In this document: positions 1 through 64,000 of the stretch, piece by piece | Position numbering within the stretch: position 1 is the stretch's first letter | Layout of the letters: each line of letters begins with the position of its first letter | Assembly: GCA_951230915.1 (NCBI GenBank) | Contig: OX579636.1 | Location: forward strand, 6,463,001-6,527,000 | Reading direction: 5' to 3' | Length of the DNA: 64,000 nt | Source: Antitrichia curtipendula | Taxonomy: Eukaryota; Streptophyta; Bryopsida; Hypnales; Leucodontaceae | Program-made: the position numbers and the translations under genes | Notes under the pieces: generated by a model | Database searches by the model: none | The model's input: only the letters and a program-made list of their open reading frames with translations | Told to the model about the DNA's origin: nothing

Positions 1-1131
1 GCATAGGTTGACATGTGGAGGCCACGTAAGCGCCATGTCAGCGCCACATGCTCGACCACTGCCATGTCATCTTTTTTTCCATCCATGCCATTGCTGATGT
101 GGTCTTTGACGTGGAGGCGGGAAATTGTGACGTGGTCATTGACGTGGAGGCGGGAAACTGTGACGTGGTCACTGATGTGGAGGCCACGTCAGCTCATTTT
201 TGTGTCATTTGAATAATTTAATGGTGTTTCTTGAGATGTCAAATTAGACATTTTTTGCAACGTCAAATTACACGTTTTTTCAAACATCAATTGCTACATA
301 CCCTACCTACAAGGCAATATCAATAAAAATTTAATATAAATTAGAAAAATGAAATGAACAAGAAAATTTTTTGAATTCAACAAAAATTGAAGAAAACTTA
401 CCATCAACCATTAAGAGAATTTTTAATGGCCAAATGAAGGAATTACTTCATTAAAAGTTAATAAAAATGAAGGATAAGGACATTGTATTTATATCCATAC
501 TCTGCCCATGGAAAGACAAACAATATGGGATAAGTAGAATATGGTTATTTCACTTGTTTACATGATGTTGTTTTTGACGTGTATATGTTTTTTTAAACAT
601 AGAGATGTTGTTTCAAACATCTCAACGTTTTTGTGGACATTTCACTTTGAACACAATTTTTTTTTGATATATCCCATATCAATTGTCTCTCTTCCACCTC
701 CCCACCTGTATAAAGACTATCTATTTTCATCCATGGAACACATCCATTTTCATCCATCCATTTTTCTTTTTTTTTAAAAGCATGCCACGTCATTGCCTTT
801 TTTCTAAATTTTTTATATAAGGTCAATATTTTTCCATTGACCATAGTAATTTTTAGTAATTTATCCATAATGAAAATGGACTTCATGCTGACGTGGTAGT
901 CTATGTTTTTTGAGATGTCATAACAAAACATCAGCTTATTTTTTTAAACATCGTTAAAAACATCTTTGTCCATGGTGACATCTACTTGTTTTCCAACTTA
1001 ATCTCACACGTTTTTTGCAACATCAAATCAAATTCATTCTTTTGCACCCGTTCACTGCTTAACGCGTGACATCTCAACAAACATGGCACGTTGCACTGCA
1101 ACGACAGCAAAAATGGGGTTTTCTTCTAGTG
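1..1131 (-). mobile_element. CACTA-like non-autonomous element, one end only
   Basis: This is a near-identical inverted copy of the complete element at 20218-21513, cut by the left edge of the window. Its inner end at 1119-1131 reads, in reverse complement, CACTAGAAGAAAA, the En/Spm (CACTA) type of terminal repeat, and differs by one base from the perfect 13-bp ends of the other copy. The subterminal part is full of short ACGTGG / CCACGT words and 'aacatc' words in both orientations, as expected for transposase-binding subterminal repeats. No open frame of convincing quality lies inside; the short open frames are shared with the other copy and are not gene-like. The missing outer end, about 200 bp, lies left of the window. 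Confidence 0.8.
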
Positions 1132-1189
1132 TTTTTATTTTCTTTTTTAGTTTGAATCATGTTCAACTAATCTCTTTTCAATTCTACAG

Positions 1190-3761
1190 ATTGAAGATAA
1201 AGCCTGTGAGATGTTTGACAGCATAATCTGATCCAACAACATTCAGCTGCATATAGATGCGGATGTGGAGCCTGAGTCTATTTAAGAGTACATAGATGGT
1301 TGGAGGATGAGGTTGTGGGAGCATGCTTTCGTAGGAGTCTTTAAGGGGGCTGACGCCTTCAAGAAGTCAGACTCGTTTAAAGACTTCAAAGGCTCTAATC
1401 TTGTTTTGAAGAGGATAATTTACAGGTATTCACATTGCTTCTCTTGGTTTAGTTGGATATTGTGTTGAGATTGTTGTTCCTTGACTCATCTGTTTATGAT
1501 GAATTGTTCATGATCTTTCAGGTATTTCAAGTTTGAGCTGTATGCAAAGAGAGCCATCGCCAAGGCTGATTTGCCGCCTTTCCTCAACACATGGCTCAAT
1601 CGTTCTTCTCCCGATTGTATGTTCTCAGCCGTTCAAGTGAAGAACTGGACCAGCGGTCACCTCCAAGCCGGTGCTTGGTATTTGGAGTGCAACCTAGGTT
1701 ACATCCCCCCCCAGGAGTTGTCTCTTTTCAACAATATCAAGGAAAGTGCAGTGGTAGAGCCTGAGTTTGACGAATTTGTTGGCATTGAGGGTGAAGCACG
1801 GGAGAAGGCCATTAGAAGGCGTGAAATATCAGACCAGAAGAAGGAGGTCAAAATGATAGAGGCAACAAAGAAGACGGAGGAAACAGCACAGAAGAAGAAA
1901 CTACGACAAGAAGAGAAGGCCAAAGAAGATGAGGCTAAGGGCAGGCAGAAGGGGAAGAAGAGGAAAACCGAGACACCAAATGCCGAACAAGCGACGAGTG
2001 ACGGCCCTATGAAGGAGTCTTCATCAGGATTTTCGCTCGCCCAAGAGCGATTGATGCGTGGCTTGCCAGTCCATGTTGTTGACTTGGATTCGGTAGCTCC
2101 TGTCGATCAGTGCATCTTGAATGAGTCCGTCACTAGTTTACTTGGAACCAAAAATGGTCCTTCTCTTGGCGTCATCGATCTTGTTGTGGAATTTCTAAAG
2201 AAGGTGGTGATTTCTTTTCCTGCTCATTATCCGTTTTGCTTGTACACTTGTACGGATTATTTACAAGTTTCTAGACATTGCACTAATCTTGTTTTCGTGT
2301 TTATTAAATCTCATCTAGTTTTTCTCATTTTCTTCGCCATTTTTTCATGTGTGCAGCATGCCGCCAGTAAGGATTGATTCTTTGACAACGCTTTGGCTAA
2401 GCGTCTCGCTGTCGACTTGATTGTTGTTGATGTTCCAGAGGGCCTACCTGTTCCGGGCATTTCCAATCCACCAGCCTCCGTTCCATACTGGAATCAGTTC
2501 TCGGAGGAAAAGCTCCAAGCAATCTTTGACTTTGCTGCTAGCTTTTTACACGATGGGGGTGGTCTTCTTGTCATGTACCCATACAGCCGACCCGTCAAGT
2601 CATCCGTTGTTAGTCTCGCCAAATCATTTGGTTACCATTTATAAATTGACTGGTTCGTCATGAATAGGCTTCACCTGGCTCTAGCCTCGGACATCTCAAA
2701 AACGGTAAAATCCTAAACCATTCTTTGATTTGGAGGTTTTACTCTCAAATTTGATTGTTTTTTGTCATTTGATGTAATTTTGTATTTTGTGCAGACTATG
2801 TGTTTCAACATGTCCCTTTATGTCAAATCTCGGAGTGGAAGTTCTAAATCCAGGTTCTCGTTCCACTTCCTTCCTGCTCACGAAGCAATTGGCGTCAATG
2901 TAGCCAAGGATGATGTTCTCCAGAATTGTTGCGGGAAGGACGATGTGGCAATGAATGGCAACATTGCCTGGCGTGGTCCTAGAAAAAAGGATCGTGCCTT
3001 CATGCAGATGCTTGTTGAGGCGACAACTTTGCCTGGTGACGTCGTCATGGACTGCACCGCGTCTATAGGTTAGATGTGCTAATTTGTTTTTTTGCTGATG
3101 AGGACTTTTTCACACTCTACTCTCTTTGTTGAATTCTAATCCGTCTTGTTTTGTTCTCTCTATATCATTGCAGGGGCAAGCATTTATGCTTGCCGAGCTA
3201 CTGGTCGCCACATTGACACATTCTAGCCCTGGAAGAAGATAAGGCGATTTACAAGGCCTTGCTTGCTCCTCTCATCCGTATGCCTGTGAACGCAACGCCT
3301 GTACCTATGCTACCTGCTCCTCCTGTTGTTGACCTTGACGATGAAGAGGTGGAGGTCCGCTATATTGTGAAGACCTCACGATTTAGTAAGTAAGTTTGCT
3401 TTTATTTTTCTTAATTATTTCTATGTGATTTCATTTTCTACTTGATACTAATATTTTGTTGTGTTCCTATTTGTAGGCAACTTGCGAAGATGAAGGATTC
3501 TACCCGTAAACCCTTTTTTGCAGATCCTGCATTCTGCCGAAGTCTACCTAGACCGTTTCAGCTTCCACTGTATGCTGAGGCAGTAGCTAGACAATTCCAG
3601 AGCCTGATCCTAAACCGCCTTCTAGGATCAGTTCCATAGATCCACGTGTTTTGATGTTCATAGATGACTCCACTAAAGAGTCTGATGGTCACTCATCAGA
3701 CTCTGATGAGAGGTCTACTTCCAGATCTTCTAGCAATACTCTTTATGAAGATACTGCATGA
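1190..3761 (+). pseudogene. Broken methyltransferase-like gene (amino-methyltransferase fold), six exons
   Basis: Six exons can be joined at GT-AG borders with consistent phase: 1190-1425, 1522-2203, 2357-2704, 2795-3068, 3174-3389 and 3477-3761. The product has a Lys/Glu-rich charged middle (from 1780 to 1980), then DLIVVDVPEG followed by a long helix and GGGLLVMYP, then WRGPRKKDRAF, then LPGDVVMDCTASIGASIY and ACRATGRH, then LEEDKAIYKALL. That order resembles beta-class N6/N4 adenine/cytosine methyltransferases (catalytic strand, then the S-adenosylmethionine glycine loop), but the usual DPPY/DPPW is DVPE here. The tail is Ser-rich (SDGHSSDSDERSTSRSSS). It is dead: in-frame stops in exon 1 (two, before 1290), at 2375-2377 and 2642-2644, and frameshifts near 3225 and 3597. 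Upstream exons may lie beyond the CACTA copy that abuts it. Family assignment is inference from motif order; substrate unknown. Confidence 0.55.
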
Positions 3762-5281
3762 CACTTCTCTGCTATATCTTAGTATAGCTATGATACATTT
3801 TGAGGACATATTATGTGTTGTTTTTTCTCCCTATATGATATACCGCCCCATTTCTTATTTACAATGCTTTAATTTTTTTTTTTTTTATATTCAAAATTAT
3901 AATTCCATCCTAAATCCTAAATCCACAGTCATGGGTCCTAACACTTATAATCACTGAAAATTACTTCATAAAGTGGAGGCTCACAAGCTCCTGGGCTCAC
4001 GCTCCAAGGCTCACAAAATAGTACCCCCGCAATTTTTAGGGCAAAGGAGGGATACGGCAAGGGTTGGAAAACAGATGCATCTTTTCACCAAATAGTCATT
4101 ATGATAATGATTGTGTTGGTTCCTTGGACTAATCTTGCAGATTCTATGACGGAGATCTATAACTATAACCCCAATATTGTATAGTCATTTTAAGTCATTT
4201 TTTGTAGATGGATGTATTACAAGCAACTCATAAATCAGTTTATTAGTACGGCTAAGGTCATGCACACCATAAATTTATAGCTGCAACCAAATGGACGGCT
4301 TAGATGGATAGATCAAATGGACAATTGAGATGAAAGGATTAGATTGAAAAATTAAATTGCTTCTTTGTTGAATGTCTCAGATGGACGGGTGAAATTTTAT
4401 CTTGCTAAACTTGAACGACTTAGATTACATGTTGACAACAAATAGAAGGTTTAGATTTTAGGTCAGTCACCACATTTTTAGATCAACTACCTTTCTACTT
4501 ATGTGCTGATTGACATGTGGTATGTTGGAATTGCATCTCATTGATTAGTCATTGTATAGTCATAAAATGCATTGTGACGTGGCAATCACAGATTGCAACT
4601 ATAGTTGCTGAAGGTGAACAATGGAGATTTTGTCTCTTGCATTTATAGTTGGGGATTAGGTTAGCTGCTGCCTCCTTAGTAGATCTTTTTCTTCTTCCTT
4701 TTTGCTTATAAAAATCTTCTCATTTTCTCTTCTTGTTATTGCTTCAATTTTCCTAAGTGAAGGTTTAGTTTACATTCTTTTTTTTTAAGTGTTGTTGTTC
4801 TGTTGTTGTTGCTTATTGTTATGTTATTGTCTAGTGAAGTTGTTATTGTATTGTTGCTGTGTTGTGTTGTTGTTTTGTAGTTTTGTTACTTTGTTTTGTT
4901 GTTGTTTGGAATTTTGTAGGAAAGAAATTTTGTAGTTTTGTTGCTTTGTTGTTTTCTTGTTTTGCTATTTTACTGATTTGTGGTTTTGGTATTGGTTGTT
5001 TCAATTAGTAGTTGGCTACAATTTCCAATGGACTAAAAAGCAAAAAAAAAATTGGGATGGAAAAAAGAAGTTTGAGGCAAAGTGTAGTCCTAATATAGTT
5101 CTAGTACAGTCCTAGTGTAGTCCTAGTTTAGTCTTAATACATAGTCCTAGTGTAGGCATATATAATTTAGCCATAGTACAATAATCATACAGCCATAGTA
5201 CAATAATCATACAAAGGCATCACTAGCTATGACAAGTGCTCAGCCTACCAATCACATGTTGCCATGCAATGCAAAGTGGAG
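3762..5281. other. Gene-free, T-rich interval with simple repeats
   Basis: No coding signal is seen. The interval holds a degenerate TTGTTG tract (about 4780-5000), a degenerate short repeat of the word TAGTCCTAG (about 5085-5160), and an exact 22-bp tandem duplication at 5169-5190 and 5191-5212. The last eight bases, 5274-5281 (aagtggag), are the left target duplication of the hAT-like element that follows. Confidence 0.7.
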
Positions 5282-5720
5282 CAGGGTTGTCTTGTCGGAC
5301 GGGTTTTCGGGTTTCGGTGACGTATTAGACGTGTCGCGTTGCATGTCGTATATGACATGTGTCGAATATAGGCGACAAATGCGTCGCAAAAAAATTTAGG
5401 GTTTTGAAGTTTTTTACCCCATGGTAAATGGATTTGTCCTACGTGTCTGGTTGTCCGCAGTGACGTGGAAAGACAGAACCACGTCAGCTTGGACGACTGC
5501 GGATTAGGGCGCGTGCGGGTCGGGGCAGAGCGACTACGGGTCCAAGAACCAGGGCGACTGCGGCTTCTGGAAGTGGGGCGACTTCGGGTCCGTAGTCTAT
5601 GGGCGACCGCGGGTGGGGGATGGATTGGGCAACTTCGGGTACCGAGTGTGTGGGCCATTGCGACTACGTGTCAGGGGCGACTGTAGGTCCAAGGGCGACC
5701 TCACTTTGGGCGACCGCAAG

Positions 5721-5918
5721 TAGAGAGAGTCCCTTTCTGCCCAAATGAAGGAATGGAGGAGACTTCGGGTCTTGGGCGACCTTGGGTAGAGAGAGTCCCT
5801 TTCTGCCCAAATGAAGGAATGGAGGAGACTTCTGGTCTTGGGCGACCTCGGGTAGGGAGAATCCCTTTCTGCCCAAATGAAGGAATGGAGGAGACTTTGG
5901 GTCTTGGGCGACCTCGGG
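5721..5918. repeat. 66-bp tandem repeat, three units
   Basis: Units start at 5721, 5787 and 5853, each exactly 66 bp, and differ by a few substitutions. Each carries GAGAGTCCCTTTCTGCCC, GGAATGGAGGAGACTT and one GGGCGACC..GGG word. The period is a multiple of three, so three frames stay open across it; these are not genes. Confidence 0.9.
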
Positions 5919-5928
5919 TAGTCCCACC

Positions 5929-6330
5929 ACCACCCAAGGTCGCCCAAGACAAGAGGTCGCCCTAAGAGGTTGCCCAAGACAAGAGGTCGCCTACCCGAAG
6001 TCGCTTAGACCCAAAATCGCTCCTTAAACACAAAATTTGACCAATTTTGAGACAAAGACAAATGAATGGCTCCCACCACCACCCGAGGTCGCCCAAGACA
6101 AGAGGTCGCCCAAGACAAGAATTCTCCTACCTAAAGTCGCCTAGACCCGAAATCGCTCCTTAAACACAAAATTTGACCAATTTTGAGACAAAGACAAAAG
6201 AAGGGCTCCCACCACCACCCGAGGTCGCCCAAGACAAGAGGTCGCCCAAGACAAGAGTTCTCCTATCCGAAGTCGCCTAGACCCGAAATCACTCCTTAAA
6301 CACAAAATTTGACCAATTTTGAGACTGCGG
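5929..6330. repeat. About 136-bp tandem repeat, nearly three units, inside the hAT-like element
   Basis: The marker AATCGCTCC / AATCACTCC recurs at 6015, 6151 and 6287, giving a 136-bp period. Each unit includes TTTGACCAATTTTGAGAC and CACCACCACC followed by GTCGCCCAAGACAAGAGG. The same unit reappears in inverted orientation at about 8850-9110, giving the element its partly symmetrical plan. Confidence 0.8.
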
Positions 6331-6951
6331 GTAGGAAGAGAGGGTCTATCTCCACCCGAGGTCGCCCAAGACCCAAAGTCTCCTCCATTCCTTCATTTGG
6401 GCAGAAAGGAACTCTCCCTACCTGTGGTTGCCCAAGATGAGGTTGCCCCACACCCGAGGTCGGCCATGACCCGAGGTCTCTAATGACCCTCTATTTGGGA
6501 AGGAAGAGAGGGTCTATCCCTACCCGCGGTCGCCCAACACCCGAAGTCTCCAGTATCTCTCCGTTTGGGCAGAAAGACAAAGTCTCTCCATCTCTTGGCT
6601 TGACCTTTTGTACTATGTTTGTATTCATTGTTTAAATCTAATTTCCGTGTCCATGAATTCTTCTATGGAAGATTGGTCATTTACTTTCTTCTACATGAAT
6701 ACAAACTACTTGAAGTAAAAACCACTTCACATTTATTTCTAGAAAAAATGTTCAGTTTAAGTTGGCTCAAGATTAAATTTAAATCAAAATGAATAATAGC
6801 TCAAAGATGAAATCAAAATACAATAATCCAATTGTAAAATAATTGTAACAACAAAATTAAATCCTTCGACAAGTCAATTTGTTGAAATTGCATTCCAAAA
6901 TGATAGTATAAATCCCTAAAGGACAATTGTCCATTGAACATCCAACTGAAA

Positions 6952-8579
6952 GGTCTAAGGCATGTACAAGTGAATAGCAAAGTAATACAATGCCAATAGT
7001 GAATTATAATTTGGTGCAATATAAAAGGTCTTCCCAAACCCTAAACTCTAAACCCTAAACCTTAATATAAAGTTTATTAATTTTGTATGCCATGCCTAGA
7101 TTTATGTAATCCCACTTTTTTTGCTTCTTTATGAAAAAGTCATCTAAATATATAGAAGTGACATCCATGTTTTATTTTTCATTGTGAATTTTTTTCAATT
7201 CAATGGCCTTTTCCCTTATATGTAATTTTGAATAAAATGAAGCAAAAGGTACATGACTAAAATGAATGGTGGAGGAGAAAGTAATAAAATGAAGAATGGA
7301 TTCACTAAACTTCCATTCATTAGACCCCACATGGCCTATCTTCCACATTTTGGTGAAGAAAAAGTTTAAAAGCCTTGTAGAACCTTACTAAATTCTTAAA
7401 TGTGGTAGTTGACATGTTTTTTTCAAAATTCATTTTAAAGTGTACCATGAGCATCCAAAATCAGATTTAGGAAGTGAAAGGTTTTGATCTTCATATTCAT
7501 GTTTTGTGGCAAGGGCTCTATTGCAAATCTTTATCTTCTTATATTTAGGGCTCTGGTAAATGCTTCTTTTTTTATTTTATTTTTTTAAAGCTATGGTTTC
7601 GCATTTCTTTCTTGAACTAAAAGAGAAACCCTTGAAACTGAGCCTTAAAGACAAAAAAACTTGAAGAAAATACCACATTAGAACGTATTTGGAAATAAAT
7701 GAAGAGAAATTATTTTAAGAAGACATTAATTGATTGGGGTTATGCATGTTATGCCCTTTACAATCATATTTTTGGGTGATTAAGATTGTAGTTTTGAAAT
7801 GTGATAACAAGATTAGAAGGCTTCAAATCAATTTCATGTAGGTGAGAAGTGACAACCTCTTTATCAAACTTTATAATCCTTCAACCCATAAGTGATATTG
7901 TTGTATTTTCTTTTTCTACGTGATCTCTCACATGTCCAATTTGGGATTTGTATGGCTATGAGTTAATTAAATTTGATAAAAATGTTTTCAAACATTGGTT
8001 TTAGGATAAATTTAGAGCAAATTCAAAGAAGCTCTAAAAAGGCCTAAGGCATGTATAAGTGAATAGCGAAGTAATACAATGCCAATAGTGAATTATAATT
8101 TGGTGCAATGTAAAAGGTCTTCCCAAACCCTAAATCCTAAATCCTAAACCCTAATATCAAGTTTATTAATTTTGTATGCCATGCCTAGAGTTATGTAATC
8201 CCACTTTTTTTGCTTCTTTATGAAGAAGTCACCTAAATATATAGAAGTGACATCCATATTTTATTTTTCATTGTGAATTTTTTTGAATTCAATGGCCTTT
8301 CCCCTAATATGTAATTTTGAATAAAATGAAGTAAATGGTGCATGACTAAAATGAATGGTGGAGGAGAAAGTAATAAAATGAAGAATGGATTCACTAAACC
8401 TCCATCCATTAGACCCCACATGGCCTATCTTCCACATTTTGGTGAAGAAAAAGCTTAAAAATCTTGTAGAACCTTACTAAATTCTTAATTGTGGTAGTTG
8501 ACATGTTTTTCTCAAAATTCATTTCAAAGTGTACCATGAGCATCCAAAATCAGATTTAGGAAGTGAAAGATTTTGATCT
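6952..8579. repeat. 540-bp direct duplication inside the hAT-like element
   Basis: Segment 6952-7490 is repeated in direct orientation at 8041-8579 with scattered substitutions; about 550 bp of unrelated AT-rich DNA lies between. Both copies include a cluster of plant telomere-like CCCTAAA words (7036-7064 and 8125-8153). Neither copy shows a convincing coding frame. Confidence 0.85.
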
Positions 8580-8600
8580 CTCTACTCGTGGTCACCATGT

Positions 8601-8831
8601 CTTGGATCCCATGAATTTCAAACTTGAATTTCCCTCCTTCCTAGACCCTAGGTCGCCCCACCCGCAGTCGCCCCTGCCTTGGATTCCATGAATTTCAAAC
8701 TTGAATTTTCCTCCTTCCTGGACCCGAGGTCGCCCCACCCGCAGTTGCCCCTGCCTTGGATTCCATGAATTTCAAACTTGAATTTCCCTCCTTCCTGGAC
8801 CCGAGGTCTCTCCACCCGCGGTCGCCCCTAC
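8601..8831. repeat. 77-bp tandem repeat, three units
   Basis: Units start at 8601, 8678 and 8755. Each holds CATGAATTTCAAACTTGAAT, a CCTCCTTCC block and GACCCGAGGTCGCCCC-type words, so the family word GGCGAC..CGGGT is built into the array. Confidence 0.85.
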
Positions 8832-9514
8832 TGCCGATTTTGGGAATTTGAATCAAATTTTGTGTTTAAGGAGCGATTTCGGGTCTAGGCGACTTCGGGT
8901 AGGAGAACTCTTGTCTTGGGCAACCTCTTAGGGCGACCTCTTGTCTTGGGCGACCTCTTAGGGCGACCTCATGTCTTGGGCGACCTCGGGTGGTGGGAGC
9001 CATTCTTTTGTCTTTGTCTCAAGATTGGTCAAATTTTGTATTTAAAGAGCGATTTCGGGTCTAGGCGACTGCGGGTAGGCGACCTCTTGTCTTGGGCGAC
9101 CTCGGGTCCAGCTTGGGCAACCGCGGGTCCAAAAGTCTACCCAAAGTCGCCTCAGCCGCGGTCTCCCTTATCCACATTCTCCCATACCCATGTTCTTCTA
9201 CCCGCGGTCGCCTACACCCGTGTTCTCCTATCCGCGCTCGCCCCCACCGAAGGTCGCCCTTACACGAAGTCGCCCCTACCCGTGATCGCTGTGTACCCGA
9301 AGTCGCCCGTCCACGTCACACCCGCATGCGCCCCTAAAATGTGCCACGCGGACGCCACATGGCATCCACGTGGCTTAGGTAAAAGGGGGGTAATTTATTA
9401 AAAAGTCAAAGGTAAATTTGACTTTATGTGACATTGCGGAGGGTCTACTAGATGTCACGTGACGTCTATCTGTCGCGATGTCGCCAGGTCGCGCAGAACA
9501 ACCCTGAAGTGGAG

Positions 9515-12263
9515 CCCACACGGCCTCACAAAATCACTTTGCTGTCACTTTGGAATGGTTTTTAAATGACTTCTAAATGACTCAACCACTAAACCGTGAA
9601 GTACCAAAGAAGTCACAAGCCAGTCATTCACATGGTGCGTGGCAACTCAAAAAAGTGCTTGAAAAATCTACATATTGACATAGTACGATTCTATACCCAT
9701 CCAAGTCATAAACCACGTCAACCAAAAGTGCTCGATGAACTTTTCCTTCACCAGATGGATGACCAGAGAACCTCTTTGCCCTAAAAAAATTGATTTGGCT
9801 AGAATAACTTGTCCACTATGACTCCAACCCTAGTCTGGTTCTTGCAGTTGTTGAGTAGTTAGATGTATCCTTCACAACTAGAATCCAATCATTCTATTTA
9901 GGTATTAAAAAAACTTTTTCTACTAATGATACTCAAAAAATTATTATTTCTCTAACCATATTTTCAATTCTACTAGATATTAGAAATAATTTCTTGTGAA
10001 TGTTGGGCTCCAAAAGGTTGCTATTCATTTTTTGATAAATTTTTGATAAATTCAATTTAATGTGAATTGTTTGCATATAAAAACACCGAGAGCACTCCTT
10101 AGAGGACAAACTACTACGAAAGATCATCATTTTCATATAAAATTCCAAAATAAAACATTTAAACTTCTATCCTACATAGAAGGACTTTTTGTCATTCATC
10201 AAACATTTAAGGTTTGTGGCCTCCTTTTCTAGGATTAATTTTTTTTTAAATTGTTTTTGAATGTGGATTGAAAATTGGATTTGAGATGGAAAAAGCTCCC
10301 GTTGATAACAATGTTAGGAGGGATAAGACGTTAGTAAGGATTTGTATGTGGAATTGTAGACTTGGGCAGGACTTTGATGCTCAAACAAGAATGGTGTGAC
10401 TATAAGGCTCTTTCCTAGGTAAACAATAATATTAATTTATTGATAGTGGATAGTGGAATTTTTTTTAAAACAAACATTGAATCAATGATATTAAAAAATT
10501 AAAAAATCCAACAGCCCCATCCAACCAATCAAACAAGAAGGAAAGGTTCAACAACTAGAATTTTTTCCTCCAACCAAACCCTAATCGAATTAGGCAATGT
10601 GAATGCAGTTGTAGATAGGATTTGGAGAATAGAATCCAAAAACCACAATTGATGCAAAAGTTGATGTCAAAATCTTTCACTGTCCTTTGGACAATACTAA
10701 TAAAATGAAGCTTATTTCTTAAAAGGCAAAAGCCATGATCATGAAAAGATATTGATGCAATCAATCCAATCATGTGTGTAATTTACTAAATTATTGTTGA
10801 AGCTTGGTATTGGATTGAAAGCACCCGTATGCCAACAAACTGATAACTTAACCTTCCATAACCAAGGTAGTCATCAAAATGCTTGGATTATTGGACCAAT
10901 AGGTGCATTCTTTGTCAAGTCATCCATTGACTACCTAATATTTAGCTTCAATTCTTTTTCTATTGTCAAGTAGAGAGGCCTTGCCTTGAGAAAACGCGGG
11001 ATGTCTAATTGCACCTAGATGTGACTCGGAAAATAAAGGATCTTGTAATCATACAACTCACAAACATAATGATAAAACTTCATACAATATCATTTAGGCC
11101 AACATAATATCATATGCCCATAAAACCCACATAAGATGCTATATAGTCCCAAAATATCACATGTTTGTAGAAAAATAGAAGTTGTGTACAAATCGCATAG
11201 ACTCTCTTTGAAGAAGTAGCCAATACAAAAATGAGTGCCACAACCTCTCCAAAATCTCTCCACAATTTCAAAATGGGCGTGTGATATCTCTTTGAAAAAC
11301 TGACACAAATATCTACAAATCTCTCAAATTTCACTCAAAACTAAGATACTGTCTGATTTTTATAGCCGGTCAAAGTTCACTCTCTCCAACTCAAAGGCAG
11401 TTCACCACTACTCTTCTCTCAAGGCCATAATTTTACATACCAACTCCAAACTAAGAGAGTGATAGCTTTTTGAGAAGCTAACATCCCAATATATAAGAAC
11501 TTCAAATATTATAAACAAAAATCTCTTCACCAAATAGTTATGAGCCCTCAAAGTTCCTGCCCTCACTTGCCATGACAATCACCCCTTTCTCACATCTTCA
11601 TGCATAACTTTCACATAAAAACTCCAAATTGAGTGAATGATAAATTTTCGGAACCACAAAAACAAGATGAACAACCTCACAAAATTTCATTGCAAAATTT
11701 TTCCTGTAAAATCTGCTATGGCTCTCCAAAGACACGGTTCTCCCTCAATTAACTACGAGGAGGAAAAGGAAGCCCCTCCACCTATTCTTCCACCTCATCC
11801 TCCATCCCATCCACCTATGCAAGTGGATTTTAGCCCCTAAAATGCCACAATTCATCCCTTGGCCATCCCTTTTTTCCTATAATTCTATTCTTATCTCCTA
11901 CGTGGCCTTCAAATCTTTTAAAAAACTAAAAGAAAGGTAAAATAAACTTCACATTTTCATTTAACAACTTCAAATATACAAACAAAGTTTAAAACGCCTT
12001 CAAGTATAAAAATAAAAGAACTAGTACCAAATAGTTGTCTAATAGAGGTAAAAAAAGGTAGAGTCCACTCCATCTAAATCTTTAGACTCCCCTCAAAAAC
12101 CTCTAATTTGACAACAAATATATGATTTTATATAGTGAACAAATGTACAATGCAACATTCACCCCCTCTAAACCTACAGATCCTCTGGTATGTGTCCAAT
12201 TCACCCTTCTATATTTTCATCTACATCTTCACTTTCTAACTAATCCTCGTCATCTTCTTGATC
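9515..12263. other. AT-rich interval without recognisable genes
   Basis: No open frame here has coding character. Around 10060-10215 there is similarity to the interior of the short piggyBac-like element at 23748-23972 (GACAAACTACT, a 'ctatcctacat.gaa' stretch, then TTGTCATTCATC), so a decayed member is likely, but its ends are not clear. Confidence 0.5.
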
Positions 12264-12960
12264 TTATGGTGGAGGCAAAAAAAACTCAATATCTTCTGTA
12301 TAGGAATGGACATCTTTTTTTCTAAACGCCTTGACTTGTTTGCTAGCCACTTGGATTCCCAAGGGACTTCTATCTAACTCTCGAAGTGAATAAGTGCCAT
12401 TTTTATGTACTTTTGTCACCACAAAGGGGCCAAACCATCTTTGTGCAAATTTTCTAATAGAGTTATATTGATGTTCCAAACTGCTGTCAAACACAATCAT
12501 CTAGTCCCCTACATAAATTGGTTTGGCTCTTAACCTATGAGTTTCGTCAAACCTCTCTTTGTTTCCCAATCTGGCTATCTTCAATTTCTCCAATGCCACT
12601 TTTTGGTCTTTAGGCAACCTTTCAAGCTGTCTAATCCGGAATTCTAGTAGTCTTTATCTTGTATTGATGTCTTCCCAATCCAAAACACCCATGTAGGTAT
12701 TAAATATTCAGTAGGCATAATAGATTTTTGGCCCAACATGAGCCCAATTGGCATATAGCCAGTAACAATGTTGTGCGTGGTTCTATCTGCCCATAATGCA
12801 AATGGTAGAAGTTTAGGCCATTGTTTTGATTTGCCTTTACATGCCTTGATTAAAGCATTAATAATGGAAGGATGTCCCCTTTCACTTTTATCATTTGTTT
12901 CAAGATTATAAGTAGTTATAAGCCTTAACTTCACTCCATATCTCTCGAAAATTCTGAAAT
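12264..12960 (-). pseudogene. Ty3/Gypsy retrotransposon integrase remnant
   Basis: Read on the minus strand from about 12960, the conceptual product is the end of a Ty3/Gypsy polyprotein. First comes the late integrase core (SERGHPSIINALIKAC, WPKLLPFALWADRTTH, TGYMPIGLMLGQ), then a linker (RIRQLERLPKDQ), then the C-terminal GPY/F-type module (QRWFGPFVV, NGTYSLRELD). It is broken: a frameshift and stop near 12644, an amber stop near 12500, and no reverse transcriptase, protease or flanking long terminal repeats visible. It has the look of an old truncated fragment. No function is expected. Confidence 0.8.
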
Positions 12961-13199
12961 AACAAATGTAATTACAAATCGAGCATTGTTGCTATACTAG
13001 GGACATTGAAAAACAACAACAATGATAATGTAGGAGGCTTATAAAGCATCCATTTAAGAGCTAGAATTATTTTTGGGAGGTGGACTTCTTGAAATATACT
13101 TTAGTAATGAAAGACAAATGGAATTCCCATTTAACCCAAGTCATTTCATATTTTGGGGAGTTTCTTGGAATAAGTTATGAATTTTTAAAGTTGAAATGC

Positions 13200-13316
13200 A
13201 ATGGTTGCTAAAAGCATCCACTTTCTGAAATGTACACTATTTGTATATTGTTGGCGCAAAGAAAAATAAAAGTGTACAAACAGTGTACATTTCAAAAAGT
13301 GGATGCATTTAGAGCC
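13200..13316. repeat. Foldback miniature element of the GGCTCTAAAAGC family
   Basis: The two arms are inverted copies: GCTAAAAGCATCCACTTTCT with GAAATGTACAC at the left, and at the right the reverse complement of GCTCTAAATGCATCCACTTT with GAAATGTACAC. They face each other across a short spacer near 13250. The outer end resembles the ends of the elements at 41904-42393 and 49711-49980. Confidence 0.65.
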
Positions 13317-13328
13317 CAAGCACTTTAA

Positions 13329-14291
13329 CCCCTAAAGGACCAAATGGCGTTTTTTGGCAACATAGCGATTTTGGGCAGCTCACTACGAACGGAAATTTTC
13401 TTTTTTTTCTTTGAAATTTTCACACAACATGTGCCCGAGGAGTAGCTTCAAGGCCCAATAATTTTCAGAACTTTTGAATATATGGTTAAAAAGTTATTGG
13501 ATGATATGTCATTTTCAACGTTCAGCGGGCAGCTCAAAAAAAGTCTGAAAAATCACTTTTAAAAAAAATAAAAATTTGAAATTGGCCCTCAAGATTTACA
13601 TATACATGGCAGGAAAGCTTTGAATCATTCCATTCAGATTTATGAGATGAAAATTATGAGGTGTTCTAGTTTGCGGGTAGTTATAGATTCGCTACTCTAA
13701 AATAAACTTTGGAGTTCTTTATTTAACTCATTTTTAAATATTTTTCAAAAAAAATAAAACCATAGAATGTGTGTTGTTTATTACAACATTACAACCGTTG
13801 GGATGGGCNNNNNNNNNNNNNNNNNNNNNNNNNNNNNNNNNNNNNNNNNNNNNNNNNNNNNNNNNNNNNNNNNNNNNNNNNNNNNNNNNNNNNNNNNNNN
13901 NNNNNNNNNNNNNNNNNNNNNNNNNNNNNNNNNNNNNNNNNNNNNNNNNNNNNNNNNNNNNNNNNNNNNNNNNNNNNNNNNNNNNNNNNNNNNNNNNNNN
14001 NNNNNNNNGAGAGAGAGAGAGCACTCTAAAAAATCAATTTCAAATTTTTATTTTTGAAAAAAATTACTTTTTTTGATCTGCCTGGACTACCTGACTAGAA
14101 AAAAAAGTAATATATTATGCCATAACTTTTGATTCGTATTTCCAAATGTCATGAAATTTATTGCATATGAAAGATATTCCTTGCACACAACTTCTATTAA
14201 AATTTCAGCCAAAAAATATAAAAATCTCCAGTCATAGGTATCTGCCCTAAATTTCTATATTGACAAAAAATGCATGTTGGTCCTTTAGGGG
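13329..14291. mobile_element. piggyBac-like non-autonomous element
   Basis: It is bounded by TTAA at 13325-13328 and 14292-14295. The ends are inverted: CCCCTAAAGGACCAA at the left, TTGGTCCTTTAGGGG at the right. TTAA duplication with CCC-type ends is the hallmark of the piggyBac superfamily. The interior is AT-rich and non-coding, and 200 bases of it are unknown (gap at 13809-14008). Confidence 0.8.
13809..14008. other. Assembly gap (200 unknown bases)
   Basis: A run of N followed directly by a GA microsatellite at 14009-14021, which probably caused the gap. Open frames running through it are meaningless. Confidence 0.99.
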
Positions 14292-14668
14292 TTAAAACTT
14301 TGAAAGTGACTTGAAGTTTTTCAATACTCTTTTCAAATGTCAAATCTAAAATTGAGGTCACCAAAAAAGTATGGGGTTAAAAGACATAACATGCTTAGCC
14401 CTAATGAATTTACAGCTTCTCAATATCTATTCTATAATTTTTTTAAATGAATTTCTAATGTGATTTTTTTTCCAAGATCTATTGTTTTTGAAAATCATTT
14501 CCAAGAGTCCTCAACACTAAAACTAAACTTCAAAAGAATTTGTCTAAGAAAATTACTTTAGCTATGGTAGTAACTAAGCAAAGTTTCATTCATCTTCAAA
14601 ATTTTGCGGGCACCAAAGTTTAATGCACCAGTCATTTTGGGGGTTAACCAGCCCTAAAGCTCTTTTAA

Positions 14669-15609
14669 CCCCTAAAGGTTTTTGACTATGTTTTCACCAA
14701 AAACACTCCATAACTACCATTTCTAATACAAGTACCAAAGTTTGAAAAGAAATATTTTTAGACAAACGTAATTGTAGGATCTTTTAGTACGCCGATTTGA
14801 GAAGATGTAGAAAAGATTTCAGAAAATTCTAGTATGTAGATTGCAAGATATTAGTGTTTGAAATGACAAAAATCCTTTTTTTTCCCTCCAAAAAAATGGG
14901 CAGTTGCACTTCACAAGGTCACATGTTTATGAAGAAATTTCCAAAATGATTGTAACTCTTTGGATTCATTCTTCAAGGCAAGTTGGCTACATGCTTGAAA
15001 AGTTTTAGATCATATAGAATTGTACAGCATATATGAAAAAAATAGTAAGTAGAAAGAAGTAGAGAATGATTTAAAGTACTAAATTGTTAACCATTTATTT
15101 ATGGAATTGAAAAATGCCAATCCCAATGATTGTGATGTTGCAATAAAAAATCTATATCTAATGTTTTTATTTTTTTTCAATAATATTAAAAATTGAGTAA
15201 AATAAAGGACTTCAAAGATTATTTTAGAGTAGAGATTTTATAACTACTTATAAACTATACACAACTAAGACTCCTTAAAACTTCCATCTCATTAATCAAA
15301 AAGGAATGATTCAAAGTTTTCCATATATATAGAAATCCAAAAAAGCAGTTTTAAATTTTTATTTTTCAAAAAAGTGATTTTAAAAGAATTTTTTTTGATG
15401 CCTGGGCTGCCCGCCGAGCAATGAAAACTACATATCGTTCAATAACTCTTTGACAATGTAGTCAAAAGTTCTGAAAATTGTTGGACCTTAAAGCTACTCT
15501 TCAAAAAAATGTTGTATTAAAATTTCAAAGAAAAAAAAAATCCATTGGTAGTGAGTGAGCTATCCCTAATTGTTGTATTGCCGAAAAAGGCACTTTGGTC
15601 CTTTAGGGG
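14669..15609. mobile_element. piggyBac-like non-autonomous element
   Basis: It is flanked by TTAA at 14665-14668 and 15610-15613. The left end is CCCCTAAAGG and the right end is CCTTTAGGGG. It shares interior phrases with the neighbour at 13329-14291 and is in the same family. No coding capacity. Confidence 0.78.
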
Positions 15610-16388
15610 TTAAATCCAAAATGGTTTGGAACTACTTTGGTGACTATAAGTCAAGTAGTAAAATTTGATTGTTGTTTGCATGGATCTCATTCATGCAATG
15701 CCTTGAAGCCATGCATTTTTTTATATCATTGTAGTATAAATCAAGATTGATATCCTATAGTTAAAAGTTCTTCAAAATGCATAAGAATTTATTTATAAGT
15801 TTTTTTGTCTAAGATGCTATTTTGTGCAATTTTGAGAGAATTTTCTTATTTTTGAGTCAACTAGAACTTTAGGGTTTAGCTCTAAAGAAAAGAGGGTGTT
15901 TTAAAAGCGGAAAAATTGCAAAATGTGGATTTTTGTTACATTGTCCAAATCAATTTTTATTTTTATTTATTTATAATTTGAACCTAACAAAAGTAAATAA
16001 AACAAGTAAAGCAATGTGTAGAAAAAACTTCAACCCATTTGACAAGCAGATTGAAAGATTATAATATTTGACGTGAGACAGTTTACAATACATACATACC
16101 TAGCTAGCATTAAGTTAAAGTGTTTCTAATGTGCTAAGAGCAGCTCCAATGGGCTATTGAAAGAAGCCCGAGAACGGTGCCAACTAGGCCTTTAACATGC
16201 TTTTGCCAAAAACCACTCCCCAATGCAGCCGTTGTAGCCAATGACATTTTCTAGGGCTCTTTACATGAGAGCCCCTGCTCGACATTTTGGGTCGATTTGC
16301 TGAGCACGGGAGAGTACACTAGAAGCTTAGACTCTCTGACAATGACAATAGGTGTAGTGGTTCCCAAATTCGGAAGAGGAGGAATTTT

Positions 16389-17450
16389 TTGAATGATGAG
16401 GAGCGGCAAGTTTGTAGGAGTGTCCTACAAATTTTGCAAGATCCGATTCATGGTAATGGGCAATGCAAAGAAGCATTTTGGGATAGAGTAAGTCGACATT
16501 TCAATCAAAATTGTCCAAGCGGTGCAGACAAGCGTCCAAAGAGGTCTTTGGAGACCAAGTGGAGCATAGTCAAGCATGATGTAAGCAAATTCATTTCTGT
16601 TTACAAACATTGTTATAGCGTTAGAGAATTTGGAACTTCATTAGATGATAATTTGCAAAATGCACTTGGACTTTACAAAACAAAAGATGCAAAGCAACGT
16701 CTGTTTGTATTTCTTCACTGTTGGTTACTCCTTAAAGAGTGCCCTTGTTGGATGGAGACCCCTGGGGAGTGAGCACCAACTACACAGCAAAGGCCAATTG
16801 ACAAAATTGAAGGCGATAAAGGGGAACCGGCTAATGTTGAAGACTTGCCACATGAAGATGTCAACATTGCTTTGATGCCACAAAGGAACCCAAGTACGCC
16901 TTACAAACGACCGCGCCCGATTGGAAACAAGGCAGCCAAAGAGGACCACCGAGAATTGAAACAAAAAGACAATGCCCACCAAGTTCAAGCCCAAGCCACG
17001 AAGGACCTTGCAGCTGCGAATGCTCTGAAAGCATAAACACTTCGCGATCAAGCCATCATGTCGTTATTTACTATGTCGGAGCCGGATCATCTCTCTGATT
17101 AAGCTCGAGAGTACTTGGAGATGAGACGTGAGGAGTAAATGAAGAAATTAAAAGATCGCACAGAAGCTAGGAAAGCGGCAAACGCACGGTTGGCAGTTAT
17201 TGCAGCAAGGGAGGCTCGGGCAAACGCCAAAGAAGTTGCCCTCACTATTGCTAATCAGGTGCCATCGGCTCCAATTGCTTCACCAAGAACGTCTATTCCA
17301 CTTGCACAAGATTCACCAACTTTAGAAAGAGTGAGATCACCCAACCCAAGTATCCCTATTTTCTTTAGTCAAAATGATTTTCCAAACGGCACCCAAGAAT
17401 TTTCTCAACATGACAACGACTTTGATAGGGATGAAGCTTCTCCAACTTGA
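16389..17450 (+). pseudogene. PIF/Harbinger ORF1, Myb/SANT-like DNA-binding protein, nonsense-mutated
   Basis: One continuous frame from 16389 encodes the typical plant PIF ORF1 product (often annotated as 'no apical meristem-associated' or glutathione S-transferase T3-like). The N-terminal trihelix/Myb-like part contains ERQVCRSVLQI, FWDRVSRHFN, RSLETKWSIVKHDVSKFI and FGTSLDD. A linker follows, then a C-terminal coiled coil rich in Lys, Arg, Glu and Ala (MKKLKDRTEARKAANARLA). The frame is never shifted but is interrupted by stops at 16770-16772 (TGA), 17034-17036 (TAA), 17100-17102 (TAA) and 17136-17138 (TAA). In an active element ORF1 is needed with the nuclease to bind the ends and enter the nucleus. 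This copy cannot make a full protein. Confidence 0.8.
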
Positions 17451-19597
17451 ATTTCAGATACAGAAGAGGATTCACACCGAATTGAAGCAAATGGCACTCA
17501 CTTTCAACTTTTCGAGCAATCACATCAATACCACAGCGAAGAGGATCACCTCAACATTCCACCGACTTCGTTGCTAGCAGATGAGATCTTGCTCTTTTTT
17601 TCTTTTAAGATTGAGGTAATTACATTTATGTTCTAAATTTCCTTCTTCTTAGAATTTAGGGTTGGAACTTCCTTAAAATCTTTCAAAATTACTTCAAAGT
17701 TTGAAAGCTTCCATTTGGTCTGTAGAAGCTGAGATTGTGGTGTTTGATAGGAGTTGTTGATGGAAATTTTAGATTGTAGTGTATGCTTCTTTACAAATTT
17801 ATTCGATGTGCAATTGCTATCTCCCAAATTGAGTCTCACAGCATTTAGTTTTTTTTTGAAATTTCCACTATTGTTTCCCAAATCTCTAGTATTCTTAGAT
17901 CGACAGTCCTAAAACTTCATAGTCGGAGGTGTTAAGGTTCAAGTAATCTATTGCAAGACTTTCCCTTGATTTGAAGTCTCTTTAAAGTTTCTCTCTGAAA
18001 TACTACACCGTCACTAGAATTCGACTATTGCTACTGTGGTAGAGTAGAAAGCTTGCACTGTGACACCTCCAATATCATGTTCAATTTTTGGAACTTGACA
18101 AAGTCTACCGCGTGCTCAATTTAATCTCCAATTTCTGATAATCTAAATTAATGCATTGCACCGCAATGATTTGATTTAAATATAGTTTTGTTATTTCCTT
18201 GATTCTTTGGGTAATTTAAACAAGTGCATAAAGAAATTTGAACGATTAGGGATTTCATTATTTTATATTTTTTGGTAAGGATGCGTAAATTCTAACATTG
18301 ACACACTCATGTACAGACATTCAAGTAGCAACCGGTATAACTCCTATCCATGACAACTATCCTCAACAATTTGGAGGTCAAGTTTACTCACCCCACAATG
18401 TACATAGCCTTCCAGGATTCCATTTGCCATCACCTCATGCGGGCAGAGTGTTTGATTCCATGGCTCACAAGAGATCCACTTTTGGAACGCCGACTCAAGG
18501 AGAATTACTATTCTATTGATGATGAGACAACAACTATGGTAAGTGTTGTTTCTTGTTGGACTTTCTTTTGATGGGCTTTGTCTTTCTAGGCTCTGTTAGT
18601 CAAGTACAGTGCTTGCCAAATTCAAGAAAGTCTACTTCTTGACTTGTTGTAGGGGCTCTGAAGATAGAGCGACTTGAGCACGGCCTGCATACATAGAAAA
18701 AGAGAAAGTTCATTTTTTTGATATGGATACATTAATACACATTGAAGTGGATAGAATTGGCTTAATGGTACTACTTGTTCAGAATAGATTTTGTGTATAT
18801 TAGATTCATTTTTATTTTTCCAAAAGCTTTTATATATGCCAAATGGAAGCGAAGTTTGAACCTATGAAAATATTCTAGTCAAAACTCTTTTGTGTTGGAT
18901 CTATACATTGTCATTACAAGCAAAAGTGCTATCAATTGAATGGTAACAGATGCAACATATGCATTGTCAATTGGTCCAACATCATGCTAAAGCTAAATGT
19001 AGCCTACTAGAGTGTATTCAAATATCAATTCTACATATTTATTACTTAGAACTAGTAATTGTATATGACTAAGAAATTTGCTAATAAAATGTACAATTCT
19101 AGTTAGCTACTCACGTGATGTTCTAGAAATTGCCTCCAATTGCTTCAGTTTTTTTCTTGTCAATAACTAAAAAGTCTTTACAATACATTACATATCTTTT
19201 TAATTTCTTATAATTCAATCTTCTAAAAATATTATAAGAAGATGCATATTAAAAGAATAGAATATCTTCTAGAATACTTATTATCTAAATACATCAAACA
19301 AAAATATCTCTAACAAAAATTGCTAGAAAAAGGCACAAATATGTAGATAACACATATAAATCTTAATAGAAAGAAAAAGAAGAAAAAGACTTACAAATGA
19401 AAATGAATTTAAAATGTATTTTTTTTGTACTAGCTCCACATACAAAGTAGTAATAACATTTGCTTTAGATTTTTTCTTGTCAACAACTAAAAAGACTTTA
19501 CAATACATTATGTATCTTTTTAATTCCTTATAAATCATTCTTCTAGAAATATTTAAGCAACAGAGTGAAGTTTGGTGTAGTGTTCTTTTTTTTTATC

Positions 19598-21884
19598 CTA
19601 AGGTACCTGGATAGGTTGCAAAAAGCAAGACCATGATGGATAGATACCATCTGTCAACAAGTGGTACCGTTGGTACAAATGACCATTGACCTCGAAGGTG
19701 ATGTCATTTCCTTCACCTCGTAGTAGATTGTGTACAAGGGGTGAGCAGACATTGAGGTTGTTGTTGCCCCTTGGCAACCCGAAGAAAGCATGCCAAATCC
19801 AAAAGGATTGATCAGCTATGGCCTCTAGAATAATGCTACGAAGCCCATCTTTGTCTTGGAACTGTCCTTGCCAAGCAACCGGACAATTCTTCCAAGTCCA
19901 ATGCAGGCAATCTAAACTACCAAACATACCTGGGAAGCCACGAACAGTATTAATGTTTATTTGCCTATGCAAATCATCCAAGGTTGGTTGCCTCAAAAAA
20001 GTAGACTGGAAGCAACCGCAAATAGCAACCGCAAATGGCAACCACAAAACGTTTCATGGCCTCATTCGCAGTACTCTCCCTCGTGCGGCAATACTCATCT
20101 ATGGCATCTGCCGGAATACCATAGGCAAGCATTCTTATAGTTGTACTGCATTTCTGTAAGGCAGATAACCCTAACTGCCCCACGGCATCACACCTTTGAA
20201 CAAACCAAGGGTCAAAACACTATAAGAAAACCCCGTTTTTGTTGTCGTTGAACCAAAACGTGCCATGTTTGCTAAGATGTCACGCGTTAAGCAGTGAACG
20301 GGTGCAAAAGAGTGAATTTGATTTGATGTTGCAAAAAACGTGTGAGATTAAGTTGGAAAACAAGTAGATGTCACCGTAGACAAAGATGTTTTTAACGATG
20401 TTTAAAAAAACAAGCTCATGTTTTGTTGTGACATCTCAAAAAACATAGACTACCACGTCAGCATGAAGTCCACTTTCATTATGGATAAATTACTAAAAAT
20501 TACTACGGTCAATGGAAAAATATTGACCTTATATAAAAAATTTAGGAAAAAGGCAATGATGTGGCATACTTTCCAAAAAAAAGAAAAATGGATGGATGAA
20601 AATGGATGTGTTCCATGGATGAAAACAGATAGTCTTTATACAGGTGGGGAGGTGGAAGAGAGACAATTGATATGGGATATATCAAAAAAAAATTGCGTTC
20701 AAAGTGAAATGTCCACAAAAACGTTGAGATGTTTGAAACAACATCTCTATGTTTAGAAGAACATGTACACGTCAAAAACAACATCGACATGTAAACAAGT
20801 GAAATAACCATATTCTACTTATCCCATATTGTTTGTCTTTCCATGGGCAGAGAATGGATATAAATACAATGTCTTTGTCCTTCATTTTTATTAACTTTTA
20901 ATGAAGTAATTCCTTCATTTGGCCATTAAAAATTCTCTTAATGGTTGATGGTAAGTTTTCTTCAATTTTTGTTGAATTTAGAATTTTTTTTTGTTCATTT
21001 TATTTTTTTAATTTATATTAAATTTTTATTGATATTGCCTTGTAGGTAGGGTATGTAGCAATTGATGTTTGAAAAAACATGTAATTTGACGTTGCAAAAA
21101 ATGTCTAATTTGACATCTCAAGAAACACCATTAAATTATTCAAATGACACAAAATGAGTTGACGTGGCCTCCACGTTACAGTTTCCCGCCTCCACGTCAA
21201 AGACCACATTAGCAATGGCGTGGATGGAAAAAAAGATGACGTGGCAGTGGTCGAGCATGTGGCGCTGACATGGCGCTTACGTGGCCTCCACATGTCGACC
21301 TTTGTAGACCTTTGTTCACCTTGTCATGTGTGACATCAGGAAAAAACAAGCTTGGAAACGACGCGTTTTTTGTGATTTTTGCACGTTTTTTGCCCGTCAA
21401 TTCAAACGGATTTTAGGAGACATCTCCGCCGATTACTTCTGCGTCAAACAAGACGTCGTCTGATCGTCTCATGTTTTCTGCAACATAAAAAAAACACCTG
21501 TTTTCTTATAGTGAAAGCGCATACTTCTTGCACAATGTGCAAGAATAGCTCTCTCCTCATGCCATAGTGACGTCTGAATTCGGATGCATCGAAAGTGCAA
21601 TCTTCTACAAAATAATCTTGAAACAAGCGTTTGTGGCCAACTTCCCTCTCCCTCAACACATACCTTCTCCCAAGTGTGCTACCTCCATGTCGAGATCTGG
21701 CTAAAGATGAAGCCCCCTCAAGCGCTTGGGAGAGCAAATTCTGGATCAGCTCTTCTTTATATTTGCCATCAGAGGATGATTCTTCAAGCCCTTCTACAAT
21801 AGCTCTCTTCGCCACTACTCCATGAGCACTCCAACAGCACCCCAATAGCACCCAAAAAACACCCCAACGACACTCCAACAGCAC
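19598..21884 (-). pseudogene. PIF/Harbinger DDE nuclease gene, split by a CACTA insertion
   Basis: The minus-strand frame starts near 21884 and runs through FRRHYGMRRELFLHIVQEVC to 21514, is interrupted by the CACTA element, and resumes at 20217 with FDPWFVQRCDAVGQLGLS, IRMLAYGIPADAIDEY and MKRFV. After a frameshift near 20035, caused by a short duplicated GGTTGC-type repeat, it continues with GMFGSLDCLHW (first catalytic Asp), FFGLPRGNNNLNV and YHLTDGIYPSW. The second catalytic Asp, normally in NNDxNV, is Asn here. The frame then stops at 19598, before the region that should supply the third acidic residue. With the inserted DNA and one target copy removed the frame across the junction reads VCAFDPW without a break, so the gene was still in frame there when it was hit. 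Confidence 0.82.
20218..21513 (+). mobile_element. Complete CACTA-like non-autonomous element, 1296 bp
   Basis: Perfect 13-bp terminal inverted repeats CACTATAAGAAAA (20218-20230 and, inverted, 21501-21513) are flanked by the 3-bp duplication AAA (20215-20217 and 21514-21516). Both features are standard for CACTA/En-Spm elements. The interior carries subterminal ACGTGG/CCACGT words and no transposase. It is nearly identical, inverted, to the partial copy at 1-1131, which suggests recent activity driven from elsewhere. Confidence 0.9.
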
Positions 21885-22601
21885 CCCAATATTATTTCAT
21901 CAGCACTCAAAATCCACCGGAATCGCATCCTAAAACCACCCCAACAACACACGAACAGCAATACAACAAGCATTACAAGAATTTTCAACCCTGGAAGAGG
22001 CCACGAGTTTTGAACCCCCTGGATGCAATTGCAGAAGCCCTTGAAGCTTTGATTTCGGGTGCTGATGTGGCACTACTTGTGCCACATCAGTGCCACGTCA
22101 GACTTTTTAATTTTTTAATATTTTTCTAATATTTTTTTAAAAATAATTATTATTTTAATAAAAAAATATTAATTTTTTAATAAAAAAATATTCTTTTAAG
22201 GTTCCTGTAATTGCACCACAGGGGTGCCAAAAATCATCTGTTAACAGCCTCTTCGAGGGCTGAAACTTCTTGTAATGCAGACCCGAAGGCGCATTTGAAA
22301 GTCCAAACATATCCAGGAATTAGAAAAGTCTACAGAATCTAGTTTGAAATTTCACAAAGAATTATGTTTGGAGCCGAATGCTGGGCCTCAGACCGTCCAA
22401 GCATAGGGCCTGATGCAGCTTGGCCCAACTCCCGACCCGCTCGCTCACTCTGCATGGGGCCCGAGCCTAACAATATCTAGAGCCTTGTGCAGAGCGCGCA
22501 CTGGGCTTGCTCTAACAAAGTTCACATGAAACACAAAATTATATAATAATTTGTTTTTTAGAAACAAAAAATTAGCACTAAGTTGATCATGATGTGGCAA
22601 C

Positions 22602-22706
22602 TTCTAAGCTACTTTTTACTTGGACTTACTTCTGTAGGAATTGGAATTAAACTTTCTTTAGTACCTTTTCATCAATGGACTCCTGATGTATATGAAAGAG
22701 TGTGAA
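22602..22706 (+). pseudogene. ndhB: ndhB-like fragment, probable plastid DNA in the nucleus
   Basis: A short frame ending in a stop near 22706 encodes [20 protein letters not shown], which matches the conserved membrane segment of plastid NAD(P)H dehydrogenase subunit 2 ([17 protein letters not shown]) as I recall it. Only about 30 codons are recognisable; both sides are AT-rich non-coding DNA and the reading stops at GTG TGA. It lies 90 bp beyond the right end of the Harbinger element. A mitochondrial nad2 origin is less likely because of the QWTPDVYE wording. No function is expected. Confidence 0.55.
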
Positions 22707-22969
22707 TTGTTTTATATAAATAAAAAACATAAGTTTTTATTGTGTTTACAAAATTTATAAATATTTTATAGACATGAAAAATAACAAAAATTATTATTTT
22801 CACTCAAAATAAACATAATTTTTAATAAATAAATTTAAATTAGATATAGAATAAAACAAACATCAACTTGAAATAAATGGGATTCTTCTTGTCACAATTT
22901 AGATTTTGTTTGTTTGTTTGTTTGTTTGTTGATTATTGCATAATGAGCAAGGAGATAGACCAGTGGCCC

Positions 22970-23638
22970 CCTAAATGTGCCAGCGTTTAAGTAAATCTTT
23001 AACTTTTTAACGCTTGGGCAATTGGGTATGTAAATTTTTTTGTATTGTAAATCGTAGACCAATTTTGCCTCCTAACATCATTTTGGGATTAAGTGGATTG
23101 ACAATACACCTCGCAATACACTAATTTATTTTTTTGGTGATTTCTTGTGCAATAAGAGGAAATTTCTTTAGGTGAAATTCAAATAGTGAAAAGCTAGAGA
23201 CAAACATTTGGAATATGTAGGAAAAATTTCAAGAACTTTGATTTCACATATTACAAGATAATGGGGCTTGAAGTTAATATGAAAATGTTTTTTTTCTCAA
23301 AAATGCCTTGATATAGCTAACAAAGTTTGACTCTTCTTAGACTATGATTTGAGAACTAAAAATTGTTTTTAGGGGGGACAATTGTATGCTTTATTAGTTA
23401 CATACATGTCAAATTTCAAAAGCCAATGAAATTTTTAGCAAAAGATGCCTTAAAGATGCTCCAATTGCCCAAACTTCCTTAAAAGTCACAACAGCATGAG
23501 GGGGTAGATATATGCTCGCACTAGTTATGACAAAAATTTCGTGAACATCCAACCAAAATGGACTTTGTAGGAACCTACCTAGATTTTCAAATGATCGTTT
23601 GTCCTTTTAACAAATAGAATTGTCCTTTCCTTTAGGAA
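22970..23638. mobile_element. Possible decayed piggyBac-like element
   Basis: The right end looks like the family: GTCCTTTCCTTTAGGAA followed by TTAA at 23639-23642. The proposed left end, CCCCCTAAATGTGCC near 22970, lacks a clear TTAA. The interior contains GGAACCTACCTAGAT, a phrase shared with the element at 52382-53346. Confidence 0.35.
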
Positions 23639-23747
23639 TTAACTGAAGCTTACTGATTCTCAACAAACTTGCTATACATCACTATATCCAAAATTTAAAG
23701 AAAACAAAACTTTTACTGAAGTTTATAGACAACCCAACTTAGCTTAA

Positions 23748-23972
23748 CCCTTAAACGCTAAGCATGCCACTGAGGAAATCATTTGTTTTGGTACCGTGTG
23801 AATTGTTGACTTGAAAAAATGAAAAAAGCACTCACTGGAAGACAAACTACTGTAGAAGACTTTTCCTTTTTTCACACAAAATTTGGAAGATGAATAGTTG
23901 CACTTTTATCCTACATGGAAAGATATCTTTGTCATTCATCGAACATCAAATGTCCTCAATGTCGTTTATGGG
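23748..23972. mobile_element. Short piggyBac-like miniature element (225 bp)
   Basis: It is flanked by TTAA at 23744-23747 and 23973-23976. Ends are CCCTTAAACG at the left and reverse complement CCCATAAACGACATTGAGG at the right. Its ends and interior resemble the copy at 42162-42384. It abuts the autonomous element that follows and shares one TTAA with it. Confidence 0.75.
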
Positions 23973-23976
23973 TTAA

Positions 23977-26900
23977 CCCCTTGAGGACTGAGCTGGTTTC
24001 GGCGGTTCAGGGATTCCAAAAGGGTGCTGACATATGAAGCTAGGTCGGAGGGAGAGGGTGGTTCGAATGACCAAACTGACCGTACAGATCTGGTCTACAT
24101 GTGATGAGGTTTGGCACATATTTTTTTTAAATTATTTGAACTGGTGGATTCTCATATTTTAATGAGATTTCACAATGACCGGGTACGGTAGACTGGGTAG
24201 ATTTTAGGGCACAAAGTCATGCAAAAATTCATAGAAAATGCTTCAACTACGAGAATGATTTTTTTTTTTTTCGTGACTCTTACCTGGACACGTAATCTAA
24301 ACATCTTCGAAGAAACCTTGGACAAACAAGGAGGTACGAATATACTGAACACCTCCAAAGTCAAGGCATTCGGAGCGTATAAATGGAGTTGACTAAACTC
24401 AATTATTTGCAGTAATTTCAAATTTCACTTTCCCTGCAAATGCTCCTGCCAACAACTACGCAACTAGTTCGTCTGCAAGTAGAAAAAAAAAAATTTGAAC
24501 CAGCAGATTGGCTCTGATCTTTCTTCAAAAGGCACATGCGTGTCAGCCAGCCACATGCCGGGTATTATGACGATTCCCGGACCTACACAAACAGGGAAAA
24601 GTTGGGGACCGGGTATTCTTTGAATTAGCCCCTGCCAAGCAGTGCGGGAACGAGTACACATCTAGCGGGAACCCAGCCATATTCTGCGGGAACGCATCTC
24701 TGCAAGAGACCATCGACGGCTGACGATGGCATGCACGACAGAAACGAGGACAACGTACACAGCCAGACGCGGGAAGGGAACTCCAAAACCAACGACCAAC
24801 TGCCTCCCATACGCTCTCTCCACGGGCATTCCACCAAGCTGCGGTAGCTCACACAAAACACACCCAGTCTCAATAATGCAACCACGAATTGCAAAGACTG
24901 ATACTGCCTTATCAACCTCGGTATGTCATGAGAGGTCGCAGCAGTGGCGGGAGTAGTAAAATCCGGCCCGTGCACTTCGGTGGTCTTGCTCGGCAGACAT
25001 TCGATGCCACACTGGCAACAACATTCAATGTTCAGAATTTACCTCCACGACCGGTTGAGGTCGGATCACAGACACATGCAACAACTTCGGCGCCACAAAC
25101 GTAATGCAAGACAACTCGGGACGGTGAGAACAATATGAAACTCGTATACATAAAAAATGGGAGGTACATTGTTTGACTCACTGTATTCATCAAAGGTGTT
25201 CACAAAAATTGAGTTCTACATCAATCTACAACCTCGGAGGAGCTAACGGTCTTCACTGCGACTCCTAAGTCTCAGTTATCCCTGCCAAATCATCGACAAC
25301 CCAATCACGATCCCATGGAGAAGGATTGCTCTCGAGCCAAGTGGCAAACGGCGTGTCGGCTGGGGTGAATTGCGCCTCGTCCTTCGTCCAAACTTGACAA
25401 CCCAAAACCGAGCCTCCACTACCAACGTCGTGCATCTGTTTCGGCGTGCCTGCAAAACATGGAGGAAATACACTACCACTTACTGAGAACACGAGCCGCC
25501 CACTTAGCTTTACTGTGAGCTTTGATAAAGCAATTGCCCTCGCAGATGTATTTCCATCCACAACCTTTGCAAATTCGAACTTGTTTTCTACCACAGATTC
25601 TACATTTACAGCGCTTCTTCTGAGGGTGCCGCATGCTGTAGTGCAACCCTTTCCTGATTGGAAAACCTTTGAATACCGTGCGGCCAACCTTGATGGAACC
25701 CGTGGTCAACCAACCTGCAATCGCATGGTGGTAGGCCTTCCGTGACAGGGGACGAACACCTCTGCATGCGCAGTCTAACTCATACAACACGTATGAGTTG
25801 CCCAAACTGGTATCCACTACAAACATCAGAAGGCGGTGCCACCATTTGTTTGTGCGGATTTGACAAGTATAATTAGCCCGCTTCTGGTCGACAACATCTA
25901 TGCCCCTCATGTGAGTCACGTACTCCAAAATCATGGGACATGTAGGTAGCACTACGTGACGGCTATGAATCCACCTTTGAGTGAAACAATTGATAGCTAC
26001 TGGACTACTATGAGTACTCAAGAAGTGCACTACTTGCGAGTCAAACCAGCACACGGTTGCCATCTGCTGCGCCGCATGCATTTTTGAGAAAAGACTTCCC
26101 CGACTCTCTTTGTCATTCCTATGATGCCCTGTCAGACTTTTGGAAAAGAACTTGGCATTGCTTTTGCAGGTGCTTGTAGCAAAGAAACCCTTGGACAGGA
26201 GCGTATCAAACAGTTTTATCCCCGTGAAAAAGTTGTCTACAACTATGCAATGGCCACGGTGCGACAAGTCATCCGTAAGGCGCAACACTACTTGAGCACC
26301 CATGAGCTGATCACTACGGACAGACTCTGCGCTTGCACCTACGTAAACTTCGAAGTTCCAAACATAACGAGTTACTGAACAAGCAGTAGCAAAAACTTTT
26401 ATGCCATATTTTACTGGCTTGTTCATCATGTACTGCTGAAACGAACAGTACCTACCCTTGTATGCTATCATAATTTCATCTACCGTCAAAAATTTCTCGG
26501 GATTCAGCAGTTTCTTACAGAGACCTACAAAACTCTCAAGCAGCCATCGCACCTTCCCCAGTTTGTCAAAACGAGGATTTGAGCGATCTGTGCACACCTT
26601 TGTACTGTCCACGAGATGGATATTCCTCAAAATGCTCAAAAACCGATCTTTGGACATTACATTCCTAACAATTGGGCAACCGAAGAACGAATCTTGGGAC
26701 CAATAATCTTTTAGCGCTGGCTCACTCTTCAAGCCAAGGAACACGACAATCCCTAACCAAGCCTTCAACGATTTCACAGTCACCTTCTTCCACTTGGGTC
26801 CTCCATTTGTCCTATCGCTACTTTTGCCACGAATGCTACCTTTATAAACAACCTGACTTGCATACAAATTGGTTTGTAGAACTATTTCCTCTAGAGTGGC

Positions 26901-29308
26901 TTTGGGCCAGAACAATGAGAAGAACGACTGCACTTCAGGTTTCCGTCGACCATAGAATGAAGTGGGACCAGGTCTGGGGCCACTAAACGTTTGACGAGAA
27001 CCTTTGAAAATCCAGTCAGTGCTCTCCCATTTGGAGTCAACATACTTCTCCTCAAACAGAAGGTACTCAACGTCTTGTGAATATACTCCTATCTCCCCAA
27101 GCAAATCTAAGGGTTCAGCAACCAAATTCTCCAATTCACTAGCAGAAGAGTATGGGTCGGCTTCAGGGAAGTCATGAAATACAGCCTGCCAATCGCTGTT
27201 GTCTGACTCATCGGACAAATCTTCAGGCAGGCACATTGCTTTCACGGGGCTGCCAAAAATTGGGCCGCCTAAAGTGTGACTCCTCGAGACAGATTTATTC
27301 TGAAGGCCAAAGACTGACGTACCTGCAAGTGAGTCCGACGGAGTGACCACGGGAAGTTCCCCCACAGTGGTAGACTTGTTCTTCTTGGGCTTGTACAATC
27401 GGTTGCCCGGGTAGATGCCACATTTCGCGAGGAAGTCTTCGGAGAAGACATCGCTGCCCGAGTCAGAATCCCGTGCATGATCAGTGTCGGAGCCAGAACT
27501 CTGCACTTGCTGTTTTCGATGTGGTGCATCGTCTCCTCGCGGCAGTGGTCGAATGCCGTCATATTCTGCCAAGGCCATCCGGGTACTCAAGTCAATGCAA
27601 TCTGCTGCATGAATGTCTACCAATCCAGTTGTCCCTGAAAAGTTCACGCGATAAATCTCTTCTCCAGTTGCCATGTCTAAGTGCATTGAGTGAATGCTTG
27701 CCAGGAAACGATCAATGTGTGCCCATTTTTTAGGCACCCCGACCAACTTGGCTGCTGGAATGAAGACCTCGCGTGGGAATTCGCCGGGGGCATAGAGGTC
27801 ACGATGATTCCCAATTTTTGTCCGGGTGACTGAAGGCAGTGCAAGCTGGGACCCTTCAACGAAATCATCGCCTCCATTGTCTGTTGCCTCCCCAGTGCAT
27901 GCACCCTCCAAAGCTTTGGAAGGTGTGTCTCCGAAATTGATAGCTTGTCGCGATTTATTTCGTAGTTGAGGTGGGGTGCGATGCAAGCTTTGAAGAAGTG
28001 GCGCCGTCCAATCCTTTGGCGTGGTCGGCGGTGTTTGCAGTGGCGCTTCCGCCTCTGCCCCAACTTTTGCGCCTTGTCCCCTCCGTCTTCTCCGCCCAGC
28101 AACAGCTCTCCGTCCGTGACTGCTAGGAAGAGCAGTGGCCCTGGCGCGTGCTGGCAATTGATGGGTGCCAAGGGCCTTGCCTTCGTCATTGGTCACTGCG
28201 GCGGGCCCTCTTGCTTGCGCCCCCCTCTTCGCCGGATGCGCCCTCCTCTTCCGCTTCTTCAACCTCTCGTGCTCGGGCGACCCTGCCTCCCAGTCCAAAG
28301 TTGGAGAACTGCAATGCAGATCCTCTGGCGCTCTTGGTCGTGCGGGAGACAATGCCACTTCGACAACTTCCGCACTCTCTTTGTGGCCACTGGCGACCTC
28401 GCCACTAATTTTCCCACAGCCCTCACCATTCCGGCAAACCCTAATGTCAGGCCACAGTCGGTCCCTCACAACGTGCAAGATTTCTTCGGGGAACGGCCGT
28501 TGCTCACACCAACCCAAGAACCCAGCCCAGACCTGTAGAACTTGTGGCGCCACTCTCGAGCAGAAGGATTCTTTGGGAGTTTCCGACTACCCCTCTTCGT
28601 CGGAAGTGTTCGCAGGAATTCCTCACTCATGCACCCCACAATTCTTGCAATTGTAATGGAATTCTGAGTTTGCGTTCGGGCATACTTCTCAATTATACCT
28701 GCTTCCAATGCCAAGTTCGGTGGTGGTACAGGCAGCTCCCCAGATGTGTCCATCGTTGATGCGGCCGCCAAGCGCACCTCTCGCAGCTCTCAAACGTGCC
28801 CTTGTACTTCAAGCGCACTAAGAAACAGCATTCCTCAAACCACTCCCAACACTCATTTCGTGAACCCCCTCTTACAAGGACGCGCAGCAATTCTAGCAAT
28901 CTCCCAAGAGAGTGGAGCGAGGTATCCAAGACGGAGCGAGGCGCAGTTTTTGAACTTGTGGCGGGAGTAGCGCCAGCTGAAGGTGACTCAGCACACGCGG
29001 GTCTACTCCAACGGCTTCGGCGCGACCATAGCGAGTAGGTACCCAACCCGGAAATTTCCCACCCATCCCGTGCAAATGTATGGGGTGACGTAGGCTCAAA
29101 CCCGGCCCGGTCCTGTCTGAAGCTCCGTGGAAACTGAATTATAAAATCAGTGTAAAATGAGGGTTTGTTTTTTTTACAGATCAAATTCCCAAATCGACAA
29201 CCTCATGTGATTTAAAGCAACTTTGTTATTTACACTTTGTGCAAATTTGTTTCGGATTCCTCTGCACATATTGTGCAAATTTTCTCTGAGGACACAGTCT
29301 TCAAGGGG
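23977..29308 (-). mobile_element. Complete piggyBac transposon with transposase (5.3 kb)
   Basis: It is flanked by TTAA at 23973-23976 and 29309-29312. The terminal inverted repeats match at 13 of 14 positions: CCCCTTGAGGACTG at the left, reverse complement CCCCTTGAAGACTG at the right. A single long transposase gene runs on the minus strand (25473-28553). The coding part is clearly richer in G+C than the surrounding AT-rich DNA. The 1.5 kb between the left end and the gene, and the 0.75 kb between gene and right end, are probably untranslated and regulatory; short frames there (for example 24625-24975) are not recognisable. Confidence 0.92.
25473..28553 (-). CDS. piggyBac transposase, 1026 aa, apparently intact
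   Basis: This enzyme excises and inserts piggyBac elements at TTAA by a cut-and-paste mechanism that leaves no footprint. Residues 1-500 are long, low in order and charged, with basic clusters KKRKRR (about 99-104) and RRRRR (about 154-158) that could be nuclear localisation signals. The DDE_Tnp_1_7 core spans roughly 525-930. All expected acidic residues are present: Asp692 in FLTVDE, Asp773 in CIVVDNFF, and Asp886 and Asp889 in RGIDVVDQ. NKPVKYGIKVF (711-721) and RTNKWWHRLL (900-909) are further family motifs. A Cys-rich zinc-binding tail follows (CKCRIC at 982-987, CKGC at 995-998, Cys1004, Cys1008). At 1026 residues it is longer than the 594-residue insect protein, mainly through the N-terminal extension. 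The first Met of the frame was taken as the start; an upstream exon cannot be excluded. A possible 34-nt splice or frameshift at 25450-25483 would add about 70 residues. Confidence 0.9.
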   Translation of the reverse strand: MAPQVLQVWAGFLGWCEQRPFPEEILHVVRDRLWPDIRVCRNGEGCGKISGEVASGHKESAEVVEVALSPARPRAPEDLHCSSPTLDWEAGSPEHERLKKRKRRAHPAKRGAQARGPAAVTNDEGKALGTHQLPARARATALPSSHGRRAVAGRRRRRGQGAKVGAEAEAPLQTPPTTPKDWTAPLLQSLHRTPPQLRNKSRQAINFGDTPSKALEGACTGEATDNGGDDFVEGSQLALPSVTRTKIGNHRDLYAPGEFPREVFIPAAKLVGVPKKWAHIDRFLASIHSMHLDMATGEEIYRVNFSGTTGLVDIHAADCIDLSTRMALAEYDGIRPLPRGDDAPHRKQQVQSSGSDTDHARDSDSGSDVFSEDFLAKCGIYPGNRLYKPKKNKSTTVGELPVVTPSDSLAGTSVFGLQNKSVSRSHTLGGPIFGSPVKAMCLPEDLSDESDNSDWQAVFHDFPEADPYSSASELENLVAEPLDLLGEIGVYSQDVEYLLFEEKYVDSKWESTDWIFKGSRQTFSGPRPGPTSFYGRRKPEVQSFFSLFWPKATLEEIVLQTNLYASQVVYKGSIRGKSSDRTNGGPKWKKVTVKSLKAWLGIVVFLGLKSEPALKDYWSQDSFFGCPIVRNVMSKDRFLSILRNIHLVDSTKVCTDRSNPRFDKLGKVRWLLESFVGLCKKLLNPEKFLTVDEIMIAYKGRYCSFQQYMMNKPVKYGIKVFATACSVTRYVWNFEVYVGASAESVRSDQLMGAQVVLRLTDDLSHRGHCIVVDNFFTGIKLFDTLLSKGFFATSTCKSNAKFFSKSLTGHHRNDKESRGSLFSKMHAAQQMATVCWFDSQVVHFLSTHSSPVAINCFTQRWIHSRHVVLPTCPMILEYVTHMRGIDVVDQKRANYTCQIRTNKWWHRLLMFVVDTSLGNSYVLYELDCACRGVRPLSRKAYHHAIAGWLTTGSIKVGRTVFKGFPIRKGLHYSMRHPQKKRCKCRICGRKQVRICKGCGWKYICEGNCFIKAHSKAKWAARVLSKW

Positions 29309-29312
29309 TTAA

Positions 29313-32300
29313 CTAAGAGGGAGGTCAATGGGATCAGATCAGGTGATATTATGGAAGCCACAGCGAGACTTGGCTTGGCTTGGAGAAAGGGAAGACCTGA
29401 CTTGACGTGACATAAAGCAACCAATAAGTTCAGTTAGGGTGACATAAAGCAGTTCTGTTATGTCTGGTGGGGCTGACTCGGCCAGCAGTTGGATAGGTCT
29501 TTGATTTTGGACTGTACTGGACAGTACGGTTAACTTCACCCGGAAACGCCTGGAATAGGACCCACCCAGTTGCATGAATTTATTTTTATTTTTTCTTTCA
29601 GATGTGAAATCACATGTCCCATTTACTTCTCAATAAATTTAGATTTTTTTTGGATCAAAAATTGGATTTTTTGAGAACTTTTGAAGAAAAAGTGAAGGAA
29701 AATTATACTATTTTCTAAAAAAGACCCATGTTTCTTTTATATGTCACAAAGAAAAACATGGCTCTTTTTCAGAAATAGAAGAAGTATATCATCTCAAAAA
29801 ATTTGAAATTTTCATTCGATAGGTGTATAGTACAATGAAGAATATTGCAGTGCAAACCAAATTTCATAGGAACCAAGACGTGAGATGTATTCAATACTGA
29901 GATTGACGTAACTACATGCACATTCCTATAAAACTAAATCACACATCTCCCATCACTAAATCTACTAATTGTTCTATTGTTCCATAAAGAATAATATTGT
30001 TTAAAGAATGTGAAGTACAAGTAAGTCAAAGGGAATGTATGGCACGCTTGGAAAATGAGGGATACCTCCACGTGCTAGAACGGGTCACTGTTGCCACACA
30101 TGATCAACAATTCATAAAGCTTATATAGACATGTCATTATTTATGTATAGATAAAGTGCATTGCAAGAATAGAATTGGAAATCCAATCAATTTGATAGCA
30201 TCACCAACTCTAATCCTATGGTAGACTAGTATGATAAGGACAAGGGTTGGCCTTTGAGAAATCTCCCATAGTTGGGATGGTTAAATCAAAAAATTCCTTG
30301 ACAACTCTCCAGATTTCAATCCATGGATGTGAGCATCTAGGACTTGGTTGCTTTTCTAGAAATCAAATTATTATTGCCTTAGCTAAAATTTAAAGCTCAT
30401 CATTGACATCGATAATAGAAAGTTCAAGTGAATCCAAAGTTTTTGAAGGCCACGCCAACTCGAAGAGTAAAAAACAAGCCAACACTTTGACAAGAAAGTG
30501 CCCTCTTAATCCCAACAACTATAGAAATGTGCACATATAGATATTCAATACCAAGTCTTGGTATTGTATATACCTTAGCCAACTTCAAATGGGTCACTAA
30601 AATATATTGTAGTTGACCTTGAACACCAATATATTGCCACATAGTGAATTACCAACTATATCCCAAAGTGCCCTTTTCCTTCAAGGCAATATTGGTGATT
30701 TTAGTTTCTTTTGAAGTTTAAAATTTTGTCTCTCTAAAAACATGCTACATGCATACACAACAAATACTAGAGAGTTCTATCTAGGCTTGCATAGGTATTG
30801 CTGTATTAAAAAACCATAAAATTTCTTTCCCGATTTTTTTTAAACCATGGTGTAAAAACCTTACTTCAAACCTTGGATTGAAGATTTTGGACCAAAAGAA
30901 GGAATTTTGCATTGACAAAAAATTCTTATATAGTAAATGTAGAAATTTTTGAGTAAGACCTTATTCCAAAAGTATTTTTTTCTTCGATCAAACAAATATG
31001 GTTTCTAATTTCATTTACTTTAGATAATGCAAAAAATATTTTTACAAAAGTCATGGAGCTATTTACATTCATAAGCAAAGATAACACATGAGAAAAATAT
31101 AAATATAAATTTGATTATGCATCCATAATTGTATCAATTCATGCTAAAGAAATCAACACCATCTCAAAATTTTGTGGCAATTTAGCAATTTCATCCATTG
31201 AAAAATAGGATTTTTTTTGTTAATTATCACTTAACTGGCCTATATGCTAAAGATGAAGGTCTCTTTCCAAAATCACCTCCAAGTTGTTGTTTCTAAAATG
31301 CAATTATAATTTTATTATTTTTTGAAAAATATACCTACAGAATCTTGTTCATCGCTATCAAATTAGTCAATTTTCTAATTTTTAAAGATTGACCATACAA
31401 CTTTTGAGATATCTTCAATCAAAGTCCAATTTTGAAAAAGCAAGAGATTTTTTTCCAAGCATAATGATTTTGTGGCACCATATTTCAAATTTTCATAAAA
31501 AAAAAATCTTCCATTTTTCCACTGAATGCAATTATGAATAGTAAAGAACATGCACATCAATTTTTACAAGGATTAGAATAATGGAAGATTGTTTTAAGAG
31601 CCTTGCAATCAAGTGAGGTACATAGGGAAAACAAAAATTTCACTTGATTGTGCTCAATCACTGTATGCTCTAACCAATTATCCCCTTGTACATTTACACA
31701 CCCTTGGTTTTTTTTGTTCACATGGCATTTTATTGGCTAGGGTTTACTCCCAAGTCAATTTGTAGTAAAAATTTCTTGAAAGATTTGACTTTGAAAAATC
31801 ATCCAAGGCATAATATTTGTCCAAATCAAAATTCTTGTCCAAATCAAAATTTTATTTGGCTATACAAAGACAACTTGATGAACTACATGAGAAAAATATA
31901 AATTAAAAATAAATACAATCTAGGTAGCCCTTGAAATTGGGTAGCAATTATAAAATGGTTGATTGGGCATTTAGAGGTTAGAAATATAAATTTTTCACAT
32001 TGAACTAAATTTTCATTCTAAGAAGAAACCTTGCCACTAAGATAGGCCCCAAGGTAAGACATCTATAAGCACCTCCCAAAATATCTAAACAAAGTTCTTA
32101 AAATTCATTTGCTGCAATTTTATTGAATCTTATTGGTAGTCAACTTCTAGTGGAATAAGTTCAAGATCAATCAAAATTGAGTTTGGGGGGGCCTTTAAAC
32201 CTATTTAAAAAAAATACAATAACAAATTTTAGTAAAAATATGAAACACTTGCACTATTTTAGAGTTGCATGATGCACATTTGATGGATTTGTGTTATAAT

Positions 32301-33903
32301 TTTTTAAGTAATGAGCTCATGAAGTCAAAATTGACAATAAAGGGTGGATGTTTTCCTTTAATTTGATCATACATTCATTCGTTTAGGTTTTTGAAATAAT
32401 TATTGTTTACTATATTAAATACAACTTTGCTAATTTGGCACACACTTATCATTATTATAGTACTTAAGGTTTATGAGTATCCAAAATTAAAAATCTAAAT
32501 ATCATCTTCAATTGAGAATATATTTTGGACCTACATCTCTAGTTTAAAGGCATTAAAAAATTTTAAAATTAAAAAGGAAAAATAGGGATTTTGCTGTGTG
32601 CACATTTGTAGACTTTCACAAACATTCCACCATGATTTCTGTAGCAAAATTTCATTGCCATCAAACTATTATCATTGGTTTATTTTTGTTTAATTTATTT
32701 TCGAACAATCTCACTATTTTCTAACAAATTTAACAAACAAACATCTATTTTCTTGAAAAAAAAATTTAACATTTTTTGTACATTATTTTTTATAAAAGAA
32801 ATTGCATGGTTCAAAATTTTGAGAATATTATATTTTGTAGTTGATTTGATTAATTTCACATGTTTTGTTTTATTTTTGGAATTTTTTTCCAAGTGCTCAA
32901 TTGCTCATAGTCCTTCTAGTAAAGTCCTCAAAATCTTTAATGCAACAAATTGTACAAGTATTTCATGCTTTCACCTATAAGATCGAGTGAATATTTTGTT
33001 TTGTAAGTAACAATAATATTTGAAGTATAGCACATCTTGAATCATCTAATAAACTTCAATTTATTTGATATTGATAATCTCTATCATTCCAAGGTTAAGA
33101 AACAAATTATTGTCTCTACATTTATTTTTCTTAACAATGCATGTGGCACTAATAACTAATTTATCAAAGTCACACAAATTGAAATAAAAATCAATGACAC
33201 TCATTGTAGGTGACATTAATCCCTAATAGTACTATACATTTTGAACCCCCAAAACGCAAAAAATGGTCACTTTTATATCAATGATTTTCAACAAATTGAA
33301 TTATGAGCATTGATAATTAATTGTACCCATTTGGTAAGATCTTAATCTCATCTTCATATAGAACACCGATAAGAAAAGTTTCAAACTCAAATTCTTTACC
33401 AATTTGTAAGATCTACATGCTCAAAGTAGAAAATATTTTTGTTCAATGCACGCATGCTAATATAAGGGGGTATCTTAATTTCAAAAGTCAATGAGAACTA
33501 GAGGAAGTTGAATTCCATTTGCATTGCTTTAAGTATAATGCCAATGCTAGGGTTGGAAAGTAGCATACCAAAAATCAAAACTTGAATCCACTTTGTGAAA
33601 AACTTATGCACCTTGCATTACTTGCAATTGCCTTAAAAAAAGAAGTTCACAAGTGTTAAGAAGAAATGGTAAGTAGCAATTCTTCACAAGTCCGTCAGTA
33701 ATTACAAAAATTGAATTTTTAGGTCATATCACACAAAAATATATAGAAAATGCATCCAAACTTGCATGTATATTATATTTTAGGATATGTATTAATAATG
33801 TGCATCTAGAAATGTAAATTTTGTGTGCAAGAAAATAAAAAAAATTGTAGCAATTAATCAAAACCTCAAACCACAATTTTGTTGCATAGAATTTAAGGGT
33901 TGA
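29313..33903. other. Long AT-rich interval without recognisable genes
   Basis: Nothing with coding character is seen apart from the small foldback at 29705-29789. The first 260 bp next to the piggyBac element are less AT-rich, including GGCTGACTCGGCCAGC, but have no identifiable content. The rest is low-complexity A/T-rich DNA. Confidence 0.6.
29705..29789. repeat. Stowaway-like foldback miniature element
   Basis: The hairpin arms contain AAAAAAGACCCATGTTTC at the left and, inverted, the related CTGAAAAAGAGCCATGTTT at the right, with a short central spacer and TA-rich flanks. It matches the hairpin in the xylose isomerase intron at 58649-58730. Ends and TA flanks recall Stowaway (Tc1/mariner) miniature elements. 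Confidence 0.6.
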
Positions 33904-33907
33904 TTAA

Positions 33908-34492
33908 CCCCTAAAGTCCCAAAGTCCCTATAGGGGACTCTTAGGATTTTGGGTAGGCTTGTGTGATCTCAATTTTTGACATGAGTTTTTGAAATTTTTT
34001 TAAGATATAAAATTAGATTAGCTTTGTGGGAATATAATATTTATTTCAATTGGTGCTCAGGAAAAAAAGTGAAGCCTCCTTAAGTCCAAAAAGTAGTTTG
34101 AGGGGCAACTCAAAAAAATTCAGAAAAAATTGAATTTTTTTAATATTAATTTTTTTTCTTTCAAATATTACATTTTGGTCTATATTTGAAGCTTTGAATC
34201 ATTCTATTTGGACTAATGATGAGAAAATTATGGACAATCTTTTTTTTGGGCAATATACGCATCTTCTTGAAAAAAATCTTGTTTTCTTCACTTTAAATGC
34301 AAATATCTTACAATCTATATTGTCAAAGTTTTTGAAATTTCTTCCATGCATTCTTATACTAGTCTAGTACAATATTCTATGGTTAGATATGCAAAATAAA
34401 TATAATAATTTTAAAAAGATTTTGCTCTTTGCTATACAAAAAGGCAGTTTCGAGTGGTCTTTGATGAAAAAAGGGCCTTGAGACTTTAGGAG
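33908..34492. mobile_element. piggyBac-like non-autonomous element
   Basis: It is flanked by TTAA at 33904-33907 and 34493-34496. Ends are CCCCTAAAGTCCCAAAGTCC at the left and reverse complement CTCCTAAAGTCTCAAGGCCC at the right. Interior is AT-rich and non-coding. Confidence 0.75.
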
Positions 34493-34871
34493 TTAACCAA
34501 GGTCACACCAATTGGAATTAATACAAGTTTTAGAGATCTTATTGCATAAACTAGATAATGTACCAATTTCCACGAAAATAACATTTTGTAATGGTACTTA
34601 TTATATATGCAACACTAATTTATCAAAGTTACACTAATTAAAATATGTTGAAATATTGTTGCATTATAACAATTTCCAGGAAAAAAATTTCTAGGCGACA
34701 CATATTTTTTTCTTTACTTTTACTAAAAAATAGTGTATTAAAAATTGTATTCATTGTCGTACTTGCAGTACAACCGTAACAGCACTTGTAGCAATAGCCC
34801 CCATTGCATAAGAAATAGAGTATTACCTTTAATTTTTTAGAACTGGAAGTTGAATCCAATAGTGCTTTCAA

Positions 34872-35730
34872 GCCCTACAAGCCCAAGGCCATTATTTTGT
34901 CAAAAAACACTCAAAACAGCCAATTTTGTTGCCTAAGAAAACAAAATAATGCTTTTAAAAGATTCTAATTATAGGATCTTGTCATTTATTTGTCTGAGAT
35001 TATGTGGTAAAAATTTCATGATGTTTGACCGCACAAATTGAGAGTATTCAAAGTTGGAATTTTTTTTTCCCGGACACTAGCTTGCAATTTTAGATGACTT
35101 TGACCACCATTTATGGAAAAATTTGCACTATAAACTTTCAATTAAAATTTTTTGTGTTGAAGAATTGAATTGAAAGTCTAAGAGTTTTAAACAAAAACAA
35201 AAACAAAAAAATAAACATGTAATTTTCAATCTTTAAGAAATTGTTAAGTAAATGTAAGTTCAAGATTGAAAGAAAAAATAAATTGTTAATAGCTCTAAGA
35301 TGGGATTGAAATACAATAATCTCCAAGGTAAGATCGTTCTAGAAAACAAACTTAACCTTGTCAAACAATTATTTTTGAAAATTTGTAAAAGTTACATTCA
35401 AAAATGAGTCCTATAAGTTATTTTTTCACATCACTAATTCAAATGAAATGAATAAAAGCTTCACGACTAGAAAAATATATGATTTGTAAGAATTTTTTTT
35501 ATTTTTTTTAAATTTCAAGTTTTTGTGGATTTCTACTTGCCAGCTAAAAATTTGGACTTTTTGTAATATAACTTTTGCTCGTGGGCACCAATTGAAATAA
35601 AAACTATATTCCTACAAAGCTAAATAATAAATTTTACTATCTTATGAGAAAATTTCAAAAAGTCTCACTAAAAATTGAGGGCATAGGAACCTGCCCAAAA
35701 TCCATTTTGTCCCCCAAGGGCCTCTAAGGG
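34872..35730. mobile_element. piggyBac-like non-autonomous element, left end decayed
   Basis: The right end is clean (CCTCTAAGGG then TTAA at 35731-35734). The left end reads TCAAGCCCTACAAGCCCAAG, which lines up base for base with TTAACCCCTAATGGCCCAAG at the left of the copy at 54345. The interiors of the two copies are also related (GTCAAAAAACACTCAAAAC near the left; TTTTGTCCCCCAAGGG near the right). Confidence 0.7.
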
Positions 35731-36369
35731 TTAAGTTTAAATGAACATGTGACCATGATGCCAATTTTTTTATACTTGTGCAATTCTATTGAAATGGCAT
35801 AGTGGATCTTCAAACAAAAGAAGGAAATGCAATGTTTTACACATACAAGACGGAGATGGAGGTAGAAATCTAAGTTCAGTAGACTACAATATTGTGGATG
35901 AAAAGCATATTTACATACGAATTTGTACATCTATTGGTACATTGAGCTGATGTAAATGGAAAAATGGCACATAGAATATTGCCAATTTAACAAAATTGCC
36001 ATTCTCTTTAGATAAATGATATCATAACATTGGGCCATGACACCATACACTCAATATAATAGATGGTATATAGAGTCATATCTGTAATTTTATAAATGAC
36101 ACTATTTGTAAATATCTTTATAAATGATGTCATCCAAATCCACTTCTTAGTTATCAATAAAATTTATACTAGTTAAAAAAACATTATCCTAAACTAATTA
36201 TAATATTGAACAAATATATGGACATTTGTGATATTTATTGGACATTCATTCTAAGTGTTAGCTGAATATGTAAATGAATTTAAAGCCTCAAAATTGATAT
36301 AAGGGTTCAAACCACTTCCATATTTCACCCGTCTATAAATATCTAGTATTAATCCCAACCACTCATCTC

Positions 36370-37343
36370 CAAGATTGTCTTCCCAGACATTGCGACATAC
36401 GACGTCCTCAACATCACGCAACATCCAATAGAGCCTCTGCGACATCCAACAAAGTCAAACTAACCGTTGACTATTCCAAAAAAAACTTCTGTTGCCCGGC
36501 CACCTAAATGCCATGTAGCAGCCCCGTGGCACATTTACGGGTGACGACGAGTAGGGGCGACCATGTCTAGGCAATTACGGGAACATCGTGAACCTGTAAT
36601 TGCCCCCTTCTTCTTTCTTTTTTTTTTTTTTTCAGATTTTGTAGCTAAATCATTTTTTTTTCCAGATTTTGTAGCTAGATCTTTGGACATAAATCACCAC
36701 ACAAAGAGATTAATTTGGCTACTATATGGATGGCAGTAACAGCTCATATGCTTTAATTGACAAATTAGCTCCATTACTAATTTAGTATCCAATAATATTA
36801 TACTAAGGAATCTAACTACCTAAGTACATCAAGTCAGGTAGGGGCAACCACGGCTAGGGGCAACCGTGTCTAGGCGACCACAGGAATGTTGTGAACTTGC
36901 AGTCACCTTCTATTTTATTTTATTTCCACGGTCGCCCCCTTTATTTTATTTTTCCCGTAGTCGCCCTTCTTCATATCCGTGGTCGCCCCCTCCCCCCCCC
37001 CCCCCTTTTCTTTTTTTCTACGATCGTCCATAAATTTTAGATTCGTAGTCGCCTCCTAAATCCAAAGTCGCCATGATCATGGTACCTATAATTGTCCTAC
37101 TCAGACATGCATGCGCCCTGAGCCGAAGTCGCCCTAGATGACGTGGTTCTCTCTTTTCATGTCACTCTTGACAACCAGCCACGTAAGACAAATTCAGGCA
37201 GCTCAGGGTTAAAAAAAGTAAAATCCTAATTTTCTATGCGACACCTTATATCCTTTTATTAGACACTTGTCCTATACAACACGCGACGTCAAACGTCCAA
37301 CATGTTACCAATACCCCGGGACATGTCCAACGAGACAACCTTG
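36370..37343. mobile_element. Second hAT-like element of the GGCGAC-repeat family (974 bp)
   Basis: Ends are CAAGATTGTCT at the left and reverse complement CAAGGTTGTCTCGTTGGAC at the right, close to the CAGGGTTGTCTTGT end of the 4.2-kb element. Flanks are ctcatctc (36362-36369) and ctcatcct (37344-37351), a decayed 8-bp duplication. The interior has GGGGCGACC, GTCGCC and CGGTCGCCCC words, plus a poly-C run near 36990. No coding capacity. Confidence 0.72.
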
Positions 37344-37605
37344 CTCATCCTTCAAAAGCCAAAACTTAGTCACTTTATAAAGTGATGGCGAATTTCATTA
37401 AAATGGCAGCATTCTAGAACTTTGGCGGTTTTACATCTATACATGTCCTAGATGTTCAAACCAATTGTTTTGAAGTGGCGGATTTCATATGCTATTTTAA
37501 TGGAATTCGCTATAGTGACAATTATACGTGTCAAACCTAAATTCATGGTTTTATATCAAAGTAGGCACTTTTCCAAAAAATTCAGTGGGAATGTCTCATG
37601 ATTAA

Positions 37606-37797
37606 TCTATAAACAACACTACGGACATTTTCCGACCGATGAATGATAAAGAATCTCTCCATGTAGGACGAAAATGCAACTTTTTATCCTCCAAATTTTG
37701 GGTGAAAAGAGAAGGTCTTTTGCATTTTTTTGAGCCAACAATTCACACGGTACCAAAACACATGATTCCGACTGTGACTGGCTCGTCCTTCCAAGCG
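37606..37797. mobile_element. Decayed short piggyBac-like element
   Basis: TTAA occurs at 37602-37605 and 37798-37801. The interior resembles the short elements at 23748 and 42162 (TGAATGA, CTC..TAGGACGAAAATGCAACTT, then TCGTCCTTCCAAGCG at the right end). The left end TCTATAAACAACAC is diverged. Confidence 0.55.
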
Positions 37798-37801
37798 TTA
37801 A

Positions 37802-39468
37802 CACTTAATGTCAATGACACTAATCTAGCACGTGATTGTTTCAGGGGCAGTTTATTACTGCCGTGAGTGGGAAGTGAAGCGAAAGAGCGAAGGAACCTCC
37901 ATGAGCAGCAGGGCAAGAGCTGATCCCCGATTGGTGACGAGCGCCGCGGCTGAAATCCGAACCGAAACGTGGCGCGTGAACACTAGTGAACCCCACCCCG
38001 GAGTCAAACCCGATCGTAGCCAGCATCTAGAAACAAACCCACCCCAGCAGTCACTTAACGACTACGAAACCACCAGCTGGGCTCGATTGCAGCACACGAG
38101 AATCATCAGTCCCAGAGCGTTAACTGAAAATGAAGGCGCTGCAAGACAGAATTGAAGCCTAGAGCCCAGCGCAACATGTATACTAGTAACTTAATGAACC
38201 GCCGCGCCGTGCCTGCAATGGCGGCGTTCACAACTCAGGGGCTCGTAGATTGATGAGCTACAACCAAACGGGACCCAACCCCGGGACTAATTTTCTATCC
38301 GCATGCAACAATGATGCGTTTGCGGCCCCACTAGCTCACCCGACCCCCACATAAAACAGTTTGAGGCTCTTGAAGTTCAAACGCATGTATCCAATACAAC
38401 TCGATCGCCCGCTCGGGAGCACCACTTGTCTCAGCCTCGTCCATCATCGCCTTGGATCGTGCCTGCAGGGCGCAATAACGCACTTTAGTCTCACTGCCAA
38501 TTTGCTTACTTATTACAAGTTGACAACGAGATTCCTGGGCTCTCGTATCAGCTTGCGGCACCGGGGAAGAGACCAGCCTTTCCTTTCATCGCGTTGCGGG
38601 GCCATGTCTAGCTAGCTAGTGCTTACTTGACTCTTTTGCTTTCCCCTCCGCACGTCGCGTCGTCGAGCCAACCGGCTGCACTCGGTGTGAAAGCGAAAGC
38701 GGCGTGGGATGGGATCGCTCTTCCCCACGTGGAGATTCTCGTGAATCTAGATTCGCGGAAGCGCTGGGTTAGTATTGTGTCTGTTTCGGGGGTCTGATCA
38801 CCGTAGATCGTTTGCGGCTAGTTTGATTGTGGGGCGTTTGTTGATCGAGTAGGTTAAGTACGTGTGAAATCAGTATCCTGGGGTTGCTCACGGAACGCGA
38901 GAGATTGATTACGTCGCCTTGCGGATGTTATAAATTTCGGGATTGGAAGGGGCATTCTGTTTTGAGTACATCTGGGTTATTTCTTGCGTTCTAGATCATC
39001 ACATCATTCCCTTTCAAGCGGTCATAGCCATCCGTGTCCATTTTTCCCAAAAATAGAGTGTCGGTTCGAGATCAGGCCTACTGCGATTTTTTTGTCTAGT
39101 CGTTTTCCTGGTCCAAAGGCACGGAGTGTGACTTCCTGAACGTTCCTCTGTGCAGTTGTAGCGTTTCCGGGAGCTTGTAGCGTCTCTCTCGCCGTTGCCG
39201 TGACTTACTGCAAGTTTTTAGTTGCTGATCGTTTGGAGCGTCGAAACTTGGTAAACTAGCCGTATTTGAAAACATCAACACGTATGCGCACCCCTTCATG
39301 TCTTCCTACGCAAGCGAGGAATAGCATTAAAAAGCTGCTCGGGGAAGAGTTTTGCAGTTGGAGTTTGCTTTAGGACACTGCGCGCAACTACTCAAGTGAT
39401 CAATTTTCTCTCTGTCTTGACTAGTTGTGATTTGTGAAATCGGTCACTCTTCACACTAGCATCTGATT
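37802..39468 (+). promoter_or_regulatory. Less AT-rich upstream region of the dioxygenase gene
   Basis: From about 37860 the base composition changes sharply from AT-rich to balanced and richer in CG dinucleotides, and stays so into the dioxygenase. This probably includes the promoter and 5' leader. No TATA box or transcription start can be fixed. Frames such as 37832-38155 encode nothing recognisable. Confidence 0.4.
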
Positions 39469-42400
39469 ATGCCACCGATGAAACCCGCTGCTCACAAATT
39501 GCATGAAACCCCGAAGCGTTACCCTAGTTTTCTCCACCGTGGACAGAGCGACAATTACTCATGCGGCCTGCGTCCCGAAGCAGTGAAGTCCAATCTGCTC
39601 CGTGGCGCGAGTGAGGACCTCTCCGAATTCATCTGGCCCCAGGACCAATGGCCTTCGGTCCTCCACAACGATTTCCAGTTGGCGCAGGAGCTTCCGACAG
39701 TGGACCTTTCGGCTCTGCCAACAGGAGACTCCACAGCCAGAGCCAAGATGGCAGAGGATCTGGTGAAGGCCTTCTCGGAATGGGGGTTCGTGCAAGTGAT
39801 CGGTCATGGTGTGTCCACGGAGGTCATGGAGATAATGCAGGCCCAAGCAAGGAAGTTCTTCGACTTGCCGCTGGAGCAGAAGGAGAAGGGTGTTGCCAAA
39901 AGCTCCAGCAAGCACGAAGGCTTCGGCTATGGCGTTGAGAGCGGCTTCTTCTACGCGGGCAAGCCCTGGATTGACCGGTTTCAGTGCAGGTGGAGCCCGG
40001 TTTGTGAGATTCGGGAGCCTGTGGAGAAGGTGTTCACCCCGTCCGAAGCTGAAGAGTTCAGGTACTCCAAGTTCCCTGCTCTTCGATCAGGTCTCGACCC
40101 CCTGCAACTTAATTTTTGATTCGTCTTGTTCACATTGTCTCGTATGTGCATCGTATACCGTCGACACACCTTTCTATTACTGAAGTCTCAGTTGAAAATG
40201 CTTTCTGAGTCATGAAAGGATTACAGCACTGTCAAAGAATGTTTTGTTGATTTTTGCTCAATATTAGTTTCTGTTGATTTTTGCTGAATGTTTATTGGTT
40301 TGGGTGATCTGTGGTTGGTGTACGATGTTAGTTTCTGGACTATATTCTGATGTTCTGTTTGTGAATTATTTGCGCAGTAATAGCATCGAAGAGTACAATG
40401 GCCGTTTGGACCTCCTGGCAACCCAGATTCTGGAGCTTTCTGCACAAGGACTGGGGCTGGCACAGGACACGTTCACGAAGCCTTTCAATGGCACGGCCGG
40501 GGACTGTATTGCTCGCATGAACTACTACCCCCCATGCCCGCTCTCCTCCCTCACGCTGGGCCTTGGAGCACACACCGATCCCAACCTGCTGACCATTTTG
40601 AGTCAATGCAAAGTGGGTGGATTGCAAGTGTGCAAGGATGGGACCTGGATTTCAGTACGACCCAAGCCGGACACGCTCATCCTCAACATCGGCGATACTT
40701 TTGAGGTATGTAAACGACGTACTTACTGCAACTCGTACTACTGTCGCTATGCAACTGAATTAAGGGACTTGATAATTGTAACCAGTACATGGCTCGATTT
40801 TTGCAATTCTTTTTTGTGGTGGTATAACATTGATTCGATCAATTCGTCAGGGAAACTAGCTTGTCCGTTGGAATTCGATAAGGAGTGCAACCGCCCACGT
40901 ACATTGACTGCAACATTGCAAGTAGTTCCATCTCTTTAATTTGCAATTGGATTTTGATTATTATCATCAGGACCTGGGCCGATTCTTCACTTCATTTTTG
41001 TCGTGGAATACTGTTCGCTAGGAAACTTGTTCCGTAGAGAGTGCAGCCTCCGACACTGTGTGACTGCAACATCGCGAGTAGTGCTGTCTCTTTGCAACTG
41101 GATTTTGATAATTGTGATCGGGACTTGGCTCGAGTATTTATTGACTTTATTACGTTGGTACTCCGAATGATATAATTCGTCAAAGGACATTGTTTCGGTA
41201 GAGAGTGTTTTTTTCCTGTCAGTCAACGTGTGAGTATAGCTACAAAAGGGAGTGTAGCCTGTCCGGAATGTTGTTTGCCAGTGTTCTGGATTTTTCAAGG
41301 ACACCGTGCAACAGTGAGCCGGTCTGGTACCCACTTTGCCAACAGTATCTTCCATCATCCGATCCATGGTATTCTGAAATTAGCTCCTCTTCGCAAGGAC
41401 AGTATTTGGGAGCTGGGACTTGGTAGTTTCAGACTTCTGAGGTCATTTAGTAGAATTGATTGAATGGTTTTGTACTGGAACTAATTAATCAATGAACATG
41501 TGACCCTTCTGTGCTTGCATTTAGCGTAGTAGCATGTTGTTTCAGAAACACGCAATGACATGTCCTACCTGCCACCCTTATCATCGTTACCAAATCAATT
41601 TGCATTACTTTTCTCACTTTGGTCAGTAAACTATAACCGATTGTATTGGAACAGAGTTGGTACTTGGTACGTCTTCTTATTATGCAACTTAATATTCAGA
41701 TTCAGAATGGATAAATTTCTGCCAATAATCAATTCTAGCAGTCTAAATTTAGATTTTTCACCTTAAAATGCATTTCACCACCTGGCAGTTTTCACCACGA
41801 ATCAGGTAATCTGTCAACTGTAGCTAGGTACCCAGTCCTGTCTTAACTTAGTTGAGACGCCGTTAGAGGTGGAGGATAAGGAAGGAGTCTGTAAAAGTGA
41901 CCTGGCTCTAAAAGCAACCTCTAACACAGAGGTATAGTTTACTTTCTTCAATGTACCAATGCATTTCAGTAGGGGGCGCTTTTAGAAACCAGTGCGCTTC
42001 AACTTTAAAATTTGCAACTAATTCCACGCAGTTCCAAAAAGTATGAAACGACTTGCATTAGATGCCAATTCCATTTTTCTTCCTAGTAAAATTTACTGAG
42101 AATTGTTCCAAGGAGTTTAGCTTCCCTGAAAATGCAATCAGCTCTTAAAGGGTTGCTTTAACCCTTGAACGTCGACGAGGACGTTCTGCGTCCTTTGAAT
42201 GACATAGAATCTTTCTCTACAGGACAAAAGTGCAACTTTTCATCCTCAGTATTAAGAGTGGAAAGGAAAGATCTTTAACAGTTCTTTAACTTCCAAAGAA
42301 TATATTAGGCTTTTTCATAAGTAGATGATGTCACACGGAATCAAAATACAGGATTTCCACGGCTACAGGTCCGTCCTTCAAGGGTTAAGAGCCTCCTACC

Positions 42401-43644
42401 TTATTTGCATGGCAGCCTAGCTTTTTGCGAAAGGGAGTGATATTTGTGGTCACTAATTGGATGAACATTCATGGCCACGTTAGAAAGGTTAATTTGGGGG
42501 GGGGGCTGACTGTACATGGGAAGGAACAATACTGGCCGTGTATTGGATCCTCTGGTACCCCACCTTTCCTTCTAGGGTCGCCTGCCGCTTTCTTCCACAG
42601 TGTCATGTGTCGTGGTCTAGGGTCCCAAATGAAAACTAAATACTTTTACTACAAAAATAGCATACACACCCACCCATGATAGCCATGTTGAACAGAAGCC
42701 TCCATTTGTTGGGACAGAATCTGTTCTATTTTGGAATGCAAAATCTTCATCCGTTCGGTGTTGGCAGCATCTTTGACCGGTGCTACTCGTACCGTAATCA
42801 ATTTTCAAAACCTGTGGTCAGGGTGGCTTGGGGTGAGAATCAAGGAGAATGTTTTGTGTGGGGTCCAAGAATTCATGTATCACATTTGAGCCTGTTTCGG
42901 GGCGGGGGGGGGAGGAATCGTTCGGATTAGTCTCCAGAGCCCTGAGGATTTGACAAGTGTCAGTTTGAAAAAGTTATTTTTGAGGCTTGGCCCTAGTTCG
43001 CTCCTCGACAACTGGATGCTGTCCCATCTGGACCGAGTGAACTTTAAAAATTATAGCGGAGGGTCCCTTGATTTGTTTTAAAACATATCTGCGAGGAAAA
43101 ATCTCCCTGTAATTGACATGTTGGAGGCAGGGTGAGTCGAATTACTTAGTTTTCTTCACTTGAAAAAATATGGTCCAAGATGTCGTGTGCAAGCAACCAC
43201 GAGAAGACCCACATAGCAACTTAGACCTCCCTCCTATGGATCTTCTCATGAGTCTTTTTCCCTGACCTCCCTCCTATTGGATTTTCGCATGGCTTGATTT
43301 TGGCAGATTATTGTACGCACGAGAAAACATAAGAATTCATGTCATGGGCTCATTCATTCTTGACTGACAATGTGTGTTATGGTTTCTAGGCTTGGACCAA
43401 CGGGCGGCTCCGAAGTGTGGAGCACAGGGCTGTGGTGAATGAAACCGAGGCAAGAATGTCCATGGTTTATTTCGCATCTCCCCCTGCCAAATCGGCCATT
43501 CAAACACCGCAAGCGCTTGTCACTGCCCAGCATCCTTTGCAGTTCAAGCCCTCCTTCACGTGGGAGGAGTACAAGGCCCATCTGTTCCAGAAACACGTTG
43601 GAGGAAATGGAGTCAAAACCTCCAAGGAATGGCTGAGAAATTGA
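39469..43644 (+). CDS. 2-oxoglutarate/Fe(II)-dependent dioxygenase (DOXC class, gibberellin-oxidase-like)
   Basis: Three exons join in frame: 39469-40061, 40378-40705 and 43390-43644, giving 391 residues, a normal length for the family. The start is supported by an in-frame stop at 39457-39459, four codons upstream. The N-terminal dioxygenase domain has LPTVDL (75-80) and WGFVQVIGHG (104-113). The catalytic double-stranded helix carries NYYPPCP (246-252), iron ligands His263 and Asp265 (GAHTDP) and His319 (SVEHRAV), and the 2-oxoglutarate-binding pair Arg329 and Ser331 (ARMSM). Such enzymes are soluble and oxidise hormones or specialised metabolites using O2 and 2-oxoglutarate. NIGDTF and TNGRLRSVEHR are like gibberellin 20- and 2-oxidases, but the substrate cannot be told from sequence. 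Intron 2 is 2.7 kb and holds two nested transposons. Confidence 0.88.
41904..42393. mobile_element. GGCTCTAAAAGC-family miniature element, interrupted by a piggyBac-like element
   Basis: The terminal inverted repeats are nearly perfect over 16 bp: GGCTCTAAAAGCAACC at the left and reverse complement GGCTCTTAAAGCAACC at the right, the latter visible once the inserted DNA at 42162-42384 and one TTAA are removed. A related copy without the insertion lies at 49711-49980. It lies in intron 2 of the dioxygenase gene. Confidence 0.72.
42162..42384. mobile_element. Short piggyBac-like element (223 bp) nested in another repeat
   Basis: It is flanked by TTAA at 42158-42161 and 42385-42388. Ends are CCCTTGAACG at the left and CGTCCTTCAAGGG at the right, sharing CCCTTGA with the autonomous element at 23977. 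It splits the right terminal repeat of its host repeat: GGTTGCTTTAA on one side and TTAAGAGCC on the other. Confidence 0.85.
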
Positions 43645-44258
43645 AGCCCATGTCAGTTTGATTCTTTTGCACAACACCCTGCAGAGAAAATGACCGCTGA
43701 TGCCAATATAAATTTCTTCCAATCCTTTAGCTAGCTTTACTAACAGTGTGCCTAGCTAGTAGGAAGGGTAGCAAGCACACTATTGCACAGTAGCATAGTC
43801 TTTATTCACATTGTTTTTGAAACCAAAGTTCTTCATCCGTGACTCGTAGAACTTTATAAGTTGCCTGCATCGATCTCGGTCTCTACCTGCGCATTTCACG
43901 CTTCTGGTATTGACACCCCCACTTCATTTGTTAAGAGTGAGCACTACTGGTTTAGAAGAGCAGCCCTTGCTAGAAATTGACTTCGCCAGATGACAGATGG
44001 TGTTGGTGCACAGAGCCATTTGAGGCTCAGAACCGTCTGTCAGTCAGAGTTCGGATGACAATCAGAAATGAGCTGGACGGAAAATTGGAAGCGGTTTTTC
44101 ATTCAATTTTGTTCTTGTTGATCCTTCATGGTGACTTATGAAGACCATGTAATTGCGTTTGCAGTCTTGTCAGTGTTCGTCTTCACGGTAAATGGATCTC
44201 AAAATATGCTATTTTAGTGTATTTGGGGAAGTTGTTGCTCACTTGCTCCTTCCTTGCT

Positions 44259-45281
44259 CCTTGCTCTTTGCTCTTAATCTAAAAAAATTCTATAAGATTG
44301 AATGATGCTTTTTGAGTTTGATCTCAACAAATGAAATGAAGTTCATCTACTCTAGTTTCTACTCTAATTTGAATTTTGGAAAAAATCTTAAAATTGAATA
44401 TTTTATTGCAATTTGAACTTTGGGTGTATTTCCAATGTCTATTGAATTCTAATTATAGAATGACATGGAAATTGTGATTACACTATGATGTTCTTCGCTA
44501 TAAAAATATACACATGGTGAAATTTTGAGGTTTTTGAGATAATTTTCTATTTGATATGATTCTTCACTTTTTCTTCAAAAATACTCAAAAAAATCTATTT
44601 TTTTTGTGAAGTAAAGAAGACATGTAATTTCATCTCTGAAATTTAAAAGATATATATTAGTACACTTGTAGTTACTAAATGGGAGCATATATAATAATGG
44701 AATTTGACCTCCAATTCTTTGGTCATAGGACAAGCATTTTATGGATTTATATCCATCCTCAAAAATTCCAACTTTTTAAACCTTTAAACAATGCCACATA
44801 TGACTGCATACTCAATTGCAATATTTTTTGCTTTGCTTGCTCTATTATTTTTTTCAAAATAGTATAGATCTTTTCTAGAGATGAAATCCAATGTATTCAA
44901 GACAAATGATCCAATTTTTGAGTATTTTGGCAATTGGTAAATCCAATGAAAAATGAAAATTATTATGAATTTATAAAAATAATTGATAGAAATTCGTATA
45001 AAATACAAAAAATGTTTTAAAAATATGTAAATTTCACCATAAACTACTACATATTGTAATTTAAAACATCATGGTATAAACTAAATTTTTGTGCTATTTT
45101 ATAATTAGAAAATCAATGGACCGTGATTATTGCTCAAAGTTCAAATTGCAATTATGAAATTTTAGGTATTTTACAAAAGTTCAAATTGAAATTGAAAATA
45201 GACTTAGTAAACTTCATTTCATTAGTTGGTTTAATTCAAAAAAGATCATTTTAATGTCTACAATTCAAGTAACAAGCAAGG
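44259..45281. repeat. Long-inverted-repeat foldback element
   Basis: Segment 44259-44540 is repeated in inverted orientation at about 45050-45281. Shared landmarks are CCTTGCT at both tips, AATGAAATGAAGTT, GCAATTTGAACTTT and TTCTAATTATA. Fragments of the same family appear at about 45990-46200 and 55615-55735. No target duplication is evident and there is no coding capacity. Possibly Mutator-like, but this is unproven. Confidence 0.55.
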
Positions 45282-45519
45282 ATGTACCAATTGCCAAAAT
45301 ACTCAAAAAGAGCATCTTTAGTCACCCATTTTTTTAGTATCTTCTTCTGTAGAGAAATCAATAATACCTCTCAAGACACATCTACAGCTATACACTCAAG
45401 GCACATTCAAAGAACTCTAAAAACAATAGTGAACAAAAATCTCAATTTTTTATCCAAAAAATTTAATCTAAAATCATCCTAGAGTCACTTACTTGGCTTT
45501 ATATACGTTAAGGGATTAA

Positions 45520-45728
45520 CCTCTAAATGTACATAACAACCATTCAATGGATGGATAATATTGTTTTGAAAAGTGCACTTCATTAAATGAATATTTATTG
45601 AAAAAGTTTCAATGGAAAGAAAAAAATTGTTCTATATGAATCAATGATATAGATATTTTAGAGGAGTTACAATTGTTATTGGGATTTTCTTAAGTAATCT
45701 TACTATCTTTAGTTCAAGCACTTAGAGA
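45520..45728. mobile_element. Possible short piggyBac-like element
   Basis: It is flanked by TTAA at 45516-45519 and 45729-45732. Ends are CCTCTAAATG at the left and reverse complement TCTCTAAGTGC at the right. Confidence 0.45.
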
Positions 45729-47109
45729 TTAATTTTCATGTGCAATAAGCCAATGAAGTTCTTGAATTTTTTTCTTCTTGATTCATATACTTTGAAAGAC
45801 TTTGGAGCTCTATGGGATAGAAAATGGTTGTTATGTCATGTAATTTGTTTTGAAAAATTGCATGAAGACATTTTCAATGCTTGGATGGTGTTAGAAATAT
45901 TGAATCATGGTATTATTGACTTTTCTACATAAGAGTATGCTCAAGCCATGGATATTTTTGTAATGATTGTTGGTAACTTCAAGGACCTTGTTCATTATAC
46001 GAATTTAATCCATAAATTTTTATTTTTCTTAAATTGAATCAAACCAGCAAAATGAAGTTCATCAAATCCAATTTCTACACCAATTTGAAAGTCTTAAATT
46101 TTCCTAAAATTGAACATCTTATTTGCAATTTGACATTTTGAATTTTGGTCCTATAATCACAGTCTATTGATTTTCTAATTGTAGAAAGACACAAAAATAT
46201 GATTTATATCATGATACAATATAGAGGATTTTAAATCTTGAAGCTCATATGCATGTATTAATCATAAATTAGGACAAATTCAAAATATTTAGTTCAAAAT
46301 ATCAATAATCAAACTAAGATGAATTGATATTCATGCATGATTGAGTAGAATTATCAAAGGTTATGACATTATGTTTCCTAAATGAACTCAAATTCAACAC
46401 AAGTTGTCTTGTCCACCTTATTGCACCTTAGAGATGCTTAAATTAATATTTTTGTTTCTATCAATTCTTTAAGGACCAATTGTTCAAGTTTTGAACAATG
46501 AATAAACACAAATATGTTCAATATGAATCCCAGTACCCACAAAAACTTAGTTCTTTATCAATCTAGTTGTTTGTAGATTTTTGCATGTTTTTTTTTATTA
46601 TAAAATTAAATAGTGGAAATTTCACATTTGTGAGTATATGACTAATATGAGATGTGACCCTTATCCAACAAGAAGTCAATGAAGAAATTGCATGATTTCA
46701 TGCTCAAGAATTTGCTTCCAAAAGATTCAATGCATGCTATGCACTTACAAGTGTAAATGTGTATTTATAAAGTGACATTTGCAATAGAGAAATCTTGAAA
46801 AAATTATTATTGACACAGTTTGTAGAGAGGTTTAACCTTTAATAGACGGATTAGATAAAAGCATTCACTATTAATATATATTTTTTAGTTTCAAATGGAT
46901 TTTTATTTATTTTTAAATAAAAATAAGAATCTTATTTTATAAAAAAGAATTATCATCTTTCAATGATTCCACTTTAAACGATTTCGAGCTTGGATGCATT
47001 TAGGAAAAAATTAAAATGCAAAGATTGGTAATTCCCTTTCATTTTTGCATCTTTGGAGAGGTGATATTTCCTTTGAGAAGATCTTGTGTTATCTTGTGAA
47101 AGATCTTAA

Positions 47110-47737
47110 TCCCTAAAGGACTAAGGCATTTTTTTTTATTGGAAAGAGTATAAAATTTAAAAATTGTTTTTCTTGCACATTTTACCTCAAGATCATACAC
47201 CTAACCAGTATGAAAATGTGTGAAATAAATTTCAAAATTTTTTGACTTCACAGATTGTAAGATATATGCGTTTAAAGAAAAGAAAACAAATATTCTGTAC
47301 ATTGCAAGACTAGATTATTTGCTTTCGAACCTTCTTAAATTAAAAATTTTGCACTATAAAGTTTTGAGGTTTAAATCTTTATGGTAGGAAATTGAGTTGA
47401 GAGTCTAGGAAAAAAATTATTTCAAAATTATTTTAATTTATTTTTAATAAAATTATTAAATAGAAGTAGATACGAGAGAGAGAAGGAAAATCTAAATTAT
47501 TAATATCTCTAAGATGGAATTAAAATGCACTAATCTCCAATTGTGAGACTGTTTTATAAAGTAAAATAAACCATGTGGAATTTATTTTTTAAACTGTAAA
47601 ATTGCATTTAGAAATGAATCCTACAAGTTATTTTTTCAAAAAAATATTTAAATTGCCTGAAAAACAAGATTGTCCATAACTTTCACACCACTTATCAATC
47701 TAATTTGTCCTCCAAAAGAACAATGGTCCTTTAGTGG
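47110..47737. mobile_element. piggyBac-like non-autonomous element
   Basis: It is flanked by TTAA at 47106-47109 and 47738-47741. Ends are TCCCTAAAGGACTAAGGC at the left and ATGGTCCTTTAGTGG at the right. The interior is AT-rich and related to the copies at 34872 and 54345. Confidence 0.72.
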
Positions 47738-49035
47738 TTAAGAATTGATTTGAAGGTAAAGTTAGCAAATAAGAATCAATAAACAATGGCCGGCAAGTAC
47801 TCTTGAAGGATTGATTACCAAATTATGTCTTGGCTCTTCTAACCTTATTAATTGCAAAAGCTTGGTCTAATAGAAACACTTTGAGTTTGGAATTGATTTT
47901 TTTACATTGTATATTATACAAACTTTAAATTTTAAATGTACTTTTGCACTTACATGTTTAGAATGGTATTTTAGAGTCACAAATTAATAAGCGCAAAATG
48001 TCTATGTAAAGGAATGTGCAACCTAAAAAAATTTGCTTCTTCAAAGGCTATTTTGGTAATTTTTTTTATTGAGCTTTGACTATTCATGTTTGGTTTGAAA
48101 TTGACCTAAGTATTAGATCCAATAATGACATCTTCAAAAATCCTTATTATTTGTCTATTTTTAAATTATTTTTAGAGTATTGTATATTATATATATGTTT
48201 TAAATACCATGATAAACACTAGTTCTAATGATGGATTCAATCCGATGTGTACAATAAATGACAAATTTTGAGGAAAAGAACTACAACCAAATGAATGTTG
48301 TAAATGAAGAGTCTATTCAATTAAATTCCACAAGTGGCTATGTGTGCCCTTCATGATACTAACACTACAATCCTTTGTTATAATAAGACTCTTATTATAT
48401 TATCATTTTTTTATTATATGAGTTATATCTTGGTTATTTAAAAAAAAATTGTAAGATGATTTGGATAGTAATTGCATGGAGGGTATAATATTATATATTT
48501 TGCACAATGTATTTGTTTTCATTGTAAAAATGTGATCCTCAAAATGATTAATTATCATTACATAGTCTACTTCCAAAAAGAGTGACACTTGCATATCTAT
48601 GCCATTAAACTAAGATAGGGACACCCAAATGCACCAAGTGCATGAAACCACCACTCAATGAGATGCTCACATTGTATACATAACTTTTGCATATTGTCAC
48701 CAGATGATGCATTCTTTAATGCATTCAAATTTTCTAGTACTTGTCAATGTAAAAAAATATAAAAATTTCACCAATCTAATTACAAAAATGGTTCACATTA
48801 TTGTGTGTCTCTACCTTACTCCCAACGGATGCCATTTGTGATGGTCCAATATTATTATCATTATTATTATGAACTAGGTAATGACCATGAAGGGTACCAA
48901 TACGGCATGTAGGATTGCCTATTCAAGTCATGGAGCCACAAGAGCATATCCTAGAGGCTATTGATAGCACCTTTTATAGTCATTATTGTTCGTAACAACC
49001 ACGGTCAAAATTCTCAACACATGGTGTGGCGCTAT

Positions 49036-49159
49036 TGCCAATCAGTTTGTACAGAGCGCGGTGGTCAATTCCAACAAGTGCCAATCGGTTCGTATAGAGC
49101 GGTGGACGGTTCCGACAAATGCCAATCGGTTCATATAGAGGGTGGTCGGTTTCGACAAG
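49036..49159. repeat. About 41-bp minisatellite, three units
   Basis: Units begin at 49036 (43 bp), 49079 (41 bp) and 49120 (40 bp). Each starts TGCCAATC and ends near TTCCAACAA or TTCGACAAG. Confidence 0.8.
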
Positions 49160-49710
49160 TGCCCATTGGCCAATCACAATGTGTCAATTATTTATTGTGA
49201 TGCCAAGTTTCCCAAGCAACCTATATTATGTAATCCCATCTTGGAAAATATCATGAAGGGCACACATTACGAGATATAATTTGCTTGCTCATAGCCAATC
49301 CTAGAATAGCACGTTGGAGAGAATTATGGTCGTGAGCATTACGATTTGGAGGATATTCAAGGCCCAGTGTGCAATTACAGAGTTCTGTCAATCGAGGGGC
49401 TTGAAACTTATCTGAACAATTCAGGCTCTCGTAGGTGAATGAGAAAAAAAAAAGTGGTGCTCTGAATCTGACCATATATTAGGGAACTCTTGGTCTCTCC
49501 GTCGGTGATGCATTCTGATAAGTTCCAATCTTGGTATTGTCTAGTGTTAAGCCGCCACCTGTTGGACTCGGATTAGCCAGCCAGGAGAAGCCCTTCGTTG
49601 ACACGTGTGCAATAAAGAAGTTGCGGAGTATTTTAAAACAGTTACTCTTACTCATTCTACTGCCTGAAGAATATCATCTGTCAACCGTGAACTACTGAAC
49701 TGAGGTAGTC

Positions 49711-49980
49711 TGCTATAAAAGCAAACATGACACGCAGGTACATTTTGCTTTCTATAATGTATCAGCAATGTACATTTCAGGAGGTGGTCGCTTTTAGTGA
49801 TCATTGCCTTTCAACTTCAAAAATTTGTAACTAATTCCATGAAGGTCCAAAAGATATGAAACGACTTGGACTAGATGCCAATTCCATTTTTCTTCCTACA
49901 AAAATTTACTGAAAATTGTTTCGAGAGGTTTAGCTTCCCCCTAAAGACAATCAGCTCTTAGATTGGTTGGTTTAAGAGCA
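49711..49980. mobile_element. GGCTCTAAAAGC-family miniature element, uninterrupted copy
   Basis: It is homologous over about 260 bp to 41904-42161 (shared GAAACGACTTG, AGATGCCAATTCCATTTTTC and CAATCAGCTCTTA). Its ends are TGCTATAAAAGC at the left and GGTTTAAGAGCA at the right. The right end shows the uninterrupted TTAA site that is occupied in the other copy. Confidence 0.7.
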
Positions 49981-50087
49981 TATACTACCATGATTGAATT
50001 GGTTTCCCCTTGGAAAGCAGATAGACATAAATCAAGCAAGAATTGGTTCTCAATTTCTATGAACCAAACTGATGAAGTTCCCTTGAA

Positions 50088-51015
50088 TCCCTATAGGATT
50101 GTTTGTCTCCTCGGGAGACAATTTGGGTCCAGGTAGGTTCCTATTGTCTCAATTGGTAATGAATGTTGTTGAAACTTTTTGGAAGATGTGCGGTTTTGCG
50201 TGAGCTTCATGTATATTTAATTTTTATTTCAATCAATGCCTGGGAGAAAAAATTATGGCACAGCAAACCAAAAATGGAAGTTGGCGAGCAGAACAAAAAA
50301 TCACAAAAAGTCAAAATAAATTTAATTTAATTTTTTTCTTCTAAAATTTTATATTTTTGTCTACATTTAAAGATTTGATTCATTCTATTTGGATTGATGA
50401 TGAGAAAGTTATGAAAAATCTTAGTTTTTAGGGCAATGTAAGTATCTTCTTGAAAAATTAACTTATAGGATTCATTTTTTAATGCAATTTTTACAATGTT
50501 CCTAAAAAATTTTGTTAGACAAAGTTATATTTGCTTGCTAGAACAATCTCACTGTTGAAATTATTGTATTTCAATTCCATGTTAGAACTATTAATGTTTT
50601 AGTTTTTCTTTCAATCTTGAACCTACTTCTATTTAATAGTTTTTTTAATAAAAAAATAAAATAAAGTTTTATTTTCTTGAATTTATTTTTAGATTCTCAA
50701 ATCAACTATTCAACAAAGAAACTTAAAAAATCAAAATCAATAGTATAAAAAAATCCAGTTAAGAAGATTCAAAGCCAAAAAATATAGTCAAGCAAGGTGC
50801 CAAAAAATTGTTTTCTTCACTTTGGATGGAAATATCTTGCAATCTATGTGGTCAAAGATTTTTGAAATTTCTTGTATACATTCTTATACTAGTTTAGTAT
50901 AAGATCCTATGATTAGATATGGAAAAAACAAAAAAACAAAAAATTTAAAGTTTTTAGCTCTTTGCAATAGAAATGGTCTTTTTCTGATGAAAAAATGTCC
51001 TCAGTTCTTTATGGG
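50088..51015. mobile_element. piggyBac-like non-autonomous element, inverted relative of 52382-53346
   Basis: The left end reads TCCCTATAGGATTGTTTGTC, and the sequence to about 50165 matches the reverse complement of the right end of the element at 52382-53346 (GTAGGTTCCTATTGTCTCAA in both). The right end is TCAGTTCTTTATGGG. Flanking sites are degenerate (TGAA and CTAA). Confidence 0.65.
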
Positions 51016-51019
51016 CTAA

Positions 51020-52377
51020 CTTAGAGACTATAATAAGGACATGACCAACAATACTCTTCAAGCAAGCCCAACCCGTTGTTTTTTTGGATGATAGGTTAGC
51101 AGTAAATGTTTGATCTAGCCAAAATATTATCTTTGGCATGCCCAAAATTGCAAGTTGGGTGGGGACAACAAATCCACCCCAAAACTACACTAAATAGTGA
51201 AATCAAATTGTTTCATACTAATTTCTTGACATTTGTCACTATATGTAAATGTTTATTGTTACTATACAAAAATGCACAACTTTTGAATTAGGTATTTAAT
51301 GTAATTGAGACTCATGAACCTCCATGTGTACAAATGGAAATATCTTCATAAATATTGATTGACTTTGATGGCTTGTAAAATAACCAACTTAAAGTAAGGC
51401 AATTTCATTATTCTAACAATTTGATTTCACTATTTAGTATACTTTTTCTTCCACAAATAATACACTGGATTAATAGTGATGGAGACACTGGATTAATAAT
51501 ACAGTGTAATAATACACTGGATTAATAGTGATGGAGATTTTTTTTGCTCTAGGTCATTAGATGTCTTGTGGTTAGTTGAAAGACAAAAAAAACGATTTGC
51601 ACCAATAGGACCGGGAATAGGACAACCATTAATTTGTTGTAATAAAATAGTGTCCTTGTATTCCTTGAGACATTAGAGGGGATTTGAGGGCACTAGTAGA
51701 TTATGAGTTCCTAGACAATGGGGAACAATACAAACCTTGGCACATCAATTTATTATTATTATTTAATTATTATTATTTTAAATTTAAAATAGATAAACTA
51801 TTGTTATTTTATTATTTAAATATTTTGACAGTAGTGGCTAATTCATAATAAGGAGAGCATATCTAAAACGGCCCTCCCATGCCCTCAAATCCCCTCTAGT
51901 GATGTTTCCATATACTATTGGTGATGCTATAAAGCATATACTTTCATCCATAAAATCATCTATTACTAATAATTTTCATCTAAACACTAGCAAATGTATT
52001 TATTTCTTGGAGCTAAATTTGGTTGTTTCATCCAAATTTTCAACCAAATTTTTCACTAGGCAAAAATAGAGTAAGACTTTGACTCAAATTTTCCAACTTA
52101 AAATGATTAATGTACACCTATAATAAACATTGCCCAAAAAGTGACACCTAAATTTGAACTCCAAAGCCTTGCAAAAATCTAGATATTGATTACACAAGAT
52201 GTATAATACACAATTAGAATATAAAAGTCTATGAGAGCTTAGTATTGATTTTTGAAAAATTTACAAACAATATTTTAAAAATCCACAACTTATTCATACA
52301 ATGTCTAAATAATGCATACTAAAGAATATTGGAGTCCTCTTTCATTTGCCAATACAATACAAGAGAAATAAATTATG
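51020..52377. other. AT-rich gene-free interval
   Basis: It contains a small local duplication at about 51463-51535 (ACACTGGATTAATAGTGATG twice) and the foldback at 51671-51901. Nothing else is recognised. Confidence 0.55.
51671..51901. repeat. Foldback miniature element with GAGGGGATTTGAGGGCA ends
   Basis: The left end is CATTAGAGGGGATTTGAGGG and the reverse complement of the right end is CACTAGAGGGGATTTGAGGG, a 20-bp terminal inverted repeat with one mismatch. The superfamily is uncertain; the CACTA start is suggestive but no 3-bp duplication is visible. Confidence 0.65.
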
Positions 52378-52381
52378 TTTA

Positions 52382-53346
52382 CCTCCTATAGGACCGAGGC
52401 CTTTTCACCATCAAAACACACTAAAAAATGCCACTTCTTTTGCAAAAAGTAAATAACTTTAAAAATTGTTTTTTTTGCAACTCTAACCGTAGGATCTTAT
52501 ATTAAACTAGTATAAGAATGTATGCAAGAAATTTCAAAAAATTTGACCACATAGATTGCAAGATTTTTCCATCCAAAGTGAAAAAAACAAATTTTTTTGC
52601 ACCTTGCTTGACTACATTTTATGACTTTGAATCTTCTTAAATGAAATTTTTTATACTACTGATTTTGATTTTCTAAGTTTTTATGTTAAATAGTTGATTT
52701 GAGAATCTAGAAAAAAATATCCAAGAGAAAAAACACTTAGCTTTTACTCATTAAAAATTTGTTAAGTAGAAGTAGGTTCAAGATTGAAGGAAAAACTAAA
52801 ACAGTAATAGCTCTAACATGAAGTTGAATACAATAATCACAATGACGAGATTGTTCTAGCAAGCAAATACAACCTTGTCTAACAAATTTTTTTAGGAACA
52901 TTGTAAAAATTGCATTAAAAAATGAATCCTATAAGTTATTTTTTCATGAAGATGCTTAGATTGCCCTAAACACTAAGATTTTTAATAACTTTTTCATCAC
53001 CAGTCCAAATAGAATGAATAAAAGCTTCAAATGTAGACAAAAATATAAAATTGTAGAATTAAAAATAAGTAATAATAATAATAACAATAATAACAAATAA
53101 TAATAAATATATATATGTTTTGACTTTTTGTGATTTTTTTTTCTGCCCACCAACCTCCAATTTTGGCTTGTTGTGCTATAATTTTTTCTCCCAAGCATTG
53201 ATTGAAACAAAAAATTATATATGCACGAAGCTCAGCCAAAAACACACATCTTCAAAAAGTTTAAAAAACATTCACTACTAATTGAGACAATAGGAACCTA
53301 CCTAGATCCAAATTATCTTCCGAGGAGACAAATAGTCCTTTAGGGG
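52382..53346. mobile_element. piggyBac-like non-autonomous element
   Basis: The right end is AGTCCTTTAGGGG followed by TTAA at 53347-53350. The left end is CCTCCTATAGGACCGAGGCC after a degenerate TTTA. It shares most of its length, inverted, with 50088-51015. Confidence 0.7.
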
Positions 53347-54344
53347 TTAATATACAATAGTATTTATGTTCAAATAAATAATGACAATTATAGGTGTTCA
53401 TATCTTAGAGTAACCTTATTAGTATTCCTTGAGGGAGAATATTTTGAACTTTGCTTTAGAAATGCATGAATATAATATTTACCAAGGATGATAAATTTAA
53501 AAATTTTGAATTCATAATTGGAATCATAGGATTTGATTTGAGTAATAGAGGTTGTGAAATTGAAAACTCAATCACTACAAAATAAGGAGCAATGAATTTT
53601 ATATTTATTTCCACATAGTCGAAAAATAAAAATTCTCCCCCCCCCTAAAAAACTTTCATAGCATTGCTCTAAACAACTCCTCAATTGAGCACTTTTGGTC
53701 CACAAATTGACTTTCCATATAGGAAATATGTAATAATAATAATAGAAAAAAATAAATATTGCTTTGAAGACCATCATGAATGAAGAGTCAATTGGAGGTA
53801 GTTTGACTATGGGAACATAGAATATTAAACCTACTAGTTGAAACTTCCATGAAGTATAGAATATTGTGTTAAAGAAAAGAAATAATTCTAATGACTTTTC
53901 ATTTTGAGAGGAAATTGTCACTCAATGTTTCAAATCTCAATTAATAAGATTTAAGCCACATATCCTAGTCTAGGTTTTAAAATTCCAAAATCCAAGAATT
54001 TGAAATACTAATATCAACTCAGGTTGTTAACCAAAAAATGGAATAATTGACATTATTGGATATGAATTTGTACAAAATACTAAAGTTAGATTATACAACT
54101 GGGTTGAATACATACATGAATATGGATATGGTACTTGTCCAACCTATTTTCTAAAATGGGTTAACTATGGTTTTTGGAAGGATAGTATAAAATTTTTAAC
54201 CTAATAGCTGAAAATTGTATTTTATATTTTGTGAAGGTACAACAAATATAATACATGTAATTAGGTGGAATGTATATTGGAATGGAATGGAAAAGTGTGG
54301 AGTTATTTCTCATAGTTATTAGTTGAAGTAGTTGTTTGTATTAA

Positions 54345-55272
54345 CCCCTAATGGCCCAAGGCCAATTTTTTGTCAAAAAACACTCAAAACTGCCATTTTT
54401 GTTGTGTTCACCAAATAAAACAAAGAAAATATTTTTTAAGAATCTAACCATAGGATCTTGTACTATACTTGTTTGAGATCATGTGGTAAAGACTTTATGA
54501 AGTTTGACTATACAGATTTAGAGATATTAGCATTCAAAGTTGGAAACAAAAGTGTTTTTGAACACTAGCTTGCAACTTCAGATGACTTTGACCGCCATTT
54601 GTAAAAAAGATTTGCACTATGAAATTTGAATTAAAAATTTAATGTGTTGAAGAATTGAATTGAAAGTTTAGTGAAAAAAATTCAAAAATAAAATAAAAAA
54701 CTTGATTTTCATTCTTTAAAAAATTGTTATGTAGAAGTAGGTCCAAGATTGAAAGAAAAAATAAATCATTAATAGCTCTAAGATGGAATTGCAACACAAT
54801 AATCTCAATGACGAGATTTCTCTAGCAAAAAAATTTAACCTTGTCAAACAATTGTTTTTGAAAAATTGTAAAAATTGCATTTAGAAATGAATCCTATAAG
54901 TTATTTTTTCAAGAAGATGCTCAAATTGCCTAAAAAACAAGATTGTTCATAACTTTCACATCACTAATCCAAATGGAATGAATCAAAGCTTCACATGTAG
55001 ACAAAAATGTGATCTATAAGGAAAAAAAATTAAAAGTTTTAATTTCAATTTTTTATGGATTTTTTTTTTTACTTGGTGACTTAAAAATTATCTTTAGGAT
55101 GGCATAACTTTTGCTCCCAGGCAATGATTGAAATAAGAATGATATTCCCATGAAGGTAATAACTTTTTCTATCTTATTGAAAAAGTTTCAAAAAGTTTCA
55201 TTAAAAATTGAGGTCATATGAACTTGCTCAAAATCCATTTTGTCCCCCAAGGGGACAATGGGCCTTTAGAGG
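54345..55272. mobile_element. piggyBac-like non-autonomous element
   Basis: It is flanked by TTAA at 54341-54344 and 55273-55276. Ends are CCCCTAATGGCCCAAGGCC at the left and GGGCCTTTAGAGG at the right. The interior is AT-rich and closely related to 34872-35730. Confidence 0.78.
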
Positions 55273-55276
55273 TTAA

Positions 55277-57584
55277 CTTTGAAAGGATGGACCTACCCTA
55301 TGACCATGGAGTTACCATCAAAACCCTTCTACTTTTTATGTTCCCATTTTGTGACTATTTATGATTGAAATTTTTATATTTATTTTCAAAAAAAGATGGA
55401 AAAAGTGAAGGAGCTTTATATCAAAAACAAAACATAATCCCCATAATTTACTCCAGAATATATTTTTTCTCTGGATGTACATAAAAATGTAGAATATCAT
55501 GGAGTCCAAATATTTATCCTATTTCCTATAATTAGTTAATAAAGAAACTTTGGTAATATATTTTAAATTTAAATTGCAATAAAATCTTCAATATTAGAAA
55601 AATTTCAAACTTTTAAGTTGAAGTAAAAACCACACTTCATTAACTTCATTTCATTAGTTGGACTTAAATTTTAAAAAAGATTTTTTTTGTAGTTCAAATT
55701 CACATCAAGAGCAAGGAACTTGAAGTTGCCAAAATGCAATACAATACAATACATGGTGATCCATGCTTTGAGCATCTACTTATATAGAAAATAGAAAATA
55801 TACCACAATGAGGGAATTCCATAAAATAAATTTGGATGAATAATCAATTCAACTTTACATATAATAATTTTTGAAGAAAAAAATAGAAATAATTTCAATT
55901 AATCTAACTAGTTGGTGTAATTAAATAATCTATTTGTTTAGGGTCCCACCTCAAGTTCCAAAAGCCATTCCGAGTGACTCCTAGACTACATGCATTTATA
56001 AGAAGAGAGACTCTATAGTGAGGGTTGCTATTATGTGAGCATAGGAGTGTGAGCCCGTGAGCCTAGAATACTACACACCTATGTTATAGGTGTATATATT
56101 ATAGAAATCATCTATGATTATAGGGTATTTATGTTACAAATACCCATATTATAGGTGTTTATAATACATACACCTTCTATAGTGTATGGTATCTATATTA
56201 TAGGTACCTATATTGTAGACTCAATGCTCACAAGCTCGCATTCTTGGGCTTACATACTAGCATCATTGACTCTATAGTAGCTTAATAGTTTTGAAGAAAG
56301 AGAAGGAAAACTTGACTTTTATTTGAAGTGGTTTGGATTACGTGATTAGATAAATAGGAACGGATTAGAGACTATGAATTTGATTGTATTAAGTGTTTTA
56401 AGGTAGGTCGTGTATATTGGGGAGTGTTTGATTGTTTTTGAAATTTTGTTTGTAAAATAGTATGAATGTTGTGTATTTAATGGCTATGTTGTTAATAGTA
56501 GAGAAGGTGTGTTTAATAGTAAAGATGAAAATTTGAAGTTGGTGGTGGAGTGATTGGATTGAGAATGTACTTAGTGCCATGGGATTTGACAATAATGACC
56601 ATTACTCGGACCATTAGTAGTTGTGTATTCTAGCCAAGGTTGCAAGTGTTTGTAATGGGGGAGTTATATTTATTAATTTTTTGTGCCATAAATCATGGGA
56701 CTTTTTCATTGTAATATGTAAATTTAATGAATTGAATATTGTCTTGTTCTGAAGTGGTTGTCATTGGGTCATGTAAGAAGGGTGTTGTTTGTAGGTACAA
56801 TATGTCAAGGCATAAGTATACATTTCAAACATATTGTGTTGAAATTGGTACATTAATAAGGGTATAATTGTAGGAGAGTGTTTGTTCTTGGGGTTTGTCT
56901 TTGAAGATTCTTTGAGTCATAGGTACAAATCATCATTGATTATAGTGTGATAGTAATAGTTTACATGTTTTGTGAAGTGCTTTGTTGTGTCTTTGGATGC
57001 ATAATGCTTTGATGTTTGAGTGGGTGCAACATAGAAGTAGGTATATCCATGTGTCAATTGTTGTAGGTTACATAGTGTACAAATAAAAAATGGATGTTGA
57101 GTTGGCCATAATAGATGTTTGCGGGCTTGTTCTACATATTGTCCATATCAATTTTTTTTGATGAGGTCTGTGATTTGGGCATTTGAGATGGGAAAGATGG
57201 TCTAAAATTTCCTTTGAGAGAGAATTATCAATATTGAATTATTTGTCTATTTTTTAATATTTGGAAATTATTGTGCCAATAATGCATTTGAAGGGATTTT
57301 TAGTTTGTGCAAATATAAGTAGAGAACTCAAAATTGTCCTTTATATGGTGTGGTATATGGTGAAGGTCAATCATCTTTGTGTACAAAGCAGAGACAACTG
57401 AGACAAGATGTGCTTGTTCATAGTCATGTTTGTGTGGGTATGTACTTTATAATTAAATATTTTATTCAGATATTTATGTAATACTAAGATAATCACACCT
57501 AAATAAGTAATTGAGCATTGTTCCTATTACTTTAAACTGCATTGTTAAATCTTCTTCCTTCGCCAAAGTATGGCTTGAATCATC
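55277..57584. other. AT-rich gene-free interval with palindrome cluster
   Basis: No credible coding frames. The palindrome cluster at 56075-56225 and a fragment of the long-inverted-repeat family at 55615-55735 are the only structures noticed. Confidence 0.55.
56075..56225. repeat. Cluster of short AT-rich palindromes
   Basis: Successive perfect or near-perfect palindromes occur in 150 bp: ACCTATGTTATAGGT (56078-56091 region), GGGTATTT with AAATACCC at 56123-56145, and TATAGGTACCTATA near 56200. The cluster is bracketed by 'gtgagcc' and 'ggcttac' words. Confidence 0.55.
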
Positions 57585-57589
57585 AAAAA
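57585..57589 (-). terminator. RNA polymerase III terminator of the tRNA gene
   Basis: The minus strand has TTTTT 25 nt beyond the tRNA 3' end. It is the first run of four or more T residues downstream. Confidence 0.6.
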
Positions 57590-57614
57590 GAGTGACCAAG
57601 TAAATTAAGTGCCG

Positions 57615-57698
57615 TGTCAGCAGTGGGGTTCGAACCCACGCCCCCTTACGAAGACCAGAACTTGAGTCTGGCGCCTTAGACCACTCGGCCATGCTGAC
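57615..57698 (-). tRNA. tRNA-Leu (anticodon CAA)
   Basis: The 84-nt gene folds into a class II cloverleaf. The acceptor stem pairs GTCAGCA with TGCTGAC and discriminator A. The D arm includes the A box TGGCCGAGTGG. The anticodon stem CCAGA/TCTGG encloses loop CTCAAGT, so the anticodon is CAA and the tRNA reads UUG. A long variable arm follows, and the T arm GTGGG-TTCGAAC-CCCAC carries the B box. There is no intron and no encoded CCA, as expected for a nuclear gene. It serves cytosolic translation. Confidence 0.95.
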
Positions 57699-58170
57699 TA
57701 ACGAGCTTCGTACACGTGCCTCACTCCAGACAATGAGGCACTTCAAAACTTCCCCTAGGCTTTCATGCAAGATCTCATTTTGAAACGGATTATAGCTCAT
57801 GATTCTCCAGCTAAATCTTCCAACTAGAACTTGAACACCACAATTACCAACGGCATCCGCAAATTCGACAACATGCACTCGTTTCCCAGCCTTCGACAAA
57901 GAGAAAACTTGGAAGAAAATTGTCCCACTCGAGGTTCGTTGCAACAGAGTTTTTATTTCCAGACTGACCATCCGAGTTCCGACTGTACATAGAGTGGCAG
58001 ATTTACAGAGAAAGGCCTGTGAATTTCCTAGGATCCACAGACCTAAGAAACTGGAAAAATAATTTGGTCAACCTTTCTCTTGACACTCTTTTGACACACA
58101 TCTGCGTTGCCACCACCTCCGGATTTACAACTTCACTTCCTGATTTTTGACAATGGAAACCCTTCAGGTT

Positions 58171-61100
58171 TTATACGTAAGAGTAAAATATCATCTCCGC
58201 CAACTCCTGCACACCTCAAAACCACGTAATTATTAGTACATTGCTCGTTGGAAGATTACTTGTAGCCATGAATTAAACAAACCTCAGCTCTCAAAAGAAA
58301 GAAACGAGTGTTACATGGCTGGATCAAGGACACCTCGGCCAAGAACCTGGTATGAAAAACACAGGCATCCTTGACTTTACTTGACTACGAGGGTCTGCAT
58401 AGCGACATCTCTATACTACTCGATAAAGGATTTTTTCTTGGAGTTCCGATCCCAGCTTTAGGATTCTCTATAGAAAGCACTGAATTGTTCATAACATTCT
58501 TGGGCACCTGCCTTTGAGCATTTGCAACAAGAATCTAGATTCGTTCTGTAAGACACGTTGAGCTCGAAATATAAATCTATCCTAATATCCGCAGCTTTTA
58601 ACTCAATTCACCCACGCATTCTACAGTGATTCTCAAGCTTTTTGAAACACTCCCTCTGTTTCTGAAAAAGCCCTGTGTTTCCTTTGTAAAATACAAAGGA
58701 AACACGGGTCTTTTCAGAAACAGAGGTAGTATAACGATTTGGTAGGGTGAGAAGTGGAGACGGTGCAGCTTTCTGTACAGCTCTAGAATGTTGCGCTGTT
58801 CATCTGAAGCTTCAGTCTAATTTCGAGGTCTTAAAAGTTCCAAGTGGTACTTGTGCAGCATCTCCTTTCAATGTCCAGACAGAGGTGATGTCTTCTTAAA
58901 ATATTTTTGACGAATAGAATTGTACCTGTTTGCCAGAGACAATGGCTGGCTCTCCTGCTTCCAAAGCATGCTCTTCCAGCTCCTCGAACCCGACTTTCCC
59001 TTCCTGCAAAGCATTAGGGTGTGGGAGTATCTTTAATATTAAAATGATTTGCAGTTAAAATCAACTACACTGATTGTTCCAATAGTGCGTGTGACGCTAA
59101 TTTACCAAAGTCACACTATTTTGAATCAGAGCAGGTTGGAATATGCCTATCTTGAACCAATTTTCACAAAAATAAAATTTTATGGTGACAATAACTTTTT
59201 GAGGTGACAGTAATTTCCTTCCCGCTTCACTATTAGGACAAATCAGTTTAGCCTGAAAATCAACAGCAGCATAAGCTAACAAGCCCGAGGACGCTGGTGT
59301 AAAGGGCGGAGCCATTATTTATTACCTCAATGAGCTTTCCAAGTGGGGAGTTGAAGCTTGCGTATCGGTCCTCAACAAGCTTTGTGAGTCTACCTCCCTG
59401 AAAATAGAATCAAATATAAATTTGTTAAGATACTGCATAAGACTACCTGTTCCGAGACAACTACAAATGGTTTAGGACTCTTAAGCTTAGATACTCTGAG
59501 TTTTTAAAATTATTTACCTCCAAAAGATTGGCAGCGTTACGAAGACCCCGAGCTATGGTATCCATGCCTGATACATGGGCAATGAAGAGATCTTCCACGT
59601 CCACACTCTCTCTCCTCCTGCATTCCTCACAAGATAATTAGGTAAGTGAAAATTCTCTCCTTCCACAACATCCTTGAAATCAACTCCTCACACCTTGGGG
59701 CCCATCCTGACATATACTTGCTTTGATGCAGTTCTAAAAATATGTTTTGAGTTCGATATTTGACAGTAAACTTCCTAACTCATGAATCATCGTGATTCTA
59801 AAGTTGCAAACTCTTGGAGTCACATAACTATTGACAACACTAATTCTCACATTATTTGAGCGATCTATTTGTCTACAGGACTACGTTTCAAAATGGGTGC
59901 AAGTCCATGAGAATGTTTTGTCTCAGTAAGAATTGTGATGAAGTTCCAAGCTACCACACAGCATAAGATCTGAGGGTTTCTGAAGTGCTCACAATTTTGC
60001 GTCAAAGTTGAATCCGCCAGGTGCCAACCCTCCCTTCACAGTACAAGTAATTTTTCCAAGTTAGAACATCATTCATTATACCCACTCTACCACATATCAG
60101 TCGTATAAAATTGGATCTACACAAGGGACCACTATTAAGGCATCTATGCCCGCAAAGAACAGTTTTGCATTCGGCCCATTGTGAGGAAGTTTTGTAATCA
60201 CTTACATTCTTTATTACAGAAAGCATAACAAGAGTTGCCTCACTAATATCAGTGAGAAACTGATCAGTGTCCCATCCTGCATGCCCTTCCTCAAATGTTA
60301 GATTTCCTACCTATGTCGATGAAACCAAGGCAAAACACTTTACCATTATAATAAAGAACTCCAAAATATAGTATAAAAGGTATAATAGTTGAACCTGTTT
60401 GAGCATCGCCTGTGTTGGCATCAACACTACCAAGCATGCCATTGATACGTGCGGTCTCCAGCTCATGGTGACAGCTGCAAAAATTAGGAGTGATTTATTT
60501 AACTTTAATAAACTGACGGATCTGAAATGGAAAGGAATAAAATAAAGGTAGCATTTTCTATCTCTTGACACGGGTGGATGCATCAATCAGTCTAAGCTGC
60601 CCGAGGGAATATCAAGTGTAAGCTGTAATTTTTACATGAGGAGTGCAGTTACAACAGCCCTGACAACGACAAATACCTGTGTCCGGACAGAGTAGCGTGA
60701 TTGCACTCCAAGTTCAGCTTATATTCCTCTGCAGAAATCCACAAAATACGTAAGAGGAGTCCTCATACGCCCTTCTTTTTCACACCCACAGAACTAGTAC
60801 CGCTACTACAATGTAGTCTGTTTCTTTCTGCTCTTGTTCCACTTTAAGTTTCTAGACCTACTAGAACCATTGCTGTACCGACCACGAATGGTTGTAGGAA
60901 TATATTTAGATGATCAAGGACTTCCATAGACATTTTAGCAGACTTCTGAAGCCAAGAAAGTTCACAACAATTTACATTACCTCACTGTTGACAGATGAAT
61001 AGCAGCGAAAATATAAAAGCAAATTAAATTATAGTCCATACCTGAGAGTCCATAATTCTTCAGGAATCCCATGGTGGTTGCCGCATCCCAATCGTACCTG

Positions 61101-64000
61101 GAGATCAAAGTATGTTAAGTCAGCTCATCCCAGTCTTTTTAGATAAGGTATCACAACGAGTTACTCTTGCGTCCTTAAAGAGCCCAAAATGGCAAAGAGA
61201 CGGTCAAAATAGGTTAAGGAAATTGACTAGTTTCAAGGTGAAGCTACAAACTGGTGCTTTGTTGGCTCTTGTGGCTTTGGCTCCAACAGCAGGGTACCTG
61301 CAAATGGAAGCAAGGACTGGTTCATGAAGTCTCGGGATGTTGCAACAGTAACAAAAACCAAGCAGGTATTCAGAAATAGTGTCGAATCAAACTGGGATCC
61401 CATTTACCTTGAAAACCAATCTTCTTCTTATATGCTGCAGCTGAATGCAAGAAAGTAGCCTAAACACATAACGGACATAAAACTTAGTATTCATGTATGA
61501 TTTTGTGAAGGGTTGTATACCTGTACATGAAGCACTTTGAGACCGCTACGTAACAGTGATAAACTAGTAGACTAGGATTTAAGAAAACTGGTCTAGGAAT
61601 TTTCATGAGAAGCTACTGAAGAAGCTTCTAAGTCATGGAGACATATTAAGCCAACATTATGCTCTAAGATCATAATCTTGTAAATGAGAAGAGAGGCCAC
61701 ACCATGTGATCAAGTTCCTTCTTCAAGTCTGTGTTTAGAAGGGTCTGATAACCTTCGCGCCCACCCCAAAATACATAATTCTCTCCTCCAAGTCGTTTTG
61801 TCACCTGCGCATAGATTTCACAGTAAATCAAATCAACTGCGCACAGATTTCTACGTTATTTTAAAACCAATGCATACTCTTAGTAGAGAGTTACTATCTC
61901 AGTAGAACCAAAGCAAAACAAAACTAAGACACCCATGTCTTTCAACTAGTCACAATAATCTGCCATTATATTTTGTAAGCATGTTATTAGGGACAAGAGA
62001 TACAGGATCTGAAACTAACCTCAATCGCCTTCTTGACCTGAGCGGCTGCGTATGCATAAACGCGGATGTCCGGACTGCCAGAGACAATATGAAAGAGTGA
62101 TAAACATATTCTAGCCATCTCACAAAAAATGAAGAAAAGCTATCGACTACACTGCTTTAGTTAACCGTTGCCCTAGAAAGAGGTTGAAAAGACCTTGTAG
62201 CAGCTCCATGCATAAAGCGAGGGTGCTTGAAAAGCTGGGCTGTTCCCCAAAGTGGTCGTATGTTAGTTCCCTCCTGTTTAACAGAAAACGTCTTAGTCCC
62301 GATGTTTCATTTTAAAAAAAACCCTAAAAAATACACCTACAATACCCAAACTGCATTTATAAATAAAATTTTGAACCTGTAATTCTTCTGCAATTGAAAC
62401 AATGTAGTCAAGGTTTGCATTGGACTCCTGTCACACAAAAACACATCATATCATTAGTGCGTTCATCAATGAGATCCTAATTCTCTATAGTTCATTCTGT
62501 TTTCTCCATTCAACTCTCCCTATTAACTTAACTGGGGAACAAGAGCAAGGCACTGTAACAAGTTGAAAGAAAGGATCCTAACCTCAAGTGTAGACCCCTC
62601 AGGTGCAATGTCACGATCATGGAAACACCATTTCTCAACTCCCAGCTTCTTGAGGAACTCGAAATTTGCTCTCACTGCGTCAGTGAAAGAATAACGAGTT
62701 GTCAAAAAATGCCAGGAAATCACTACAATTAAATATATCAAAAGCAGCAACAAAGAGCAACAAAGAGCTAAGACCATTGAAGAATAGAAACCAGGTAAGT
62801 CATCTATTCACCACAAAAATCAGTATAGTTGCCCTAAAGCTTCAATGACACGAGCTACCTCAACCAAACTGTGCCACAGTAGTTGCACTACAATCTGCAA
62901 ATAGAAGCAAGAAATGGTTAGAAATTGTACTTCTTCTTGCAGCAACGGTGAGCGAATTACTGCCGTCATCCCAAGGCCACAGCTTCGTGGCGGAGCCAAA
63001 GGGGTCACCCCCATCTCCACGGAAAGTGTGCCAGAATGCAACACTGAAACGCAGCCAATCCTGCAAAAATCAAAACCTGCAAACATCAGAACCCTCACAA
63101 GTAAAATGCATGGTATCCATTGTTTTACGGCTAGAACTATTGGCATAGCTAATCCATTCGCTCCCTAAGCTTTCATATATGTCAGTGTCAGTGAGACCTC
63201 AAAACTCAAAGAGTGAAGGAATATGGATTTTGAAATCGGAAGGAATATGTCCACCTGAAGAATTGCATGCAAGTGAAGACGCTCAATTGATAGAGGCATG
63301 ACATGGTTTTATTATAAACAGAGTTCAGAGCTGATGCAAGCATATTATAGCTGGCCTAGGAGATGAAGCAGGCCTTTGTGTGCCTTCGTCACAATGTGAT
63401 CATCATTTCATGCTTAATAATTAAAAAAGAACACTGAAAATTTGAAATAGACCAGACCATAATAATAATGAGACCAAGAAATTCTAATTTCTCGACCTAA
63501 CCTTCATCTTCTTGCCAAAGATCAGCTCTTCAGCATTGTAGTATTTGTAAGCGAGAGGGTTGTGGCTTGAAGGTCCCTGCACATACAGCAACAATATTAA
63601 GTTTCTCATCCACCTGAGATGTGATCTGATATACACGAGAAGCTACAAAACATTCTTGAGTACTACCGTAGTACCGTAGTACCGTAGCACCTTATTGAAA
63701 ACAGTACCAAGTAAAATAGTTCTTCAGAATAGAATTTGGAAAAAAATTAGAGCAAATCAAATGGAAGTGAAGTTATGACATAATCTCACATGTGAAGACA
63801 ATCATTCCTTGAAGCTCTGACCCAGTTCAAATTGCAAAACAAGGTTTCACGGATTCCTTTTCATGCCGAACTCAGAGGGAACTCAACAAGGATTCTCTAG
63901 TATTCGAGAACCCTAGCGAAACAAATGATCCCTCCCTCGGAATTCTGCTTTGACCTAGGAAATCATGTACCTCATACTTGATGTACGAAATGTTGGGGAA
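58171..64000 (-). CDS. xylA: Xylose isomerase (EC 5.3.1.5), 19 exons visible, 5' end outside window
   Basis: The enzyme interconverts D-xylose and D-xylulose, using two divalent metal ions. Minus-strand exons, all with GT-AG borders and consistent phase: 63971-64000, 63502-63576, 62931-63060, 62583-62674, 62377-62427, 62194-62273, 62020-62074, 61703-61804, 61408-61459, 61252-61297, 61042-61097, 60677-60728, 60395-60474, 60206-60276, 59993-60033, 59518-59617, 59326-59397, 58926-59003 and 58171-58206. They encode 432 residues and a stop; roughly 45 N-terminal residues, where plant homologues carry a signal or anchor sequence, lie to the right. Active-site blocks are intact in order: [12 protein letters not shown] (catalytic His and Asp), [30 protein letters not shown] (metal Glu, Lys), [13 protein letters not shown] (metal Glu, His), [16 protein letters not shown] (metal Asp residues) and GGFNFDAK (Asp). 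No break is seen, so the gene is probably functional. Confidence 0.96.
58649..58730. repeat. Stowaway-like hairpin in the last intron of xylose isomerase
   Basis: The sequence from ACTCCCTCTGTTTCTGAAAA to its inverted counterpart TTTTCAGAAACAGAGGTAGT is an almost perfect 82-bp hairpin with the arms meeting at TTTGTAAAATACAAA. The CTCCCTC start and TA context are Stowaway-like. A diverged copy is at 29705-29789. Confidence 0.7.

Follow-up and report, generated by a model that had tools for sequence, protein, structure and literature searches.

A defective piggyBac element in a probable moss genome and its apparently working relatives with two overlapping genes

Introduction

When a piggyBac element with clean ends and a long open transposase frame is met in a plant genome, is it a complete and young transposon, or a remnant whose working relatives lie elsewhere? 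An earlier note on the DNA analysed here had taken the element to be complete, intact and young. PiggyBac is a leading tool for footprint-free gene delivery. In animals the element has one gene, and a single transposase gene is the usual piggyBac layout.

Published records of piggyBac already extend to land plants. A repeat table of the fern Ceratopteris richardii lists 1230 PiggyBac repeats (PMC6890710), piggyBac is described as known from insects, fungi and plants (PMC10813416), and PiggyBac is counted among the superfamilies found in all taxonomic groups studied (PMC4438587); in the available part of a fourth source, "piggybacking" occurs as a word only (PMC10619864). Land-plant piggyBac elements as such are therefore already on record. 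Literature titles and abstracts, whose coverage was partial and is no proof of absence, contained neither a native moss element of this type nor one with two genes.

Here, we report with good confidence that the element is a defective piggyBac in a plant genome, very probably that of a moss, and that it has apparently working relatives with two overlapping genes, the first of which (ORF1), conserved but with no earlier description, is a putative helper of the transposase encoded by the second (ORF2).

Results

The window is the whole stretch of 64,000 nucleotides that was analysed, and corresponds to positions 6463001–6527000 of contig C4 in an assembly of 400,189,583 bases and 303 contigs. 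The element at 23977–29308 is a piggyBac insertion of 5332 bp, here assigned to family A, with its genes on the minus strand. It is flanked by TTAA target-site duplications at 23973–23976, on the 3′ side of the genes, and at 29309–29312. Its terminal inverted repeats are CCCCTTGAGGACTG at the 3′ end (23977–23990, plus strand) and CCCCTTGAAGACTG at the 5′ end (29295–29308, minus strand), which match at 13 of 14 positions; a repeat finder returned an inverted repeat of 19 nt, TTAA included, that is 95% complementary. The same 3′ end recurs in the copies L010, L011 and L012, and close variants of it in L005, L015 and L022. Because three further copies, ~98% identical, carry the same two termini beside TTAA elsewhere in the genome, a chance origin of these ends is excluded. 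Short terminal inverted repeats starting with CCC are present in the family of the window and in two other families, B and C, described below; in family C the two ends pair imperfectly.

The body of ORF2 is the open frame of 1026 codons at 25473–28553 (minus strand). It contains the DDE_Tnp_1_7 catalytic domain (25791–26927, minus; Pfam E = 4.3e-73), the four catalytic Asp codons (26480–26478, 26237–26235, 25898–25896 and 25889–25887, minus) and a Cys/His-rich C-terminal tail (residues 982–1013; 25515–25610, minus). Among PDB structures the transposase matched piggyBat (E = 1.8e-29) and piggyBac (E = 1.1e-27). Asp 692 and Asp 773 are conserved columns in all 25 aligned proteins, and Asp 886 and Asp 889 are conserved in 24 of the 25, P0017 having a gap there. 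By inspection, the alignment rows that reach the tail have Cys/His columns in common; no Pfam zinc-finger match in the tail exceeded the cut-off. Thus, the piggyBac identity given in the earlier note holds on each of the features it named: the exact TTAA flanks, the 13-of-14 match of the ends, the domain with its four Asp residues, which are real and fall in conserved columns, and the Cys-rich tail, which is present in the alignment.

Residues of about 262–328 (27570–27770, minus) gave a weak match to a predicted Tudor- or chromo-barrel-like domain. A model of residues 225–350 had a mean pLDDT of 63.5, with block means of 76–89 in the core. The top 50 Foldseek matches were mostly Tudor, tandem Tudor, MRG chromo-barrel and PWWP domains, all weak (best E = 0.036), and none of the 790 matches to this model reached an E value of 0.001. 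Going by the predicted fold, ORF2 may have a Tudor-like domain; a chromatin-reading role for it is a guess.

A DNA search of the genome recovered three close copies besides the window: L010 (C1:12765553), with a frame break within ORF2; L011 (C8:3338421), with two stops; and L012/L014 (C1:16961762), a single copy with a 712-bp internal deletion. L010, L011 and L012 each occupy their own site with TTAA on both sides. Another copy on C5 (L013) covers only part of the element and differs by about 11%. A protein search of the assembly gave at least 48 matches (the best 45 of 1142 candidates were scored); among these best 45, no row with at least 50% protein identity other than the window has a whole unbroken frame. 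Near-identical copies of the kind sought after the earlier note do exist, in families B and C (~99.9% identity); the relatives of the window copy itself are ~98% identical and broken.

Family B comprises three full-length copies, L051–L053, on C6, C2 and C10 (first read as L040, L039 and L048, respectively). Over about 5.6 kb they differ from one another by 1–4 mismatches and at most one gap; their flanks differ, TTAA stands on both sides, and each has an open frame of 1086 codons. Family C has two full-length copies, L049 (C1:6543000–6549300) and L050 (C1:6493800–6500100), which are 99.89% identical over 5469 bp. A third, partly read copy on C8 (L056) also belongs to family C and is not an independent lineage. 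All five full-length copies of the two families have TTAA flanks on both sides. Since near-identical copies of B and C lie at different TTAA sites, piggyBac appears to have been active in this genome recently, and judged by the identity of their copies both families are apparently working and have recently jumped. The recent activity suspected earlier would therefore belong to families B and C, and not to the window copy.

L049 and L050 lie only 50 kb apart in opposite orientation, a possible local hop.

Families B and C share 41–45% protein identity with the window over the catalytic half. Another 42 rows showed 66–74% DNA identity to family B (from the best 40 of 98 candidates), a few of these rows being pieces of one copy. 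The range of relatives in the genome indicates that many piggyBac lineages coexist. The piggyBac population is thus a diverse one, with dozens of further piggyBac-like places, of which several have long open frames.

ORF1 is present in all lineages that were read at the 5′ part. Its conserved stretch follows the pattern ..WRHKFYRxVAGFLGWC..F..E..LxxVRxxxWxD.., and an alignment of the ORF1 sequences of families A, B and C has invariant residues that include LGW, F, R and W.D. The frame runs through the conserved stretch in L005, L013, L015, L028, L029 and L035, with stop codons inside the stretch in L013 and L028. ORF1 was also present at five of five further places, of which L056 is the family C copy; the sequence at L057 has decayed, and that at L055 has diverged strongly. 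Computed over the first 74 codons, all outside the overlap with ORF2, dN/dS was 0.10–0.36 in all 21 pairs among seven family-A-type copies.

ORF1 had no match of weight in Pfam (best E = 0.067), none among PDB sequences up to E = 10, and no structural match for its predicted model, which is of low confidence and helical, with a mean pLDDT of 52 (about 61–88 in the helix regions). Four ORF1 homologs, P0024–P0027, were found in databases, and an ORF1 profile found nothing in the 23 database transposases P0001–P0023. The database frames derive from DNA, and unfused frames there are compatible with splicing or frameshifting.

Whether ORF1 and ORF2 are two proteins or one turns on the region where they meet. 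ORF2 conservation begins right where the conserved ORF1 domain ends, and the same +1 offset is found in family A members without a 1-bp deletion, in families B and C, and in further lineages, as would suit a single protein made by +1 ribosomal frameshifting or through a very short intron. However, an ATG leading into ORF2 lies just behind the conserved ORF1 stretch in all nine family-A-type copies read, and nearby in B and C; in the six family-A-type copies without the 1-bp deletion it stands in the +1 frame relative to ORF1. In L010, L011, L005, L015 and L035 the frame from this ATG stays open to the end of the segment, at least 125 codons; in the decayed copies L013, L028 and L029 it closes after 7, 35 and 50 codons, respectively. 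By eye, moreover, family A leaves less than about 60 nt for an intron.

The reach of ORF1 beyond this point also speaks against a single protein. The ORF1 frame remains open past the ORF2 ATG for 163 codons in L040, 170 in L049, 164 in L058, 119 in L054, 83 in L055, 70 in L035 and 82 in L005, and the third frame over the same overlaps has 3–10 stops in these seven loci. When ORF2 was shuffled synonymously, the probability of so long an open ORF1 frame was 0/5000 for L040, 0.0002 for L049, 0/5000 for L058, 0.003 for L054, 0.032 for L055, 0.0012 for L035 and 0.14 for L005. A stricter local shuffle gave P = 0.0014, 0.0068, 0.0002, 0.021, 0.022, 0.026 and 0.15 for the same loci in the same order. 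The test leaves out the decayed L015 and L029; the decayed L057 was scored and was uninformative (P = 0.52). L015 and L032 are one place and count once in this analysis. Across the seven loci ORF1 runs 70–170 codons beyond the ORF2 ATG. The results point to an ORF1–ORF2 overlap that is kept open in six of them, where it is longer than is usual among the shuffles; L005 is the exception. On these grounds we infer that ORF1 is a separate protein product, and we regard a fused protein as the less probable arrangement, though the strongest of the rivals.

Two specific ways of joining the frames were rejected by eye. A canonical −1 ribosomal slip at a conserved GGGTTT is in the wrong phase and leads into the wrong frame, and a simple intron between ORF1 and ORF2 is a poor fit, the conserved stretches nearly touching.

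The two genes of the window copy are both damaged in the start region. ORF1 is a remnant of 95 codons from the conserved ATG at 28753 (28466–28753, minus), truncated by a 1-bp deletion near 28528 that is common to L010, L011 and L012. ORF2 is open for only 56 codons from its conserved ATG at 28429 (28259–28429, minus), and a 10-bp deletion near 28373, private to the window, puts this ATG out of frame. The transposase frame described earlier as uninterrupted is indeed open for 1026 codons, but it starts with GTG and reaches its earliest ATG only at codon 290 (27686).

A third lesion affects the 5′ end, where a private 13-bp deletion breaks the subterminal palindrome that adjoins the 5′ terminal repeat and leaves one arm (29287–29296, minus; 13 bp missing). 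The palindrome (GAGGACACAATGTGTCCTC or nearly so) is kept in all eight other family-A-type copies with the 5′ end read, two of which have a single arm base altered. Its counterparts are GGGGACA..TGTCCCC in family B and GAGGACA..TGTCCTC in family C. Both terminal repeats of the window are themselves present despite the loss. With small deletions in the start region and the 5′ end compared with the other copies, the description of the element as complete and intact does not stand: the window element is a defective copy, a fossil.

Families A, B and C have an asymmetry in common: the palindrome was seen at the 5′ end of the genes but at none of the 3′ ends that were read.

Nor is the window copy especially young, as had been supposed. 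The nearest copies are 1.65–1.8% away by K2P, and the six pairwise distances among the window and its three close copies all fall between 0.0165 and 0.0184, a star pattern. If substitutions are assumed to accrue at about 1e-8 per site per year, the distance corresponds to roughly 0.8–0.9 million years. Substitutions were polarised against the majority base of the four family A copies. Pooled, these comprise 72 non-synonymous, 29 synonymous and 2 stop changes (70:28:2%), against a neutral expectation of about 65:31:3%; the synonymous share does not deviate in the pool (p = 0.46), and in the window alone it is too low (p = 0.03). The private coding changes of the window (25 non-synonymous, 4 synonymous, 0 stop) give no sign of purifying selection on its transposase. 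With 29 coding changes, about one to two stops are to be expected; finding none is unremarkable, and the open frame does not by itself prove that the gene functions. C>T and G>A changes make up 138 of the 172 counted over the four copies and 39 of the 47 private to the window element, 32 of the latter lying in CpG or CHG context. Family A decays neutrally. The C>T-rich decay fits a silenced, methylated element, in which methylation would be the cause, and the family was presumably spread by transposase acting in trans.

These observations bear on the possibility that the window copy is intact and autonomous after all, its N-terminus coming from a 5′ exon joined by splicing or from initiation at a codon other than ATG. 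In favour of this, all catalytic residues are kept in a DDE frame that is open throughout, and AG/GT-like sequence is seen by eye near the frame break. However, the start lesions are deletions compared with relatives in which ORF1 continues and the transposase frame is entered from the ORF2 ATG, and one of them is private to the window copy; its substitutions show no purifying selection; and its 5′ palindrome is broken. We therefore consider autonomy of this copy improbable. That the element is a host gene domesticated from piggyBac is still less credible, for even though all four catalytic Asp residues are kept, the element is bounded by terminal repeats and TTAA duplications, has copies at unrelated places and decays neutrally.

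The remaining alternative is that the sequence came from an animal, a fungus or an alga, and piggyBac is indeed best known outside plants. Against this, the window lies inside a contig of 46.9 Mb, related copies are found on C1–C10 and C173, and the same assembly carries plant Lhc genes; contamination can be set aside as very unlikely, and the placing of the element in a plant genome is upheld. The assembly gave 53 matches to the chlorophyll-binding family. The best matches of the L044 protein were chain 9 of 8htu (E = 7e-133) and chain 9 of 7xqp (E = 6.7e-126), followed by the next at 1.4e-101; we take both chains to be Lhcb9 of Physcomitrium patens, a protein that is moss-specific to our knowledge. 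A second Lhc protein (L041) matched 9vfj first and then 8htu and 7xqp, and a CP24-type protein (L047) matched four other CP24 chains, 5xnl first. The host is a plant, very probably a moss; the moss placing draws on one gene, the two other Lhc genes having singled out other structures as best. No relative of the element was found in the prokaryote genome contigs scanned, as expected for a plant element.

The earlier note described every other transposon gene of the window as broken; of ten other frames scanned, one matches a transposase family, as a fragment. This lies at 19598–20053 (minus; Pfam Plant_tran, E = 8.4e-47) and is presumably of PIF/Harbinger type. Two near-identical frames of 116 codons, at 593–943 (minus) and 20406–20756 (plus), lie about 20 kb apart in opposite orientation; by eye they probably represent a different repeat, present in two copies. 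A 2OG-Fe(II) oxygenase gene is represented by pieces at 39460–40939 (plus), with DIOX_N and 2OG-FeII_Oxy in two frames, perhaps because the gene is split by introns. A tRNA gene lies at 57615–57698 (minus; Rfam, 59.5 bits), and tandem repeats of 66, 136, 77 and 30 bp, with GGTCGCCC-type motifs in common, lie at 5526–6325 and 8601–9280.

Discussion

In a tree of 39 catalytic pieces, built without L022, L024 and L026 (pieces of at most 229 residues), family A and the database protein P0001 form a clade (100/100). Families A and B group with P0001 and P0017 (94/94); 16 database proteins make up a neighbouring clade (100/100), and the animal piggyBac and piggyBat pieces are far off. Long branches were flagged, those of family B and P0017 included, which makes the position of family B uncertain. 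Sequences from this genome do not make up a single clade, as P0001 and P0017 fall among them. P0001 (Logan) shares 74% identity with the window transposase over residues 480–1026. Of the ORF1 homologs, also from Logan, P0024 and P0025 resemble the ORF1 of family A by eye, and P0026 and P0027 that of family C; P0001 and P0024–P0027 are on short contigs. The unnamed DDE_Tnp_1_7 proteins P0004–P0016 (ENA, JGI and Logan) share 34–38% identity with family B over the catalytic half, and by eye most have similar sequence before it. They belong to the separate clade of 16 rows, and the ORF1 profile matches none of them.

With piggyBac of Trichoplusia ni (PDB 6x67) and piggyBat (PDB 9c0f), the elements of this genome share transposase homology, the four Asp residues, TTAA and short terminal repeats; a Cys-rich tail and asymmetric ends are also features of the animal elements. 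The transposase described here, with 1026–1086 open codons, is nearly twice as long as the solved chains of 6x67 and 9c0f (594 and 578 amino acids), and the present piggyBac differs further in its possible Tudor-like domain, its overlapping second gene and its 5′ subterminal palindrome. In the lineages with the 5′ part read, ORF1 precedes and overlaps ORF2, and the single-gene layout is not what was found. Since a single gene is usual but not defining, we keep the element within piggyBac and call it a variant; ORF1 and ORF2 are read as a two-gene variant of piggyBac. The PIF/Harbinger elements are likewise DNA transposons with a transposase gene and a helper gene, which in their case is Myb-like, but their transposase belongs to a different family, and ORF1 is unlike their helper in having no Pfam or PDB match of weight.

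How might such an element work? ORF1 would encode a domain of about 100 residues, conserved and predicted to be helical, followed by a variable tail. Where this domain ends, ORF2 would begin at its own ATG in the +1 frame, and would encode a DDE/D transposase whose catalytic core is preceded by a possible Tudor-like domain and followed by a Cys-rich tail. The ORF2 protein would cut the TTAA-flanked ends and reinsert them at TTAA, and the ORF1 protein may act as a helper, for example in end binding or nuclear delivery. A wider proposal is that mosses harbor a living, diversified, two-gene piggyBac, in which ORF1 overlaps the transposase gene by up to ~170 codons, its conserved protein acts together with a transposase that carries a domain resembling a chromatin reader, and families are still jumping. 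We put this forward tentatively, as a reading that may well not hold in every part.

Seen together, the neutral C-to-T decay of family A and the fresh copies of families B and C make a clear case of the loss and replacement of transposon lineages within one genome. The near-identical, full-length plant copies are natural candidates for a plant-adapted piggyBac. Finally, the overlapping ORF1 makes it testable whether a piggyBac transposase ever needs a partner.
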